From contig CANLIE010000004.1 in NCBI GenBank assembly GCA_947491225.1, positions 62,001-126,000 of the forward strand: 64,000 nucleotides of DNA. The letters run 5' to 3'. Below the pieces are notes generated by a model. That model was not told the DNA's origin. It did not search any database and worked only from the letters and a program-made list of their open reading frames with translations. This document shows, one piece after another, positions 1 through 64,000 of this stretch (its first letter is position 1; each line of letters starts with the position of its first letter). The DNA comes from an uncultured Cellulophaga sp. GTDB taxonomy: Bacteria; Bacteroidota; Bacteroidia; Flavobacteriales; Flavobacteriaceae. Position numbers and translations under genes: made by a program.

Positions 1-1524
1 GTTCTCTTACAAATTTACATTGGTAGTAAAAAGAGTATTTTTGTATTAAAAACTGGGCAACTTATAGACGCCAAACTTATTTTAGGTTACTACAAACATT
101 TATTGCGTTTGCCACAACGCTTTTTTGACACTATGCAAATTGGTGAAATAACCTCTAGAATTAGTGATGCCGTAAAAATAAGGGCTTTTATAAACAATGT
201 TGCCATAGATATGCTCGTAAACATTTTTATTGTAATATTTTCTTTTAGTCTTATGTTTACGTACTATTGGAAACTGGCCTTGGTAATTTTATTGGTAATT
301 CCTTTTTACTTGGGCATCTACTTTTTAATGAATTATTTTAATAAAAAAGTAGAACGTAAGTTAATGGAAGATGCTGCTGAATTGCAAACACAATTGGTAG
401 AAAGTATTACACATATTAGAACAGTCAAGGAATTTGGCATAGAGGATTTTTCTAATATTAAAACTGAAAACAGATTTGTGAAATTATTGTTTACAACCTA
501 TAAATCTGGTTTAAATGGTGTTTTTTCTGGAGTATCTACTCAATTTTTAGCTTCTATTTTTACCATTATTTTACTATGGATAGGCTCTGGTTATGTACTA
601 GATGGAGAAATAACTACAGGAGAGCTATTTTCTTTTTACGCCCTTATAAGTTATTTTACGTCACCTGTTGCTTCTTTAATTGGAATGAACAAAACCATAC
701 AAAATGCATTAATTGCAGCAGATAGGCTTTTTGAAATAATGGATCTAGAGCGTGAAGAAACAGAAAATAAAATTGAACTTAAAAAAGAATACTTGGGAGA
801 TATTGTCTTTGAAAATGTATCTTTTAGATATGGTTCCAGAACCCAAGTTTTTGAAAATTTTAGCGCAACTCTTAAAAAAGGGCAAACAACAGCAATTGTA
901 GGGGAAAGTGGTAGCGGAAAAACAACTTTAATAGCATTGCTTCAAAACTTATACCCAATAAAAGAAGGGAAAATTTACGTTGGCGATTATGATTTAAAAC
1001 ATATTCATTACAAAAGTCTTAGAAAATTAATTGGTGTTATTCCACAGCAATTAAACCTCTTTTCCGGTACAATTATAGAAAATATTGCATTAGGTCAAGA
1101 TTTCCCAGATATGCAACGTATCATAGAATTATCTAACAAATTAGGAATAACAACATTTGTAGAAAAATTACCTAACGGTTTTGAAACCCAAGCAGGAGAA
1201 AATGGCGCAATGCTTTCTGGAGGTCAAAAACAACGCATATCCATAGCAAGGGCATTATACAAAAACCCAGAAATATTATTAATGGATGAGGCGACTTCTG
1301 CTTTAGATTCACATTCTGAAACTATTGTAAAACAAGTCATAGATGAATTTAAAGCTCAAGGAAAAACAATTATAGTAATTGCTCATAGACTAAGTACCAT
1401 TGCAAATGCTGATGCTATTCTAGTTTTAAAAGATGGTGTAATTGTGGAACAAGGAAACCACAATCAATTACTTAAAAACAAGAAAGAATATTACAGTTTA
1501 TGGAATAAACAGAGTTTAGGATAG
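1..1524 (+). CDS. Peptide/bacteriocin-type ABC exporter, C-terminal part (cut by window edge)
   Basis: The frame is open from base 1, so the true start lies outside the window; the TTG at 103 is only the first possible start codon inside it. The visible part has several hydrophobic membrane-spanning segments (encoded about 190-720) followed by a complete nucleotide-binding domain with Walker A GESGSGKTT (near 903), signature LSGGQKQR (near 1213), Walker B ILLMDEATSALD (near 1275) and the IAHR switch histidine (near 1378). This is the exporter half-transporter architecture of the peptidase-domain (C39) family that cleaves double-glycine leaders while exporting peptides through the inner membrane. 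The C39 domain itself would be upstream and cannot be seen, so its presence is inferred. A GG-leader-like ORF lies 0.8 kb downstream on the same strand, which supports the assignment. It could instead be a plain lipid/toxin exporter. Confidence 0.85.
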   Translation, partial: VLLQIYIGSKKSIFVLKTGQLIDAKLILGYYKHLLRLPQRFFDTMQIGEITSRISDAVKIRAFINNVAIDMLVNIFIVIFSFSLMFTYYWKLALVILLVIPFYLGIYFLMNYFNKKVERKLMEDAAELQTQLVESITHIRTVKEFGIEDFSNIKTENRFVKLLFTTYKSGLNGVFSGVSTQFLASIFTIILLWIGSGYVLDGEITTGELFSFYALISYFTSPVASLIGMNKTIQNALIAADRLFEIMDLEREETENKIELKKEYLGDIVFENVSFRYGSRTQVFENFSATLKKGQTTAIVGESGSGKTTLIALLQNLYPIKEGKIYVGDYDLKHIHYKSLRKLIGVIPQQLNLFSGTIIENIALGQDFPDMQRIIELSNKLGITTFVEKLPNGFETQAGENGAMLSGGQKQRISIARALYKNPEILLMDEATSALDSHSETIVKQVIDEFKAQGKTIIVIAHRLSTIANADAILVLKDGVIVEQGNHNQLLKNKKEYYSLWNKQSLG

Positions 1525-1633
1525 ATAACACTACCCCAGTGCTTGTACTATTATATCTGAAGTAGGTACCAATAACAGACCTTATTAAAAACTAATATTT
1601 GTTAATCTACAACTGGTAATTAAAACCAAAAAA

Positions 1634-1903
1634 GACTTAAACCTTGTTGATTGGACTTTTGCCTCTAACCAAAAAACAATTGGAATTACATATTTACACT
1701 CTTATTATAGGAGGAAAAACACGTAAATTCTATTTTCATGATTGTCATCTTATAAAATGGGATAATAACTTTTCTCCAACAGGCAATCAACCAATGAGTG
1801 AAACACTTGACACAGAGCTACAGCTGGCGTAGAAGATTCTAATTCTCAAGGTGTTTATAAGAGAACTACTTACCCTAAACAAGAAACACACAAAAAACAG
1901 TAA
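1634..1903 (+). pseudogene. Remnant of a TssD/Hcp-like type VI tube protein
   Basis: No intact frame exists here, but three frames read consecutively give a coherent C-terminal half of the Bacteroidetes TssD family. The first segment (from 1634) reads DLNLVDWTFASNQKT and ends near YYRR, matching the W..S....G...FYRR region. After a shift comes RKFYFHDCHLIKWDNNFSPT followed by GNQPMSE, matching the 'AYCVxYxExFxxxGxxPM' region. After another shift comes AGVEDSNSQGVYKR, ending at the stop at 1901. The N-terminal half is absent. The assignment rests on remembered family motifs. No other type VI gene is visible, so this is probably an orphan relic. Confidence 0.5.
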
Positions 1904-1947
1904 TTCAAGAAAAATACAACTTAATAGTAAAACTAAAATATCATAAA

Positions 1948-2168
1948 ATGTCTTCTTTTGTACCTTTGGGAATGCTTAGTTTTTAATAGAGATAAAGAAA
2001 GAGATTATTTTTAATTCACATATAAAATTGAATATACCGATGCTACTGAATTAATTTTGTATGTACGTGATGGTAATCCTATTTGGTTTTGAAGGTAAAA
2101 ACAAAGAAACCACAAACAACAGCTTTAACTAGTATAGTGAATGAGGAGCAACAATGGTTATACACTAA
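1948..2168 (+). pseudogene. Unidentified coding relic
   Basis: A start at 1948 opens a short frame (MSSFVPLGMLSF, then stop). The neighbouring frames continue a plausible protein: NRDKERDYF, a stop, FTYKIEYTDATELILYVRDG, a shift, then FEGKNKETTNNSFN and a terminal YSEWGATMVIH-like stretch with two stops. Codon pattern and residue composition look like decayed coding sequence, with at least two frameshifts and several stops. The family is not recognised. Its position directly behind the TssD-like relic suggests it belonged to the same lost module. The 182 bases after it hold only A-rich sequence. Confidence 0.35.
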
Positions 2169-2350
2169 ATAACACCTCACTAAACTTTACATACAAACTA
2201 ACTATTCTATTTAAAAAAAAGTAAGAAAAAACTTTGCAGTATTAAAAAAAAAAAAAACATCTTTACTGCATCAAAATATTCGTGAAACCATTTTGAAAAA
2301 ATTATTGTATAACTTGGTTTGCAAATTGCAGAACTGTTAAATTTAAAATT

Positions 2351-2428
2351 ATGAATTTAGAAAATTTAGGAGTTCAAGAAATGAACAAAAAAGAAATTAT
2401 TTGTGCAAATGGAGGGAGATATATTTGA
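2351..2428 (+). CDS. Short GG-leader peptide ORF (possibly the 5' end of a frameshifted gene)
   Basis: ATG at 2351 opens 25 codons reading MNLENLGVQEMNKKEIICAN, then GGRYI and a stop. The pattern of acidic/hydrophobic helix (LxxLGVQEMxxxEI) ending in Gly-Gly is the classical double-glycine leader of peptides processed by C39-type exporters, and such an exporter (partial) lies upstream. Only three residues follow the GG, too few for a mature peptide. The next frame (+1) runs straight on from the same place for more than 220 codons. Removing one G from the GGG at 2414-2416 would fuse the two into one GG-leader protein of about 240 residues. So this is either a leader-only ORF or the severed front of a longer secreted protein. 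Confidence 0.6.
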   Translation: MNLENLGVQEMNKKEIICANGGRYI

Positions 2429-3077
2429 TGGTGTGACTTGGTGGGAAGCTAGTGGTAAAACCATTGGTGTTGGAGCGTTTAGTGAAAGTTCAAGACCAGA
2501 ATTAAATGAAGATCTAAAAAAGAAGAGTAGTTTTTTAGGAATACAAAATGAGGAGATAGGGAGAGGAAAGGTAAATGTAAATCCTTCTAACGACTTCCAT
2601 AGTGAGCCTGCTTTTATAGATATGGCAAGTTCTCGATATGTATGCCCTTTGTGTGCTCTAAAAGGTGTTAATTTGGCAAGTAATACGGATGAGAAGAATT
2701 TTATTTCAAGAATTACTAAGGAGTTTGATAGAGTATTTGCGGTAGATTCTGATTTTTCGGTAAAAATTAGAGCCTCTGCAGAAATTCTTTTTCCTCCTAA
2801 CAAAATTATGCCACTTTTAGATAACTTTCAAAGGATTTTGATGACTGGTACAGGAATGAAGAGCATAGATGCTACACTAGGTACTTCAGATTACGATTTA
2901 CTTAGAGTTATTTTTGCGATACAAGCAAATGACCAAGCAGCTACACAAAAGGCAATGCAAACATTGGCAAATAATAAACCTGATTATTTCAGACAACTGC
3001 TTATGGCAAGAACCCTGGAAGCGGATATTCCGGATAAAATGAGGGTGTTAACACCTATGTTTTGTTCTGTAAAATAG
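2409..3077 (+). CDS. Hypothetical protein, probable cargo part of a GG-leader protein
   Basis: The protein of about 223 residues has no family I recognise. The N-terminal third is Gly/Ser/acidic and soluble (EGDIFDGVTWWEASGKTIG). A Cys pair occurs as YVCPLCALKG, and the C-terminal half looks helical, ending in DKMRVLTPMFCSVK. The ATG at 2409 lacks a convincing ribosome-binding site and sits inside the preceding short GG-leader ORF; a GTG at 2403 is an alternative start. This fits a protein whose real start is the leader at 2351, separated by one base. A TPR gene follows six bases downstream, so the two are probably co-transcribed. A short echo of its C-terminus (ILTPTLCSL) recurs at 4142-4177 before the second TPR gene, suggesting the pair was once duplicated. 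Confidence 0.55.
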   Translation: MEGDIFDGVTWWEASGKTIGVGAFSESSRPELNEDLKKKSSFLGIQNEEIGRGKVNVNPSNDFHSEPAFIDMASSRYVCPLCALKGVNLASNTDEKNFISRITKEFDRVFAVDSDFSVKIRASAEILFPPNKIMPLLDNFQRILMTGTGMKSIDATLGTSDYDLLRVIFAIQANDQAATQKAMQTLANNKPDYFRQLLMARTLEADIPDKMRVLTPMFCSVK

Positions 3078-3083
3078 AGAGAA

Positions 3084-4097
3084 ATGGATAAGAAAAGAAT
3101 TTTAGATTGGAGAGATGAAATAGAAAAAATTTACTTGAATTCAGGTAGTGAAATTGCTATTAATCAATCTATTAAATCTGTTAACGTGCCTTTGGATATT
3201 AGAAAGTTGTCCATTGCATTATTATTTTCAAGGGTAGAGAAATTTGAAGATTCATACAAAGCCCTTAAAGAGGTTGATAGAGAAAAAATAAAGGAATGGG
3301 ATAGACAGTTTGAGTTGGATGCTCTTGCTGTAGAAGTAAACTATAAAATCTCTATTAAGGAATACCAAGAAGCATTGTTCGGTATAGAAAAAGCCCTTGT
3401 TATTCAGCCAGAAAATATAAATTTTTTCACAAAAAAATTATTCATATTCCATAAAATTCAACCTAATAAAGTGAAGAATCTATTCTTAGATGAAATTAAA
3501 AATAGACCTTCTAATGATCTTTTATTAGCGGCATATGGTAATTACCTTCTTCTTGAAGGTGATTATAAAAAAGCAGAAGAAATAGCAAGAAAGGCATTGA
3601 CGATTAATGAAAATAATATTGAAGCAAATGAAATATTAGGATTGTTGTTTTTTGAAGGCAAAGAGTATGATCAAGCAACTTTTTATTTAAGAAAGGTAAT
3701 TGCTTTAAACCCAAATATGATACTAACCCAAGAGATATTATGTGAAGTGGTTGTATTTTCAGAAGGTTTGGACGCTGGTGAAAGGCAATGTCATTATGCA
3801 CTAGGTTTCTTACCAGAAAATAGTAAAATACATAGTTTATTAGCTTGTGTAATTTTGGAGAAAGGGGACGATGCTCATCATGCTTTGATGCATGCAAAAA
3901 AAGGGGTATTATATAATCCGGATGCCTATTCTTTGTTTGCACAGGCTTATTCATATACGGAACTAAATCAATTATTCTTAGCAGATGAAGCATTAAAAAA
4001 GTGCTTAAAGTTTTCTGATGCACCGAAAAGTGCATATAGATTAAGAAGCATATTGGATGAAAAATTAGGAATTAATGAATTTAAAAACAAGGGTTGA
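3084..4097 (+). CDS. TPR (tetratricopeptide repeat) protein 1
   Basis: A soluble all-helical protein of 337 residues without signal peptide. TPR-like helices are evident from about residue 40, with clear motifs such as EYQEALFGIEKALVIQPENI (about 96-115), GDYKKAEEIARKALTINENN and EYDQATFYLRKVIALNPN (about 160-215). TPR domains bind partner proteins or peptides. It starts six bases after the Cys-containing hypothetical gene, so translation is probably coupled. It is laid out like the second TPR gene at 4190: similar length, similar N-terminal helix with W and EI/GIENI.., and repeats at equivalent places. A chaperone or immunity-like partner role for the neighbouring GG-leader protein is conceivable but is inference from position only. 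Confidence 0.75.
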   Translation: MDKKRILDWRDEIEKIYLNSGSEIAINQSIKSVNVPLDIRKLSIALLFSRVEKFEDSYKALKEVDREKIKEWDRQFELDALAVEVNYKISIKEYQEALFGIEKALVIQPENINFFTKKLFIFHKIQPNKVKNLFLDEIKNRPSNDLLLAAYGNYLLLEGDYKKAEEIARKALTINENNIEANEILGLLFFEGKEYDQATFYLRKVIALNPNMILTQEILCEVVVFSEGLDAGERQCHYALGFLPENSKIHSLLACVILEKGDDAHHALMHAKKGVLYNPDAYSLFAQAYSYTELNQLFLADEALKKCLKFSDAPKSAYRLRSILDEKLGINEFKNKG

Positions 4098-4141
4098 TGC
4101 AGGTGGTTAACGATGAAAAAAACTTCTATATTTTTTAAGAC

Positions 4142-4177
4142 ATGAAAATTTTAACACCAACATTGTGTAGTTTATAA
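4142..4177 (+). other. C-terminal echo of the 2409-3077 protein (MKILTPTLCSL)
   Basis: The 11-codon frame MKILTPTLCSL resembles the C-terminus KMRVLTPMFCSVK of the gene at 2409-3077, and each precedes a TPR gene by a few bases. It appears to be the last surviving piece of a second copy of the gene pair. No other part of the copy is recognisable between 4098 and 4141. Confidence 0.4.
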
Positions 4178-4189
4178 AATTATTAAAGA

Positions 4190-5185
4190 ATGAATTCAAT
4201 AGAATATTGGAAAGAAGGTATAGAAAATATTTTTCAGCTACACGGGCCTGAAATGGCTCTACAGGCGATTAGTGTAGATAATGAAGAAAATAGAGAGATA
4301 CCTTATGCTATAAGAGAAATTGCCAAAGCAAGTATCTTTTATAGAGGAGCGAACTATGAGGAGGCAGAAAAAATTATTAATACTATTTCCAATGAAATAA
4401 AAGAATTAGTATATCAAGCAGAATGGCAAGTAATTGCGATTGGAGTACATGTTTTTTATAAGAGATATCAGGAAGCATTGAAGGTATTAGAAGAGTCTAT
4501 TAAAGTAAACCCTAATAATTTGGATTTGTATAATCAACTTGTATATGTTCAGGATAAACTGGGGATTAAAAGTTATTCAATAAGTTATCCAGAGTTATTG
4601 AAAAAATTTAATGACCACTATGAAGTGAAAATTGAATATGCAAGTTACTTGTTTTACCAAAAAGAAAATGATAAAGCCAAAGAAATAGCATTAGAAGTGA
4701 TCGAAAAAGATCCTAATAATGTAAAAGCTTTGGATATTTTGGGATATATCGCCTTAGAAAATATGGAAGACCAAAAAGCTTATGATTACTTAATCAAGTC
4801 ATCAGAAATATGGCCTTTTAATAAAAAAAGATTACAGTCTCTAGCGAATATTGCTTTATTGAATAGAGACAAAGAAGGAGAAGAAAAAGCCTATCGATAT
4901 GCATTACAATTTTATAAAACAGATGGAGAATTTAATTTAAAACTGCTGACAATATTGTTAAACACCCCTAATCGAGATACAAATGAGGTTATAGAATTAG
5001 GGAATAAAGTTTTACAATATTTACCAAATAATGTAAGGTCATATTTTTTATGTGCTTATGCGTATTACTTGGGAGGTAAAATACAAGACGCAAATAACAT
5101 ACTAAAAGAATGCTATGCTTTTAAAGAAATCCCCCAAGGAGTATATGAGCTTCAGGAAAAAATAAATACCATTTTAAAAAAATAG
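4190..5185 (+). CDS. TPR protein 2
   Basis: A protein of 331 residues, soluble and helical, with TPR motifs such as RYQEALKVLEESIKVNPNNL (about 94-113) and ENDKAKEIALEVIEKDPNNV (about 163-182), then DQKAYDYLIKSSEIWPFNK. Overall size, N-terminal layout and repeat positions mirror the TPR gene at 3084, so the two look like diverged paralogues from a tandem duplication. The following small gene starts three bases after its stop, which indicates one transcript. No catalytic motif is present; it is a protein-binding scaffold of unknown partner. Confidence 0.75.
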   Translation: MNSIEYWKEGIENIFQLHGPEMALQAISVDNEENREIPYAIREIAKASIFYRGANYEEAEKIINTISNEIKELVYQAEWQVIAIGVHVFYKRYQEALKVLEESIKVNPNNLDLYNQLVYVQDKLGIKSYSISYPELLKKFNDHYEVKIEYASYLFYQKENDKAKEIALEVIEKDPNNVKALDILGYIALENMEDQKAYDYLIKSSEIWPFNKKRLQSLANIALLNRDKEGEEKAYRYALQFYKTDGEFNLKLLTILLNTPNRDTNEVIELGNKVLQYLPNNVRSYFLCAYAYYLGGKIQDANNILKECYAFKEIPQGVYELQEKINTILKK

Positions 5186-5187
5186 TT

Positions 5188-5481
5188 ATGGATATCAAAA
5201 AGGAAATATGGTTTAATAGCGAAGACAAAAACTTTTTTCTAATTCCTGTAGATATTCAGCTATCAAAAGGGGAATATAGGATTGAACAATTTGATAAAAA
5301 TGAAAAATTTTTAGCTAAAAAAGAACTGATTCCTTTTCTAGCTATAGAAAAAAATATACTTGAAAAACTTAAAACAGATTATAAGCAAGCCATAGAAAAA
5401 ACAAAAGAAAGTTTAGTGCACCTTAATCAGTTTGCGTTTATGACTGGTCAGATTACGGAAGAGAGTATAAAATATGGTTAA
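5188..5481 (+). CDS. Small hypothetical protein (97 aa)
   Basis: A soluble, charged protein with a predicted beta-rich first half (IWFNSEDKNFFLIPVDIQLS) and a helical second half (EKLKTDYKQAIEKTKESL). It has no signal peptide, membrane segment or motif I recognise. It begins three bases after the TPR 2 stop, so it is almost certainly co-transcribed and probably works with that protein. Confidence 0.55.
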   Translation: MDIKKEIWFNSEDKNFFLIPVDIQLSKGEYRIEQFDKNEKFLAKKELIPFLAIEKNILEKLKTDYKQAIEKTKESLVHLNQFAFMTGQITEESIKYG

Positions 5482-5542
5482 AACAGAAACAGATATCTTT
5501 TAGAATGATTATTATCTAAGGAACTGATAGAGTATACAAATA

Positions 5543-6013
5543 ATGAGCATAAACATAGAAATTTTTCCATCTGTAAAAGAAGCCTTAAAAAGGGATGATA
5601 TAAGTAACAATCTTTATAAGCTTTACGAAGTAAGTTCAAATAAATTATTAAAAAAAGAAGATATTCTTGATGTAGATAAAGCTTATAGAATAAAGCATAA
5701 AGATACTACTATAGCCTTTCTTAATTTTTTTCAAACGGAACCTGAATTAGATACAATAGAAGTTTTATACGGGTATTTGGGAAAAGGAGAACAAATGAAA
5801 AATATAGAAAAAATATACAAGGACTGGATGGAAGTAGGACTCTCTGTTTCTATTGAATTTAAAGTGAATCAAAAAAATATCAAAAAATATCTGAATATAG
5901 TTTTTGAAATTGTAGAAAAAATGAAAGGTGTCATTTGTATAAAAGAAACATTTGATGAAATAGATAACGGTTTTTATACACTTGATGGTTTTAAAAAAAT
6001 AATTGAATCATAG
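5543..6013 (+). CDS. Hypothetical protein (156 aa)
   Basis: A soluble mixed alpha/beta protein, rich in Lys and Glu, with no signal peptide. It has MSINIEIFPSVKEALK at the N-terminus and a C-terminal half resembling a small ferredoxin-like fold (LSVSIEFKVNQKNIKKYLNI). No family is recognised. Size and place at the end of an exporter/GG-leader/TPR island would fit an immunity or accessory protein, but this rests on context only. Confidence 0.5.
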   Translation: MSINIEIFPSVKEALKRDDISNNLYKLYEVSSNKLLKKEDILDVDKAYRIKHKDTTIAFLNFFQTEPELDTIEVLYGYLGKGEQMKNIEKIYKDWMEVGLSVSIEFKVNQKNIKKYLNIVFEIVEKMKGVICIKETFDEIDNGFYTLDGFKKIIES

Positions 6014-6043
6014 TAATATAGCAAAATCAATAAATTTTAAATT

Positions 6044-6264
6044 ATGAATACGGATAGATTATTTATGAGATTAGGTATTATGCGTACAAAAAGTTTTAAG
6101 ACTAAAATCGAATCCTAAAGTAAAAAGGTTCAACCTTTTATGGCTATAGTAAGGATTTCTTATTTGATGAAGACGATACAAAAGTAGTTTTTATACGGTG
6201 TGAAGAAACAAGATTTCCAAATGATACAGAAATAGATATTAATCCAGAGCAAACACATCTATAA
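6044..6264 (+). pseudogene. Coding debris, unidentified
   Basis: A 24-codon frame (MNTDRLFMRLGIMRTKSFKT then stop) is followed in another frame by 46 open codons (6124-6264) reading GSTFYGYSKDFLFDEDDTKV and on to a stop. The composition looks like former coding sequence broken by a frameshift. No family is recognised. Confidence 0.3.
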
Positions 6265-6342
6265 AAATAAAAACCTTAACAATCACTTGTTTAACAGTTA
6301 ATCATTTTTTATATTACACTGATAATCAATACTTAATCTATT

Positions 6343-6467
6343 TTGGAAGCAACTAAGAATTTCAAGTCTATATTCAACCAAATAGAAGACCCTAGAAGCG
6401 ATATTAAAAACTTCACAAGTTAAATGACATGCTTCTTAGAGGAACTATAAGGATTATTTATGATTGA
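6343..6467 (+). mobile_element. ISAs1/H-repeat type transposase N-terminal relic
   Basis: Frame 1 reads LEATKNFKSIFNQIEDPRSD then IKNFTS and a stop; a second frame continues LNDMLLRGTIRIIYD. The F..IxDPR... start followed by a hydrophobic L.D.L. segment is the N-terminus of ISAs1-family (H-repeat associated) transposases. Everything after about 40 residues is gone, and no terminal inverted repeats are seen. Confidence 0.5.
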
Positions 6468-6503
6468 AAAAGAAACATTTGAACCTAAAATAACATATTA
6501 ATA

Positions 6504-6923
6504 ATGAGGAATATTATAGCAATATTTTCTTTTGTTCTTTTTTTTGCTTGTACAAAAAAAGTAAAGGATAAAAATATACATATTGAACCTTTTAAAATCC
6601 TATACTTAGGAGAATACTCAAAAATTAATAGTAAAGATTTAGAAATCTACTTTGAGACAGAAGGATTTAAAGGAGAAAAGTTTATTATTGAAAAAGGAAC
6701 CTTTATTGAGTCTACAAATGATAGCATTTATAGAGGTTTTAGAGATACTTTGTTATTAAAACCAGGAAGGCTGAAAGTTTCTTTTGATAAAGATTTTATT
6801 CCTGGGTATATCACATTTCATACTTTAAATGAAAATTTACAGGATTATGAGTTTTTTGTGTACTCTAATTCAAATAAAAAGTTTGATAAAACAGGCTCAA
6901 AAAAATATATTTATATAAAATGA
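6504..6923 (+). CDS. Small putative lipoprotein
   Basis: A protein of 139 residues with a short hydrophobic leader ending in a lipobox-like LFFACTKK (Cys at about residue 16), so it is probably a lipid-anchored envelope protein. The rest is beta-rich and charged (ILYLGEYSKINSKDLEIYFE, GFRDTLLLKPGRLKVSF), compatible with a small immunoglobulin-like or DUF-type fold, but no family is recognised. Its stop overlaps the start of the broken membrane-protein frame at 6920 (ATGA), implying that the two were translationally coupled. Confidence 0.6.
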   Translation: MRNIIAIFSFVLFFACTKKVKDKNIHIEPFKILYLGEYSKINSKDLEIYFETEGFKGEKFIIEKGTFIESTNDSIYRGFRDTLLLKPGRLKVSFDKDFIPGYITFHTLNENLQDYEFFVYSNSNKKFDKTGSKKYIYIK

Positions 6924-7264
6924 ATAATAGAGTATTTGAATTTATGAAAATAACAAAAAATCAGATTAAGAATGGTTGTATAGTAATAACATCAATTGTT
7001 TGTTTATGTACATTTATAGCGGTTATTTTTGAATTTTTTTTATGGTAGCGGTAACCATAGGATGTCATTTGGTAGTTGGGTCGATAGTGTGTTGTTTCAA
7101 TATTCGGAGTGGATTGCCTTATTGTTTTCAGCTCCTATGGTAGTTCCTTTTACAACTCATCAAAATCGTAAAATTTAAAATTACTCTATTTAGGGATTCT
7201 TGCATTTTTTGCTATATATTATAGTTTTATCTTCTTTACAGCCTATGTTCGAATATTAAAATAG
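6920..7264 (+). pseudogene. Frameshifted small membrane protein
   Basis: ATG at 6920 opens 42 codons containing one transmembrane helix (CIVITSIVCLCTFIAVIFEF) and stops at 7046. Skipping a base in the T-run near 7032-7042 continues as YGSGNHRMSFGSWVDSVLFQ then YSEWIALLFSAPMVVPF to a stop at about 7178. A further shift gives LLYLGILAFFAIYYSFIFFT and a stop at 7262. Joined, this is a protein of about 110 residues with three membrane helices. The start overlaps the upstream lipoprotein stop. Two lesions in homopolymer tracts suggest a pseudogene, though sequencing error cannot be excluded. Confidence 0.5.
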
Positions 7265-7406
7265 GAAAATTTGATTGTTATATTGCTTTTGGGATCTGAT
7301 TTTTGTTTTTAAAAGCCAAATCAAAAGATTTGGCGATTTTGTAAATAAACAACCATCTTTCGATTAAACATTAATCGCCCTATTCGCTATATATAGTGTT
7401 ATAAGC
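7265..7406. repeat. Palindrome-rich intergenic repeat element
   Basis: The stretch carries three perfect short inverted repeats: GCCAAATC-AAAA-GATTTGGC, CGATTAA-ACA-TTAATCG, and CTATATATAG. It ends in ATAGTGTTATAAGC at 7393-7406, whose TGTTATAAGC half is the reverse complement of GCTTATAACA at 8689. The ATAGTGTTATA core recurs in direct orientation at 8777-8787. From memory, the GCCAAATC/GATTTGGC hairpin next to a TTATAACA end is common in accessory regions of Flavobacteriaceae. Confidence 0.5.
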
Positions 7407-8649
7407 TTTCTTTCACAATAATAATATCACCATAATCCCCACCAGATAGCGTTGGTAAGCTAATTGAACTTTCAGTATTTGTCTCTATATTATATTTTAC
7501 AATTGTACCATCAATAATACTTGAAGAAGTATTTGATGAGATTCCATAAATACTTTTAGTTTCCGTTTCGTAGATTAAACTTTTAGGTAGGACAGAAGCA
7601 GGAAAGTCTGTCTTAAAATTATATGTATTTATAATACTCCCATCTGTTTTGTTTACTTCCAGTATAGATTTATTTGTAAAATCATCTTTGATTACAAATA
7701 GTCGATTGTTAGCAATAATAATATCACCATAATCCCCACCAGATAGCGTTGGTAAGCTAATTGAACTTTCAGTATTTGTCTCTATATTATATTTTACAAT
7801 TGTACCATCAATAATACTTGAAGAAGTATTTGATGAGATTCCATAAATACTTTTAGTTTCCGTTTCGTAGATTAAACTTTTAGGTAGGACAGAAGCAGGA
7901 AAGTCTGTCTTAAAATTATATGTATTTATAATACTCCCATCTGTTTTGTTTACTTCCAGTATAGATTTATTTGTAAAATCATCTTTGATTACAAATAGTC
8001 GATTGTTAGCAATAATAATATCACCATAATCCCCACCAGATAGTGTTGGTAAGATAATTGAACTTTCAGTATTTGTCTCTATATTATATTTTACAATTGT
8101 ACCATCAATAATACTTGAAGAAGTATTTGATGAGATTCCATAAATACTTTTAGTTTCCGTTTCGTAGATTAAACTTTTAGGTAGGACAGAAGCAGGAAAG
8201 TCTGTCTTAAAATTATATGTATTTATAATACTTCCATCTGTTTTGTTTACTTCCAGTATAGATTTATTTGTAAAATCATCTCTTATTACGAACATTTTGT
8301 CTATTACCTCTGCTTCTAGAAGAATTTCAATAGTACCAACACTTATTTCTTCGTTATTATAGACAAGAACGATTTCTCCAGAAGTAGCATTTTCAGGAAT
8401 TTCGACTTTAAGTTGAGTTGGAGTTATTTCTATAATTGGTCCTTCAATTTCATTAAACTTAACTAAATAAGTTTCGTTTGAATTGAAGTTTTTTCCATTG
8501 ATAATTATAATATCACCTATACTGGCTCTATTTGTTGAAATATTTTCAATTGTAGGTTTGAGTATTTGCTTATTAGAATTATTATTATCATCACTTGAAC
8601 AGCTAAGAATTAAAAAACAAATAATAATAATTAAGTGTATTTTTTTCAT
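7399..8649 (-). CDS. Lipoprotein with IPT/TIG domain and three 99-residue tandem repeats
   Basis: The start at 8649 (MKKIHLIIIICFLILSCSSD) is preferred over an upstream ATG at 8673 because it gives a compact lipoprotein signal with lipobox LILSC and an Asp/Asn-rich linker typical of Bacteroidetes surface lipoproteins. An IPT/TIG-like immunoglobulin fold follows (PTIENISTNRASIGDIIIIN to about residue 110). Then come three nearly identical 99-residue units, each with FVIKDDFTNKSILEV, GSIINTYNFKTDF and SLIYETETKSIYGISS motifs, resembling beta-propeller blades of the kind found in ligand-binding surface proteins. The last unit ends abruptly in KESL. The gene sits alone between palindromic repeats. 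Binding specificity cannot be told from sequence. Confidence 0.75.
   Translation of the reverse strand: MKKIHLIIIICFLILSCSSDDNNNSNKQILKPTIENISTNRASIGDIIIINGKNFNSNETYLVKFNEIEGPIIEITPTQLKVEIPENATSGEIVLVYNNEEISVGTIEILLEAEVIDKMFVIRDDFTNKSILEVNKTDGSIINTYNFKTDFPASVLPKSLIYETETKSIYGISSNTSSSIIDGTIVKYNIETNTESSIILPTLSGGDYGDIIIANNRLFVIKDDFTNKSILEVNKTDGSIINTYNFKTDFPASVLPKSLIYETETKSIYGISSNTSSSIIDGTIVKYNIETNTESSISLPTLSGGDYGDIIIANNRLFVIKDDFTNKSILEVNKTDGSIINTYNFKTDFPASVLPKSLIYETETKSIYGISSNTSSSIIDGTIVKYNIETNTESSISLPTLSGGDYGDIIIVKESL
7402..8295 (-). repeat. Three tandem copies of a 297-bp unit
   Basis: The period is exactly 297 bases (AGATAG anchors at 7444, 7741 and 8038). The copies differ at only a few positions, for example Arg/Lys at the RDD/KDD site and Ile/Ser in SIILPT/SISLPT. 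Near-identity including synonymous sites means recent expansion or gene conversion. Copy number may vary between strains or be collapsed in assemblies. Confidence 0.95.
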
Positions 8650-8688
8650 TTTATAGTTATTTTTTATTGTCAAGGGTTTTTAGTAATT

Positions 8689-8790
8689 GCTTATAACAAT
8701 AAGTTTAAGATGAGCGATAGTGTCTTTGATTAAATCGTTTGCGAAGCGATAGCGAAGACAAACTATTAGAGCAATGCAATCTTACATAGT
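8689..8790. repeat. Approx. 100-bp imperfect-palindrome element with TATAACA/TGTTATA ends
   Basis: The stretch starts GCTTATAACA (8689) and ends ATAGTGTTATA (8777-8787). Between the ends, AAGAT pairs with ATCTT, and ATAGTGTCTT pairs with AAGACAAACTAT with a small bulge, so the whole folds into a long imperfect hairpin. Its end motif is also found at 7393 on the other side of the lipoprotein gene. This is the geometry of a cassette-associated recombination site, but no consensus integron attC motif is met exactly. The rest of 8650-8998 holds no gene I can support. Confidence 0.45.
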
Positions 8791-8998
8791 GTTATATTTA
8801 GTTTGTTTGTCCAAAGCTAAGGAATTTTTCTTTTCCATCCAATGGGACAAATAAAACGGTGTTTCAAAAAGCACCCAAAATAACAGCAACCCAAAACGTT
8901 TTTAATTGCCTATAGTCCATTACATATTAATAAGAGCATAAATTAGTTTATATTATGTTTTAAAAATCCTTTTTTTAGGTTGTGAGAAGGGGAAATAA

Positions 8999-9190
8999 AA
9001 AAAGCATAGTCAAGAAGCTCAGGAATTGATTCGTTTTAGGGTAGCGGATTACCTAAAAGCTAAAAAAGGTACTCAAAAACAATGTGCTGAAATATTCGGG
9101 CTTACACAGACTGCTGTTAACAAGATTTGGGCAAAGTACAAGGTTGGAGGTAAAAAATCATTGAAGAATAAAAAGCGCGGAGTAAAACGG
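8999..9190 (+). mobile_element. IS630-type transposase N-terminal relic (HTH domain)
   Basis: The frame reads KHSQEAQELIRFRVADYLKA then KKGTQKQCAEIFGLTQTAVN and IWAKYKVGGKKSLKNKKRG, which is the helix-turn-helix plus 'GG..L..KKRG' linker found at the N-terminus of IS630-family transposases. No DDE catalytic part of IS630 follows. The frame runs without a stop into the next relic. Confidence 0.6.
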
Positions 9191-9535
9191 GCTTATTTCA
9201 AAAGGATAGAGAATTATTCCTCAAAGGAATTGAATAAGATATTTGTTAGCCATATCTCAGGTAATGCTAAAATAACAACCGATAAATGGAAAGGCTATCT
9301 GCCATAAAAAAAGAAGTACGACATCACTCAGCTTAAGAGTAATGTTTCTGACTTTTTTGAAATAAATACGATAATTCACCAGCTAAAAGCAGGGCTTAGA
9401 AGCGTATATTCTTGGATGGATGATTGTCACATTGAAAAATATCTAGATGAATATAGTTATTGATTAAACAGGTCTATTCACAAACAAACCATTTAATACA
9501 CGGTAGAAATTGTCTTGAGAAACTCGTTCGCTTAA
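9186..9535 (+). mobile_element. IS1595 (ISXO2-like) transposase C-terminal relic
   Basis: Immediately after KKRG the frame becomes KRAYFKRIENYSSKELNKIF then HISGNAKITTDKWKGYLP, the ISXO2-like catalytic core with a conserved TDxWKGY. A stop/shift follows at about 9304, then KKYDITQLKS, NTIIHQLKAGLRSVYSW and KYLDEYSY/LNRS in shifted frames, matching the C-terminal HxxK...LDEFxxRxNR region. Two or more lesions make it non-functional. Confidence 0.65.
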
Positions 9536-9565
9536 TTGAAAATTATTAAAAAGCTTTTCTCGATA

Positions 9566-9738
9566 CGTCTTTTTGCCTTGCATTCTTAAAGTTAAGAAAA
9601 ATCCCTATTTTTTACAATACTTGTGCAACAGGCACACCGTATAAAATTAATTGCTACATTTGTGCTTAAACAAAGGTCGTTGCAATTTTGTTACGTCTGA
9701 TTTTCCTGCGGAAAATCCTCGCACACAAAACCGCACTA
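9566..9738 (+). repeat. Dispersed intergenic repeat, copy 1
   Basis: The first about 53 bases (CGTCTTTTTGCCTTGCATTC onward) and the last about 40 bases (GTCTGATTTTCCTGCGGAAA onward to CCGCACTA) are nearly identical to 12046-12204, with a more variable centre. Internal palindromes are TTCTTAA-AG-TTAAGAA and GATTTTCC-TGC-GGAAAATC (9699-9717). It directly precedes the YARHG lipoprotein gene. The sequence CTAACCGTTGTGG lies just downstream. Confidence 0.85.
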
Positions 9739-9782
9739 TTCTTATACTAACCGTTGTGGTCAATTTAAATATATTAAGAAAG

Positions 9783-10745
9783 ATGCCTAAAACTATTACA
9801 ATACTTCTCTCAATTATTTCCTTATTTGGATGTAATAATGTAATTAAAAATAATGATGCTGAAATAATAGTTGAAGACGGAACCGCTATTGATTCAGTAA
9901 TTATCGAAACAGAAATAAAATCTGAAAACTTAGATACATCGTCAAATAATTATTGGGTAGGATTCTTCAATCCTGATAAAGAGGTTGACTTACAAGGCAA
10001 ATACATTGCTGCAGATGAAGCATTATATTGGGGAAGAAGAAATAAAATTAGTATTTCAATTGACAAAATACTTGGAGATTCTATCATCGGGCACAGTATT
10101 GTAGCAGGTAACCACAGGCCTTTTTATGGTAAAATCCAACCGACTGATGAAGGGAAAAAATACATAGTTAGAGAACCAGGTGATGATAAATACGATGGAC
10201 AATTTACTTTTGAGATTATAAATAATCGTTTGATTGGAGTTTGGGACGCATATAAAAGTATTGAAATTCCTAAACGAGAATATAAACTAGACCAGATGTC
10301 ATATAAATATAATCCAGACATTATGTTGGAAAGAGCCCGTCGATATGGAAATTGGGACAAATTCATAGACCATGGAACTCAAATTGAAATTTATGATGAA
10401 GGAACTCCAGATGAACAAGTCTATGAATGGGTTAAAAGAGAATATGCATCTTCTACTGAAAAAATATACGAGATAAACGCTTCTAACACAGAGCTCACAA
10501 AAGAAGACGTTGAAAACTTAACCAATAGTGATTTAGTAGTAATAAGAAATACGATTTATGCTCGTCATGGTTATTCTTTCAAGAATAGACCTTTACGAGT
10601 ATTCTTTGATGCTCAAGATTGGTACATCCCAGTTCATGCTGATATAAAGCAGGATTTTACGGAAATTGAAAAAAAGAATATCCAACTTCTACTACGATAT
10701 GAAAAAAATGCTAAAGAGTATTATGATTATTTCGGTCGGGGTTAG
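9783..10745 (+). CDS. YARHG-domain lipoprotein
   Basis: The start at 9783 gives MPKTITILLSIISLFGCNNV, a lipoprotein signal with Cys at residue 17; an in-frame TTG at 9651 is inside the repeat element and is rejected. The middle region is beta-rich (YWGRRNKISISIDKILGDSI). The C-terminus carries a YARHG domain: NTIYARHGYSFKNRPLRVFF followed by W..Y.P and a long terminal helix, a domain of extracytoplasmic bacterial proteins thought to bind cell-wall or carbohydrate ligands. The next gene starts inside its 3' end (47-base overlap), so the two are co-translated. The exact role is unknown. Confidence 0.75.
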   Translation: MPKTITILLSIISLFGCNNVIKNNDAEIIVEDGTAIDSVIIETEIKSENLDTSSNNYWVGFFNPDKEVDLQGKYIAADEALYWGRRNKISISIDKILGDSIIGHSIVAGNHRPFYGKIQPTDEGKKYIVREPGDDKYDGQFTFEIINNRLIGVWDAYKSIEIPKREYKLDQMSYKYNPDIMLERARRYGNWDKFIDHGTQIEIYDEGTPDEQVYEWVKREYASSTEKIYEINASNTELTKEDVENLTNSDLVVIRNTIYARHGYSFKNRPLRVFFDAQDWYIPVHADIKQDFTEIEKKNIQLLLRYEKNAKEYYDYFGRG

Positions 10746-11394
10746 TCTGCTCTTAAGTTGTTCTACCTCTCCTGAAACATCTGCTACAGATTCACTAATT
10801 CTATACGAGCAAGACTCAATATCGGTTCATCAAATTTTAGACTTTAACGATACGTTATGGACTGAAATAATTTTCAAAAACGATGGTGTATTTGAAAGTA
10901 TGGACTATGCAGATTCTAGCAATTTTATTGACCAAACAATTTACCCTTGTGCCCGTTGCTTTCTAAGACCTGAAGCAGCCAAAGTATTATTCGTAGCAAA
11001 GAGCATAGCTAAACTCAAAGGGATAAGCCTTATCTTGTTTGACTGTTATCGCCCTGCAATCTACCAGCAAAAAATGTTTGATATCGTGAAAGACGCTAGA
11101 TATGTAGCTGAACCAAAAAAAGAAGGTTCTATACATAACAAAGGTCTAGCTGTTGATTTAGCATTGATTGATTCATCAGGTAACATCCTAGATTTTGGTG
11201 GAGATTTTGATGATTTTTCTGAAAGGTCTCATCATTCATATGGCAGTTTAGACTCTTTGGCAAATTACAATACAATCCTTCTGAAAAGCATAATGACAGA
11301 AGCGGGCTTTACTTTTTATCCTTTTGAATGGTGGCATTATAGCTATCCCCATATTGATTATGACCAAGATGAATATATTTGGAATTGTAATTAA
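10699..11394 (+). CDS. VanX/DdpX-like D-Ala-D-Ala dipeptidase (peptidase M15D), lipoprotein
   Basis: The start at 10699 yields MKKMLKSIMIISVGVSLLLS with lipobox LLLSC; an in-frame ATG at 10666 would bury the signal and is less likely. The zinc site of M15 dipeptidases is present: SIHNKGLAVDLAL supplies the SxHxxGxAxD His and Asp ligands, and EWWHY supplies the catalytic Glu and third His. FDCYRPAIYQQ matches the family's conserved YRP segment. It probably hydrolyses D-Ala-D-Ala or muropeptide-derived dipeptides in the periplasm or on the envelope. About 232 residues is normal for the family. It overlaps both neighbours, forming a tightly coupled trio. Confidence 0.85.
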   Translation: MKKMLKSIMIISVGVSLLLSCSTSPETSATDSLILYEQDSISVHQILDFNDTLWTEIIFKNDGVFESMDYADSSNFIDQTIYPCARCFLRPEAAKVLFVAKSIAKLKGISLILFDCYRPAIYQQKMFDIVKDARYVAEPKKEGSIHNKGLAVDLALIDSSGNILDFGGDFDDFSERSHHSYGSLDSLANYNTILLKSIMTEAGFTFYPFEWWHYSYPHIDYDQDEYIWNCN

Positions 11395-12010
11395 CCGAAA
11401 AATCATATTAAAAATACTGTTATACGGCTTATTGGGTTATTTCAGCTATTTAATGATCTTGATTACTACTCAATATATTCCTATTGATTTTAATGCAGCT
11501 TTTTTAGGCGTTAAACAAAATGAAATTGAACTACCATATTATCGACTTGCATTCTTTACTCATGTTTATACGAGCATTTTTTCTCTCTTAATTGGCTTTT
11601 TTCAGTTCTCTAATACAATTCGAAAAAGGTATTCAAAACTGCATAGAAACATTGGAAAGTTCTATATTGGAATTATCGTAATCCTAGCAGGACCATCGGG
11701 ACTTGTGATGGGTTATCATGCTAATGGAGGTGTCTACTCTCAAATATCTTTTTGTCTTCTATCTATTCTTTGGATTTACTTTTCTCTAATGGCATATAAA
11801 TATGCTCGAACAAAAAAATGGACTTTACACAAAAACTTCATCTATCGTAGTTATGCTCTTACCTTATCTGCTATTAGTCTAAGATTGTTCAAATGGATTA
11901 TCGTTGGCACCTTTGCTCTACCTCCAATGGATACTTACCAGATAGTTTCATGGTTAGGTTGGACAGTAAACCTTGGAATTGCTGAACTTATAATTCGATA
12001 CAGAAAATAA
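11369..12010 (+). CDS. DUF2306-type integral membrane protein
   Basis: The start at 11369 (MNIFGIVINRKIILKILLYG) is preferred over ATGs at 11324 and 11360, which lie deeper in the preceding gene. At least five hydrophobic segments are visible. The pattern LHRNIGKFYIG, GPSGLVMGYHANGG and TLHKNFIYRSYALTLSAISL with spaced His residues fits the DUF2306 family of heme- or quinone-like four- to six-helix membrane proteins of unknown function. It is the last gene of the overlapping trio and is followed 36 bases later by the second repeat copy. Confidence 0.7.
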   Translation: MNIFGIVINRKIILKILLYGLLGYFSYLMILITTQYIPIDFNAAFLGVKQNEIELPYYRLAFFTHVYTSIFSLLIGFFQFSNTIRKRYSKLHRNIGKFYIGIIVILAGPSGLVMGYHANGGVYSQISFCLLSILWIYFSLMAYKYARTKKWTLHKNFIYRSYALTLSAISLRLFKWIIVGTFALPPMDTYQIVSWLGWTVNLGIAELIIRYRK

Positions 12011-12045
12011 AAAAATAACTGTCCATTACATATGATTGCGCCCTG

Positions 12046-12204
12046 CGTCTTTTTGCCTTGCATTCTTAAAGTTAAGAAAAATCCCTATTTTTAACAATAC
12101 AATGTATAAAAATAATCGCTCAATTTTGGGCTTAATCAAAGGTCGTTGCAAGTTTACTACGTCTGATTTTCCTGCGGAAAATCCTCGCACACAAAACCGC
12201 ACTA
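12046..12204 (+). repeat. Dispersed intergenic repeat, copy 2
   Basis: Same element as at 9566-9738, in the same orientation, 2,480 bases further on, with both conserved ends and the GATTTTCC-TGC-GGAAAATC hairpin (12165-12183). An open frame crossing it (from 12036) is only a by-product of the repeat. It directly precedes the SdpR-like operon, so each copy heads a gene module. Confidence 0.85.
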
Positions 12205-12206
12205 AA

Positions 12207-12246
12207 TTTGGTCATTTGAAATAATATTTAGATATTTGTCTAAATA
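12207..12246 (+). promoter_or_regulatory. Promoter with ArsR-type operator of the sdpR-like operon
   Basis: TTTG (12207-12210), a 20-base spacer and GATATTTG (12231-12238) resemble the Bacteroidetes TTTG / TAnnTTTG promoter. A perfect inverted repeat TATTTAGA-TATTTG-TCTAAATA (12225-12246) overlaps the -7 box, ten bases before the ATG of the ArsR-family gene. This is the expected place for autorepression. Confidence 0.65.
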
Positions 12247-12255
12247 ACTAAATAA

Positions 12256-12510
12256 ATGAATTCTCTCTTCAAGGCATTAAATGATGAAACCAGAAGACAA
12301 ATTGTCGAACTATTAAAGGAAAAAGATATGAATGCTGGAGAAATTGCAGATAGATTTAATATATCCAAACCAAGTATTTCACATCATCTTGACATTCTTA
12401 AAAGAGCAGATTTAATAATAAGTGAGAAAAAAGGTCAGTTTGTTGAATACTCATTAAACACAAGCATATTAGAGGATTTATTAAACTGGATACTAACTTT
12501 AAAAAAATAA
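12256..12510 (+). CDS. sdpR: SdpR-like ArsR-family autorepressor
   Basis: An 84-residue winged-helix protein. MNSLFKALNDETRRQIVELL opens the ArsR fold, MNAGEIADRFNISKPSISHH is the recognition helix-turn-helix, and LISEKKGQFVEYSLN is the wing. It lacks the metal-binding cysteines of metal-sensing ArsR proteins and matches the short SdpR type, which in Bacillus represses its own operon with the SdpI immunity protein. Here the next gene, two bases after the stop, is indeed SdpI-like. The operator palindrome upstream supports autoregulation. The name is by homology to the Bacillus pair; the Bacteroidetes role is not established. Confidence 0.85.
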   Translation: MNSLFKALNDETRRQIVELLKEKDMNAGEIADRFNISKPSISHHLDILKRADLIISEKKGQFVEYSLNTSILEDLLNWILTLKK

Positions 12511-12512
12511 AT

Positions 12513-13160
12513 ATGAACTTAAAAAAGGAATTACCGCTTATTGCGATTGTGCTTTTGCCATTTATCTATTTGGCATATATATGGAATCAAATACCAGAAA
12601 AAGTTCCTATGCATTGGAATAAAGGAGAAATAGATAGATACGGAGATAAGTCAGAACTTATAATAATTCCTATTCTACTGCCATTACTCGTGTTTGTAAT
12701 CTTTTTGGTTATTCCTAAAATTGATCCAAAAAACAAACTGAATAAAATGGGCAACAAGCTTCAAACAATAAAATTCTTATTGACAACATTTATGTCAATA
12801 TTAGCACTATTCATAATTTATTCCGCAAAAAATCAATCTATAACTAATCCAAATTATATTGTATTATTAATAGGCTTACTTTATTTAATTCTTGGAAATT
12901 ATTTTAAAACAATAAAAGCAAATTATTTCATTGGAATTAGAACACCTTGGACATTAGAACACGAAACTGTATGGAAAGAAACACACAAATTAGGAGGAAA
13001 ATTGTGGTTTATTGGAGGTCTTATAACTATACTTTCAAGTTTGTTAATAGAAAAGCAAACTAATTTTACAATATTTATAGTTATCACTGCTATTATAACT
13101 ATTATTCCTGTATTCTATTCATACCTGAAATTTCAAAACCTTAAAAAACAAGAAAAATGA
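12513..13160 (+). CDS. sdpI: SdpI/DUF1648-family membrane protein
   Basis: A protein of 215 residues with six hydrophobic segments. The N-terminal DUF1648 signature is PEKVPMHWNKGEIDRYGDKS following the first helix, and the C-terminal SdpI-type segment contains YFIGIRTPWTLEHETVWKET and a GG before the fifth helix. In Bacillus SdpI gives immunity to the SdpC killing peptide and relays a signal to SdpR. No SdpC-like gene is visible here. Its last codons overlap the hydrolase start (ATGA), so the three genes form one operon. Confidence 0.85.
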   Translation: MNLKKELPLIAIVLLPFIYLAYIWNQIPEKVPMHWNKGEIDRYGDKSELIIIPILLPLLVFVIFLVIPKIDPKNKLNKMGNKLQTIKFLLTTFMSILALFIIYSAKNQSITNPNYIVLLIGLLYLILGNYFKTIKANYFIGIRTPWTLEHETVWKETHKLGGKLWFIGGLITILSSLLIEKQTNFTIFIVITAIITIIPVFYSYLKFQNLKKQEK

Positions 13161-14233
13161 AAATCAAACTTTTATATTTTATAATTACAACAATTACATC
13201 ATTCAATTTATATTCTCAAAATAATAGACCTCAAGAGCCTAAAAAACCTTTTGAGTATACAATCGAAAATGTTGTATTTAAAAATAATCTTGACAGTATT
13301 TCTCTTGCAGGAACATTAACGTATCCAAAAAAAGGTTCCGATTTTCCTGCTGTAATCTTGATTAGTGGTAGTGGTCCACAAGACAGAAATTCTGAACTAA
13401 TGAACCATAAGCCATTTTTAGTAATCGCTGACTACCTAACTAAAAGAGGAATTGCTGTATTACGAGTTGATGATAGAGGCACTGGCGAATCAGAAGGTAA
13501 TTATAATGAAACTGGACTCAAAAGATTTGTGAATGACACTAAAAGTGCATTTGAATTTTTAAAAACCCACAAAGAGATTAATCATTCTAAAATTGGATTA
13601 ATTGGTCATAGTTTAGGAGGTGTAATTGCACCAATTATAGCAAGTGAAAATACAGACGTTTCTTTTATTGTAATTCTTGCTGGCTCTGGAATAAGAGGCG
13701 ATAAGCTTATGCTTTTACAAAAAGAAAAAATTGAGCGAAAAATGGGAGTCCCTGAAGTAGGAATTACACAAGGACAAAATAATATGAAAGGTGCTTATGA
13801 CATAATTTTAAAATCAAACAATAACAAAACCCAATTACAAACAGAACTAAAAAATTATTTTACTAAAGTATTTGGAGCAATGTTACCTGAAAGTCAAATC
13901 CAAACCATTTCAGAGCAAATGTCAATTCCTTGGCTAACAGATTTTATAAAATTTGACCCTCAAACGGCTTTGAGCAAAACAAAATGTTCAGTTCTTGCTC
14001 TTAATGGGTTAAATGATTTACAAGTACCACCAAAAGAAAACCTAGAAATTATTGAAAAAACCTTGAAAGAAAATGGAAACGAAGATGTTGAAACAAAACA
14101 ATTGGAAAATTTAAACCATTTATTTCAAGAAAGTGAAACTGGATTACCAAATGAATATGCAACTATTGAACAGACTTTCTCACCAACGGTTTTGGAAATA
14201 ATAGCTGAATGGATTAAAAAAAGAACGGAATAA
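13157..14233 (+). CDS. Secreted alpha/beta hydrolase
   Basis: A protein of 358 residues with an N-terminal signal peptide (MKIKLLYFIITTITSFNLYS, then Q). The alpha/beta hydrolase core shows oxyanion-strand ILISGSGPQDRNSE, VLRVDDRGTGESEG, nucleophile elbow GHSLGG (Ser), acid region NGLNDLQVPP (Asp) and catalytic His in NLNHLFQ. This matches serine esterases/peptidase-like hydrolases exported to the periplasm. It starts inside the sdpI stop codon and is therefore co-expressed with the SdpR/SdpI pair, perhaps acting against the agent that pair senses; that is inference. The 280 bases after it contain no gene I can support. Confidence 0.8.
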   Translation: MKIKLLYFIITTITSFNLYSQNNRPQEPKKPFEYTIENVVFKNNLDSISLAGTLTYPKKGSDFPAVILISGSGPQDRNSELMNHKPFLVIADYLTKRGIAVLRVDDRGTGESEGNYNETGLKRFVNDTKSAFEFLKTHKEINHSKIGLIGHSLGGVIAPIIASENTDVSFIVILAGSGIRGDKLMLLQKEKIERKMGVPEVGITQGQNNMKGAYDIILKSNNNKTQLQTELKNYFTKVFGAMLPESQIQTISEQMSIPWLTDFIKFDPQTALSKTKCSVLALNGLNDLQVPPKENLEIIEKTLKENGNEDVETKQLENLNHLFQESETGLPNEYATIEQTFSPTVLEIIAEWIKKRTE

Positions 14234-14515
14234 AAAATTTGATAAAAATAGAAACTTTATTTTTTATAGGTTAAATGATGCGTTCATAAGTAGCAAAGTG
14301 ATTGTTTTAGAATAAAAGTTCGTAATAAGATGTTACTATACTGTGGCTTGTTTATTAATTACAGGCTTATAAAATGGTAATTTTATGTTTGCAATGGAAC
14401 ACTAATTTTTAATAGGTTTGTAAAAAGAAATCAACAACGGGTATACCAAAAGTGAATGATTAAGACTATTTTACAAACCCATCTATTCATACAGGCATAG
14501 ATTAATAATAATTTT

Positions 14516-16159
14516 ATGAAATACCTATTTTACATATTAATTTTATTTTCCACTTTATTTGAAGTATCTGCACAAGAAGAAATTCCTAATTTTAGAATAA
14601 CTGAAAATGGGAAATATGCTTTATATAGTACAAAAGGAGAACAATTAACAAAAGCTCTTTATAACAATGGTAGTTGTTATAATGGAATATGCAGAGCTAC
14701 TAAAAATGAACTCGTAGGATTTTTAGATTATGAAGGTAAAGAAATTATAGATTTTAAATATTCAACTGCTTATGTACTTTCTGAAGGGCTTATAGCTGTA
14801 TCTAGAGAAGGTAAATGGGGATTCATAGACAGAAAAGGTGTTTTAAAAATACCTTTCCTGTTCTTATCAGCTTCTAATTTCTCAGAAGGTCTATGCGAAA
14901 TTTCTATAAAAAAAGATAATCAATATAAATATGGATTCATCAATAAAAAAGGGGAAACTATCATTGAGCCAAAATACAGTGCTGTTAATTCTTTTTCAGA
15001 AGGTTTCGCCCCAGTTCAGCTAAACAATAAATGGGCGTTTATTGACAATAAAGGAAAAACTATTACACCTTTTAAGTATTGTGATGTAGGAGAATTTGAA
15101 AAAGGAATAGCAAGTGTATCTATAAATTGTTTTATAGAAGAGGAAGGAGATTGTGCTGTAGGTTATAGCACTAAAGGATTTATTAACACAAAAGGGGAAG
15201 AAATAGTTCCTGTTATATTTGACCAAGCAAGGATTTGGGATAAAATAAATAGCATTGAAGTTCAAAAAGATGGTAGTTCTGGATTATATGATTTTAATGG
15301 AAACGTAACTGTTCCTTTAGGTAAATACCATTCTTTAAATAGATTAGATGATGAAAATGGTCTTATTGAAGTTACTGCAGATGGTGAGCGAGGATATTTT
15401 GAAGGGTTTATTAATAGAAAAGGAAAAGAAATTATACCTCCTTTATATGATTTTAATTCGTATTTTATAGATGGATTTATATATGGTGGTAAATATTCAA
15501 CAAAAGAAGAGATTGAGAAATTAAGAAAAATAAAAACAACTTTTTCTTATCACCGAGCAGGTGTTTTAGATAGCCTTGGAAATATTATTATCCCATTTAA
15601 GTATGAAGATGTTAGTGTTTTAAAAAATGATTACTTTAAAGTACAAGATTATAACAGTAAGGGACAAAGTATTTATGCATATTTTAACTCTAAAGGAAAA
15701 CAGGTTCTTCCCTTTAAATATGCTTATGCTACAGATTTTTCTTTAAAAGGATATGCTCTTGTAAAAGAATCCTATAAAGGAGATTTATTTTTTATAAATA
15801 CTAAAGGAGAAATAATATCAACTCCAAAATTTGATAAAATAGACCCATTTATTATGGACGATTTAGTCGCTGTAAAACAAAACAATAAATGGGGCTTTAT
15901 AAATGCACATAGTGAATTGATTATAACGTTTCAATTTGATGAAGCTAATAGATTTCATAACGGCTTATCTAGAGTTTCAAACAATAAAAAATTTGGATTT
16001 ATCAACATAAAAGGAGAGATCATCATTCCAATAAAGTTTGATAAAGCACACTATTATTTCACTGGAGAAGTGGAAGAATTAGAGCTTGACGGAAAAAAAT
16101 ATTATTTTGACAAAACAGGAAAAGAAATAAAGGCTACTACCATTAATGGCTATAAGTAA
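14516..16159 (+). CDS. Secreted WG-repeat protein
   Basis: A protein of 547 residues with a signal peptide (MKYLFYILILFSTLFEVSAQ). It consists of many WG-type repeats: KWGFIDRKGVLKIPF, KYGFINKKGETIIEPKY, KWAFIDNKGKTITPFKY, KGFINTKGEEIVPVIF, KWGFINAHSELIITF and KFGFINIKGEIIIPIKF, with SEGL/FSEGF turns between them. WG repeats form beta-rich domains thought to mediate binding at the cell surface or in the periplasm. No catalytic domain is attached. It stands alone, bounded downstream by a repeat element. A strong own Shine-Dalgarno is not evident, as is usual in this phylum. Confidence 0.85.
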   Translation: MKYLFYILILFSTLFEVSAQEEIPNFRITENGKYALYSTKGEQLTKALYNNGSCYNGICRATKNELVGFLDYEGKEIIDFKYSTAYVLSEGLIAVSREGKWGFIDRKGVLKIPFLFLSASNFSEGLCEISIKKDNQYKYGFINKKGETIIEPKYSAVNSFSEGFAPVQLNNKWAFIDNKGKTITPFKYCDVGEFEKGIASVSINCFIEEEGDCAVGYSTKGFINTKGEEIVPVIFDQARIWDKINSIEVQKDGSSGLYDFNGNVTVPLGKYHSLNRLDDENGLIEVTADGERGYFEGFINRKGKEIIPPLYDFNSYFIDGFIYGGKYSTKEEIEKLRKIKTTFSYHRAGVLDSLGNIIIPFKYEDVSVLKNDYFKVQDYNSKGQSIYAYFNSKGKQVLPFKYAYATDFSLKGYALVKESYKGDLFFINTKGEIISTPKFDKIDPFIMDDLVAVKQNNKWGFINAHSELIITFQFDEANRFHNGLSRVSNNKKFGFINIKGEIIIPIKFDKAHYYFTGEVEELELDGKKYYFDKTGKEIKATTINGYK

Positions 16160-16305
16160 TTGCTTGCTTTGGTCTACCCTTAGGCTCTGGGCTAGTTTCT
16201 GAAAATCCTTGCTGATTTTCAATTTGGTATGCGCTATAAAGTTAAGTACTAAACCACACAACTACTCATAGCCGAGACCGCAGTTGTGATGCATTTTGAC
16301 CCGTC
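16157..16305. repeat. Palindromic intergenic repeat element of flavobacterial type
   Basis: It begins right at the WG-gene stop and contains the inverted repeat GAAAATC-CTTGCT-GATTTTC (about 16200-16220), then GCGCTATAAAGTTAAGTACT and GCCGAGACCGCAGTTGTGAT. I recognise this order of motifs, from memory, as a repeat common in Flavobacteriaceae accessory regions. The GATTTTC stem and ACC-CAC/CGCAC tail resemble the repeats at 9566 and 12046. Confidence 0.5.
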
Positions 16306-16716
16306 CTGAATAAAGGCTACATAATTTTAAACATTGTGTACAAAAATGACAAGGTAATGATTATTCAGTTTAATTTTAGTAGTGCAAAATAAGATGTATA
16401 TTTAGATGAGTTATTATTAATTTTAAAAGAGGGTACTTATTAAATTACAAATACTGAATATTTTAAGTTTATAAAAATAAGTGACCACTAATGTTTTACA
16501 ACATTGTAAGACCAAATTTTGAAACAAATAAAAATGAATATTGTCTTTTAAAAATAGAAAATATTTTGAGCTAGACATTGGCTTTGTTTACATTAATAGC
16601 TTTTGCCATTGAAATTGTAGTTACTGTTGTCTTTTAAGAAAATAGCATACAAAGGATTTATATCTGGAGAATTTACAATAATTGACTAAAATCTAAGAAT
16701 TGAAACTTTATTTGTG

Positions 16717-16797
16717 TTAGGGATTGTAGTGAAAATCCTTTTTTATTTTTCTTAAAAAAGATTGAAACAAAAAGCCCGACCCTTGTGGTAACACCCA
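16717..16797 (+). other. Conserved-looking hairpin element before metK
   Basis: Pattern AGGGATTG ... AATCCTTTTTTA-loop-TAAAAAAGATTG ... AAAGCCCGACCC. A near-perfect stem (16734-16745 with 16753-16763) is flanked by purine-rich arms. From memory, similar sequences recur near gene ends in Bacteroidetes; the function is unknown. The rest of 16306-16825 holds no gene I can support, only A+T-rich sequence with short broken frames. Confidence 0.35.
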
Positions 16798-16821
16798 AAT
16801 AGCTACCAAAATGTTGAGCAC

Positions 16822-16856
16822 AAAAAAAGTACTTTGTTATTAAAGCAAAGTACTTT
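16822..16856 (-). terminator. Intrinsic terminator of metK
   Basis: An 11-bp perfect stem AAAGTACTTTG / CAAAGTACTTT with a 9-base loop. On the minus strand it is followed by a run of seven T. It lies 24 bases past the metK stop. Confidence 0.9.
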
Positions 16857-16879
16857 TATATCTTAAAAAGGATATTATT

Positions 16880-18136
16880 TTAAAGGTTAAAAGCTGTTTT
16901 TACAACGTCTACCATATCTAGTTTCTCCCAGGTAAATAATTCTACTTCTTTTTCTACTCTACCATTATATGGAGATTCAAAAACTTTTGTTATCATTTTT
17001 GGTTCTTTGCCCATATGTCCATAAGCTGCAGTTTCTAAATAAATAGGGTTTCTTAACTTTAATCTATCTTCTATGGCAAATGGTCTCATATCAAAAAGTT
17101 GGGCTACTTTTTGGGCTATTTCCCCATCAGTTAAATTCACTTTTGAAGTACCGTATGTATCTACGTAAATAGAGGTTGGTTCTACTACTCCTATGGCATA
17201 ACTTACCTGTACTAAAATTTCATCTGCTATACCTGCAGCTATCAAATTCTTTGCTGCATGTCTTGCTGCATATGCTGCACTACGGTCTACTTTACTAGGG
17301 TCTTTGCCGCTAAAAGCACCTCCGCCATGTGCTCCTTTACCGCCATACGTATCTACTATAATTTTGCGTCCTGTTAAACCTGAATCTCCATGTGGGCCTC
17401 CAATTACAAATTTCCCTGTTGGGTTTATATGATATTTAATTTTATTATTAAATAATTTTTGAACATAAGCAGGTAATTGTTCTATTACCTTAGGTATTAA
17501 TATTGTAATTATGTCTTCTTTAATCTTTGCCAACATTTTATCATCATCAGCATCAAATTCATCATGTTGTGTAGATACTACAATTGTATCTATACGCTGT
17601 GGTAAATTATCATCTGAATATTCAATTGTTACTTGTGACTTGGCATCTGGACGCAAATAAGGGATGTTTTTACCTTCTCTTCTTAAATCTGCCAAGACTT
17701 GTAGTATTTTATGGGATAGATCTAAAGCCAAGGGCATATAATTTTTGGTCTCATTAGTAGCATAACCAAACATCATTCCTTGATCTCCTGCTCCTTGTTC
17801 TTCTTTAGCTCCCCTGTCTACACCTTGGTTTATCTCTTTAGATTGCTCATGAATCAATGATATTACACCACAAGAATCCCCACTAAATTGATACTCGCCT
17901 TTGGTATAACCAATAGTATTGATTACATCTCTTGCTATACTTTGTAAGTCTACGTATGTGTTACTTTTTACCTCACCTGCAAGAACTACTTGTCCTGTGG
18001 TCACTAAAGTCTCACAAGCAACCTTACTTTCTGGGTCAAAAGCTAAAAAGTTATCTAATAACGCATCACTAATCTGATCTGCAATTTTATCTGGATGTCC
18101 TTCACTTACTGATTCTGATGTAAACAAATATGCCAT
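16880..18136 (-). CDS. metK: S-adenosylmethionine synthetase
   Basis: Makes S-adenosylmethionine from ATP and methionine in the cytoplasm. The 418-residue protein carries the family hallmarks: [20 protein letters not shown] at the N-terminus with the active-site His, [10 protein letters not shown], the phosphate-binding [20 protein letters not shown], and [19 protein letters not shown] with catalytic Lys/Asp. The length is typical. It is monocistronic: a strong terminator lies downstream, and a SAM-II-type riboswitch precedes it, so its expression is probably shut down by its own product. Confidence 0.97.
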
Positions 18137-18175
18137 AATTTTATACTTCTATTTTTAGAGTAAATATTAATTAAA

Positions 18176-18192
18176 GATTGCAAGAAAACAGA
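18176..18192 (-). promoter_or_regulatory. Candidate expression platform of the metK riboswitch
   Basis: In the metK mRNA this 17-base segment reads TCTGTTTTCTTGCAATC. Its first eight bases are a perfect complement of AAAACAGA at the 3' end of the aptamer, and its last eight complement GATTGCAA in the aptamer loop. Pairing here would exclude the aptamer fold, giving two mutually exclusive structures 40-56 bases before the start codon. Confidence 0.5.
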
Positions 18193-18204
18193 AAAAGTGT
18201 TGTA

Positions 18205-18306
18205 ATTTCAACTGAAATCTGTTTTAGCATTTTTTGTATTACTGAGTACCAGCATACGAGGTTGCAATCAGTCAAATCCTTCCTCTTAATTAAGACTGCA
18301 AAAGTA
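18205..18306 (-). promoter_or_regulatory. SAM-II-type riboswitch (long-loop variant) and promoter of metK
   Basis: Read on the minus strand, a -7 box TACTTTTG (18306-18299) is followed closely by GAGG (P1), GATTTGACTGATTGCAA, the closing CCTC, then CGT, an inserted hairpin GTAT-G-CTG-loop-CAG-TA-ATAC, AAAAAATGCTAAAACAG, and a small stem ATTTCA-GT-TGAAAT (18218-18205). The order GATTTxAC..TTGCAA / P1' / CGT..AAA..TGCTAAAA is the SAM-II consensus with its pseudoknot segment GCTAAAA. The extra hairpin in loop 3 corresponds to the long-loop SAM-II variants. It lies about 80 bases ahead of metK, as expected for product feedback. Confidence 0.8.
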
Positions 18307-18363
18307 TAAAATTAGTTTGGTTTGAAAATGTTTTAAAAAAGAAATATCTGTTTTAACTTAAAA

Positions 18364-18894
18364 TTATAAATCGTATTTAACACTTAATAAAAAATATCTA
18401 TGCTGCACATAATAAGAATATGTGCTTATTAAATTATTAGAAAATCCATCTTGCCTTATACTAGTCGTATTCATTAGGTTTTGACAGGACAACTTAAATT
18501 CCCAAGCACTATTTGGTTTTTTATAGTAAAGATCCATATCTAAAAAATCATATTCACTATGCGTACTTCCATTTTTATTTTTATAATTATTGTACTTATA
18601 ATTAGCCGTTAATGTAAATCTCTTCAAAAAATAAGCTTCTAAATTTGCAAAAGGCCTATTTGTAATGAATGTACTTTTATTTACTGTTGATTTATAATCA
18701 TTACTAATTATCTCATACCCTATCTCAAAATTTGGCCACTCATTAAAATTAGTATCAATAGATGCCTTATAACTCTGAGCAATGGATTCATTTTTTATAG
18801 CTACATTGTTTACCTTATTCTCATAATTAGAAAATGACATACTAGCAGATCCTTTTAATTTTAACAATCCCAAACGCTTTTCGTAACTTCCCAT
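18364..18894 (-). pseudogene. C-terminal fragment of a TonB-dependent/outer-membrane beta-barrel receptor
   Basis: The 176 residues consist of alternating amphipathic beta strands (LKLKGSASMSFSNYENKV, FEIGYEIISNDYKS, RFTLTANYKYNNYKN, WEFKLSCQNLMNTTS) and end in the barrel-terminal pattern YFLLSVKYDL. Whole receptors of this kind have 700-1000 residues, and no signal peptide, plug or earlier barrel is present. An in-frame stop lies four codons upstream of the first Met. It is thus the surviving 3' end of a deleted gene. The 18895-19178 interval contains no recognisable remainder. Confidence 0.65.
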
Positions 18895-19178
18895 AATACC
18901 AATTTAATTTTAAAATATCGCATCAAAGTCTTAATTACTTTTTATATAAAACGCTATGATTAAATTACATAGTTTTAGTTACAGGATTTAGAGTTAAAAA
19001 GTAGAAGAAAATATGACTCGTTTTAAGGTTAAATTGATAAAAACATCTTATTTATTAAAATAATAGCACAAATGTCTAGTGTTAATTACAAAACCTGAGT
19101 ATTAAAACAAACTAATAGCTGTATCAAAAAAAATTATTAGTATTAATTATCCAAACATTTTTAGATACTGGTCTTATC

Positions 19179-19207
19179 TTGTATATTGTGCGACCCTATT
19201 ATCTTTA
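19179..19207 (+). promoter_or_regulatory. Promoter of the deoxynucleoside kinase gene
   Basis: TTG (19179-19181), an 18-base spacer and TATCTTTA (19200-19207) fit the Bacteroidetes TTG-N17-23-TAnnTTTG pattern apart from the last base. It lies 30 bases ahead of the ATG. Confidence 0.5.
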
Positions 19208-19236
19208 TAAATAAAACATAAAACACATTAATTAAG

Positions 19237-19851
19237 ATGCATATTGCTGTAGCAGGAAATATAGGTGCCGGAAAAACAACATTAACAAGACTACTTGCTA
19301 AACACTACAATTGGCAACCTAATTTTGAAGACATAGTAGACAATCCATATTTAGACGATTTCTATACACAAATGGAACGTTGGAGTTTTAACTTACAAAT
19401 CTATTTTTTAAATAGTAGATTTAGACAAATATTACAAATTAGAGAGAGCGGAAAAGATACTATTCAAGACAGAACAATATACGAAGATGCCTTTATTTTT
19501 GCTCCTAACTTACATGCAATGGGCTTAATGACCAACAGGGATTTTACTAATTACACAAGTCTTTTTGAGTTGATGGAAAGTCTAGTACAACCTCCAGATT
19601 TATTGATTTATCTAAGAAGCTCCATTCCTAATTTAGTGAGCCAAATTCATAAAAGAGGCAGAGAATATGAAAACTCCATTTCAATAGATTATTTAAGCCG
19701 ATTAAATGAACGTTATGAAGCTTGGGCACATGGCTATGAAAAAGGAAAGTTATTGATTATTGATGTAGACAACTTAAATTTTGTTGACAACCCTGAAGAT
19801 TTAGGACTAGTTATTAATAAAATAGATGCAGAAATAAATGGATTATTTTAG
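19237..19851 (+). CDS. Deoxynucleoside kinase
   Basis: Phosphorylates deoxynucleosides to monophosphates in nucleotide salvage. The 204-residue protein has P-loop GNIGAGKTT at residues 7-15, the substrate-site W/FNLQIYFLNSRF helix, the catalytic/arginine motif QDRTIYEDAFIFA (DRS/DRT) and the lid RGREYENSI with the RxxR-like arginines. This matches the dCK/dGK/dAK-type bacterial family. A second member forms the C-terminal half of the HPPK fusion at 62659. Substrate preference (dA, dC, dG) cannot be read from sequence. It is monocistronic with its own promoter and a shared terminator. Confidence 0.9.
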   Translation: MHIAVAGNIGAGKTTLTRLLAKHYNWQPNFEDIVDNPYLDDFYTQMERWSFNLQIYFLNSRFRQILQIRESGKDTIQDRTIYEDAFIFAPNLHAMGLMTNRDFTNYTSLFELMESLVQPPDLLIYLRSSIPNLVSQIHKRGREYENSISIDYLSRLNERYEAWAHGYEKGKLLIIDVDNLNFVDNPEDLGLVINKIDAEINGLF

Positions 19852-19874
19852 CCTTAAAACTTTTAATTTATTTT

Positions 19875-19908
19875 AAAAAAAGTCGCTTAAAAATTAATTT
19901 AAGCGACT
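19875..19908. terminator. Bidirectional terminator between convergent genes
   Basis: Stem AGTCGCTTAAA / TTTAAGCGACT with 6-base loop. On the minus strand it is followed by seven T, so it mainly stops the SusCD operon; it can also stop the kinase transcript. Confidence 0.85.
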
Positions 19909-19947
19909 CTTCATATTTGATAAATCGACTAATTCATATTATCAATA

Positions 19948-21306
19948 TTACCAAAGACCATACACCCTTAAATTTGGGCTTTCTGCACTTGTTAAGGTTC
20001 CTGAAAGATTTGAGTATCTATTAGTATTTGTTTTAAAAGAACCTTCTTCTGTATAATATAATCCCTTTGTACTTCCAAAGAAATTTAATAATGGTCTAAC
20101 AGCATCTTCTAATGTAACACCATTTCCATTAGCTGGCTCTACATAGGTAAGGAAAAGTTTTCCTTCTTTTATTTCTGATGTATAACTATAACTAAGCCAA
20201 TTACCGCTTAAATTAACCCAAACACGTACAGTACCATCAGTCCTTGGAACAGAAGAAAATTGAAGTCCTCTAAACTCAAAACCATAAAGAGCAACCGCCG
20301 TATTAATATCTTCTATTAAACTGTTAAAGCCAGAAGAGGTTAAAGAATTTACACCCCATGAAAGGAAGTATCTAAAATTCTCTGATTTAGGTGTTCCAAT
20401 ATTTTGTACATCACTTGTAATAAAAGCAGGTTCATCAAAAAAACCAATAGCAGCTGTTTGTGAACCGCTATTTGATATAAATTGTTTTTTTGTTTCATCA
20501 TAAGTAAACTCTACAAATGTAGCCCCATCAATTTCAATAGCTGGGTCTACCAACAAGCCTGTGGGTGTTGCAGCGATACCAAAGCCTAGTTCATTTTCAT
20601 TACCCAACGCATCTATATAAGACGGATTTGCATATAACCTAGCCTCATTGTAATTAAAGTTATACCTAGTTTCCTTAGTGCCGTCTGACACTACTAATAA
20701 TTTAAACACAGAAGTAGTAGCATTAGAAACAAGATTATTTCTCATTTCTTTACTATCTTCTAATTTACCCCAATCTTCTTTTACTGCTTTTGTAAAACGT
20801 AGCTCAATAAAGTCTCTATTTGTTCTAAAAATAAGATCATCACCATCTTTACCGTAGTACAAAAATTCAAAATCCCCTTTATATCCTTTACCTCTTAAAG
20901 TAGCGTCAGGAGAGTTATTTGAGTCTGACAGTTTATGTATCTCATTTTTTGTTACAAAAGACAACTTAGTCGTAGATCCAATAATTACGTCGTATTCACT
21001 AGTTTTTACATCAAAATTACCATCAAAATCTGAAGACATTTTTACATTTTTATCATCTTCAAATTTAAAAATGAATGTATACCCACCTAATTGAGTATTG
21101 TCTGTAAAATACGTAGTTCTCCAACCTTCTGGCGAAGATTTTAACAGGTCTCTTAATTCTGCTTCTTGATCATTATAACGAGTAGTTACAGAGTCATCAA
21201 ACAATTCTTCTGCACCTTCATTAGTATCACAAGAATAAAAAATAGCCATTAAAATTAGCAATAAACCTGCTATCTTATAATTGATTATATATTTTATATT
21301 TTTCAT
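19948..21306 (-). CDS. DUF4302 lipoprotein of the SusCD operon
   Basis: A lipoprotein (MAIFYSCDTNEGAEE, Cys at about residue 26) of 452 residues. The N-terminal part has LRDLLKSSPEGWRTTYFTD and YTFIFKFEDDKNVKMSSDFD, the hallmark of DUF4302 surface lipoproteins found with SusD and a zinc metallohydrolase in Bacteroidetes import loci. The C-terminal part is beta-rich (VRVWVNLSGNWLSYSYTSEI). It probably sits on the outer membrane as an accessory binding or processing component. The upstream gene ends 10 bases before its start, so it is the last gene of the operon, followed by a strong terminator. Confidence 0.8.
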   Translation of the reverse strand: MKNIKYIINYKIAGLLLILMAIFYSCDTNEGAEELFDDSVTTRYNDQEAELRDLLKSSPEGWRTTYFTDNTQLGGYTFIFKFEDDKNVKMSSDFDGNFDVKTSEYDVIIGSTTKLSFVTKNEIHKLSDSNNSPDATLRGKGYKGDFEFLYYGKDGDDLIFRTNRDFIELRFTKAVKEDWGKLEDSKEMRNNLVSNATTSVFKLLVVSDGTKETRYNFNYNEARLYANPSYIDALGNENELGFGIAATPTGLLVDPAIEIDGATFVEFTYDETKKQFISNSGSQTAAIGFFDEPAFITSDVQNIGTPKSENFRYFLSWGVNSLTSSGFNSLIEDINTAVALYGFEFRGLQFSSVPRTDGTVRVWVNLSGNWLSYSYTSEIKEGKLFLTYVEPANGNGVTLEDAVRPLLNFFGSTKGLYYTEEGSFKTNTNRYSNLSGTLTSAESPNLRVYGLW

Positions 21307-21316
21307 CTATTTTATA

Positions 21317-22171
21317 TTAATTGTTTAATACTTCTAGCGTATTTCTAGCTGCTACTGCCTGCAGTTCATATAGATCTATGTTAAAATTAGATTTGTAGTA
21401 TTCTGCTATTAAAGCTTCTTTTTTTCTTATACTTGCTCTTGCCTCTTCAGATGATATAGCATCTATAATTGCATTGTAATCTTCGTTATTATTAGACAAC
21501 ATTATATTAACCATCTCTGCAAAATCTTCTGTAACACTTGCTCTAGAATAATCTGTAATAAAACCTAACTCTCTAGATGAGCTTACATCTTCATTAAACC
21601 ATTGAGCTGTGTAACCAACTGGAGTAATTAATTGATAAGCAGCCTCATCAAAAGGTACTGTTTGGTTTAATATGTGACAATATTCATGCTGTATAGTAGA
21701 CACAAAACGAATAAGATTACTTTTATTTTTAACATTTAAAAAATCGGTATTAAAAAAAGTAATTCTTTTACCTCCTTCTGCTAAGCCTAAAGTTATTGTG
21801 CCAGACGGATTTAAATTTATACCCCCTATTAATTGTAATTCTCTAGGTGCAATTTTTTTTATAAAATCTGCTCCTCCTACCTCTGAATAGCTATCTAACC
21901 ATATTTTTTTTACTGCTTTTAATGCAGGTAACACGCTATCTACAATAGGCGGGTGTAAGTATCTATTTGCCGCTGAAGAATTCTCATTCCACTTATAAAT
22001 TGCTTCAATATTATACGGTTTTGTATAATTTTCTCTTATCCATTTATCTAAACTTGTAAGCTGAGGGGTTTCTGTATTTATTTCGCTGTTTTCTACAGAT
22101 TCTTCTCTTTGGCATGAAGAAAACAATAGTAAGCCAATTAGAAAAAAGAAACCTAGTTGTATTTTTTTCAT
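21317..22171 (-). CDS. Substrate import-associated zinc metallohydrolase lipoprotein
   Basis: A 284-residue lipoprotein with leader MKKIQLGFFFLIGLLLFSSC. The zinc-binding HEXXH motif is in TIQHEYCHILNQ (about residues 165-175), with a downstream acidic region TEDFAEMVNIMLSN that can supply the third ligand as in gluzincin-type metallopeptidases. It belongs to the family of putative zinc-binding lipoproteins coupled to SusC/SusD pairs, presumed to trim peptide or glycopeptide substrates at the cell surface. Located between susD and the DUF4302 gene with short spacers, it is certainly part of the same operon. Its true substrate is unknown. Confidence 0.85.
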   Translation of the reverse strand: MKKIQLGFFFLIGLLLFSSCQREESVENSEINTETPQLTSLDKWIRENYTKPYNIEAIYKWNENSSAANRYLHPPIVDSVLPALKAVKKIWLDSYSEVGGADFIKKIAPRELQLIGGINLNPSGTITLGLAEGGKRITFFNTDFLNVKNKSNLIRFVSTIQHEYCHILNQTVPFDEAAYQLITPVGYTAQWFNEDVSSSRELGFITDYSRASVTEDFAEMVNIMLSNNNEDYNAIIDAISSEEARASIRKKEALIAEYYKSNFNIDLYELQAVAARNTLEVLNN

Positions 22172-22197
22172 ATTTTTTAATATTTAAAGATTAATAT

Positions 22198-23682
22198 TTA
22201 TCTAGGATTTGCTGTTAATCCAAAATCTATTGCTGAATTAGGGATCTGTAGCTGTCTTTTATTATCATCTTTTGCAAGTATCTTTTGAGAGCCATCTGAA
22301 AAATTATGTATAACTTCTATCCCTAACCTTTTAACATCAAACCATCTTAAACCTTCATGATAAAACTCTCTTCTTTTATATTCTGTAACTGCTTTTAAAT
22401 ATGAGAATTGAGTATTATCTATAGTGTAATACGGATTAAACTCACCATCTACAAATGGGTATTGTGCTATGACCATAGCATCTGTAAGCTGATCTGTAGA
22501 AGCATCATAACCTCTAGTTTTTTTACTTAAAAAAAGATTTAAATCTGCCAATGCGTTTGTATACTCTTTTTTCATAGTATAAGCTTCTGCCCTATTTAGC
22601 AATAATTCATCTACACTAAAAAGTACAATTCCTGTATTTGGTTGCCCTATCCCTGCACTTGCATTTGTAACTCTAAAATATTCTAGAAACTTTGGTATAT
22701 TGTATACTTCATCATTACCATATACACCATACAACCATTGTTTGCCAAAAGGATTCCCTGCTCCGCCAAAAAATAACTCGTTAGCTTTAGATACTTCTAG
22801 TCCGTATCTTGTTCTGGCAAATCTACGTGCATATAATGATGATACTGAAGCGACTAATATATTAGCACTTTCATTAGCACTGGCATACCTTTGTCTATAC
22901 TCTGTGTAGCTCAAGGCATTGTACTCTTCTAAATCTCTAATTTTTGCGCTAGAAACAGACAATACTTTAGATGAATAGCTAATTACTTTATCCCAGTCTT
23001 CCTTGTACATATAAAAACGTGCGGCAAAAGCATTTCCTGCATCTTTCGTAAAATGAAACTTAGGTTTATTGTAAGAATTACCAACTAGAGATAAACCTTC
23101 AGTAAGATCCTTTTCTATAAGAGCATATACGTCTGCAACAGTATTTCTTTTATAATCCTTTAACAATACTGTTTCTGGCTCTAAAACATAAGGTATACCT
23201 AAATCTGTATTTGCTGTTTCAGGGTTATAAGATTTACCCCAAAAATTAACTAACATAAAGTGTGCATAGGCTCTTGCTAATAACGCCTCTCCTTTTTGAG
23301 CACTTAATGTACCGTCGTCTCCAAGCTCTTCAATAGAAACCAAAGCCTGGTTTGCTTGTGAAATAGCTTTGTAACAGCTATTCCAATATTGCGTAGGAGT
23401 ATCTCTTATATCTAAAGTTGTTACCCCCCAAGAATAAAAAACCTCTTCTATATCTACAGTTCGTTCTTTTACTCCTTTGTCGTTAACGTTATCTGACATT
23501 ATTTCTGCCATTAACATAAAGTTTCCGTTTGGATAAGCACCTGTAATTAGTTCAGATATTTTTTCTGGAGAATCTACTAATGTTCTTCCATCTGGCAATT
23601 CTGATAAATAATCGCTACATCCTGTAAATAACATTACCACACCAAGTAGCAATATTATCTTTTTTATAAATATATTTTTCAT
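22198..23682 (-). CDS. SusD/RagB-family nutrient-binding lipoprotein
   Basis: A 494-residue lipoprotein (VVMLFTGCSDYLSELPDGRT). Helical TPR-like N-terminal part: YWNSCYKAISQANQALVSIE and GEALLARAYAHFMLVNFWG, then the C-terminal SusD motifs DELLLNRAEAYTMKKEYTNA and VTEYKRREFYHEGLRWFDVK, where RR.EF..EG.R..D is diagnostic. SusD proteins form the lid over the SusC channel and capture the substrate. The gene lies eight bases downstream of susC on the same strand. The metallohydrolase partner and absence of glycoside hydrolases point to a peptide- or glycopeptide-like substrate rather than a simple glycan; this is inference. Confidence 0.93.
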   Translation of the reverse strand: MKNIFIKKIILLLGVVMLFTGCSDYLSELPDGRTLVDSPEKISELITGAYPNGNFMLMAEIMSDNVNDKGVKERTVDIEEVFYSWGVTTLDIRDTPTQYWNSCYKAISQANQALVSIEELGDDGTLSAQKGEALLARAYAHFMLVNFWGKSYNPETANTDLGIPYVLEPETVLLKDYKRNTVADVYALIEKDLTEGLSLVGNSYNKPKFHFTKDAGNAFAARFYMYKEDWDKVISYSSKVLSVSSAKIRDLEEYNALSYTEYRQRYASANESANILVASVSSLYARRFARTRYGLEVSKANELFFGGAGNPFGKQWLYGVYGNDEVYNIPKFLEYFRVTNASAGIGQPNTGIVLFSVDELLLNRAEAYTMKKEYTNALADLNLFLSKKTRGYDASTDQLTDAMVIAQYPFVDGEFNPYYTIDNTQFSYLKAVTEYKRREFYHEGLRWFDVKRLGIEVIHNFSDGSQKILAKDDNKRQLQIPNSAIDFGLTANPR

Positions 23683-23689
23683 ACTAATT

Positions 23690-26600
23690 TTATAATGATA
23701 CGTTTAAAGAAAAAGTGAACTGTTTTTTAATTGGAAAAGCAACGCCTCCAGTATTAAAAAACTCAGGATCCTGACCATTTAGCTTAGAATCTGAATATAA
23801 CAAGAAAAGATTTGTTCCTTGAAGTCTAATTTTAAAACTATTTACTCCAAGTTTATCTGTTAATTGTTTATTAAAACTATAACCTATAGATATATTCTTC
23901 ATTCTTACAAAAGAGCCGTCTGCTATTCTTGCATTAGAATAGTTATATGCATTGTATGCTTTTTGCAGATTAGGAATTTCGTTATTTATTCTTCTACTTA
24001 CAATTACTGGAACACTGGTAATATTCTCATCTCCAGGAACTACCCATCTATTACTAAAGTCTTTTGTAAATACATCTAGATCTGAATATCTATTACTAAA
24101 TACAGGGTTTAAACGCACCTTATTACCTCCAGAAGCACTAATAAAGAAACTAAAGTCTATATTTTTATATGAAAAACTATTAGTTATACCTGCTGTTACA
24201 TTTGGATTAGATGAACCTTCATACACTAAATAATCTAAAATATCCTCTGTATCTTGAAAATCTGCCCCGTTTATAGCATTATTTGGGTTAGTAGTATCTT
24301 CTGGCAAATTAAATGTTGGCAAGCCTCTGCTATCTAAACCTTTAAAATCAAAAGAAAATAGTGAGTTAATAGGATAGCCTTCTATATTACCTCCATTACC
24401 ACTCACTAAATTAAAAACAGTTGGCTCGTTAGATAATTTTGTTATTTCTGCATCAAATACTGAGAAATTAAAATTAGTTGACCATTTAAAACTATTTGTA
24501 GCAACGTTAATTGTATTTAAAGAGAATTCTAATCCTTTAGATATTACATCTGCATTATTACCTTGCTTAATAAATTCTCCTCCTATACCAGATGTTCTTA
24601 CATAATCTATATTATCAAAAATATCTCTTCTATAAGCTTCTACTACTAATTGTATTCTATTGTTATACAATCCAAGATCCATACCTATGTTGGTCTCATA
24701 TTGCTTTTCCCAAGTTAATTCGGAGTTTTGTAAGTTCCTGATATTTAAAAAGGCTTCTCTATCATTTGGTAACAACCTATCAGTTTTTCCACTTTGGTAA
24801 ATTGCTAGAGAATTGGTTGCAGAACCAGGTGTAGCAACTAACCCATAAGAACCTCTAAGTTTAAGACTGTTTATTACTGAAATATCACTCATAAAATCTT
24901 CTCCGGTAACATTCCATTTTGCACTAATTGTACCTGTTGGTAACCAACGAGAGGCAGCAGTCCTACCCTGTCTATTAGATCCGTCATACCTACCTGTAGC
25001 AGAAATAGTATATCTATTATCATAGGTATATGTAGCTTTCCCGTATAATGCCATAGTCCTTTCTCTTTCTTCACTAAGAGAGAAATAATCATTACCATCA
25101 GAAATTAATTTTTCTATTAAACGGAAATCCGTAAAGGGTACAAAACCTCTATCATACTGTAACCCATACCCTGTAAAACTATTACGCTTACGATCTACAT
25201 AACGTAATTCTTGACCAAACAAAGCACTTACTTCATTTTTATCATTAAAAATATTATCATACTGAAAACTATTTCTAAAATAATAAGTAGTTAACTCATA
25301 GTCAGTTTTAGTATAAATTCCTCCTCTTGGCAAAACCGCAATTGGTAAAGCTGTTGGGTTATCTAGATCTTGATAAAGAAATATATTTGCTTTTCTAACA
25401 ATAGTTGTTTCATCTGCATTATATGCACCAACAACATTAGATTGTTTTCTTATATTGTGCTCAAAATTACTACTAACATTTCTTGATGACACAGAAAAAT
25501 TATAGCTTAATTTATCTGATATATCATAAGCACCATCTGCTTTTAAGGTAAAATCTTTAACCTTTAAATCTATGCTATTATTATCAATTTCATTTAATAT
25601 ATTTAATGGTGCCCAGTTGTTTCTGTAATACTCTAAGTTTCCTTGAGAATCTCTAGGCCTTAGTGCCCTAGAGGTATTAAGAGCATAACTAAAAGGGTTT
25701 ATATCAAAATTTCTAGATATAGATCCAAAGAAATTATCTGATTTACTTTCAAAAGACCCTGGTGCCTTTTGGTTTCTTACAGATACTGTAGAAGACAATG
25801 CAAGGTTAAACTTTTTTGACAAGAAAAAAGTAGTTTTTAAATTAGCTGTTAACCTATCTACTTTATCAGCTATAGACCATCCTGGATCTGAAAAATAACC
25901 TAAAGATGCATAAAAAGAGTTATTTTCTCCCCCGCCTGTAAAGCTTAATGAATGGGTTTGGGTTAAAGATCTCCTAAACAAAGTTTTAAACCAATCCGTA
26001 TTTGCAAGCTCATACTGTTGCAAAAAGCCATTTTTAGCCTCTTGTGTATTTGCTAATAAAAAAGAACCCGTTTCTGGGTTATACGTATTAATCCTATCTG
26101 CCATTAAATAATAAATACCACCATACCTTGCTTGCGCAACACTAGGCAAATCTAGATATCCTTTACTTTCTATTTCTCTATATATACTTACAGTCTCTTT
26201 AGAGTTTAAAATATCATAATTGGCATAATTTGGAATGTCTCTAACAGTTTCTTCTAAAGAGTAGTTAATTTTTAGAGGTGTATCTCTAGACCCATTTTTA
26301 GTAACTATTACAACAACTCCGTTTCTAGCTCTGGCACCATAAAGAGATGTAGCAGAAGCATCTTTTAATAGATCTATGCTTTTAATATCGTTAGCATTTA
26401 TCCCTGCCAATGAAGAACTAATTAATGTTTCTGCATTACCAGATGTTAAACCATTAAGATCTACACTTACAATATCCTCTTGCACTACTCCGTCAATAAC
26501 ATACAGTGGGTTATTATTACCAAAAACGGAAGAAGACCCTCTAATTATTATTTTTGGCGCTGCTCCAAAAGTACCAGATACGTTCTGGATATTTACACCA

Positions 26601-27364
26601 GCTACACGACCTTCTAGCATTCTAGAAGCATCTGTAACACCTTCTATTTTAATTTCTTCCATATCTAGAGAAGTAGATGCTCCTGTAAATGTTCTTTTAG
26701 AAACTCTATCATAACCAGTTACAACAACTACTTCATTTAAAACCTCTACATCTTCTTTTAAAACAACAGAAAGTGCTTCTTGATTTGTAATTGTTATTTC
26801 TTGCTTTTTGTAGCCTAAACTGCTAAATACAAGAATATCTCCTTCTTTTGCTTCAATAGAGAATACTCCGTCAAAATCTGTTTGCACACCTATTACTGTT
26901 CCCTTTATTACAACACTTACTCCCAATAAAGGTAGCCCACTAAGATCTGTAACAACACCTTTAATAATATTTTGTACTTGTATTGTTTTGGCAACAATTT
27001 CTAAAGGCTTCTTATTGAGTACAATTTGCTTATCAACAATTTTATAAGAAACATTAGAGTTCTTAAAAACAATAGCAAGTATATGATCTAAATTATACTT
27101 TTTTGTTTTAAAAGAAATCTCTCTATTAAGGTCTATATCTGAGTTTTTAAAAAAGATTTTAAATTCTGTTTTTTCCTTAATTATATCAAAAATACCTTCT
27201 ACAGTTACCCTTTTTGCATCTAATGTTATTTTGGTATTCTGAGAATAAGTATTGGCATTAATTCTAAATAAGGACAGAAATAATAGCACTAAAGTAAGCC
27301 TCATTTTTAAACTTAATTTTAATTTAATTACCCCCAAAGGGTAACCCTTTCTGTTTTTTTTCAT
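23690..27364 (-). CDS. SusC/RagA TonB-dependent receptor with STN signalling domain
   Basis: A protein of 1,224 residues. After the signal peptide (LTLVLLFLSLFRINANTYSQ) comes an STN domain (about 45-110), which in transducing receptors contacts FecR. Then come a carboxypeptidase-regulatory-like domain (GVVTDLSGLPLLGVSVVIKG), the TonB box/plug region (VVVVTGYDRVSKRTFTGAST, then NPLYVIDGVV) and a long barrel ending in FTFSLNVSL. The start at 27364 is preferred, but Met at codon 21 would also give a signal peptide. It transports a substrate across the outer membrane with SusD and, via STN-FecR-sigma, reports substrate presence. Confidence 0.95.
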   Translation of the reverse strand: MKKNRKGYPLGVIKLKLSLKMRLTLVLLFLSLFRINANTYSQNTKITLDAKRVTVEGIFDIIKEKTEFKIFFKNSDIDLNREISFKTKKYNLDHILAIVFKNSNVSYKIVDKQIVLNKKPLEIVAKTIQVQNIIKGVVTDLSGLPLLGVSVVIKGTVIGVQTDFDGVFSIEAKEGDILVFSSLGYKKQEITITNQEALSVVLKEDVEVLNEVVVVTGYDRVSKRTFTGASTSLDMEEIKIEGVTDASRMLEGRVAGVNIQNVSGTFGAAPKIIIRGSSSVFGNNNPLYVIDGVVQEDIVSVDLNGLTSGNAETLISSSLAGINANDIKSIDLLKDASATSLYGARARNGVVVIVTKNGSRDTPLKINYSLEETVRDIPNYANYDILNSKETVSIYREIESKGYLDLPSVAQARYGGIYYLMADRINTYNPETGSFLLANTQEAKNGFLQQYELANTDWFKTLFRRSLTQTHSLSFTGGGENNSFYASLGYFSDPGWSIADKVDRLTANLKTTFFLSKKFNLALSSTVSVRNQKAPGSFESKSDNFFGSISRNFDINPFSYALNTSRALRPRDSQGNLEYYRNNWAPLNILNEIDNNSIDLKVKDFTLKADGAYDISDKLSYNFSVSSRNVSSNFEHNIRKQSNVVGAYNADETTIVRKANIFLYQDLDNPTALPIAVLPRGGIYTKTDYELTTYYFRNSFQYDNIFNDKNEVSALFGQELRYVDRKRNSFTGYGLQYDRGFVPFTDFRLIEKLISDGNDYFSLSEERERTMALYGKATYTYDNRYTISATGRYDGSNRQGRTAASRWLPTGTISAKWNVTGEDFMSDISVINSLKLRGSYGLVATPGSATNSLAIYQSGKTDRLLPNDREAFLNIRNLQNSELTWEKQYETNIGMDLGLYNNRIQLVVEAYRRDIFDNIDYVRTSGIGGEFIKQGNNADVISKGLEFSLNTINVATNSFKWSTNFNFSVFDAEITKLSNEPTVFNLVSGNGGNIEGYPINSLFSFDFKGLDSRGLPTFNLPEDTTNPNNAINGADFQDTEDILDYLVYEGSSNPNVTAGITNSFSYKNIDFSFFISASGGNKVRLNPVFSNRYSDLDVFTKDFSNRWVVPGDENITSVPVIVSRRINNEIPNLQKAYNAYNYSNARIADGSFVRMKNISIGYSFNKQLTDKLGVNSFKIRLQGTNLFLLYSDSKLNGQDPEFFNTGGVAFPIKKQFTFSLNVSL

Positions 27365-27413
27365 ACTTTTAATATGATTTAATAAATTGAACGTTTGTTA
27401 AGTTATTTTCTAT

Positions 27414-27445
27414 AAATCGAGGAGTGTTGGCGCATTTCTCGATTT
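27414..27445 (+). terminator. Hairpin between susC and fecR with a T-run on the plus strand
   Basis: Stem AAATCGAG / CTCGATTT; on the plus strand it is followed by a run of about ten T. As both adjoining genes read on the minus strand, its best terminator orientation is opposite to them, so it may stop antisense transcription, or act on the fecR-susC mRNA as a processing hairpin. Confidence 0.5.
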
Positions 27446-27483
27446 TTTTTTTAAATTGTTTTTTTCTTATAATTTCACATTTT

Positions 27484-28644
27484 TTATGGGTTAATTGTTA
27501 GTTTATTATCATTTAATTGAAAACTAAAAGGAGTATTCTCCTTAAAAGTATTTAATACGTTCTCAATACTTTCTATATCAAAATATCCAGTAAATTTTTC
27601 ATTTTTTATACCTTCATAAGCAACATCAATTTCAATATTGTAATGGCGCTCTAACTTTTTCATTATATTTTCAAAACTTTCATTTTTAAATAAAAGCACT
27701 CCATTTACCCAAGCAATATAATCTTCAGCATTCACTTTTCTCACATTAACACCTTCTGTATCACTATGATAAACAGCCATCTGATTAGGTTTCAAATAAT
27801 GATCCTCTTTTTCATTAAACCTATCTTTTCCTGAAAACACACCTACACTACCTTCTAACAAAACTACCTTTGCAAAAGAATCTTCTGCGTAAGATAACAC
27901 ATTAAACTGTGTGCCAAAAACCTCTGTAGATATACCTTTTGTTCTTACAATAAATGCATCTTCTCTGTTTTTTGCAACTTTAAAAAAGGCCTCACCTTCT
28001 AACTCTACTTGTCTAAGTTTTCCTGGAATAATTGCAGAAGGAAATTTTATTACAGAACCAGAATTAATATAAATCTCAGTTCCATCAGAAAGAAACAGCT
28101 GGAACTTTTTACCATTTGGAACACGTATTGTATTAATTTTTACACTAGCTACTTCTATATCCTCTGCCGTTGCTAAATAAATAATTTTATCATTCTTTTG
28201 ACGACCTATAATTTTACCGTGTTGGTCTTTAATTACGGTATCTTCATTAGACTCTCCAATAACCTGTATGCTGCCATCATGCAACTCTAAGGTTATCTCA
28301 TTTTTAATTACAAACTTACTTTCTTTATTTCCTATATTTTCTTTAATAAAATAAGAAATCAAAAAAAAGAGGCCTGCTAAAAGAGCTGCGTACTTAAAAA
28401 ATTGAAAATTAAACCTTTTATCCTTTTTCTTTATTTCTTCTAAAAAAGAATCTAGCGGTATATTAGGGTCAAAAGCATCCTTGCTAATATCTATATAATG
28501 ATTAGCTATCACATACTCAGCAAATAACTCATAATTATCCGTATTAGACAGCCAAAGTTCAAACCCTTGCAATTCTTCACTTGTCATCTCATTATTAAGA
28601 TATTTTACAATTCTATTTATTGCTAAATCCTTATTGTTTTTCAT
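27484..28644 (-). CDS. FecR-family anti-sigma/signal transducer
   Basis: A 386-residue inner-membrane protein. Cytoplasmic N-terminal part with an anti-sigma-like helical bundle (YLNNEMTSEELQGFELWLSN), one transmembrane helix (YAALLAGLFFLISYF, about residue 83), periplasmic FecR domain (VPNGKKFQLFLSDGTEIYIN, GTQFNVLSYAED), and a C-terminal DUF4974 domain (VLNTFKENTPFSFQLNDNKL), which is the STN-like module that docks with the receptor. It relays the SusC state to the sigma factor. It lies just upstream of susC on the same strand, while the sigma gene is divergent, an arrangement less common than sigma-fecR in tandem. Confidence 0.92.
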   Translation of the reverse strand: MKNNKDLAINRIVKYLNNEMTSEELQGFELWLSNTDNYELFAEYVIANHYIDISKDAFDPNIPLDSFLEEIKKKDKRFNFQFFKYAALLAGLFFLISYFIKENIGNKESKFVIKNEITLELHDGSIQVIGESNEDTVIKDQHGKIIGRQKNDKIIYLATAEDIEVASVKINTIRVPNGKKFQLFLSDGTEIYINSGSVIKFPSAIIPGKLRQVELEGEAFFKVAKNREDAFIVRTKGISTEVFGTQFNVLSYAEDSFAKVVLLEGSVGVFSGKDRFNEKEDHYLKPNQMAVYHSDTEGVNVRKVNAEDYIAWVNGVLLFKNESFENIMKKLERHYNIEIDVAYEGIKNEKFTGYFDIESIENVLNTFKENTPFSFQLNDNKLTINP

Positions 28645-28657
28645 AATAAAGCATTAT

Positions 28658-28868
28658 TATATACAACTATGACTAGATAAAAATGAAATACCCCTATATT
28701 TAATACAATTATTTCTTATTAATTTAACATTATAGTTATATTTATCTAAAAAATAATCTTAATAAGAATGTAATCTAACCACAATTACATTTAATAAATT
28801 ACGACTATAGCACTAGCATATAACCTGTTTTTTTGTAATTTAACCTATAGTTATATACATACTAAATA
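28658..28868. promoter_or_regulatory. Divergent control region with three ATAGTTRTAT elements
   Basis: Two direct copies read AATTTAAC..TATAGTTATATwyAT.CTAAA (28721-28751 and 28838-28868). A third, inverted copy ATAGTTGTATATA (28670-28658) faces fecR, 13 bases before its start codon; the second direct copy ends about 13-20 bases before the sigma start. Their placement before both divergent genes suggests binding sites or promoters for the locus' own ECF sigma factor. Confidence 0.5.
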
Positions 28869-28880
28869 CTCATTAAATAA

Positions 28881-29420
28881 TTGTCTATAGAAAATCAAAT
28901 TAACATAGAGGGACTTAAAAAGGGTGACAGAACGGAATACAAACGCCTCTACGAACTATATTACAACGAATTGGCTTCTTATATTTTTAGTTTAAATAAA
29001 AATAAACAAGAGGCTGAAGACATTGTACAAAATGTTATGCTTAATATATGGAGAAGTAAAAAAACTCTAGAAATTAAAACCTCATTAAAAAGTTATTTAT
29101 ACAAAGCTTGTTATTATGAATACATAACACACTATAACAATGCAAAAAAAAAGTCTAAATACATTGAAGCTAACAAAAAAAATGCCTTAGCATATTTTAT
29201 TGAAGAAGATGTGGATTCTATAAAACAAAAAATAAAATACATCCATTTAGAAATAAACAGACTTCCTCCAAAGTGTAAAGAAATTTTTATACTTAGTAAA
29301 ATACAAGGCTTAAAATACAGAGAAATTGCCGCTTCTTTAAACATATCTACAAAAACAGTTGAAAATCAGATATCTAAAGCCCTTTCAAGAATAAAAGAGG
29401 GACTTAAAAAACAATTTTAG
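28881..29420 (+). CDS. ECF-type RNA polymerase sigma factor (FecI-like)
   Basis: A protein of 179 residues. Sigma region 2: YKRLYELYYNELASYIFSLN and EAEDIVQNVMLNIWRSK (about 20-58). Region 4: LPPKCKEIFILSKIQGLKYR and EIAASLNISTKTVENQISKA, the typical Bacteroidetes HTH (about 125-165). The frame opens with TTG at 28881 directly after an in-frame TAA, and the first internal Met is at about residue 53 inside region 2, so TTG must be the start; this should keep expression low. It is expected to drive transcription of the fecR-susCD operon once released by FecR. Confidence 0.92.
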   Translation: MSIENQINIEGLKKGDRTEYKRLYELYYNELASYIFSLNKNKQEAEDIVQNVMLNIWRSKKTLEIKTSLKSYLYKACYYEYITHYNNAKKKSKYIEANKKNALAYFIEEDVDSIKQKIKYIHLEINRLPPKCKEIFILSKIQGLKYREIAASLNISTKTVENQISKALSRIKEGLKKQF

Positions 29421-29433
29421 TTTGAAAATAATA

Positions 29434-29464
29434 AAAAGGTAGTGATTTTAAATCACTACCTTTT
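29434..29464 (+). terminator. Terminator of the sigma factor gene
   Basis: Stem AAAAGGTAGTGATT / AATCACTACCTTTT with a 3-base loop, just past the sigma stop; the stem ends in T-rich sequence. Confidence 0.85.
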
Positions 29465-29641
29465 ATATTCTAATTGACACCTAAACAGGTACTATTAAAT
29501 CTAGATTATGCTCTATCTTAAAATAAAGTTACTGTTCTTCACTAAGAACATTTACCTTTATACCTTCTTTTTCCTCAACAGTTTTTATTTTCTCTGTAAT
29601 CTCACAATACCATAAATAAATAGTACTATTAATAACTTTAT

Positions 29642-31960
29642 CTATTTATGAATTTCTCCATTTTTATCGACTATAGTAGTAATTATTGCCACAGCTAAGT
29701 CATTAATTGTATCATCAATTTTTACATTTAATTCTTCCCTAACTTCAGATTTCATAGCAGTACCTTCTTCTATATGTCCGCCTAAAATTGGAGCAATTAC
29801 CAAGCCTATTAAACAAGTTAGTTTTATTAGGATATTCATAGAAGGCCCAGAAGTATCTTTAAATGGATCTCCAACTGTATCTCCAGTCACTGCTGCTTTA
29901 TGAGCATCAGAGCATTTGTATGTCATTTCTCCATTAATCTCCACTCCAGCTTCAAAAGATTTTTTAGCGTTGTCCCATGCGCCACCTGCATTGTTTTGGA
30001 AGATTGCCCAAAGTACACCACTAACAGTAACACCTGCCATATAACCCCCTAACATTTCTGCAATTGCCATATTATCCATTCCAAAAATCATTGGAACAAA
30101 AGCAATAACTAAAGGAAACCCAATAGTTAATAACCCTGGCAACATCATTTCTTTTAAAGATGCTTTAGTAGAAATAGCCACACATTTATCATATTCAGGT
30201 TTACCTGTACCTTCCATAATTCCTGGAATATCTCTAAACTGACGACGAACTTCTTGTACCATTTCCATAGCAGCTTTACCTACTGCATTCATTGCCAATG
30301 CCGAAAATACTACTGGCACCATACCACCAACAAATAACATTGCTAAAACTGGTGCTTTAAAAATGTTAATACCATCAATCCCAGTAAATGTTACATAGGC
30401 AGCAAACAATGCTAATGATGTTAGCGCAGCCGAAGCAATGGCAAAACCTTTACCAGTTGCTGCAGTTGTATTACCAACTGAATCCAATATATCTGTACGT
30501 TCTCTTACAATTGGTTCTTGTTCACTCATTTCTGCAATACCACCAGCATTATCAGAAATAGGTCCAAAAGCATCAATTGCCAACTGCATAGCTGTTGTTG
30601 CCATCATTGCAGATGCTGCTAATGCTACACCATAGAAACCTGCAAATGCATACGATGCCCATATTGCACCAGCAAATAATAAAACTGAAGGGAATGTAGA
30701 AATCATACCTGTTGCTAAACCAGCAATAATATTTGTTCCAGCACCTGTGCTAGATTGCTGTACTATTTTTAAAATCGGTTTTTTGCCCAACCCTGTATAA
30801 TATTCAGTTACTGAAGAAATCACAGCTCCTACTACTAGACCAACTAAGGTTGCATAGAACACACGCATTGAACTAATTTCTTTCAATAAATTTTCTCCAT
30901 TTGCACCTTCTCCAAAAAATTCCATTTTCATAGTCTCTGGCAACATCCAAGTAACTAAACCAAAACAAGAAATAGCCACAAGAACAATAGACACCCAGTT
31001 CCCTAAGTTTAAAGCACCCATTACTTGAGCTTCTTTAGCATCATTACTTTTTATTTTAACCAATAGTGTTCCTATAATAGAAATAATGATTCCAGCACCT
31101 GCAATTGCCATTGGCAATAAGATTGGTCCAATACCTCCAAATGCATCAGAGATTGACCCGCCCATATCTTTAATCACATAATTACCTAAAACCATTGCGG
31201 CTAATACCGTAGCTACATATGAGCCAAATAAATCTGCTCCCATACCAGCAACATCACCAACGTTATCACCAACGTTATCTGCAATAGTTGCAGGGTTACG
31301 AGGGTCATCTTCTGGAATACCTGCTTCTACCTTACCAACTAAATCTGCCCCAACATCTGCCGCCTTAGTGTATATACCACCACCTACACGTGCAAATAAA
31401 GCAATTGATTCTGCCCCTAGAGAAAAACCTGCCAATGTTTCTAATACTATTGTCATATCCATTGTATTGGTCCAATTACTATCCATAAAGAAATAAAAGA
31501 ACCCTATAAAGAAAGCAGTTAAGCCTAAAACAGCCAAACCTGCTACTCCTAGTCCCATTACTGTACCACCACCAAAAGAAATTTTAAGTGCATTTGGTAA
31601 ACTTGTACGTGCAGCTTGTGTAGTTCGTACGTTTGTTTTTGTTGCTATTTTCATACCTATATTACCCGCAAAAGCAGAAAATATGGCTCCAAATATAAAT
31701 GCAATAACAATTAGCCAATGAGTAGTTGGCACTACAAAAGAAACAATAGTAAGAAGAATACTAACGATAAGTACAAAAACTGCCAAGAGTTTATATTCTG
31801 CATTAAGAAAAGCCAAGGCTCCTTCATAGATATAATCTGAAATTTCTTTCATTTTACCATCTCCAGCATCTTGTTTCATTACCCATGATTGCTTTACAAC
31901 CATATAAATTAATCCTAATACTGCCATTATTATTGGCATATAAATCATCATTGACTCCAT
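29642..31960 (-). CDS. hppA: Membrane-bound ion-pumping pyrophosphatase
   Basis: Hydrolyses pyrophosphate and pumps Na+ and/or H+ across the inner membrane. The 772-residue protein has about 16 membrane helices and all family motifs: [20 protein letters not shown] then [50 protein letters not shown], and [20 protein letters not shown] near the C-terminus. The helix-12 segment reads [10 protein letters not shown]: Ala, not Lys, at the diagnostic site, which by family knowledge marks the K+-dependent subgroup, many of which pump Na+. The adjacent gene upstream encodes the soluble enzyme. The next 110 bases after the stop read on in another frame as a short acidic-basic tail (…VEEKEGIKVNVLSEEQ). 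Confidence 0.95.
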
Positions 31961-32017
31961 ATTTTATTGTTATTTAATTAATTAGCCTTGTAAATGTAAT
32001 AAAATGAAGTTTAACAA

Positions 32018-32052
32018 AAAAAACTTTCATATTTACCATATGAAAGTTTTTT
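32018..32052 (-). terminator. Terminator hairpin ahead of hppA
   Basis: Stem AAACTTTCATAT / ATATGAAAGTTT with a 5-base loop and a T-run on the minus strand, 58 bases before the hppA start and 390 past the ppa stop. It probably isolates hppA from ppa transcripts. The rest of 31961-32442 has no gene; 32220-32350 contains TCTGTCGAAAATCACTCTGA and TCGAACTCAGGTTTT, which look like a dispersed flavobacterial repeat. Confidence 0.7.
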
Positions 32053-32442
32053 AAATACTCTTAAAAATATTTTATATATCGTTTTTGTTATATAACCACT
32101 ATGATTATCTAAATTAAACTCTAAATTGTATTATATAAATTAAAGTTTATAACCTGAGCGGTCTAAGAATTTGATTAAAAAAGCTGTCATATTTAGTAAT
32201 TTTTCATAGTAAAACTAATAAAAATTGTATTGACCTTTCGGCAAGCTCAAGATAACAAAGCTTTGGGTTTAAAATTTACTTGTCTTCGGTACAATTTTCT
32301 GTCGAAAATCACTCTGACTGACATAAATTTTATTACATCGAACTCAGGTTTTATAATAAAATGAATTCTGAAACAAGTTTAGAAAGATATTCTATTTAAC
32401 CTTATATTTCACTCACATAGCGGATAAAACAAAAAATATTAC

Positions 32443-32970
32443 TTAAATTTTAAAAGATGCTTTAGCTTTATGCTCACTAGAATCATATCTTTCTATACAT
32501 TTATTTAAAATATCATACGCTTCAACTGCATTTCCCCAACCACCTACATCTACTTTCTTCTTTTCTAAATCCTTATATACTTGAAAGAAGTGTTCTATTT
32601 CTTTTATTTGATGCGGATTCATATCAGATAAATCGTTCAATATATTCCAAATTGGATCAGAAACAGGAACACATATCACTTTTTCATCTGGTCCTTTTTC
32701 ATCTGCCATATGAAATACTCCTATTGGCTTTACCTCTACGACACACATAGGAAAGGTTGGCTCACCGCCTAAAACTAATACATCTAATGGGTCACCATCT
32801 AATGCTAATGTCTCAGGGATAAATCCATAATCTGCGGGGTACATCATTGAAGAAAACAACATTCTATCAAAACGTATTTTCTTTAAATCAAAATCATATT
32901 CATATTTGTTTCTACTTCCTTTTGGAATCTCTATTAATACATCAAAAGATGTTTTTCCGTGTTTAGTCAT
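32443..32970 (-). CDS. ppa: Inorganic pyrophosphatase (soluble, family I)
   Basis: Cleaves pyrophosphate to phosphate in the cytoplasm, driving biosynthetic reactions. The 175-residue protein shows IEIPKGSRNKYEYD with active-site Lys/Arg, YPADYGFIPETLALDGDPLD and VLVLGGEP, where the DGDPLDV signature carries the metal-binding Asp residues, and VDVGGWGNAVEAYD at the C-terminus. The length is typical for bacterial family I. It is followed downstream on the same strand by the membrane pyrophosphatase but separated by about 480 bases and a terminator hairpin. Confidence 0.95.
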   Translation of the reverse strand: MTKHGKTSFDVLIEIPKGSRNKYEYDFDLKKIRFDRMLFSSMMYPADYGFIPETLALDGDPLDVLVLGGEPTFPMCVVEVKPIGVFHMADEKGPDEKVICVPVSDPIWNILNDLSDMNPHQIKEIEHFFQVYKDLEKKKVDVGGWGNAVEAYDILNKCIERYDSSEHKAKASFKI

Positions 32971-33052
32971 TCTTATTATTAATTATTTTGCAAAAATAAC
33001 TTAAACTAAACGAACAAAAAATGCTTTTAGTTTAAATTAATGATACCTTTTA

Positions 33053-35548
33053 TTAAAATTTAAATCCAAATGACCCCGTAACACTAAATGGTCTAGCGTT
33101 AGGGTTTTCCATATAGTTTCCTCTAAAATTGAAATCTATTCGCAGAATCTTAAAGATGTTTCCTATACCAAAAGAATATTCCCAATAGATCTCATCAGAA
33201 GGTGCTACTAATGGAATATTTGACGGAGCACTTAATGCTATGTTCTCTGAAGATAGTTCGCCCCAAACTCCTCTTAAGCCAACAATTTCCCTTAGATTTA
33301 ATTTCCTAATGAAAGGAATACGAGAAAATAATCTTCCATTAAAATTATGTTCTAAATGGGCTGAAGCATAAGTATCTGTTACAAATTCATAAAAATCTAA
33401 ATTAGGAAATGTATTATATATTGAAAATAGTGTTTGATTTCCTGGAATAACATTTAGTAACCCAAGTGGAACTTCTCCAATAGTTTTTCCTATCTCAATA
33501 GTACTATACAATTTACCAAAACCTCCAATTTGCCATGGTTGACCATATGAGAATTGAACTTTATCATATTCAAAGTCACTATTTATAGGTCCCTTAAAGC
33601 CTTTTGTGTAATTAAACAAAATAGTACTGTAATCATCATTAATATTTCTACGTTCTACACCGTAACCAATGGTACGTTTACCTGGGGTATAGACTAAAGT
33701 TGTAGAAAAGTCTAATTGTTTTATTTCTGATGAAACTCCCGTTAGAGATTCAGCATCTACATAATCTAAATTAAATGCTTCTGGTAATGCCGAATTTAAC
33801 TTTCTGTACGTGTTCCCTACTCTAAATTTAAGATTGCGCCATGGCTCTATCTCTATACTTAAAGCCAATAATTCAATATTTGTTAATCTATCATTGGAGC
33901 CTACTGTAAATACTGATGAAGAAGCAATGCTTCTCCCCATTACATCATTAGTAGCTGTTAAGCTTAAACCTAATTGTTCTACATCTTGTCTATGACCACC
34001 AGACACTATTAATCTACTTTTCCTATCCAAAAGCCACTTAGCTGAAAAGCCATGTTTTATTTTCTTGTCTTTAAACCCATATGCCAAGTACCCCTCCAAT
34101 CGCCATAGGTCATTTTGTCCAAAATAAGTTCTAGCGCCGCCTCTTATGCGAACACCTTCTGCATCATTATATCCAAAAACACTATATACATTTCCAACAT
34201 CTACATTCCATTTATCTACCTCTACATAACCAGATCCCAATACACTTACAATATTGTAGTAACTTTTAAACTTAGGCACTGTCTTAAGAGTATCTAATAA
34301 CTCATATACACCCTTTTCATCCCTATTTAATTCTTCTAGCCTATTTGCTTTCCAAAATTTTTCATCCCTACTAAAAGCCTCTGAATTATACTCTTCTCCA
34401 TTATCTTTATAAAATTTTTTATCTTTTGGAATATCAAACTCATAATTATTATATACTGTTGTTCGCTTACCATATATTCCTTTAGACTTTTCTTTTTTAC
34501 TTAAACTAAAATCGCTCAGCATATAATCTCTTTCTAAAAGAAAAACAGAATCATTTACAACCTCAAAATCTTGTTCTATATAAATCTCCTTTATCCAATT
34601 TATATTTGCACTTTTAGTAACTTCTAAATTTATTTTCTTTATGGCATAAGTAGAGTCGTTAACCCAAAAGTCTCCTTTAAAAGTTAGCTCATTTTTGCGC
34701 CTAGGATAATATATAATGTTATAACACCATTTATTGTCTACATATGCACTGTCTGATAATGCATAGTTGTATACATCTATTCCTGTTTTAGATAACGGAC
34801 TTGTAAAGCTCTTATCAAAAAACTTTAAATAATTATCATATATATTATAATCTGTATATAAATCTTCAACAAATGCGGTTATGGCTTGATTATTTGTAAA
34901 TCCAGAGTTTTTACTTCCCTTAAGTGCTTCTTTTTTTAGGTTCAGTATATTATCTCCATTTACTTTATGAAATGTTTCGTTTAAAAAAATAGGTAAGTAT
35001 GTTTTCCCAGTAACCCTTGATGTATCTAAATCATCAAAAATAAACTCTAGGCCTTTAAACATTTTACTTTTCATTAAAGTACTATCAATAGTATTTAGAT
35101 CAAACTCTATCTTCTCATATTTATCATATTGATATTGCCTGTATTTATGCACACCGTTCTCTCTTTTCTTTGCCCAAATCTTCTTTAGTATGTCTATTGC
35201 AGGATTGTTCTTCTTAGATAATTTACCTGAGTAAATTACAACTTCATTTAACTGTTCACCAGATTCAACAAGTGTAATCTTCATATCATAGGTTACTTTA
35301 GCTGTTAAGCTAATATTTTGCTTTTCATAACCAATAAATGAGATTTGCAGAGTTTCATATGTATTATCAGACTCCATATAAAACTTACCATTATCATTGG
35401 TTATTGTCCCCTCATTAGAGTTTTTAAAAATCACATTTGCAAAAGCAACTGGTTCGCCAAACTCATCTAAAACAATACCACTCACTTTTGTTTGAGCCAT
35501 TGCTATAAAAGATATTAAACAAAAAAGAGGCAAAAGATATTTCTTCAT
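33053..35548 (-). CDS. DUF5686 / carboxypeptidase-regulatory-like outer membrane protein
   Basis: The start at 35548 (MKKYLLPLFCLISFIAMAQT) gives a clean signal peptide; the upstream ATG at 35590 adds only a charged tail and is rejected. 831 residues remain. The N-terminal carboxypeptidase-regulatory-like domain (VSGIVLDEFGEPVAFANVIF) is followed by the DUF5686 region (ILKKIWAKKRENGVHKYRQY, YIEQDFEVVNDSVFLLERDY) and an outer-membrane beta barrel ending in RPFSVTGSFGFKF. The domain order matches Bacteroidetes surface proteins of unknown function that resemble TonB-dependent receptors but have no plug. Confidence 0.85.
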   Translation of the reverse strand: MKKYLLPLFCLISFIAMAQTKVSGIVLDEFGEPVAFANVIFKNSNEGTITNDNGKFYMESDNTYETLQISFIGYEKQNISLTAKVTYDMKITLVESGEQLNEVVIYSGKLSKKNNPAIDILKKIWAKKRENGVHKYRQYQYDKYEKIEFDLNTIDSTLMKSKMFKGLEFIFDDLDTSRVTGKTYLPIFLNETFHKVNGDNILNLKKEALKGSKNSGFTNNQAITAFVEDLYTDYNIYDNYLKFFDKSFTSPLSKTGIDVYNYALSDSAYVDNKWCYNIIYYPRRKNELTFKGDFWVNDSTYAIKKINLEVTKSANINWIKEIYIEQDFEVVNDSVFLLERDYMLSDFSLSKKEKSKGIYGKRTTVYNNYEFDIPKDKKFYKDNGEEYNSEAFSRDEKFWKANRLEELNRDEKGVYELLDTLKTVPKFKSYYNIVSVLGSGYVEVDKWNVDVGNVYSVFGYNDAEGVRIRGGARTYFGQNDLWRLEGYLAYGFKDKKIKHGFSAKWLLDRKSRLIVSGGHRQDVEQLGLSLTATNDVMGRSIASSSVFTVGSNDRLTNIELLALSIEIEPWRNLKFRVGNTYRKLNSALPEAFNLDYVDAESLTGVSSEIKQLDFSTTLVYTPGKRTIGYGVERRNINDDYSTILFNYTKGFKGPINSDFEYDKVQFSYGQPWQIGGFGKLYSTIEIGKTIGEVPLGLLNVIPGNQTLFSIYNTFPNLDFYEFVTDTYASAHLEHNFNGRLFSRIPFIRKLNLREIVGLRGVWGELSSENIALSAPSNIPLVAPSDEIYWEYSFGIGNIFKILRIDFNFRGNYMENPNARPFSVTGSFGFKF

Positions 35549-35594
35549 ACTACTATATTTTATTAAAGGCATACTACGTTTTTTTTTCAAAGAA

Positions 35595-35622
35595 AAAGCT
35601 TTGTCATAACTGACAAAGCTTT
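35595..35622 (-). terminator. Terminator of pdhB
   Basis: Perfect 12-bp stem AAAGCTTTGTCA / TGACAAAGCTTT with a 4-base loop, followed on the minus strand by a T-rich tail; 28 bases past the pdhB stop. Confidence 0.85.
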
Positions 35623-35649
35623 CGTAATTTATAGAAAACCCAGTCTTAT

Positions 35650-36627
35650 TTATTTATACAAAACTTTTTTAACAGCCTTTACTACATCATTTTTATTTGG
35701 CAACCATTCTTCAAATAACACAGGAGAATAAGGTGCTGGCGTATCAGCCGTATTTATTCTTTCTACTGGTGCATCTAAATAATCAAATGCATGTGATTGT
35801 ATATGATATGTAATTTCAGAAGCTACATTTCCAAAAGGCCAAGCTTCTTCTAATACAACCAATCTATTGGTTTTTTTAACTGAGTTTACTATTGCATTAT
35901 AATCCAAAGGCTTAACAGTTCTAAGATCTATAATTTCACAACTAATACCTTCCTTCTCAAGTTCATCTGCAGCTTTATATGCTTCTTTTATAATTTTACC
36001 AAAAGAAACTATAGTAACATCATTGCCTTCTCTTTTAATATCTGCTACACCTAACGGTATAGTAAATTCACCTTCTGGCACTTCCCCTTTATCACCATAC
36101 ATCTGTTCTGACTCCATAAAAATAACAGGATCATCATCTTTAATAGCAGACTTTAACAATCCTTTAGCATCCATAGGATTAGATGGCACCACAACTTTTA
36201 AACCAGGACAATTGGCAAACCAGCTTTCAAAAGCCTGAGAATGTGTTGCCGCTAGCTGACCAGCTGATGCAGTTGGACCACGAAAAACAATAGGACAATT
36301 AAACTGTCCGCCAGACATTTGTCTTATTTTAGCAGCATTGTTAATTATTTGATCTATACCAACCAAAGAAAAATTAAATGTCATAAACTCCACTATTGGT
36401 CTATTTCCATTCATTGCTGAACCAATTGCAACCCCTGCAAAACCTAATTCAGAAATTGGAGTATCAATTACTCTCTTAACTCCAAACTCATCTAACATTC
36501 CTTTAGATGCCTTATATGCACCATTATATTCAGCTACTTCTTCACCCATCAAGTAGATAGATTCATCTTTTCGCATCTCTTCAGACATAGCCTCAGCAAT
36601 AGCCTCTCTAAACTGTAATGTTTTCAT
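35650..36627 (-). CDS. pdhB: Pyruvate dehydrogenase E1 component, beta subunit
   Basis: The beta subunit of the thiamine-diphosphate-dependent E1 enzyme that decarboxylates pyruvate for acetyl-CoA. The 325 residues match the family: QFREAIAEAMSEEMRKDESI, MGEEVAEYNGAYKASKGMLD, ISELGFAGVAIGSAMNGNRP, PIVFRGPTASAGQLAATHSQ with the conserved substrate-site His, and VVPSNPMDAKGLLKSAI. No E1-alpha or E2 gene is adjacent, so the subunits are split, as is usual in this phylum. It could in principle serve a branched-chain dehydrogenase, but the sequence fits pyruvate dehydrogenase best. Confidence 0.9.
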   Translation of the reverse strand: MKTLQFREAIAEAMSEEMRKDESIYLMGEEVAEYNGAYKASKGMLDEFGVKRVIDTPISELGFAGVAIGSAMNGNRPIVEFMTFNFSLVGIDQIINNAAKIRQMSGGQFNCPIVFRGPTASAGQLAATHSQAFESWFANCPGLKVVVPSNPMDAKGLLKSAIKDDDPVIFMESEQMYGDKGEVPEGEFTIPLGVADIKREGNDVTIVSFGKIIKEAYKAADELEKEGISCEIIDLRTVKPLDYNAIVNSVKKTNRLVVLEEAWPFGNVASEITYHIQSHAFDYLDAPVERINTADTPAPYSPVLFEEWLPNKNDVVKAVKKVLYK

Positions 36628-36722
36628 TTATGTTGAATAAATTATTAAAATCGATAAAAACGCTAGCAAAAATAACAAAATATCTCTCAATTATGATGAA
36701 AGACTCATCAAAAAAACATTAA

Positions 36723-36744
36723 TTTACTATGCGTGCATAGTAAA
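36723..36744. promoter_or_regulatory. Operator palindrome between pdhB and etfB
   Basis: Perfect 10-bp inverted repeat TTTACTATGC-GT-GCATAGTAAA, 54 bases before etfB and about 96 before pdhB. Its size and symmetry suit a TetR- or MarR-family dimer controlling the divergent genes; the regulator itself is not in the window. Confidence 0.6.
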
Positions 36745-36797
36745 AAATTAGAAAATTAATGATTATCTTAGCACAGATTATTAAATTTTGATAAAAG

Positions 36798-37544
36798 ATG
36801 AAAATATTAGTGTGTATAAGTAACGTACCTGACACTACTTCTAAAATAAATTTCACTGATGGTAACACCAAGTTTGATACTAACGGTGTGCAATTTGTTA
36901 TAAACCCGAATGATGAATTTGGATTAACAAGAGCAATGTGGTTTAAAGAAAAGCAAGGAGCAACAGTGCACGTTGTAAATGTTGGAACTTCTACAACAGA
37001 GACTACAATTAGAAAAGCCTTAGCTATTGGAGCTGATGAAGCTATACGTGTTAATGCTGAACCAACAGATGGTTTCTATGTAGCACAACAATTAGCAGAG
37101 GTTATTAAAAATGGTAGTTACGACTTAGTAATTGCTGGTCGTGAGTCTCTAGATTATAACGGAGGTATGGTTCCTGGAATGGTAGCTACATTATTAGATA
37201 TGAACTTTGTAAATACTTGTACAGGTTTAGAAATTGATGGTAATACAGTTACTGCTACCAGAGAAATTGATGGCGGCAAAGAAAAAATTAGCACCTCATT
37301 ACCTTTAGTCATTGGTGGACAAAAAGGTTTGGTTGAAGAAAGTGATTTAAGAATACCCAATATGAGGGGCATTATGATGGCTCGTAAAAAAACTCTAACT
37401 GTTATAGAACCGATAGACGTAACTACTGCCACTACAGATGTTGCTTATGACAAACCTGCTACAAAAGGCGCAGTTAAATTAGTTGACGCAGATAACATAG
37501 ACGAGTTAATTAACTTATTACATAACGAAGCAAAAGCAATCTAA
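36798..37544 (+). CDS. etfB: Electron transfer flavoprotein, beta subunit
   Basis: The beta subunit of EtfAB, which takes electrons from acyl-CoA dehydrogenases and passes them to the quinone pool. The 248 residues include MKILVCISNVPDTTSKINFT, VINPNDEFGLTRAMWFKE, ETTIRKALAIGADEAIRVNA and the AMP/FAD-related DLVIAGRESLDYNGGMVPGM, GGKEKISTSLPLVIGGQKGL and RIPNMRGIMMARKKTLT, as in canonical EtfB. etfA follows after three bases. The operator palindrome upstream suggests control together with fatty-acid metabolism. Confidence 0.95.
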   Translation: MKILVCISNVPDTTSKINFTDGNTKFDTNGVQFVINPNDEFGLTRAMWFKEKQGATVHVVNVGTSTTETTIRKALAIGADEAIRVNAEPTDGFYVAQQLAEVIKNGSYDLVIAGRESLDYNGGMVPGMVATLLDMNFVNTCTGLEIDGNTVTATREIDGGKEKISTSLPLVIGGQKGLVEESDLRIPNMRGIMMARKKTLTVIEPIDVTTATTDVAYDKPATKGAVKLVDADNIDELINLLHNEAKAI

Positions 37545-37547
37545 TTT

Positions 37548-38516
37548 ATGTCAGTTTTAGTATATACAGAATCAGAAAACGGAAAATTTAAAAAGACTGC
37601 TTTTGAAGTAGCTTCTTACGCCTACGCAGTTGCACAACAATTAGGAACAACGGTTACTGCCGTTTCTTTTCATACAGATAGTAGTGATACTTTAGGAAAC
37701 TATGGTGTTAGTAAAGTATTAAATATTGGTAATGACAACCTTAAAACTTTTAATGCCAAAGCTTTTGCTCATGCAATAACTGAAGCGGCAGAAAAAGAAG
37801 ACTCTAAAGTAATCATCATTGGTTCTAGCACAGATAGTAAATATTTAGCTCCAATAATAGCAGCAAAGTTAAAAGCTGGCTATGCTCCCAATGTAGTTAC
37901 GGCTCCTGATAGCACTTCTCCTTTTAAAGTAAAAAGAACTGTATTTAGTAATAAAGGTTTTGCATATACAACTATTAATACAGATAGTAAAGTTATTGGT
38001 GTATCAAATAATTCTTTTGGTGCCATTGAAAACAATACTACAGTAGTAGCAGAAGATTTTTCTCCTACAATTGCAGATACAGATTTTTCCACAAAATCCA
38101 TAAAAGTAGATAAAGTAGTTGGTAAAGCTACCATTGCAGATGCAGATATAGTTGTATCTGGTGGTAGAGGATTAAAAGGACCAGAAAACTGGGGAATGAT
38201 AGAAGAACTAGCAGATATCCTTGGTGCCGCAACTGCTTGTTCTAAACCAGTTTCAGATTTGGGATGGAGACCACATAGTGAGCACGTAGGCCAAACAGGA
38301 AAGCCCGTGGCAAGCAATTTATATATTGCAATTGGTATTTCTGGAGCCATACAACATCTAGCAGGTATTAGTGCTTCTAAGATAAAAGTAGTTATAAATA
38401 TTAACCCAGAAGCTCCTTTTTTTAAGGCAGCAGATTACGGAATAGTTGGTGATGCTTTTGAAGTAGTTCCTATACTAATAGAAAAATTAAATGAATTTAA
38501 AGCGCAAAACGCTTAA
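37548..38516 (+). CDS. etfA: Electron transfer flavoprotein, alpha subunit
   Basis: The FAD-carrying subunit of EtfAB. 322 residues with the N-terminal domain (VVSFHTDSSDTLGNYG-like) and the conserved C-terminal FAD domain: VVSGGRGLKGPENWGMIEEL, DLGWRPHSEHVGQTGKPVAS, LYIAIGISGAIQHLAGIS and KVVININPEAPFFKAADYGI. It sits three bases after etfB, is co-transcribed with it and is followed by a long stem-loop. Confidence 0.95.
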   Translation: MSVLVYTESENGKFKKTAFEVASYAYAVAQQLGTTVTAVSFHTDSSDTLGNYGVSKVLNIGNDNLKTFNAKAFAHAITEAAEKEDSKVIIIGSSTDSKYLAPIIAAKLKAGYAPNVVTAPDSTSPFKVKRTVFSNKGFAYTTINTDSKVIGVSNNSFGAIENNTTVVAEDFSPTIADTDFSTKSIKVDKVVGKATIADADIVVSGGRGLKGPENWGMIEELADILGAATACSKPVSDLGWRPHSEHVGQTGKPVASNLYIAIGISGAIQHLAGISASKIKVVININPEAPFFKAADYGIVGDAFEVVPILIEKLNEFKAQNA

Positions 38517-38541
38517 TTTTTCATAAATTGTACCCATACTA

Positions 38542-38588
38542 AAGGGCTGTTTAAATACGAGGAAACCCCTTTTATTTAAATAGCCCTT
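38542..38588 (+). terminator. Stem-loop after etfA
   Basis: A 15-bp stem AAGGGCTGTTTAAAT / ATTTAAATAGCCCTT with one G-T pair and a 16-base loop, directly ahead of the next gene. It has no clear T-run, so it could attenuate rather than fully terminate. Confidence 0.55.
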
Positions 38589-38607
38589 AGTGATTTTAAA
38601 TATTTAT

Positions 38608-39237
38608 ATGAGTTTAGTACGATTAAAAATTAAAGGAATATCATACAGCCAAACACAAAATGGCGCGTATGCCCTTATATTAAATGAAGTTGAAGGTGAT
38701 AGAAAATTGCCAATTGTAATTGGAGCTTTTGAAGCCCAATCAATTGCCATTGCCCTAGAAAAGGAAATAAAACCTCCAAGACCATTAACACATGATTTAT
38801 TTAAAAATTTTGCAGATAGATATGATATAATCTTGAAGCAAGTAATAATACATAAATTAATTGATGGCGTTTTTTATTCTAGTGTAATTTGTGAACGTGA
38901 TAAAGTAGAAGAAATCATTGACGCCAGAACTAGCGATGCAATAGCATTGGCGTTACGTTTTGATGCTCCCATATTTACTTATAAAACAATACTTGACAAA
39001 GCAGGCATTTTTCTTAAATTCTCATCTAATGATGATGAACCTGAAAATATGGATGATAGTATTATGGTAGATGAAATACTACAAGAAGGCGAAACAATAG
39101 AGATAGAATCTGACCCGTCTGATGCATATAGAGAATTAACAATAGAAGAATTACACAACGAACTTAATAAGGCTGTAACTCATGAAGATTATGAAAAAGC
39201 AGCTAAACTCAGGGATGAAATCTCAAAAAGAAAATAA
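38608..39237 (+). CDS. Bifunctional nuclease-domain protein with UVR motif
   Basis: The start at 38608 (MSLVRLKIKGISYSQTQNGA) is preferred to GTG at 38590. The first 130 residues are the DUF151/bifunctional nuclease fold (LPIVIGAFEAQSIAIALEKE, RPLTHDLFKNFADRYDI, IDARTSDAIALALRFDAPI). The C-terminus has a UvrB/C-type UVR motif (LNKAVTHEDYEKAAKLRDEI). This domain pair is common in Bacteroidetes. The physiological role is uncertain (DNase/RNase in the plant homologue). It starts 20 bases past the etfA stem-loop and is followed 17 bases later by the nucleoside transporter gene. Confidence 0.85.
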   Translation: MSLVRLKIKGISYSQTQNGAYALILNEVEGDRKLPIVIGAFEAQSIAIALEKEIKPPRPLTHDLFKNFADRYDIILKQVIIHKLIDGVFYSSVICERDKVEEIIDARTSDAIALALRFDAPIFTYKTILDKAGIFLKFSSNDDEPENMDDSIMVDEILQEGETIEIESDPSDAYRELTIEELHNELNKAVTHEDYEKAAKLRDEISKRK

Positions 39238-39254
39238 CCAAATACCAACTTGTT

Positions 39255-40712
39255 ATGAAAAAAGGTCATTGGATTTTTCTATTTACTTTTTTTATTATTT
39301 TCCCTTCCATTGCTCAAGATTCCATTCCCTTACAAATAACTAAAACCATTGATAGTACTACAATCAATGACATTCCTTCAACATTAATAGATAATGAAGG
39401 GTTTTCGTTAAATAGTTTATTGCGAGGTAGTTTAGGAATGGTAGTTCTTATACTAATTGCCTTTGTATTTAGTTCTAATAAAAAAGCAATTAACTGGAAA
39501 ACTGTAGCTATTGGGCTAGGCTTACAGCTAATCATTGCTATTGGTGTATTAAAAGTTAATCTCATTGCTAAGATTTTTGACAGCGTAGGCAAAATTTTTG
39601 TTAGTATATTGAACTTTACTACTAAAGGCAGTAAGTTCCTATTTGAAGGTTTAGTAACAGATATGGATACTTTTGGGTTTATCTTTGCTTTTCAAGTATT
39701 ACCTACCATCATTTTCTTTTCTGCATTAACCTCTGTATTATTTTATTTAGGTATTATTCAAAAAGTTGTAAAAACATTGGCTTGGTTATTAACAAAGACC
39801 TTAGGAATTTCTGGGGCAGAAAGTCTATCGGTTGCTGGTAACATCTTTTTAGGACAAACTGAAGCTCCTTTGTTGATAAAGGCTTATTTAGAAAAAATGA
39901 ACAGGTCAGAGATTTTACTAGTAATGATAGGCGGTATGGCAACAGTTGCTGGTGCCGTTTTGGCTGCTTACATAGGTTTTTTAGGTGGTGATGATGAAGT
40001 ACTACGCCTACACTTTGCCAAACATTTACTGGCTGCATCAGTTATGGCAGCTCCTGGCGCAATTGTTATTTCCAAGATATTACACCCCCAAACAGAAGCC
40101 ATAAATACTGAGGTAAAAGTTTCTACAGAAAAAATTGGAGCCAACATCTTAGATGCCATAGCAAATGGAACAACAGAAGGTTTAAAATTAGCAGTTAATG
40201 TAGGCGCTATGCTTTTGGTTTTTGTTGCATTTATTGCAATGATAAATGGTATTTTAGGCTGGGCAGGTGACATAGGAAGTGATTCATCCACATTAAATAG
40301 TTGGATAGCAAGCAATAGTGTTTATGAAAAGTTTAGCTTAGAAGCTATATTAGGAACCATTTTTGCACCTTTAATGTGGCTAATAGGTGTAGCCAAGGAA
40401 GACATAATGCTTATGGGGCAATTACTAGGCATTAAACTTGCCGCAAGTGAATTTATAGGTTACACACAATTAGCCGATTTAAAAAATATGGCAAACACAA
40501 CACATTTTACCTATAACAAATCCGTTTTAATGGCTACTTATATGCTATGTGGTTTTGCCAACTTTGCATCTATTGGTATTCAAATTGGTGGTATTGGTTC
40601 ATTGGCTCCTAGCCAAAGAAAAACATTGTCAGAATTTGGACTTAAAGCTGTTCTTGGAGGCTCCATTGCTTCACTTCTTTCCGCTACCATAGCAGGAATG
40701 ATTTTAGGCTAA
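39255..40712 (+). CDS. nupC: Concentrative nucleoside transporter (NupC/CNT family)
   Basis: An integral membrane protein of 485 residues that imports nucleosides with H+ or Na+. An extra N-terminal signal-like segment and Ser/Thr-rich stretch (MKKGHWIFLFTFFIIFPSIA) precede the CNT core. The core carries the diagnostic nucleoside-binding loop SLSVAGNIFLGQTEAPLLIK, then GGMATVAGAVLAAYIGFLG, and near the end TYMLCGFANFASIGIQIGGI. Nearby thyA and folA suit a nucleotide-metabolism neighbourhood. The gene follows the nuclease-domain gene at 17 bases, so the two may be co-transcribed. Confidence 0.92.
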   Translation: MKKGHWIFLFTFFIIFPSIAQDSIPLQITKTIDSTTINDIPSTLIDNEGFSLNSLLRGSLGMVVLILIAFVFSSNKKAINWKTVAIGLGLQLIIAIGVLKVNLIAKIFDSVGKIFVSILNFTTKGSKFLFEGLVTDMDTFGFIFAFQVLPTIIFFSALTSVLFYLGIIQKVVKTLAWLLTKTLGISGAESLSVAGNIFLGQTEAPLLIKAYLEKMNRSEILLVMIGGMATVAGAVLAAYIGFLGGDDEVLRLHFAKHLLAASVMAAPGAIVISKILHPQTEAINTEVKVSTEKIGANILDAIANGTTEGLKLAVNVGAMLLVFVAFIAMINGILGWAGDIGSDSSTLNSWIASNSVYEKFSLEAILGTIFAPLMWLIGVAKEDIMLMGQLLGIKLAASEFIGYTQLADLKNMANTTHFTYNKSVLMATYMLCGFANFASIGIQIGGIGSLAPSQRKTLSEFGLKAVLGGSIASLLSATIAGMILG

Positions 40713-40877
40713 AAAACACACCAAATTTAATGAACATCTATTTTCAACCAACATAATATTGGTTAATAAGTTTTTAATATTGAAATCTATTCTTTTAAAG
40801 GATTTGATTTTACATTAATTATTTTTACAACCTAACTTAACTTCTATCTAATTAAGGTAGGAATATGGCATTACGCA

Positions 40878-41702
40878 ATGAAACAATATCACGACTTACT
40901 TAAACACGTACTAGAAACAGGCAATCAAAAAGGAGATCGCACAGGCACAGGCACAATCAGTGTTTTTGGACATCAAATGAGGTTTGACCTTAGCAAAGGG
41001 TTTCCAATGGTTACAACAAAAAAACTGCATTTAAAATCTATCATATATGAACTACTTTGGTTTTTAAAAGGCGATACTAATATTGGCTATTTACAAGAAA
41101 ATGGTGTGCGTATTTGGAATGAATGGGCAGATGAAAATGGAGATTTAGGCCCAGTATACGGTCACCAATGGCGTAACTGGAATAGTGAAGACATTGATCA
41201 AATAACAGAGGTAATACATACTTTAAAAAACAATCCCAATAGTAGAAGAATGCTAGTGACTGCGTGGAATCCTAGTGTACTACCAGATAATTCTATTTCA
41301 TTTTCTGAGAATGTGTCCAATGGAAAAGCAGCTCTACCCCCTTGTCATGCGTTTTTTCAGTTTTATGTTGCAAATGGCAAATTATCATGTCAATTATACC
41401 AAAGGAGTGCAGATATATTTTTGGGAGTTCCTTTTAATATTGCATCTTATGCCTTATTTACAATGATGATGGCACAAGTATGTGGGTATAAAGCTGGCGA
41501 TTTTATCCATACTTTTGGTGATGCACATATCTATAATAATCATTTAGAACAAGTAGAACTACAACTGAGTAGAGCTCCAAAACCTTTACCAAAAATAATA
41601 ATTAACCCAGAGGTTAAAAATATCTTCGATTTTAAATTTGAAGATTTCTCTTTAGAAGATTACAATCCGCACCCACATATTAAAGGTGCCGTTGCTATAT
41701 AA
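40878..41702 (+). CDS. thyA: Thymidylate synthase
   Basis: Methylates dUMP to dTMP using methylene-tetrahydrofolate. The 274 residues match ThyA throughout: [20 protein letters not shown] then [58 protein letters not shown] then GHQWRNW, catalytic Cys in [33 protein letters not shown] and [16 protein letters not shown]. Slightly longer than the E. coli enzyme through a short insert ([15 protein letters not shown]). It is followed by folA, which regenerates the folate product. Confidence 0.97.
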
Positions 41703-41777
41703 TATTGAAAATTCATATATCTTAAAAAATAAATGAACTGTTTAAGAATATTTAAACAAGCCAAGAGAAAGAAGAAA

Positions 41778-42275
41778 ATGACTAGGATTGTTACAATAAT
41801 TGCTGCTGCTGCTGAAAACAACGCTCTAGGAAAAAACAATGACCTACTTTGGCATCTGCCAGATGATTTTAAACGCTTTAAAAAGCTAACTACTGGTCAT
41901 TCCATAATAATGGGAAGAAAAACTTTTGAAAGTTTTCCTAAACCGCTACCAAACAGAAAACACATTATAATAACCCGTGATAAAAACTATAGCATAAATC
42001 ACAAGGATTGTATTGTTGTACATTCACTAAAAACTGCTTTAAACCTAACTAAAAATGAATACCTGACTTATATTATTGGTGGTGGAGAAATTTACAAACA
42101 AGCAATACCATTTACCACCAAGATTGAGCTTACTCGTGTACACGCAGATTTTGAAGCCGATACTTTTTTTCCTGAACTTAATTTAAATGATTGGAAACTA
42201 GTATTTAAAGAATACCACCCTAAAGATGAAAGGCACAAATATAATTTTACTTATCTTACCTATACTAAAAAATAG
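41778..42275 (+). CDS. folA: Dihydrofolate reductase
   Basis: Reduces dihydrofolate to tetrahydrofolate with NADPH, recycling the product of the neighbouring ThyA. The start at 41778 (MTRIVTIIAAAAENNALGKN) follows an AAGAAGAAA stretch; an upstream in-frame ATG at 41733 would add 15 non-conserved residues and is rejected. 165 residues with NDLLWHLPDDFKRFKKLTTG (catalytic acid), IIMGRKTFESFPKPLPNRKH and YIIGGGEIYKQAIPF, as in bacterial FolA. It ends 10 bases from the convergent murI. Confidence 0.95.
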   Translation: MTRIVTIIAAAAENNALGKNNDLLWHLPDDFKRFKKLTTGHSIIMGRKTFESFPKPLPNRKHIIITRDKNYSINHKDCIVVHSLKTALNLTKNEYLTYIIGGGEIYKQAIPFTTKIELTRVHADFEADTFFPELNLNDWKLVFKEYHPKDERHKYNFTYLTYTKK

Positions 42276-42285
42276 TACAAAATAT

Positions 42286-43077
42286 CTAGAATTTTAAATA
42301 ATTTACCTTTAAATTACCTTCTGCATCATTTAGAAATAATTTTAAAATTTTTGTTTCTTTATTTGTATAAAACTGATAGGTTTTTTTATTATTAGAAACA
42401 TTCATTAAACCCTCTTTCTCTAAGATTACTTTTGTTTGTCTTGCCACAGCCTCTCCAGAGTCTATTATATTTATATGATTAGGCAACAACTCTTTTAAAA
42501 CAGGCATTAAGTATGGATAATGTGTACAGCCTAAAACTAAATAATCTATATTTTCCTTAAGCATTGGCTTCAAAATATTTGTTAAAATAATTTTAACTTC
42601 TTCTGATGTAGCTCTTCCTGCCTCTATTAAGGGAACCAATCCTTTGCCTACTTTTTCAATAATTCTAATACCTTCTCCGTGGTTTTTAGCTGTATTATGA
42701 AACAAACTACTAGACAATGTTCCTTTTGTTGCTAAAACACCAATATTCTTAGAATTAGACTGCAAAACTGCTGGTTTAATAGCTGGTTCAATTCCAATAA
42801 ATAAAACATTTGTATATGTATCCCTTAAAAACTTTATTGCATTAGTAGTAGCTGTGTTACATGCTACTACTATTAATTTACATTTTTCTTGAAGCAAAAA
42901 CTCTGTGTTTTTAACACTTAACCGTAAAATTTCATTTGGTGATTTTTCACCATATGGGGCATTTGCACTATCTGCCAAATAAATAGTGTTTTCTAGTGGG
43001 AGTAATTTATTTATTTCTTTCCAGATAGATGTTCCTCCTATTCCAGAATCAAATATACCAATAGGCCTTTCACTCAT
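42286..43077 (-). CDS. murI: Glutamate racemase
   Basis: Makes D-glutamate for peptidoglycan. The 263-residue protein carries both catalytic cysteines, VVACNTATTNAIKFL and YLVLGCTHYPYLMPVLKELL, plus the N-terminal substrate motif GIFDSGIGGTSIWKEINKL and YLADSANAPYGEKSPNEILR. It is the last gene of the minus-strand envelope cluster, separated from ompH by a terminator hairpin, so it probably has its own promoter or receives read-through. Confidence 0.95.
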   Translation of the reverse strand: MSERPIGIFDSGIGGTSIWKEINKLLPLENTIYLADSANAPYGEKSPNEILRLSVKNTEFLLQEKCKLIVVACNTATTNAIKFLRDTYTNVLFIGIEPAIKPAVLQSNSKNIGVLATKGTLSSSLFHNTAKNHGEGIRIIEKVGKGLVPLIEAGRATSEEVKIILTNILKPMLKENIDYLVLGCTHYPYLMPVLKELLPNHINIIDSGEAVARQTKVILEKEGLMNVSNNKKTYQFYTNKETKILKLFLNDAEGNLKVNYLKF

Positions 43078-43118
43078 TATTACTTAACATTTTGGGTTGT
43101 AAATATACTATAAAGAAA

Positions 43119-43147
43119 CAAAAAGGCTATGCAAATTTGCATAGCCT
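43119..43147 (-). terminator. Terminator between ompH and murI
   Basis: A palindrome AGGCTATGC-AAATTT-GCATAGCCT (43124-43147), followed by TTTTTG on the minus strand, 25 bases past the ompH stop. Confidence 0.85.
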
Positions 43148-43171
43148 AAAATATTAAAAATTAATTTCTTT

Positions 43172-43681
43172 TTAGAAACCCAATTCTTTTTTTACATCTG
43201 CCAATAAATCCTTCCCTTTTGCTACTAAAATACCTAGACCTGGACTAGCATCAACAACATAATCAATTCCTTGAGCTGCTGCTACTTTTTCAATTGCTTT
43301 CATTGCTTTCTCTTGAATTGGAGCAAACAATTCTTGTTGCTTTTTTTGTAATTCTTGTTGTGCTGCTTGTTGTGCAGTACTAATATTTTTTTGATATGCC
43401 ACTAACTCTTCTTGCCTTTTAGCATTTTCTTCTTCAGTCTTTGTAGGAGCTTCATTTTGATACTGAGTCATTTTATTTCTAGCCTCAGTCATAGACGCTT
43501 GTATATCTGCTCCTAATGTTTCATTTAATTTCTTTAGCTCTGCATCTGCTGCTTTCATAGCTGGCATATCAGTTAATAATGCTTGTACATTAATGTGAGC
43601 TACTTTACTTTGGGCATTTACAAATCCTGTAGTTGCTACAAATAATATTAATGCTACTGCTATTTTCTTTACTTGTTTCAT
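43172..43681 (-). CDS. ompH: OmpH/Skp-like periplasmic chaperone 1
   Basis: A 169-residue periplasmic protein with signal peptide (MKQVKKIAVALILFVATTGF). The Skp/OmpH fold shows as the N-terminal strand VAHINVQALLTDMPAMKAAD, a long Gln/Lys/Glu-rich coiled coil (AQQAAQQELQKKQQELFAPI), and the closing segment VAAAQGIDYVVDASPGLGIL. It escorts unfolded outer-membrane proteins to the Bam complex. bamA and a second ompH paralogue lie upstream on the same strand, the usual Bacteroidetes order. Confidence 0.92.
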   Translation of the reverse strand: MKQVKKIAVALILFVATTGFVNAQSKVAHINVQALLTDMPAMKAADAELKKLNETLGADIQASMTEARNKMTQYQNEAPTKTEEENAKRQEELVAYQKNISTAQQAAQQELQKKQQELFAPIQEKAMKAIEKVAAAQGIDYVVDASPGLGILVAKGKDLLADVKKELGF

Positions 43682-43735
43682 AATAATAATTGAGTGTTAA
43701 TTTTAAGTATTTAGTTAAATTTAATTTGAGATTTT

Positions 43736-44539
43736 CTAATTATCCTCTTCCTTTTCATTCTCTTTATTCTTATTTTTCTTTTTTGCTGCTTTTTCTTCTA
43801 ACAGCTTTTTTCTTCTTGCCTCATAAGCTTTTTTTCGCTCTGCCCTTAACTTTAATTGTTCTGCTCTTTTATCTTCAGCAGTTTTAGCACGTAAAGTTTC
43901 TGCTTCTTTAGCCTTCTCTTGCCTTTCTTTTAAAGCTTCTGTTATTGGTTTTTCCTTTTCTTCATCGTCTTTAAATCTATCTCTAGATGTTGATTTCTTC
44001 TTTGGGGCACTAATTTTTCTTGTTCTAGATATTGCCCTAAGTACCAACTCACTAATATCAAATCTTTTTTCAGCGTACAACATTACGACATCTGCTGATT
44101 TATCAAAAATAAAATCGTATTTTTTATTCTTTCCTATTTGTTGTACTTCATTAAAAACTTGATCTTGTATTGGCTGTACCAATCTAAGTTTTTGCATTAC
44201 CAAATCTCCTTTAGGTCCAAATCTATCTTGTTGATATTGTAACATCTCTTTCTCTAAGATTGCTATCTCTTCTTCTCTCTCTGTAATTAACTCATTGGTA
44301 AGCAATACTTTTTCAGCAAGCAAAGCTTGACGCATTTTATCTATTTCCTTTTGCTCTCCTTCAATTTCCAATTTCCATTTTTCAACTTTAGAAGCTAGTT
44401 GGGCATTTGCTTCTCTATATTCTTCTACATTCTCAAGAATATATTCCATATCTACATAACCAATTCTTACACTTCGTTGTGCAAATACTCCAGTTGATAA
44501 AACCAAAGCTGTAAAAATTAAAAGAATTTTTGTTTTCAT
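43736..44539 (-). CDS. ompH: OmpH/Skp-like periplasmic chaperone 2 with charged C-terminal tail
   Basis: The start at 44539 (MKTKILLIFTALVLSTGVFA) provides the signal peptide; an upstream in-frame ATG at 44674 is in untranslated leader. 267 residues: the OmpH core (SVRIGYVDMEYILENVEEYR, EEEIAILEKEMLQYQQDRFG, DFIFDKSADVVMLYAEKRFD) occupies about 1-175. The rest is a long Lys/Glu/Arg-rich tail (ALKERQEKAKEAETLRAK to NKENEKEEDN) not present in canonical Skp. It lies between bamA and the shorter ompH paralogue and is probably co-transcribed with both. The tail may contact cell wall or partner proteins; that is inference. Confidence 0.92.
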   Translation of the reverse strand: MKTKILLIFTALVLSTGVFAQRSVRIGYVDMEYILENVEEYREANAQLASKVEKWKLEIEGEQKEIDKMRQALLAEKVLLTNELITEREEEIAILEKEMLQYQQDRFGPKGDLVMQKLRLVQPIQDQVFNEVQQIGKNKKYDFIFDKSADVVMLYAEKRFDISELVLRAISRTRKISAPKKKSTSRDRFKDDEEKEKPITEALKERQEKAKEAETLRAKTAEDKRAEQLKLRAERKKAYEARRKKLLEEKAAKKKNKNKENEKEEDN

Positions 44540-44637
44540 TTTGTTTATTGTTTTAATACATAGAAAATATCGTGCCAAAAATACTAATTTATTATATATA
44601 AGCAAGTTAGCATAGTCATTTGAAAATTTACTTGTAC

Positions 44638-47295
44638 TTAAAACTGCTGTCCTATTATAAAGTTCATCTTCCAACCATTAGGCCCTACTGAACCTGGTAG
44701 GTTGTCAGAATCAAATCCATATCCATAGTCAATTCCCAAAAGACCAAAAGCTGGCATAAATATACGCAAACCTATACCAGCCGATCGTTTTATTTGAAAC
44801 GGATTAAAATCATTAAAATTGCCAAAAGCATTAGCTCCTTCTAAAAAACTTAGCACATAAATAGATGCAGAAGGCTTTAATGTTATAGGATACCTAAGCT
44901 CCATAGAAAACTTATTATAGATAACTCCACCTTCTTGTTGGTTGGTACCTGGTGTTACTGGAGTAATAGACTGGTTTTCATAACCTCTTAACTGAACTGT
45001 TTCCCTGCCATCCATTGTAAAATTACCCATACCATCTCCTCCAACAAAGTAACGCTCAAAAGGAACATCACCTATATCTTTATTGTAATGGCCTAAAAAA
45101 CCGAACTCAGCGTTGGAACGTAGTACTAAATCTCCAGTAAGTGTGGTATACCAATCTCCTTTAAAACTTGCCTTATAAAATTCTAACCATTTAAACCTAT
45201 CTTCTTCAGTTTTTTCTAAACGCGTTCTCTCATAAGCTGTTAACTCCCTTGTTCTGCTGATTTCTTTCAGCTCTTCACCCTCAGTTTTTAACGCTTTAAA
45301 GTCTTTATCTGAAAATAATGAATATGGAGGGGTAGCCTTAAATCTTAACTGGAAGCTAGATCCTCCACGTGGAAATATCTTTCCACCAGCCAAAGATTCT
45401 CTGGATAAACCAAATGTATATGAAAGTGAGTTTGCTGATCCATTTCCAAAATTAAACAACCCTATATTATAATTTTTAAAATCATATAGTTGGTATGCTA
45501 AAGAATGTGATGCTACAAAATAATCATCTGGCCATTGTAATCTTTTTGCCAATCCTAAGGAAATGCTAGAGATAGAAAATTGCCTCTTTTTATCAACTCT
45601 TCTTCTTTGGTAATCAAAAGCGAATTGTTGTGTTCTAGACAAGGACATATTAAACTGTACTGGTTTCTTTCCTCCCAACCAAGGCTCAGAGAAGTTAAGA
45701 CTATACACCCTATAGGTTCTACTTGCTTGTAATCGTAAGGCAAATGTTTGTCCATCTCCCATTGGCACAGGAGTATATGCTTTTTTATTAAATAAATTTT
45801 TCAATGAAAAGTTACTAAAGGATAATCCTAAGGTACCAATAAAACCACCACCTCCATAACCACCTTGCAGTTCTATTTGACTAGATCCAGCTTCCAATAC
45901 ACTATAATCAATATCTACAGTACCAGTATCTGGGTTGGGGTTAATAATTTCTGGTTTAATGCTCTCTGCATCAAAAAACCCTAAAGCACCTAGCTCCCTT
46001 ATACTCCTTATTATATTAGCTTTATTGTATTTTTGCCCTGGACGAGTCCTTAACTCTCTATAAATAACATGATCATTTGTTTTATCATTACCATTTACGG
46101 TTACATGGTCTAAAAACGTTTCCTTTCCTTCTATGATTCTAATTTCAAAATTAATGGTATCATTTTCAGCAGATATTTCAACAGGGTTTATACTAGAAAA
46201 CATATACCCGTTGTTTTGATACAAACTACTTAAATCATCTGGATCTGGCTTGGTATTGTCTGCAATTCTCTTTTTTAATAAAACACCATTGTACACATCT
46301 CCTTTTTTTATTCCTAAGGCTCTGTCTAAAAATTTGTCTGGATAAACTGTATTACCAACAAAATCTATATTTCCAAAGTAGTATTTACTACCTTCCTCTA
46401 CATTTATTTTTATTTTAATATTGTTATCATTTACGCTAGTAATAGTATCAGATATGACTCTAGCATCCCTATACCCTTTTTCTGCATATTTTTCAATTAA
46501 AGAGGTAAGATCTTCTTGAAAATCATCTTCTATATATTTTGATTTTTTCCAAAAACGATATATATTTTTCTTTTTTGTGTTTTTCATTGCTTTACGCAAT
46601 TTCTTAGAACTCAACTGTTCATTTCCTTCAAAAACTATATCACTAACCTTTACTTTTTCACCTTTTTTAATATTGATTACCATTTTTTGGGAATTAGTCC
46701 CTGATGTATCTTTAACTGTTGCAATATTAACCTTAGTGTTTAAATACCCTTTTTTTCTATATTTATTTTTTAAATAGTTTTCAGTATTATTAATAAGGCT
46801 TTCTGTTATTTTTTTTCCTTTCTTTAGGTCTGTATCTTCAATAATATCCGCTACCTTACGTTTTTTAACTCCATATACGGTAACATCTGTTAAAGTAGGA
46901 CGTTCAATAATGTTTAGCTCTAAGAAAACTTCATTTTCTTTTACATCTGTAATATAAAAATTAATATCACTAAAAAGTTCAAGACCCCAAAGCTTGTTTA
47001 TAACAGCACTTATTTCATCGCCAGGAAGTGTTATGGGCTGACCTATACGTAAACCCGTATATGTTTTTACGGTTTGCTCATTGTAACTTTCTAAGCCAGT
47101 TACTTCTAAACCACCCAGCACATACTTTTTACTGTCATCATAAGATGACTCTTGACCAATAACGGTAACGTTTGTAAAAAGAAAAAGGATAGTGATAATT
47201 GAACCAAAAGAAATGGTTCTTTTGATTGTGTTAATTGAGTTGTTCGCTTGTTTTTCCAAATCTTCGTTCTCTGTTCTGATAATTTTTAATTGCAT
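44638..47295 (-). CDS. bamA: Outer-membrane assembly factor BamA
   Basis: Inserts beta-barrel proteins into the outer membrane. 885 residues: signal segment (ISFGSIITILFLFTNVTVIG), five POTRA domains (YVLGGLEVTGLESYNEQTVK, KVSDIVFEGNEQLSSKKLRK, FGNIDFVGNTVYPDKFLDRA and others), and a barrel with RGYENQSITPVTPG-type loop motif and final strand KMNFIIGQQF. A Bacteroidetes-type charged insert (about 680-710) lies in the barrel. The ATG at 47295 overlaps the end of uppS by 65 bases; a TTG at 47259 would also give a signal peptide, so the start is uncertain. Confidence 0.95.
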   Translation of the reverse strand: MQLKIIRTENEDLEKQANNSINTIKRTISFGSIITILFLFTNVTVIGQESSYDDSKKYVLGGLEVTGLESYNEQTVKTYTGLRIGQPITLPGDEISAVINKLWGLELFSDINFYITDVKENEVFLELNIIERPTLTDVTVYGVKKRKVADIIEDTDLKKGKKITESLINNTENYLKNKYRKKGYLNTKVNIATVKDTSGTNSQKMVINIKKGEKVKVSDIVFEGNEQLSSKKLRKAMKNTKKKNIYRFWKKSKYIEDDFQEDLTSLIEKYAEKGYRDARVISDTITSVNDNNIKIKINVEEGSKYYFGNIDFVGNTVYPDKFLDRALGIKKGDVYNGVLLKKRIADNTKPDPDDLSSLYQNNGYMFSSINPVEISAENDTINFEIRIIEGKETFLDHVTVNGNDKTNDHVIYRELRTRPGQKYNKANIIRSIRELGALGFFDAESIKPEIINPNPDTGTVDIDYSVLEAGSSQIELQGGYGGGGFIGTLGLSFSNFSLKNLFNKKAYTPVPMGDGQTFALRLQASRTYRVYSLNFSEPWLGGKKPVQFNMSLSRTQQFAFDYQRRRVDKKRQFSISSISLGLAKRLQWPDDYFVASHSLAYQLYDFKNYNIGLFNFGNGSANSLSYTFGLSRESLAGGKIFPRGGSSFQLRFKATPPYSLFSDKDFKALKTEGEELKEISRTRELTAYERTRLEKTEEDRFKWLEFYKASFKGDWYTTLTGDLVLRSNAEFGFLGHYNKDIGDVPFERYFVGGDGMGNFTMDGRETVQLRGYENQSITPVTPGTNQQEGGVIYNKFSMELRYPITLKPSASIYVLSFLEGANAFGNFNDFNPFQIKRSAGIGLRIFMPAFGLLGIDYGYGFDSDNLPGSVGPNGWKMNFIIGQQF

Positions 47296-47971
47296 CTACC
47301 AAGTGATCTTCTTTAAAATCTGGCCAAAGAACATCTGTAAAGTACAGCTCTGCATATGCTATTTGCCATAATAAGAAGTTGCTTATCCTATGTTCTCCAC
47401 TAGTTCTTATAAGCAAATCCACATCTGGTAAATTTTGCGTGTAAAGATGGTTATTTATAATGGTTTCATCAATATTTTCAGGAGAAATTATATTATTTTT
47501 AACTTTGATACTTATTTCTTGTATAGCTGTTTTTATCTCATCCCTAGACCCATAGCTTAACGCCAGTGTTAGCGTCATACCTGTGTTTTCTGATGTTTTA
47601 GCCATTACATTCCTTAATTCTTCACTTGCTTTTGTAGGCAAAGAATCTAAGTTGCCAATGGCATAAAGTTTAATGTTGTTTTTGTTAAGGGTTTTAACTT
47701 CTTTCTTTAGTGAAGACACTAAAATTCGCATTAAAGTATCTACTTCTAGCTTGGGTCTATTCCAATTTTCCGTAGAAAAAGTATACAATGTAAGATACCT
47801 AACTCCTAATTTTGCACAACATTCAACAGTTTTTTTTACTGTTTTTACTCCGTTTTCATGTCCAAAAATTCGTAATTTACCTTTTTGCTTAGCCCACCTA
47901 CCATTACCATCCATTATTATAGCTAAGTGACTGGGTAGATTTTCTTTATTTAAATCTTCTATAGTGTTCAT
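47231..47971 (-). CDS. uppS: Undecaprenyl diphosphate synthase (isoprenyl transferase)
   Basis: Makes the C55 lipid carrier for peptidoglycan and surface glycans by cis-prenyl transfer. The 246 residues contain all conserved regions: HLAIIMDGNGRWAKQKGKLR with catalytic Asp, FGHENGVKTVKKTVECCAKL, YLTLYTFSTENWNRPKLEVD, and DVDLLIRTSGEHRISNFLLW then QIAYAELYFTDVLWPDF. It overlaps bamA, so translation is coupled, and follows the DUF6089 gene by nine bases. Confidence 0.96.
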   Translation of the reverse strand: MNTIEDLNKENLPSHLAIIMDGNGRWAKQKGKLRIFGHENGVKTVKKTVECCAKLGVRYLTLYTFSTENWNRPKLEVDTLMRILVSSLKKEVKTLNKNNIKLYAIGNLDSLPTKASEELRNVMAKTSENTGMTLTLALSYGSRDEIKTAIQEISIKVKNNIISPENIDETIINNHLYTQNLPDVDLLIRTSGEHRISNFLLWQIAYAELYFTDVLWPDFKEDHLVDAIKNYQNRERRFGKTSEQLN

Positions 47972-47980
47972 AAATTCATA

Positions 47981-48676
47981 TTACTCAAAACAATCTGAGC
48001 ACGGTTTTCTACCAAAGGTGTAAGTTAATGTAAAACCTGAAAACACATACCAATCATCACTAAAAATATTTCCAAATTTAGGATTTATCTGTATAGCAAC
48101 ATTTGCTTTTTCAGGATTACTTGCATCTAAATTATCTGTAAAAGTATATCTAGCACCTATTTCGGCCCCTAATATAAAAAACTGATTTAATCTATATTTA
48201 AGCCCTAATGTCATTGGAATTGCAAAATCTCCATCTCTTTGGTCAAGATCTTGCAAAAAACCTACTTCAAAATAATTATAGTCATACCTGAAATAGGTAA
48301 CACCCGTATATATATATGGAGTAAATGCAGCTCCCAATCTATGTAAATTATACTCTACAAAATTAACTTCTAGTCCCGCAGAAAACTCAGTAACAGTATT
48401 TTCCATTATCAACTCTCTTTTTTGCCTGGAAGATAGACCAGATTTTAAATCATCTGCAACAAATTTCCCGTGTAACACGGTAGCTCGCCAAGCATAACGC
48501 TTACTCTTATTCCATTTAAAAACACCTCCATAAGCAAAACCACTAGGCATTACAAAATTTGTTCTACCAACATCACCAATGTTATTTAATCCGCCTGCAA
48601 ATACCCCAACTTCATAAGTTTGTGCATTTATAGCCCCAAAAAAGAAAAAGAATAGAACAACAATAAATATCCTCAT
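47981..48676 (-). CDS. DUF6089 outer-membrane protein
   Basis: A protein of 231 residues with signal peptide (MRIFIVVLFFFFFGAINAQT) and a short amphipathic beta barrel (YEVGVFAGGLNNIGDVGRTN, LGAAFTPYIYTGVTYFRYDY, FFILGAEIGARYTFTDNLDA, FSGFTLTYTFGRKPCSDCF). This matches the DUF6089 family that in Bacteroidetes regularly precedes uppS/bamA. Two Cys lie near the C-terminus (CSDC). The role is unknown; the genomic link suggests envelope assembly. Confidence 0.85.
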   Translation of the reverse strand: MRIFIVVLFFFFFGAINAQTYEVGVFAGGLNNIGDVGRTNFVMPSGFAYGGVFKWNKSKRYAWRATVLHGKFVADDLKSGLSSRQKRELIMENTVTEFSAGLEVNFVEYNLHRLGAAFTPYIYTGVTYFRYDYNYFEVGFLQDLDQRDGDFAIPMTLGLKYRLNQFFILGAEIGARYTFTDNLDASNPEKANVAIQINPKFGNIFSDDWYVFSGFTLTYTFGRKPCSDCFE

Positions 48677-48790
48677 AAATCTTAAAAGTTTGCAAATATA
48701 ATAATATGTAGAATTTATTTCTTTAATTATTATATATCTGTTCTCTTTTTGAATAACAGTTTTATAAAGCTTTTATTGTTTACAAAACAA

Positions 48791-49672
48791 TTAATTACGC
48801 TTGTCCTCTCCCCACAACAATTTATTCCGAAGTGTTTTTAAAAAACTTTCTGAAGTATACTCTATCATTTTTATTGTAAAACTAGCTTTTTTCACTATTA
48901 TTTCATGTCCACTTTCCAAAGTAGCTATTCTAGAGTCCAATGATACTAAATGATATTTCTCCCTCCCTGACACTTTTAACTTTACTACGGTATCGTCTGA
49001 AACCACCAAGGGTCTTGCATTTAAATTATGTGGAGCTATGGGCGTTAGAACTAATGATTTTGCTGTTGGGGTTATTACCGGCCCACCACAACTTAATGAA
49101 TATCCTGTTGAACCTGTTGGAGTAGAGACAATAAGTCCGTCTGCCCAATAAGAATTTAAATACTCATCATTTAAAGATGTTTCTACCGTTATCATAGAAG
49201 TAGTATCTTTTCTACTAACTGTAACTTCATTTAAAGCAAAATTCATTTTACCAAACTCAGGGATATGAACATTAGAAGTAACTTCTACCAAACTCCTATC
49301 TACTATAGAATAAGCATTGACAACAAACTCTTGCACAACTTTTCTAACATCTTCTTTTTTAAAAGTTGACAAAAACCCTAACCTCCCTGTATTGACGCCT
49401 ACTATAGGTATTCCTAAATCTTTCACATAAGTAATAGCACGTAAAATGGTGCCATCTCCTCCAAAACTAATAAACATATTAAAAGAAGCATCTAAACCTC
49501 TATGCTCCGTAAAGGTTAAAAAAGTTCCTATCTTTTCTAATGCCACTATAAAATTATAAAAGTCTTTTTCAAAAGAAACAGTTGCATTATGTTCCTTTAG
49601 TTCATCTAAAAGTTCTAAAACATAAGCTACTGTTTCTCTGTTATAAGTTTGTCCGTAAATGGCAACTTTCAT
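48791..49672 (-). CDS. nadK: NAD kinase
   Basis: Phosphorylates NAD to NADP. The 293 residues show the GGDG motif in SFGGDGTILRAITYVKDLGI, PIVGVNTGRLGFLSTFKKED, LNEVTVSRKDTTSMITVETS, ADGLIVSTPTGSTGYSLSCG and TPIAPHNLNARPLVVSDDTV, the full NadK signature set. Its ATG overlaps the stop of the CBS gene (4 bases), indicating translational coupling. Confidence 0.96.
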   Translation of the reverse strand: MKVAIYGQTYNRETVAYVLELLDELKEHNATVSFEKDFYNFIVALEKIGTFLTFTEHRGLDASFNMFISFGGDGTILRAITYVKDLGIPIVGVNTGRLGFLSTFKKEDVRKVVQEFVVNAYSIVDRSLVEVTSNVHIPEFGKMNFALNEVTVSRKDTTSMITVETSLNDEYLNSYWADGLIVSTPTGSTGYSLSCGGPVITPTAKSLVLTPIAPHNLNARPLVVSDDTVVKLKVSGREKYHLVSLDSRIATLESGHEIIVKKASFTIKMIEYTSESFLKTLRNKLLWGEDKRN

Positions 49673-50325
49673 ACATTAAGATATTTGTCTAAATAATTAG
49701 AGCGCTCTTTTAAATCTTCTAAAAAAAGGTCATTATCATTTCCGTATAAAATACTATAATTATAACGTCTGAAAGATTGAATAATTTCGTTTAAATTAGC
49801 TGAAGTGATTTTTAAGGTAATTTGAGCTACATCACTCGCTATTTCTGTTATAAAAGCACCATAGAGTTTAGCATTATTACTTTCTACAATCTGTGCTATT
49901 TCACTAAAAGAATAATCAGACAGTCCTTTTGCGACCACCAAAATACCTCCTGGTTCCGTAAAAAAGGGAGTTCCTATAAAAACACCAACGATGTCTGCTA
50001 AATCATAATACCCTACAAAAAATTGATTTTTGTCTAATATCGGTACTATATTGGCATCATTTTTTGCAAAAACCTCTAATACATCTAACCATAATGTTTC
50101 TGAGCTTACATAAAAAGCTTCTAGGTTAAATTTATAATCTTCAATTTTCTTTCCTTTTTCAAAGGTTTTAAAATCATTTTCAGAAATCATTCCTAACAAT
50201 CTATTATCATCTATAACAGCAACATGAGAAAAAGTAGTTGTTTTAAAAAAACGAATTACTTTCTCCATAGTGTCATCAATAGAAAACACAGGAATTGTAG
50301 TTAATATGTGAGATTGTATCTGCAT
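49669..50325 (-). CDS. CBS-domain protein
   Basis: A cytoplasmic protein of 218 residues with a pair of CBS domains (FSIDDTMEKVIRFFKTTTFS then VAVIDDNRLLGMISENDF; and WLDVLEVFAKNDANIVPILD then FVGYYDLADIVGVF) followed by an ACT-like C-terminal part (EIASDVAQITLKITSANLNE). CBS pairs usually bind adenine nucleotides. It is coupled to nadK by an ATGA overlap, so a regulatory or sensing role toward NAD(P) metabolism is possible but unproven. It is the first gene of the minus-strand envelope cluster. Confidence 0.88.
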   Translation of the reverse strand: MQIQSHILTTIPVFSIDDTMEKVIRFFKTTTFSHVAVIDDNRLLGMISENDFKTFEKGKKIEDYKFNLEAFYVSSETLWLDVLEVFAKNDANIVPILDKNQFFVGYYDLADIVGVFIGTPFFTEPGGILVVAKGLSDYSFSEIAQIVESNNAKLYGAFITEIASDVAQITLKITSANLNEIIQSFRRYNYSILYGNDNDLFLEDLKERSNYLDKYLNV

Positions 50326-50438
50326 AATTTTAATAATAGTGCAAATTAATAATAATTTTTTCGACCTAGCTCATAATTATGAAGTCTTTTAATATAAAAA
50401 TCCTTTACAAACTAATAACAAAAGCTATGCCTTATTTG

Positions 50439-50446
50439 TATTTTTG
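50439..50446 (+). promoter_or_regulatory. -7 promoter box of pdxJ
   Basis: TATTTTTG matches the Bacteroidetes TAnnTTTG box exactly and lies 22 bases before the pdxJ start; a -33 TTG partner is not clear. Confidence 0.5.
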
Positions 50447-50467
50447 CAATAGTTAAAAATAATAGAA

Positions 50468-51181
50468 ATGACAAAATTAAGCGTTAACATTAATAAAATT
50501 GCCACTTTAAGAAATTCTAGAGGAGGTAATGTTCCTAATTTATGTAAAGTTGCCAAAGACATAGAATCTTTTGGAGCAGAAGGAATTACCATACATCCAA
50601 GGCCAGATGAGCGGCATATTAGATACCAAGATGCACGCGATTTAAAACAAATTGTAACCACAGAATTTAATATTGAAGGAAATCCCATTCAGAAATTCAT
50701 TGACCTTGTTTTGGAAGTTAAACCTACACAAGTAACTCTTGTTCCAGATGCCGTAGACGCTATTACATCTAATGCAGGGTGGGACACCGTAAAACATAAA
50801 GATTTCTTAAAAGATGTCATTTCTACTTTTAAAGAAAATAATATTAGAACTTCTGTTTTTGTAAATGCTGATAAAAAAATGATTGAAGGTGCTGTAAAAA
50901 CGGGCACAGATCGTATAGAATTATACACAGAAAGTTATGCTGTCGCTTATGCTTCTGGCAATAAAAAAGGTGTTGAACCATTTACTAATGCCGCTAATAT
51001 AGCTTATGAATTGGGACTAGGAATAAATGCAGGTCATGATCTTAGCTTAGAAAATATTAAATATTTTAAAGACAATATACCCCATCTATTAGAGGTTTCC
51101 ATTGGGCACGCTCTAATAAGCGAATCCTTATATCTTGGTTTAGATAATGTGGTAAATATGTATTTAAACAAATTAAAATAA
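50468..51181 (+). CDS. pdxJ: Pyridoxine 5'-phosphate synthase
   Basis: Forms pyridoxine phosphate from deoxyxylulose phosphate and aminoacetone phosphate in vitamin B6 synthesis. The 237-residue TIM barrel opens with LSVNINKIATLRNSRGGNVP and has AEGITIHPRPDERHIRYQDA, FNIEGNPIQKFIDLVLEVKP, QVTLVPDAV, GTDRIELYTESYAVAY, LGINAGHDLSLENIKYFKDN and VSIGHALISESLYLGLDNVV. The first strand reads NINK rather than the proteobacterial NIDH, which appears to be the Bacteroidetes form. The stop codon overlaps the next start by one base (TAATG). Confidence 0.95.
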   Translation: MTKLSVNINKIATLRNSRGGNVPNLCKVAKDIESFGAEGITIHPRPDERHIRYQDARDLKQIVTTEFNIEGNPIQKFIDLVLEVKPTQVTLVPDAVDAITSNAGWDTVKHKDFLKDVISTFKENNIRTSVFVNADKKMIEGAVKTGTDRIELYTESYAVAYASGNKKGVEPFTNAANIAYELGLGINAGHDLSLENIKYFKDNIPHLLEVSIGHALISESLYLGLDNVVNMYLNKLK

Positions 51182-51951
51182 TGCAAAAATTACATTCTAC
51201 AATAACAGGAGAAGGTAAACCGCTATTGATTTTACACGGTTTTTTAGGAATGTCAGACAATTGGAAAACCTTAGGCAACAAATATGCTGAATCTGGCTTA
51301 CAAACACACCTCATTGATCAAAGAAATCACGGAAAAAGTTTTCACTCTGCAGAGTTCAACTATGATATTTTGGCTAATGATATTAAAGAATACATTGTAG
51401 AACACAATTTAAGCAACTGTATTGTTTTAGGCCATTCTATGGGGGGCAAAACAGCTATGCAACTTGCATGTAGCCACCCAGAATTGGTAAGCAAACTATT
51501 AATTGCAGATATTGCTCCAAAGTTTTACCCACCACACCACCACGAAATAATTAACGGTTTACAAGCATTAGATTTAAATGCAATTACATCTAGAACTGAA
51601 GCCAGTGAAGAATTATCCAAATATATTTCTAATTCAGGAATACGTCAATTTTTACTAAAAAATCTGTTTTGGAAAGAAAAAGGAAAACTAGATTTTAGAT
51701 TTAATCTAGAAGTTTTAGCTGAACGTATGGAACAAATTGGTGAAAATATTGAAGCCTCTGCTATTTTTAATAAACCTACTCTATTTTTAAGAGGGTCCAA
51801 ATCAGAATACATATTACCACTGGATTATGATGCCATTAAAATACATTTTCCTAAAGCAAAAATAGAAACCATTTCCAATGCTGGCCATTGGTTACACGCA
51901 GAAAACCCAAAAGAATTCTTAGAAAAATCACTTATCTTTATAAGAAATTAA
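51181..51951 (+). CDS. Alpha/beta hydrolase (YbfF-like esterase)
   Basis: A cytoplasmic protein of 256 residues with no signal peptide. Alpha/beta hydrolase core: oxyanion strand LLILHGFLGMSDNWKTLGNK, HLIDQRNHGKSFHSAEF, nucleophile elbow VLGHSMGGKTAMQLA (Ser), and late His in SNAGHWLHAENPKEFL. The layout matches the YbfF-type esterase/lipase group commonly linked to pdxJ in Bacteroidetes. It overlaps the pdxJ stop by one base, so the two form an operon. The natural substrate is unknown. Confidence 0.85.
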   Translation: MQKLHSTITGEGKPLLILHGFLGMSDNWKTLGNKYAESGLQTHLIDQRNHGKSFHSAEFNYDILANDIKEYIVEHNLSNCIVLGHSMGGKTAMQLACSHPELVSKLLIADIAPKFYPPHHHEIINGLQALDLNAITSRTEASEELSKYISNSGIRQFLLKNLFWKEKGKLDFRFNLEVLAERMEQIGENIEASAIFNKPTLFLRGSKSEYILPLDYDAIKIHFPKAKIETISNAGHWLHAENPKEFLEKSLIFIRN

Positions 51952-51978
51952 CCGTTTACAACAAATAAGTTACAAGCT

Positions 51979-52329
51979 ATGAAAACAATTTTACGTATAT
52001 TATTAAGTGCTATTGCAGTTATTGTCCTCGCTAAAATACTTCCTGGAGTTGGAGTAGACAACTACACAACTGCCATCATTGTTGCCGTTGTATTAAGCCT
52101 TTTAAACTTTTTTATTAAGCCCTTATTGGTAATACTAACATTACCAGTTACCATTATAACACTAGGGTTATTTTTATTGATAGTAAATGCTTGTATAATA
52201 TTATTGGCAGATTATTTCATAGATGGTTTTTGGGTAGATAATTTACTGTGGGCCATAGTATTTAGCCTGTTATTATCTTTCTTACAATCCATATTATTTT
52301 CTATCTTAAAAAATGATAAGAAAAAATAA
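51979..52329 (+). CDS. Phage-holin family 4-type small membrane protein
   Basis: A 116-residue membrane protein with four hydrophobic helices (ILLSAIAVIVLAKILPGVGV, AIIVAVVLSLLNFFIKPLLV, ITLGLFLLIVNACIILLADY, LLWAIVFSLLLSFLQSIL). The N-F-xIKPLL-LTLP-TxxTLGLF-xN pattern is that of the DUF360/holin family 4 proteins that are widespread in bacteria and not phage-borne. Function unknown. It follows the hydrolase gene by 27 bases, so it is likely the third gene of the pdxJ operon. Confidence 0.85.
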   Translation: MKTILRILLSAIAVIVLAKILPGVGVDNYTTAIIVAVVLSLLNFFIKPLLVILTLPVTIITLGLFLLIVNACIILLADYFIDGFWVDNLLWAIVFSLLLSFLQSILFSILKNDKKK

Positions 52330-52361
52330 CTCATCCTTTTGTATTACAATCATTTAAAAAC

Positions 52362-52392
52362 TTGTGGAGGTAATTAAAATATATTATTTTTG
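52362..52392 (+). promoter_or_regulatory. Promoter of tig
   Basis: TTG (52362-52364), a 20-base spacer and a perfect TAnnTTTG box TATTTTTG (52385-52392), 35 bases ahead of the tig start. It is the best match to the Bacteroidetes promoter consensus in the window. Confidence 0.7.
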
Positions 52393-52427
52393 CAGCCCAT
52401 TTTATTTAAGTAAAATCAAATTCAAAA

Positions 52428-53753
52428 ATGAACATTACAAAAGAGCAGATAGATGCATTAAATGCAGTTGTAAAAGTTGCTATCACTAAAGAAGACTACC
52501 AAGAGAAGGTGCAAGCCATTCTTAATGATTATAAAAAGCAAGCTAACATACCTGGTTTTAGAAAAGGACATGTACCTATGGGTCTTATTAAAAAACAATA
52601 TGGTAAGGCGGTTTTAGTAGATGAAGTTAATAAACTTATACAAGAAAACCTTAATAAGTACTTAACTGAGGAAAAATTAGATGTTCTTGGCAACCCATTA
52701 CCAAAACAACAAGACGATTTTAATTGGGATGCTGAAAACTTGAACTTTGAATTTGAATTAGGTTTAGCTCCTGAATTTGATGCTCCAGTGAAAACTAAAA
52801 AAGCAATAACTCATTATAAAATTATTGCAGATAAGAAAATGATTGATGAGCAAGTTGAACGTATTGAAAAACAATATGGTAAACTTATCTCTAAAAATGA
52901 AGTTTCCAAAACTGATGAATTAACTGGTACTTTTACAAATGAAATTGAAGAAATAGACAACAAAACAACAATAGAGCTAAAAAACATAAAAGCTAAAAAA
53001 GCAACAGATGACTTAGTTGGAAAAAAAGTTGGAGATGTTATTACTTTAAAAACAAAAGGTCTTTTTAAAGAAGATTACCAATTATCTAGCGCATTAGGTA
53101 TAGCTGCTGACAAGGCAAAAGACTTAACTACAGAAGTTACTTTTACAATAGAAGAAATAAATGAGCGTGAGCCAGCAGAAATGAATCAAGAATTATTTGA
53201 TAAATTGTTTGGTAATGAAAAAATTACTTCTGAAAAAGAACTAAGAGCTAAGATAAAAGAAGATACAGAAAAGCAATTTGAGCAACAATCTGACCAGAAA
53301 TTACTAAATGATATTACTGAAAACTTTATAGAAAATACAAAGTTTGATTTACCTACTGAATTCTTAAAGAAATGGATTCAAATGACAGGTGAAAAACCAT
53401 TAACAGAAGAAGAAGCAAGCACAGAGTTTGAAAAATCTGAAAAAGGGTTACGCTACCAGTTAATTGAAGGTAAAATAATTCAAGAAAATAATTTACAGGT
53501 ACAATTTGATGAATTGAAAGAATTTGCAAAAGGTTTCATTAAGTCTCAGATGGCTCAATATGGTCATTTAAATCCTGCAGAAGAAGAATTAGATAATATT
53601 TCAGGCAGAATAATGTCTAATCAAGATGAAGTTAAAAGACTATCAGAACAATTGATGAGCCAAAAATTATTAAATCTTTACAAAGAGAAAGGGAACTTAA
53701 AAGAAAAAGAAGTCACATATGACGATTTCATTAAAGAAGTATATGGAAAATAA
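52428..53753 (+). CDS. tig: Trigger factor (ribosome-associated chaperone)
   Basis: Binds nascent chains at the ribosome exit tunnel. The 441 residues contain the ribosome-binding signature in the N-terminal domain, NIPGFRKGHVPMGLIKKQYG (GFRxGxxP). A degenerate middle FKBP-like domain follows (about 150-250, TGTFTNEIEEIDNKTTIELK), and then the long helical C-terminal domain (TEFLKKWIQMTGEKPLTEEE, LMSQKLLNLYKEKGNLKEKE). The middle domain is diverged from the proteobacterial form, as is usual in this phylum. It is followed by clpP and clpX as in many bacteria, with a terminator in between. Confidence 0.95.
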   Translation: MNITKEQIDALNAVVKVAITKEDYQEKVQAILNDYKKQANIPGFRKGHVPMGLIKKQYGKAVLVDEVNKLIQENLNKYLTEEKLDVLGNPLPKQQDDFNWDAENLNFEFELGLAPEFDAPVKTKKAITHYKIIADKKMIDEQVERIEKQYGKLISKNEVSKTDELTGTFTNEIEEIDNKTTIELKNIKAKKATDDLVGKKVGDVITLKTKGLFKEDYQLSSALGIAADKAKDLTTEVTFTIEEINEREPAEMNQELFDKLFGNEKITSEKELRAKIKEDTEKQFEQQSDQKLLNDITENFIENTKFDLPTEFLKKWIQMTGEKPLTEEEASTEFEKSEKGLRYQLIEGKIIQENNLQVQFDELKEFAKGFIKSQMAQYGHLNPAEEELDNISGRIMSNQDEVKRLSEQLMSQKLLNLYKEKGNLKEKEVTYDDFIKEVYGK

Positions 53754-53903
53754 ACACTTTTAGTCAAAGTATTCTATACAATATCAATGATATTAAAAGC
53801 TAAAAACTTAACATTCCATTAAATTTAGTGTAAAACTATACTTTTAGACCTTAAAAGCAGTTTATAGTATTAGGTCGTCACTAAAAAAAATAAGTATATT
53901 TAC

Positions 53904-53936
53904 GGTGCCGAAAGTATTTTTTCGGCACCTTTTTTA
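53904..53936 (+). terminator. Terminator between tig and clpP
   Basis: A GC-rich stem GGTGCCGAAA / TTTCGGCACC with a 6-base loop and seven T. clpP starts only 24 bases later, so either clpP has a promoter within this interval or it depends on read-through of the hairpin. Confidence 0.9.
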
Positions 53937-53959
53937 TTTAAAATTACCAAATACAAAAA

Positions 53960-54640
53960 ATGGACTACGGAAAAGAATTTAAAAATTACGCTATAAAACA
54001 CCAAGGGATAAATAGTATGTATTATGATCAGATTATGAGCACTATGTACCCAACCAATATGACACCTAACATTATTGAAGAAAGACAATTAAACGCCATT
54101 GCTATGGATGTCTTTTCTAGATTAATGATGGACAGAATCATATTTTTAGGAACAGGCATAAATGATCAAGTTGCCAATATTGTACAAGCACAATTATTGT
54201 TCTTAGAAAGTGCTGATGCTTCTAAGGATATTCAAATATACATTAACTCTCCAGGAGGTAGTGTATATGCAGGTCTAGGCATATATGACACAATGCAATT
54301 TATAAAGCCAGATGTTGCCACTATCTGTACAGGAATAGCTGCATCTATGGGCGCAGTTTTACTGTGTGCAGGAGAGAAAGGAAAGCGTAGTGGTTTAACA
54401 CACTCTCGTGTAATGATACACCAACCCTTAGGTGGTGCACAAGGACAAGCTAGTGATATTGAAATTACCGCAAGAGAAATATTGAAATTAAAAAACGAGT
54501 TATACAACATTATTGCCAGCCATTCTGGACAAACTTTTGATAAAGTTAGCAACGACAGTGACAGGGATTACTGGATGAGAGCCGATGAGGCTAAAAAATA
54601 TGGTATGATAGATGAAATTTTAGTTAGGGATAAAAATTAA
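53960..54640 (+). CDS. clpP: ATP-dependent Clp protease proteolytic subunit
   Basis: A serine protease chamber subunit that works with ClpX/ClpA. The 226 residues carry the catalytic triad regions: Ser in ICTGIAASMGAVLLCAGEKG, His in RVMIHQPLGGAQGQASDIEI, and Asp in DSDRDYWMRADEAKKYGM. The N-terminal region (MDYGKEFKNYAIKHQGINSM) is longer than in E. coli, typical for Bacteroidetes. clpX follows after 42 bases. Confidence 0.97.
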   Translation: MDYGKEFKNYAIKHQGINSMYYDQIMSTMYPTNMTPNIIEERQLNAIAMDVFSRLMMDRIIFLGTGINDQVANIVQAQLLFLESADASKDIQIYINSPGGSVYAGLGIYDTMQFIKPDVATICTGIAASMGAVLLCAGEKGKRSGLTHSRVMIHQPLGGAQGQASDIEITAREILKLKNELYNIIASHSGQTFDKVSNDSDRDYWMRADEAKKYGMIDEILVRDKN

Positions 54641-54682
54641 TTTCGACTAAAACTATCTCTAAAAAAGAGAAGATGTAGAGTT

Positions 54683-55918
54683 ATGGCAAAGGAAAATTTA
54701 GAATGTTCTTTTTGTAAAAGAACTAAAGCAGAAACAAACATACTAATTGCTGGCGAAGGTGCTCATATTTGCGATAGGTGTATAGAGCAAGCTTATGGCA
54801 TTGTAATAGAAGATACCAAACAATCTAAAACCGATAGCTTATCTGCTGAATTGGTTCTAAAAAAGCCTATGGATATAAAAAAGTTTTTAGACACTTTTAT
54901 TATAGGTCAAGAACGAACCAAAAAAGTAATGTCTGTTGCAGTTTATAACCACTACAAAAGATTACTGCAACCAAAGAGCAATGACGACGACATAGAGATT
55001 CAAAAGAGTAACATTATAATGGTAGGTCAAACAGGGACAGGAAAAACCCTTATGGCCAAAACAATAGCCCGTATGCTAAATGTGCCCTTAGCCATTGTTG
55101 ATGCTACTGTTTTAACAGAAGCTGGTTATGTTGGCGAGGACGTAGAAAGCTTACTTACACGTTTACTACAGGCAGCAGATTATAATTTAGAAAAGGCTGA
55201 AAGAGGTATAGTTTTTATAGATGAGATTGACAAAATTGCTCGCAAAAGTGATAACCCGTCAATAACAAGAGATGTCTCTGGCGAAGGTGTACAACAAGGC
55301 TTACTTAAATTACTAGAAGGAACAGTTGTAAATGTGCCCCCTAAAGGAGGCAGAAAGCACCCAGATCAAAAATTTATAGAAGTAAACACTGAAAATATTT
55401 TATTTATAGCTGGTGGGGCTTTTGATGGAATAGAACGTATTATTACCAAACGCTTAAATATGCAAGCCGTTGGATATAGCGCATCTAAACTAGATGACAA
55501 TGTAGACAACACTAATATTTTACAATACATAATACCAAAAGATTTAAAAGAATTTGGTTTAATCCCTGAAATTATAGGTCGTTTACCTGTATTAACACAT
55601 ATGAACCCTTTAGATGAAAAAACACTTAGGGCAATACTCACAGAACCTAAAAATGCAATTATAAAACAATATGAAAAATTGTTTGCAATGGATGACATAA
55701 CGTTCTCTATAACAGAGCAAGCACTGGATTATATTGTTTCTAAAGCAATTGAGTACAAGCTAGGAGCTAGAGGATTACGCTCTTTATGTGAAGCTATTTT
55801 TACAGACGCAATGTTTGAGCTACCAAGTAGTGATGAAAAAGAGTTTAGGGTAACCAAACCATATGCAGAACAAAAATTATCTTATGATACAATTAAAAAA
55901 TTAAAAGCTGTTTCATAA
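54683..55918 (+). CDS. clpX: ATP-dependent Clp protease ATP-binding subunit ClpX
   Basis: An AAA+ unfoldase that feeds ClpP. 411 residues: N-terminal zinc-binding domain with four Cys ([10 protein letters not shown] and [10 protein letters not shown]), Walker [23 protein letters not shown] pore loop [20 protein letters not shown] (GYVG), Walker [15 protein letters not shown], sensor region [20 protein letters not shown] and C-terminal IGF-like loop region [20 protein letters not shown]. The length and order are standard. It ends in a terminator. Confidence 0.97.
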
Positions 55919-55949
55919 CAAAACACTTATAAAAACATTCCAATAAATG

Positions 55950-55980
55950 TCCTGAAGGTTTTCTTTAGGATATTTTTTTT
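55950..55980 (+). terminator. Terminator of clpX
   Basis: An 8-bp stem TCCTGAAG / CTTTAGGA with one G-T pair, then TATTTTTTTT. It overlaps the 3' end of the convergent gene at 55965. Confidence 0.75.
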
Positions 55981-56555
55981 GTCAACACTTTAGTTTGCTT
56001 TACCTGTTTTTCTTTATCAACTTTAACTATAACTTTAGCTAAAAGATCTTTACTTACCTTTTGCATAATTTTTTCGTCAGAATACATTTCATGCCCAAAA
56101 TTTTCAATTATTTCTAACTCAACCCCTATTGCTTCGGACCACTTTGTTGATGGCTTATATAAGTCCTTACCTCCAAATAACATATTCACAGTACAATCAA
56201 CTCTTTCAACTTCCTTTCTTACCCTAGTTGCAGAAACCGTATAAAGAGATTTCATTGGAACTCCTTTTAAATTTGCCTTCCAAGCTATAGCTCCTCCCAT
56301 ACTAAACGCTAAATAATGAGCAGGCTTTGTTTCTCTTTTTACTAAATGAGAAACAGCAACATCCATACCTCCGTTTATAAATTCCGTATGTATGTTCTTT
56401 TCAGTATCTACCAGCACATTAATATTAGCTAATTGTTGAATATCATAATATTCTATCTCAAAATATTGTTGAAGGTATGCAAGGTAAGACGTGATCCACA
56501 ATCCCTTTTTTGCGCCCCACATATCGGATAACACAACTAATCGTTCTGAAGTCAT
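55965..56555 (-). CDS. Alpha/beta hydrolase-like protein
   Basis: A 196-residue cytoplasmic protein beginning RLVVLSDMWGAKKGLWITSY. A hydrolase-type nucleophile elbow is visible, YLAFSMGGAIAWKANL (FSMGG), and a late GHEMYSDEKI could supply the catalytic His (NFGHEMY) with D in LFGGKDLYKPST. Shorter than typical family members, it appears to be a minimal alpha/beta hydrolase of a type seen in Flavobacteria; the substrate is unknown. A Lys-rich tail ends the protein. It is convergent with clpX. Confidence 0.65.
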   Translation of the reverse strand: MTSERLVVLSDMWGAKKGLWITSYLAYLQQYFEIEYYDIQQLANINVLVDTEKNIHTEFINGGMDVAVSHLVKRETKPAHYLAFSMGGAIAWKANLKGVPMKSLYTVSATRVRKEVERVDCTVNMLFGGKDLYKPSTKWSEAIGVELEIIENFGHEMYSDEKIMQKVSKDLLAKVIVKVDKEKQVKQTKVLTKKIS

Positions 56556-56624
56556 AAGTTTAATAGTTTTAACTGGTTAGGTTTATTTAATGCAAATTAA
56601 ACTATAACTACAAAAAAAACTAAT

Positions 56625-58139
56625 TTACTTGTTCATTAGAAGTAATTCATCGACATAGTCCCTTTTATTAGATAATCTAGGTATTTTATGCTGTCCTCCT
56701 AATTTATCTCTACCCTTTAACCAATCATAGAATAGGTTCTCTCTAGCAATGTGCACATTGGGTAATTTTAATGTAATATTATTATAACGTTTTGCTTCAT
56801 AATCAGAATTTAATGATTTTAATGCATTATCTAAAAGTTCTGTAAAATGACTTATATCTTTGGGAACCTTTCTAAATTCTATAATCCATTCATGCGCCCC
56901 TTTTTCATTTCCTTTCATAAATATGGGGGCAACGGTATAATCTTTTATTTGAGCAGCCGTCTTTTTACATACACTTTTAAGAGCCTCCTCTGCATTTTCA
57001 ATTATTAACTCCTCTCCAAATACATTTATATGATGTTTGGTTCTCCCTGTTATTTTAATTCTGTATGGATTTATGGAAGTAAACCTAACTGTGTCTCCAA
57101 TTTTGTAACGCCATAGCCCTGCATTGGTTGTAATAATAATAGCATAATTTTTATGCAATTCTACATCCCAAAGTGCTATCACTTTTTGATTTATAGTATC
57201 ATAAGTATCCATTGCTATAAATTCATAAAAAATGCCATAATCTAACATCAACAATAAATCATCTGCATTGTTTCTATCTTGTATAGCAAAGAAACCCTCA
57301 GAAGCATTGTAAATTTCATAATAATTAAACCTCTTTCTTGGTAATAAATTTTCATATTGTTCTTTATATGGATTAAAACTAACCCCTCCATGAAAATAAA
57401 CTTCTAAATTTTCCCAAATTTCAAACAAATGAGATTTACCAGTTTGTTCCAACATATTATTGAGCAAAACTAGCATCCAAGAAGGAACTCCTGCCAAACT
57501 GGTTACGTTTTCCTGCTTACTCTCATTAATTATTGCGTCTAACTTTGTCTCCCATTCGCTCATTAAAGACACCTTATTACTAGGCGTACTACTTAACTCT
57601 GCCCAAAAAGGCATATTATCTATTAAAATAGCAGACAAATCTCCAAAAAAGCTTCCATTGTCTTCATATAATTCTTTACTACCACCCAAGCGCAAACTCT
57701 TACCAGTAAACAATTGTGAGTTTTCATTATTATTAAGGTACAAACACAATAAATCCTTTCCGGATTTATAATGGCAATCTTCCAAAGCTTCTGTACTTAC
57801 AGGAATAAATTTACTCTTTGCATTTGTAGTACCACTACTCTTTGCAAACCATTTTATAGCGGTAGGCCAAAAAATATTCTGTTCCCCTTTTCTGGTACGC
57901 TCTATTAGTTGTTCTATTTCTTCATAAGGCACTATAGGTAAACGCTCTGTAAATGTTTTATAATCTGTTATAGAAGCAAAATCATATTTTCTACCAATTT
58001 CAGTATCTTTAGCTATACTCAACAGCTTAAACATTACTTCTTCTTGTACCTCTCCAGGGTATTTTAAAAAAAGTTCTATTTGATGATACCGCTTTTTCAG
58101 CAACCAAGAAGCAATAGAATTAACAAAAGGTATTGACAT
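56625..58139 (-). CDS. GH3-family acyl-acid-amido synthetase-like enzyme
   Basis: 504 residues. The GH3 fold is an ANL-type adenylating enzyme. Visible motifs are FAKSSGTTNAKSKFIPVSTE (ATP/phosphate loop, SSGTT), YEIYNASEGFFAIQDRNNAD (the YxAxEG motif) and AGLWRYKIGDTVRFTSINPY (the RYxxGD ATP-binding loop), then IKITGRTKHHINVFGEELII. Plant GH3 enzymes join amino acids to auxin or jasmonate. Bacteroidetes members are widespread and their substrate is unknown. Its start overlaps the divergent TTG-rich leader of the DUF2797 gene; both promoters must lie in or near 58100-58222. Confidence 0.88.
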   Translation of the reverse strand: MSIPFVNSIASWLLKKRYHQIELFLKYPGEVQEEVMFKLLSIAKDTEIGRKYDFASITDYKTFTERLPIVPYEEIEQLIERTRKGEQNIFWPTAIKWFAKSSGTTNAKSKFIPVSTEALEDCHYKSGKDLLCLYLNNNENSQLFTGKSLRLGGSKELYEDNGSFFGDLSAILIDNMPFWAELSSTPSNKVSLMSEWETKLDAIINESKQENVTSLAGVPSWMLVLLNNMLEQTGKSHLFEIWENLEVYFHGGVSFNPYKEQYENLLPRKRFNYYEIYNASEGFFAIQDRNNADDLLLMLDYGIFYEFIAMDTYDTINQKVIALWDVELHKNYAIIITTNAGLWRYKIGDTVRFTSINPYRIKITGRTKHHINVFGEELIIENAEEALKSVCKKTAAQIKDYTVAPIFMKGNEKGAHEWIIEFRKVPKDISHFTELLDNALKSLNSDYEAKRYNNITLKLPNVHIARENLFYDWLKGRDKLGGQHKIPRLSNKRDYVDELLLMNK

Positions 58140-58222
58140 TTTTAGGTATCTTTATCCTGAAAAATTTCAGTGGTTATTTTGATAAAAATAGCCTATCCAT
58201 ATTTAATATTCAAATAGATTTT

Positions 58223-59017
58223 ATGCAGTACCAAGGTGTTTTACGAAAAATGCAAACTGAAAACGGAAACCCCATACAATATTACTTGGTTTTTGAAAAT
58301 GATTTCTTAAACGTAAATCAAATTTTAAACAAATCTGTAGAGATTACATTTATAAAGCACCAATGCCTTAACTGTAACTTAGACAAGCCTATATACCGAC
58401 AAGGATTCTGTAAATCTTGTTTTTTTGAAATTCCTACTGCTGGAGATTGGATTATGAGACCTGAGTTAAGCACCGCTCATTTAGACCAAGAAGATCGTGA
58501 TTTAGCTTATGAAAAAAAAGTGCAATTACAACCACATATTGTTTATTTAGCCAATTCTAGCAATGTAAAAGTTGGAGTTACTCGTAAAGCACAAGTACCT
58601 ACCAGATGGATTGATCAAGGAGCACACGAAGCTATAGAGATTGTAGAAGTACCTAACCGTTATTTAGCAGGTGTTACTGAAGTTGCATTAAAAGACCATG
58701 TAGGCGATAAAACAAACTGGCGAAAAATGCTGACCAATACTGTTGTTGATGAAAACCTTATAGAATGGCGTAATAATCTAAAACAATACATACCAGCAGA
58801 AGCTATACCTTATTTTATTGAAGATAATCAGGAAACGCACTTACATTTTCCTGTTGAGAAATATCCAGAAAAGGTAAAAAGCCTTAATCTAGACAAGACC
58901 CCAAGCTACAAAGGTGTCCTTACAGGCATTAAAGGTCAGTATCTAATCTTTAATGACAATACTGTTTTTAATATTAGGAGTAACGAAGGTTACTACATAA
59001 GCCTAATTATTGCTTAG
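58223..59017 (+). CDS. DUF2797 protein
   Basis: The start at 58223 (MQYQGVLRKMQTENGNPIQY) is preferred to 58133, which would read into the divergent neighbour. 264 residues with a zinc-ribbon-like cluster, HQCLNCNLDKPIYRQGFCKS then CFFEIPTAGDW (four Cys), a middle SSNVKVGVTRKAQVPTRWID resembling a GIY-YIG-like strand, and a C-terminal KGQYLIFNDNTVFNIRSNEG. This is the typical DUF2797 arrangement, whose function is unknown. Its end meets the convergent AsmA gene (overlap of 11 bases). Confidence 0.85.
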   Translation: MQYQGVLRKMQTENGNPIQYYLVFENDFLNVNQILNKSVEITFIKHQCLNCNLDKPIYRQGFCKSCFFEIPTAGDWIMRPELSTAHLDQEDRDLAYEKKVQLQPHIVYLANSSNVKVGVTRKAQVPTRWIDQGAHEAIEIVEVPNRYLAGVTEVALKDHVGDKTNWRKMLTNTVVDENLIEWRNNLKQYIPAEAIPYFIEDNQETHLHFPVEKYPEKVKSLNLDKTPSYKGVLTGIKGQYLIFNDNTVFNIRSNEGYYISLIIA

Positions 59018-61745
59018 TAGTATCCTTCTTTGTTTCTTTTTTCTTTTTCCCAAACAACCCGCCTAAAATTTCTTTGGCAATATCTTTTTGCTCTTCTTTT
59101 TTAGTTTTAGCAGTAGAATCTTGCTTTACTGTTGTAGTATCTTTTTTACCAAACAGTTCACCTACTACATCCTTCACTACAGATATATTATTATCCTTTT
59201 TAGTTAAAGAATCTGTTTTAGATTTATTTTTATTTAATAAATCATTAATAACACTTGCAGCTTTATCTTTACCTTTAGCAATTAATTTTTGTTTTTCTAT
59301 CTCTACCAATTGGCTTGTTAAGCTTTTAACACCACTTGTTAAGTCAGTTTTTACCTCTGGACTTGTAAAATTACCGCCAATATTAGCTGTAACTGGTATG
59401 GTTAAGTTTTCTAATTGCTTATCATCTATTTTAGCAATAAGTTTATTAATATCTCCACCCAAGTATTTTGCAGGCACCTCAACAGTTGCATTGTAAGCCA
59501 GTTTAGTATCAAACGTATGGCTACCAGATACATTCATTACAATATCTTCGTAGCTTAGTTTAAATGGCTTTACACTTACCTTACCATTATTAAAAGATAA
59601 AGCTGTTTTTAAACCGTTTAAGTTTAATTTTTCTGGTTTTAAGAAACTAAGCTTATCAGCTATTGCTGACATAAATTTTTCTTCTTTGGCATTTAGCTCT
59701 GTAGATAATAACTCTGCCAAAACCTTACCAGATATAGTCGCTAAATCTGGTGTAAAATCATCTTTTAAATTACCCGCTATAGAAATATCAGAATTTAAAT
59801 TACCTCTAACAATTTTAGCAATTGGCGCTAAAACTTCTAACATTTCTAGCCCTTTAAGCGCTTGACTAATATTAAACTGGTTCATCCCTAAATTCATAGC
59901 AAATGTAGCTGCTTCATTTTTAGTAGACACATTACCATTAAAAGACATTTTACCACCAAATAAAGCAGATGTCATATTAGACAAAGTTGCTGTTTCATCT
60001 TTAATACGCAATGTGCCTTTTACATCTTTAAGCGCTAAATTATCATACAGTACTGTATTTGCATTAGCAGTAATTGTTGCGTCTAAAAACGATGGAATTT
60101 TTAACTTCTCTTCTGCTACAACTGGTTTTGATTCTGTTTTTTGGGTTGCTATTGTTTCTGCTTTTTCTTCATCAACCATAAAATCGTTTAAAGCAAATGT
60201 ATTAGAGTTTAATGTAAAATCTCCTTTCACCTTTTCATCCTTAAACATAAAACCTAATAAATTGGTAATTGTTCCTTTAGCTGAAAAATCTGTTTTTCCT
60301 GTTTTTCCCTGAAACTCATTTAAAGAAACCGTTTTAGGATTAAATGTTAAAGATGTTGTTGTTATCTGTACTGGGTTTTTTAATTCGTCTGTATTATACT
60401 CAAAATCTTTTAGGTCTAATGTACCACTCGTAGCTGTATTCTGGTATTGTTCTTTTTCTATTGAAGCCATATCAAAAGAGGTAGATATATCTGAATTTAG
60501 CAACCCTTTTAAGTTTAAATCTGTAGGTACTGGATATGCTTTAGAAATATTTGCTAAATTCATTTTACCAATTAAATGTGCTTTTACTTTAGTATTACCC
60601 ATTAAGTCTGTAATTTTAGAGGTAAGGCTAAATTTATCTTGGTCTATAGCAAAAGCTAATTTTTTAATATCTACTGCAGTATCTTCAACCAAACCAGTAA
60701 CATTATCTATTGCTGCATTTATAAATATATTAGTAACTGACTTTGGCAAGTCAGGATATTTAAAAGAAGCATTATCAGAATTTAGTTTTATAGAAAACTT
60801 AGGAATATGCGTTTCATCTACTATACCATTTAAATTACCTTCTATAGTAAATTTTCCAGTGGTTTTTACATTGTCTATACTTTTAGAATACTTTTCTGGC
60901 ACAACTGCTAAAAAGTTTTTAAACTCACTAGACAGTGTTTTAAAATTAACATTTACCTCTTGGTTATCATCATTCAATTTCACAAAACCATTAAAAACAA
61001 GTGGCAACTGATTAATTAAAGCTTCGTTCTTTAAAAAAGAATATTTACTTTCTTTTAAATCTATACCAATTAAAGCATCTAAAGCAATTGAGTTTTTATT
61101 TAAATAATTAGTACCTCCAATACCAAAGGACACTAGTGCATTGGTCTTTGTACCTAACTCAGATTTTTCTAAAGACAAATCTCCTGTACCAAAATGCTGT
61201 ACATCTGTTAACGCTAAAGCCATACCAGATGTTTGGTCTACATAGATAATACTAGAATTTGTAATCTTATAAGATTCCATTGCCAAGGTAAAACTACTGT
61301 TTTCAGTTGCCTTTGTTTCTGACACTGGCGTAACTGAGGTTTTTTTAGCAATATCATAATTAGCAATACTATCTTTATTTATCATAATATTTAGCTTGGC
61401 ACCATCCACAGTAAAACTTTTAACACCTATTGGTTCTGTAGCATCTTTAAAAAGTTCTGTAATTGCCATATCTAAAGTAATTTCTTTAGAAGCAAAAAGT
61501 GTATCGCCCTCAAAAGGAGTTTTGTTTAATAAAACTAAATTCTTTATAATAACTTTTGCATTAGGAAAACTAGAGAACAAACTAAGATCTGCGCTATCAA
61601 AATCTAATGTAGCTTCAACATTATTATTTACCTTCTTTTTTATCATCTGTTCAATCTTACTTTGCAAAAAAAATGGTGCAGCTATCAATAGCCCAACAAA
61701 CAATAACAAAACAATTCCAATAACTTTAAAAATTTTCTTTTTCAT
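59007..61745 (-). CDS. AsmA-family envelope protein
   Basis: 912 residues anchored by one N-terminal helix (VIGIVLLLFVGLLIAAPFFL). The AsmA/DUF748-type N-terminal region contains LDFDSADLSLFSSFPNAKVI and IKNLVLLNKTPFEGDTLFAS. A long beta-rich repeat body follows, with a C-terminal AsmA-2-like region (FNISQALKGLEMLEVLAPIA, KLNLNGLKTALSFNNGKVSV) and a final Lys/Thr/Asp-rich tail. Related AsmA-like proteins bridge the inner and outer membranes and affect lipid transport; the precise role here is unknown. It probably faces the periplasm. Confidence 0.88.
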   Translation of the reverse strand: MKKKIFKVIGIVLLLFVGLLIAAPFFLQSKIEQMIKKKVNNNVEATLDFDSADLSLFSSFPNAKVIIKNLVLLNKTPFEGDTLFASKEITLDMAITELFKDATEPIGVKSFTVDGAKLNIMINKDSIANYDIAKKTSVTPVSETKATENSSFTLAMESYKITNSSIIYVDQTSGMALALTDVQHFGTGDLSLEKSELGTKTNALVSFGIGGTNYLNKNSIALDALIGIDLKESKYSFLKNEALINQLPLVFNGFVKLNDDNQEVNVNFKTLSSEFKNFLAVVPEKYSKSIDNVKTTGKFTIEGNLNGIVDETHIPKFSIKLNSDNASFKYPDLPKSVTNIFINAAIDNVTGLVEDTAVDIKKLAFAIDQDKFSLTSKITDLMGNTKVKAHLIGKMNLANISKAYPVPTDLNLKGLLNSDISTSFDMASIEKEQYQNTATSGTLDLKDFEYNTDELKNPVQITTTSLTFNPKTVSLNEFQGKTGKTDFSAKGTITNLLGFMFKDEKVKGDFTLNSNTFALNDFMVDEEKAETIATQKTESKPVVAEEKLKIPSFLDATITANANTVLYDNLALKDVKGTLRIKDETATLSNMTSALFGGKMSFNGNVSTKNEAATFAMNLGMNQFNISQALKGLEMLEVLAPIAKIVRGNLNSDISIAGNLKDDFTPDLATISGKVLAELLSTELNAKEEKFMSAIADKLSFLKPEKLNLNGLKTALSFNNGKVSVKPFKLSYEDIVMNVSGSHTFDTKLAYNATVEVPAKYLGGDINKLIAKIDDKQLENLTIPVTANIGGNFTSPEVKTDLTSGVKSLTSQLVEIEKQKLIAKGKDKAASVINDLLNKNKSKTDSLTKKDNNISVVKDVVGELFGKKDTTTVKQDSTAKTKKEEQKDIAKEILGGLFGKKKKETKKDTTKQ

Positions 61746-61830
61746 ATAATATTTACTTATTGCATTTATTATTTATAACAATTAATTGTATAGAATTAAA
61801 AACAAATAGAACTTAATTTTATTATTAGAT

Positions 61831-62518
61831 CTAGTTAATTTCCTCTCCTATTTTAAGCTTAAACCTTTTACACATCATATATACGAAAAAATATAACAAA
61901 GGGGTGTCTAAAAATGCTATAATTATCTTAAAAATAAATTCACTAATTAACAACCTTGTAAATCTATCACTAGAAATTTTACCAAATTAAGTATAATAAA
62001 AAAACAACAGTAAACGTATCTACAAACTAAGAAGTGAAAGTAGAAAAATTATTACGGAGCCACAAATGCTTTCTTTTTGTAAATTTTTTCTAAAAATGAT
62101 AGACCCGTATATCTATGAACTGCACCAATAAATAGTATAATATAGAAGAAAAGACAGTTACTATTGTATTTTCTAATATATCATTAAACATTACATTATT
62201 AACAGGCGACCATTCTGTTGCTTTTGTATATGATAACACCCAAACAATAAACAACGAAAAAAATGATACTAAATGCTAGCAACAACAATATGGTTGGCAT
62301 TCTTTTTTTCACAAATTTCAGAAATCAAATCTGTGATTAAAAAAAGTAATAGGACAAGGGAGTATTACAACATAAATCTCAAATATAGGTTTCCCAAATA
62401 TTTTTATATAACCAAAAGGCTTCCTTATAAAAAACTTTTAAAAAATAAGGTTAAAAACAACCAAAGATGTAATGAAAAATGTTCCTAATATAGTATATGC
62501 CTGTTTTTTATCAGACAT
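61831..62518 (-). pseudogene. Decayed queuosine precursor transporter (VUT/YhhQ family)
   Basis: Reading the minus strand and changing frame at lesions recovers almost the whole gene. It starts MSDKKQAYTILGTFFITSLV (start 62518), then a stop, FIRKPFGYIKIFGKPIFEIY, PCPITFF, IVWVLSYTKATEWSPVNNVM, KHLWLRNNFSTFTS with a stop where Gln is expected, FVDTFTVVFLL, and the C-terminal IIAFLDTPLLYFFVYMMCKR to a stop at 61831. These are the signatures of the YhhQ-type queuosine-precursor transporters. At least two internal stops and several frameshifts make it clearly non-functional. A plus-strand open frame at 62273-62488 is a shadow of it. Confidence 0.85.
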
Positions 62519-62658
62519 TATTATAGGTATTTTAAACTCTTTAATTTGCCTCTCTATGGTCAAATTATAATTAAGTTAGCCTTTTCTTATACTTACAGAA
62601 AAGATATTTAATTTTTAAATAGCCCCATTACAACTATTTTATTTACTTTGTTTTTTAG

Positions 62659-63804
62659 ATGAAGAACAATCCTATAACAGCCTACCTTTCTATTGGAAGT
62701 AATTTAGGCAACAAGATAGTAAACTTACAAGATGCAGTTTTTTTACTGAAGGAAACCGCTGGCATAATCATTAGTACATCAAGAGTATACAAAAGTTCTT
62801 CTTGGGGGTTTGAGTCTGATGATTTTTTAAATGCTTGCATTGCCATAGATACACATAAAACGGCAGCGGAATTATTAGAAATAATTTTAAGTATTGAAAC
62901 ACAATTAGGAAGAGAACGTTTAAGCGAAAAAGGATATCAGGCAAGAACGATTGATATAGACATTATTTATTATGGAAAAGAAATCATTACTAATGAAAAC
63001 TTAATAATACCACATCCAAATTTAAAACTAAGGCAATTTGTGTTACGCCCATTAACTGATATAGCCCCTCAATTTTACCATCCAATCTTTAATAAAGATT
63101 CTAGAAACTTATTACAAGAATGTAAGGACAAAAGCATACTTAAAAGAACAGATAGAAAGTTATACACAACAAGAGAACAATTATTTTCTAAAGTTCAGTT
63201 CTTGGCTATTGAAGGTAACATAGGGGCTGGTAAAACTACATTAGCACACAAAATTTCTGAAAGTTTTAATGCAAAACTAGTTTTAGAGCGTTTTGCAGAC
63301 AATCCTTTTCTTCCTAAATTTTACGAAGACCAAAGTAGGTACGCCTTTCCATTGGAAATGTCTTTTTTAGCAGATCGTTATCAACAGTATATAGATGACA
63401 CCTCTCAACTAGATCTTTTTAAAACTTTTATGGTTAGTGATTATGACATTTTTAAATCGCTCATATTCGCCAAAGTCACACTACAAGAAGAAGAGTTTAA
63501 ACTATATAGAAAACTTTTTGACTTAATGTACAAGGAAGTAAAAAAACCAGATATTTATATTTACTTATACCAAAATACTGAACGTTTATTAGAAAACATT
63601 AAAAAGAGAGGCCGTGATTATGAACAAAATATACAAACAGAATATCTAGAAAAAATTAACAGTGGTTATTTAGATTTTATAAAAAGTTACCCTCAACAAA
63701 AGACACTGATTATAGATGTAAGCAATTTAGATTTTGTAAGAAAAAAGTCTGATTATGATTATATTTTAAAAAAAATACAATGTTTTATAGTAGAGCATTT
63801 GTAA
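62659..63804 (+). CDS. folK: HPPK (FolK) fused to a deoxynucleoside kinase
   Basis: 381 residues in two domains. Residues 1-165 are 6-hydroxymethyl-7,8-dihydropterin pyrophosphokinase (folate synthesis): AYLSIGSNLGNKIVNLQDAV, SSSWGFESDDFLNACIAIDT, ETQLGRERLSEKGYQARTID and IDIIYYG, then HPNLKLRQFVLRPL. Residues about 185-381 are a deoxynucleoside kinase: AIEGNIGAGKTTLAHKISES (P-loop), LERFADNPFLPKFYEDQSRY, MVSDYDIFKSLIFAKVTL and RGRDYEQNIQTEYLEKINSG (lid). HPPK-kinase fusions are, as I recall, known in Bacteroidetes, where the kinase acts on deoxyadenosine. The stop is followed by a strong terminator. Confidence 0.95.
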   Translation: MKNNPITAYLSIGSNLGNKIVNLQDAVFLLKETAGIIISTSRVYKSSSWGFESDDFLNACIAIDTHKTAAELLEIILSIETQLGRERLSEKGYQARTIDIDIIYYGKEIITNENLIIPHPNLKLRQFVLRPLTDIAPQFYHPIFNKDSRNLLQECKDKSILKRTDRKLYTTREQLFSKVQFLAIEGNIGAGKTTLAHKISESFNAKLVLERFADNPFLPKFYEDQSRYAFPLEMSFLADRYQQYIDDTSQLDLFKTFMVSDYDIFKSLIFAKVTLQEEEFKLYRKLFDLMYKEVKKPDIYIYLYQNTERLLENIKKRGRDYEQNIQTEYLEKINSGYLDFIKSYPQQKTLIIDVSNLDFVRKKSDYDYILKKIQCFIVEHL

Positions 63805-63918
63805 AAATGTAATATTGTTAAATTAACACATATTTCACATTTTATTTGCAAAAACGAAAAGCTTTTCTTTAATTGCATATCTCTTTTAGAGAAACTAACT
63901 AACTCAAACTATATAATT

Positions 63919-63943
63919 GGCTCAACATTGTTGGGCCTTTTTT
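63919..63943 (+). terminator. Terminator downstream of the folK fusion
   Basis: Stem GGCTCAACA / TGTTGGGCC with a G-T pair and tight loop, then TTTTTT. It lies 115 bases past the stop, leaving room for a small RNA or an extended 3' region. Confidence 0.85.
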
Positions 63944-64000
63944 ATGTAAAAAAATCCATCATTGTCTTAACTTAGACCATAAATCCCACACAACAATACC

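What the first reader, a model, noticed from the sequence alone, without database searches (positions are those of the whole stretch)
2351..3077. A GG-leader protein that appears split by a single base, next to a peptide exporter
A 25-codon ORF ends in a textbook double-glycine leader (…EIICANGG) but has only three residues after it. The next reading frame continues from exactly that place for more than 220 codons. Dropping one G from the GGG at 2414-2416 joins them into one protein of about 240 residues with an export leader, next to a C39-type exporter-like gene. A leader on a protein that long, with a CPLC motif, would be an unusual cargo. The shift could be a sequencing error, a recent mutation or a programmed +1 event.
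Basis: partly seen in the sequence, partly recalled or inferred. Interest (0 to 1): 0.65.

Follow-up and report, generated by a model that had tools for sequence, protein, structure and literature searches.

The report
Copied export leader on unrelated gene
In a probable flavobacterium, a promoter-plus-export-tag module normally found in front of short antibacterial-like peptides has been copied in front of an unrelated longer gene, and a small length change at the tag's cutting site now separates tag from protein; it looks like a broken gene fusion rather than a new kind of secreted cargo.

Summary
A 25-codon ORF (2351-2428) carries a double-glycine (GG) leader, the next frame is open to 3077, and the gene ending at 1524 is a full C39-peptidase exporter (Pfam PF03412, E 3.9e-38) with an HlyD-type neighbour. 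Reading the contig left of the window changes the explanation. The leader is the fourth copy of a promoter-like/5'UTR/leader module; the other three, 5-7.5 kb to the left, start peptides of 52-77 aa. The window copy matches the first in 258 of 268 columns over about 2195-2460 and then stops; for the ~204 codons after it no relative was found. Against that copy the window is two bases shorter in the GGA tract at the cleavage site, which alone puts leader and body in different frames. Codon usage is gene-like from within the module on, so coding begins inside it. Best reading: duplication of the module made a chimera, since split by a small indel (mutation or, less likely, assembly error). Other leader-like ORFs found here and in six of nine related clusters are short, so a 200-residue cargo has no parallel. 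Nothing supports programmed frameshifting. Modest interest.

The parts
1..1524 (+). 3' part of the peptidase-containing ABC exporter; the whole gene is G000:C4:61374-63524 (716 aa), its C39 domain lying left of the window
   Evidence: on L015:1501-3648: Peptidase_C39 E 3.9e-38, ABC_membrane 3e-46, ABC_tran 4.8e-32; HlyD-type gene just upstream (HlyD_3 E 4e-19)
1644..1832 (+). remnant of a TssD (Hcp, type VI secretion) gene in a broken-up stretch 1525-2190; left neighbour of the copied module, not part of it
   Evidence: TssD PF17642 E 2.9e-5, 24.4 bits, below the cut-off of 25.8; weakest of 11 TssD places in the genome; stops in all three + frames
2195..2460 (+). fourth copy (w4) of the promoter-like region, 5' UTR, GG leader and first 14 core codons of the peptide gene p1 (L003:6910-7143)
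   Evidence: 97% over 262 bases; 258 of 268 columns, homology ends at about 2460
2351..2428 (+). GG-leader ORF, 25 aa: leader of 22 residues and three residues out of frame
   Evidence: leader identical in amino acids to that of p3 (L003:9142-9300)
2411..2419 (+). shortened GGA tract at the cleavage site; two bases shorter than in p1
2403..3077 (+). open frame of 224 codons; the DNA up to about 2460 comes from the module, about 204 codons after it are an orphan body with a CPLC motif
   Evidence: no relative found
3084..4097 (+). TPR protein, 337 aa, 6 bases after the body's stop; perhaps the same transcript (inference)
   Evidence: TPR_2 E 1.9e-11; at E <= 1e-12 the only other match is its neighbour
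4190..5185 (+). second TPR protein, 331 aa, 26% identical to the first; perhaps the same transcript (inference)

Best explanation
The locus carries a small family of GG-leader, bacteriocin-like peptides with a C39 ABC exporter. Its members share a 5' module (promoter-like region, 5' UTR, leader) that has been copied in front of different coding sequence. In the window the module, with 14 core codons of p1, was copied downstream of the exporter and joined to an unrelated orphan gene (body) that stands before two TPR genes. This made, most likely in frame, a leader-body chimera. A two-base length change in the GGA tract at the cleavage site then separated the two. Now the leader ORF yields a useless 25-mer, and the body, if made at all, starts inside the module (ATG 2409, or GTG 2433 just after the leader's stop) and stays in the cell. 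Shown: the module copy, its edges, the frame relation to p1, the C39 exporter, coding character of the body frame. Inferred: that the chimera was once translated as one protein, that the indel is a real mutation, the present starts, and that p1-p3 are exported peptides.
For: Four copies of the module within 8 kb of one contig and nowhere else in the genome at E <= 0.001 (40 of 112 first-look candidates scored), with different right edges: p2 after about leader codon 12, p3 at the GG site, w4 14 codons past it. w4 keeps p1's core codons in the body frame with one synonymous change; one amino-acid change (Q to K) lies at the very edge. Segments 2415-2456, 2457-2621 and 2622-3074 score as coding in the body frame (0.79, 0.32, 0.15 bits per codon), so coding begins before the first internal ATG at 2622, i.e. 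in the module. The exporter has C39. Fourteen other leader-like ORFs at E <= 0.005 are 49-77 aa. Next to it, 1525-2190 holds a decayed TssD gene.
Against: The body frame has no stop, so if split it was split recently, or it is still translated from an internal start. That the chimera was ever in frame rests on one sister copy and 14 codons; an in-frame join has a one in three chance anyway. In the 30-codon windows at 2943 and 2988 another frame scores higher than the body frame. The indel could be an assembly error. No second strain was available.
Confidence: 0.58

Rival explanations
1. The body is an independent, leaderless cytoplasmic protein that works with the two TPR proteins; the module only supplies promoter and start region, and the leader ORF is a leftover short upstream ORF coupled to the body's start.
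For: Body frame open and mostly gene-like; TPR gene 6 bases downstream; starts in the body frame at GTG 2403, ATG 2409 and GTG 2433 (read).
Against: Codons 2415-2456 are core codons of p1 in p1's frame, hence not an N-terminus that belongs to the body; no homologue with a separate start was found.
Confidence: 0.2
2. Sequencing or assembly error: the real genome has leader and body in one frame and makes an intact chimera.
For: The tract is a short GGA repeat in one of several near-identical copies in a 366-contig draft, where copies could be mixed up; the body frame holds no stop.
Against: The difference from p1 is two bases and lies outside a long homopolymer; w4 has other private changes (one base more and one substitution in the 5' UTR, a synonymous change in the leader), so it is not a simple mix of copies. 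In the list of ORFs of 100 aa or more from 8.7 kb on I saw no obviously split gene, by eye only and without a test.
Confidence: 0.15
3. A native long cargo: the body is a true member of a GG-led protein family exported by this C39 system, with leader and body still expressed together.
For: Leader and exporter are real. The TM domains of PCAT1 give no specific binding region for cargo, so different cargo on one signal can be secreted (PMC6959990, passages).
Against: Homology to a short-peptide gene runs 14 codons past GG and then stops; no relatives found; other leader-like ORFs are 49-77 aa; the frames are split here.
Confidence: 0.05
4. Programmed +1 frameshifting at GGG_A joins leader and body.
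For: tRNA-Gly could in principle re-pair from GGG to GGA (recalled reasoning, no call).
Against: The following codon AGA is the commonest Arg codon here, 272 of 500 counted; no stop codon at the shift site; the RNA downstream does not fold unusually well (z -1.59 with 18 of 200 shuffles as good, and -0.24 with 73 of 200); no second copy of the site, and p1 is in frame without a shift.
Confidence: 0.02

Closest known systems
Gram-negative GG-leader peptide clusters (class II microcin / class IIb-like) with C39 ABC exporter and HlyD-type adaptor (class names recalled)
   Same: short ORFs with 22-23 residue GG leaders, HlyD-type gene, C39 exporter: p1-p3 and the ORF at L003:9334
   Different: w4 leads into an orphan sequence of about 204 codons instead of a short core, and is split from it
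Bacteroidetocins (PMC6671954, passages read)
   [quoted passage not shown] here leaders are 22-23 aa, the p1 and p3 cores have no cysteine and p2 has two, and there is an HlyD-type gene. Whether a TM protein or thiol oxidoreductase gene is present here was not tested
PCAT1 of Clostridium thermocellum (PMC6959990, passages read)
   Same: C39 domain reads the leader, and different cargo on one signal can be secreted
   Different: its cargo is put at about 9,000 and its cavity at about 15,000 cubic angstrom; a 200-residue body would be far larger (inference)

Membership tests
GG-leader peptide precursor of a C39 exporter | N-terminal leader ending in GG with conserved hydrophobic spacing | tested here: met
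   its leader equals that of p3, one of the nine leaders the profile was built from, so its score is by construction
GG-leader peptide precursor of a C39 exporter | exporter with C39 domain nearby | tested here: met
GG-leader peptide precursor of a C39 exporter | cargo in the same frame directly after GG | tested here: not met
   stop after three residues; as it stands w4 is not a working precursor
GG-leader peptide precursor of a C39 exporter | short core (tens of residues) | tested here: not met
   body about 204 codons past the homology; 14 other leader-like ORFs 49-77 aa in all
GG-leader peptide precursor of a C39 exporter | cleavage and export by the exporter | not testable with these tools
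   needs expression and mass spectrometry
class IIb (lactobin/cerein) bacteriocin, asked of the sister peptides | score over the curated cut-off of TIGR03949 | tested here: not met
   p2 17.6 and L003:9334 17.0 bits against 21.5; p1 and p3 no match at E <= 0.1
programmed frameshift gene | conserved slippery site with stimulating element | tested here: not met
   conservation could only be judged on the sister copies

The most novel reading that the evidence does not exclude
Promoter-plus-leader modules are copied as units in front of unrelated genes, a route by which a C39 exporter recruits new cargo, here even a 200-residue protein from a foreign operon; the window shows such a capture caught shortly after the event, with the GGA tract at the cleavage site acting as the point where the capture is undone.
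Probability: 0.15. Interest if true: 0.5.

Novelty: new variant of a known kind. Interest (0 to 1): 0.27.

Why it matters
The array gives a clear picture of how families of exported peptides with one leader and many cores may grow: the 5' module is copied with different right edges, before, at and after the cleavage site. The window copy shows that the same process can reach an unrelated long gene. As it stands the product is probably not exported, so the practical weight is small.

Tried and rejected
Relatives of the body were sought in the own genome (second match is only p1's module codons), in 119 relatives, 397 family, 395 phylum and 326 order genomes; each count includes the own genome and the draws may overlap. 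Also genome contigs and viral contigs, where the scan starts from six short patterns and reaches close relatives only; plasmids, phages, PDB sequences, Pfam (one match at E 0.068, below cut-off), NCBIfam, PHROGs, PADLOC. Genomes other than the own with a hit at the chosen limit: 2 of 119, 4 of 397, 4 of 395, 8 of 326. What I opened looks like chance, judged by eye: glycosyltransferase-like proteins (L011-L013); an FAD-oxidoreductase-like protein (L057) and frames with stops (L006, L014); frames antisense to a long polynucleotide-phosphorylase-like gene in four f11 loci (L005, L081, L082, L083). L058 is a weak match in an open frame of 176 codons, not explained further; for L059 and L060 my own tblastn did not bring the listed match back. 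L084, L085 and the hits in G924 and G861 were not opened.

Structure of the body from its single sequence: mean pLDDT 34.4, not usable, so no fold search was made. Neighbouring genes gave no shared gene order to work from: TPR1, TPR2 (51, 69), the 156-aa gene (27, 70), DNA 2180-6100 in plasmids (50). The 156-aa gene has one match in another genome (G086, E 7.5e-7, 29% over about 96 residues), which I did not follow. A T6SS effector origin of the body was considered because of the TssD remnant: nothing links the two. Rfam: two matches in the window, none near the site.

Papers: PMC6671954 (listing, passages 56), PMC6959990, PMC10986499, PMC3482391, PMC5524665 (48, 54, a reference-list passage): listings and passages only, no whole text; the last three gave nothing used here. 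Searches for long GG cargo or leader duplication listed nothing that I recognised as this from titles and abstract starts; that is no proof of absence.

Full report
What is there. The window is bases 62001-126000 of contig C4 of a 3.59 Mb, 366-contig draft. A Flavo-1 RNA suggests a flavobacterium; no call named the organism. ORF 2351-2428 reads MNLENLGVQEMNKKEIICANGGRYI; ORF 2403-3077 overlaps it in another frame. The exporter whose end is at 1524 was read whole from the contig: 716 residues with Peptidase_C39 (E 3.9e-38), ABC_membrane and ABC_tran; an HlyD-type gene precedes it.

The leader is a copy. Left of the HlyD-type gene lie three more ORFs with the same beginning: p1 (L003:6910-7143, 77 aa), p2 (8075-8257, 60 aa) and p3 (9142-9300, 52 aa), besides a short ORF with a different GG leader at 9334; their ATGs lie 7.4, 6.3 and 5.2 kb before that of the window copy. 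A DNA search of the own genome with the p1 module finds four places: p1 itself, window 2200-2460 at 97% over query bases 1-262, p3 at 97% over 1-218, p2 at 96% over 74-194 (40 of 112 first-look candidates were scored). Pairwise alignment gives 258 of 268 columns for the window copy against p1. The copies end at different points: p2 after about leader codon 12, p3 at GGAGG, the window copy 14 codons beyond GG. The smallest shared stretch, p2's, holds about 78 bases before the ATG. In all four copies these include TTTG-N18-TTGGTTTG, ending 28-29 bases before the ATG, which resembles the Bacteroidota promoter motif as I recall it; promoter function was not tested.

The frame. At the cleavage site p1 has GGAGGAGGAGAT and the window GGAGGGAGAT, two bases less. 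In p1 the leader frame runs on into GDIFDGVTWWEASG; the window keeps these 14 codons, with one synonymous change, in the frame of the 224-codon ORF. The frame difference between leader and body therefore lies at this tract alone. The window copy has few other private changes (one substitution and one extra base in the 5' UTR, one synonymous change in the leader), so the split belongs to a small number of recent changes, if it is real.

The body. After about 2460 no similarity to p1 is reported. Codon-usage scores against 26 long ORFs of the window (12,377 codons) are positive in the body frame for 2415-2456 (0.79 bits per codon), 2457-2621 (0.32) and 2622-3074 (0.15), and negative or near zero (at most 0.07) in the two other frames. 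Against this, 30-codon windows dip to or just below zero at 2583, 2628 and 2988, and at 2943 and 2988 another frame scores higher. The stretch before the first internal ATG at 2622 is thus coding, and the coding region must begin inside the copied module. No relative of the body was found in the searches listed under Tried and rejected; the weak hits that were opened look like unrelated genes or antisense frames, apart from L058, left unexplained. The gene is followed at 6 bases by a TPR gene and then a second, 26% identical one; among 119 genomes no other match to the first reached E 1e-12.

Comparison with relatives. Of 100 genomes, 17 including the own match the exporter's first 275 residues at E <= 1e-30; nine others than the own match at 48-84% identity, one of them (G003) broken by stops. 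I fetched 15-20 kb around each of the nine. A profile built from nine leaders, run on 2,696 ATG starts of 12 fetched stretches and the window, finds at E <= 0.005 fifteen distinct ORFs (five further rows, internal starts of the same ORFs, left out): the window's 25-mer and fourteen of 49-77 aa. Ten of the fourteen carry a leader that is in the profile, so their scores are by construction; four do not. Their lengths are no product of the profile. These hits occur in six of the nine related stretches; L040 and L046 have none and L045 only weak ones (E 0.31 and up). Rows of 199-486 aa appear only at E 2.2 and above. So no long cargo was seen. At DNA level, in the five of nine stretches compared (L038-L041, L046; blastn E 1e-8), only the exporter-HlyD part aligns, apart from stretches of 84-96 columns at the leaders in L038; this would fit a cluster that moves.

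Mechanism. p1-p3 look like unmodified bacteriocin-like peptides: short cores, a sub-threshold TIGR03949 match for p2 and for L003:9334, and an Rce1-like (CPBP) gene beside p1 (E 1.3e-21), a kind often found as immunity protein (recalled). No modifying enzyme was searched for. The C39 domain cuts after GG during export (PMC6959990, passages). In the window the module drives, at most, a leader 25-mer and, from an internal start, the body without a leader. Body and TPR genes may still be transcribed from the copied promoter (inference). A perfect 20-base palindrome ACTTACAAATATTTGTAAGT lies upstream of p1, beside an Rrf2-type regulator gene, and upstream of p3 (2 matches, chance mean 0.01), but no match with up to 3 mismatches lies in the window, so the copy would escape whatever binds there (inference).

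Verdict. A confirmed observation with a fairly ordinary main cause: duplication of a promoter-leader module made a chimeric gene, and a small indel at the cleavage site split it. Error and mutation cannot be told apart without reads. A long exported cargo and a programmed shift are both unlikely.

Noticed in passing
L003:6726-6745 and 8961-8980 (G000:C4:56726 and 58961): Perfect 20-base palindrome ACTTACAAATATTTGTAAGT upstream of p1 (between it and a divergent Rrf2-type regulator gene) and of p3; missing before the window copy. Candidate operator.
   Followed up: partly
7399-8673 (-): Lipoprotein-like gene (by eye) with three tandem 297-base repeats, the first two 100% identical, the third 95%: very recent duplication or an assembly effect.
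   Followed up: no
1525-2190 and 6014-6500: Stretches without an ORF of 100 aa on both sides of the body-TPR block, which look like broken genes; the first has a TssD (Hcp) piece. The genome has ten further TssD places, three of them in open frames of 558-600 codons.
   Followed up: partly
3084-6013: Two related TPR genes, then a 97-aa and a 156-aa gene with at best weak family matches (PHROGs E 0.015 and 2.1e-4) and hardly any relatives; possibly an acquired block.
   Followed up: partly
16712-16785 (+) and 18214-18291 (-): Flavo-1 RNA, and a SAM-II riboswitch before a gene that looks by eye like S-adenosylmethionine synthetase.
   Followed up: no
L046 (G003:C23) 10073-10791: In a same-genus genome the exporter is broken into pieces with stops.
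   Followed up: no
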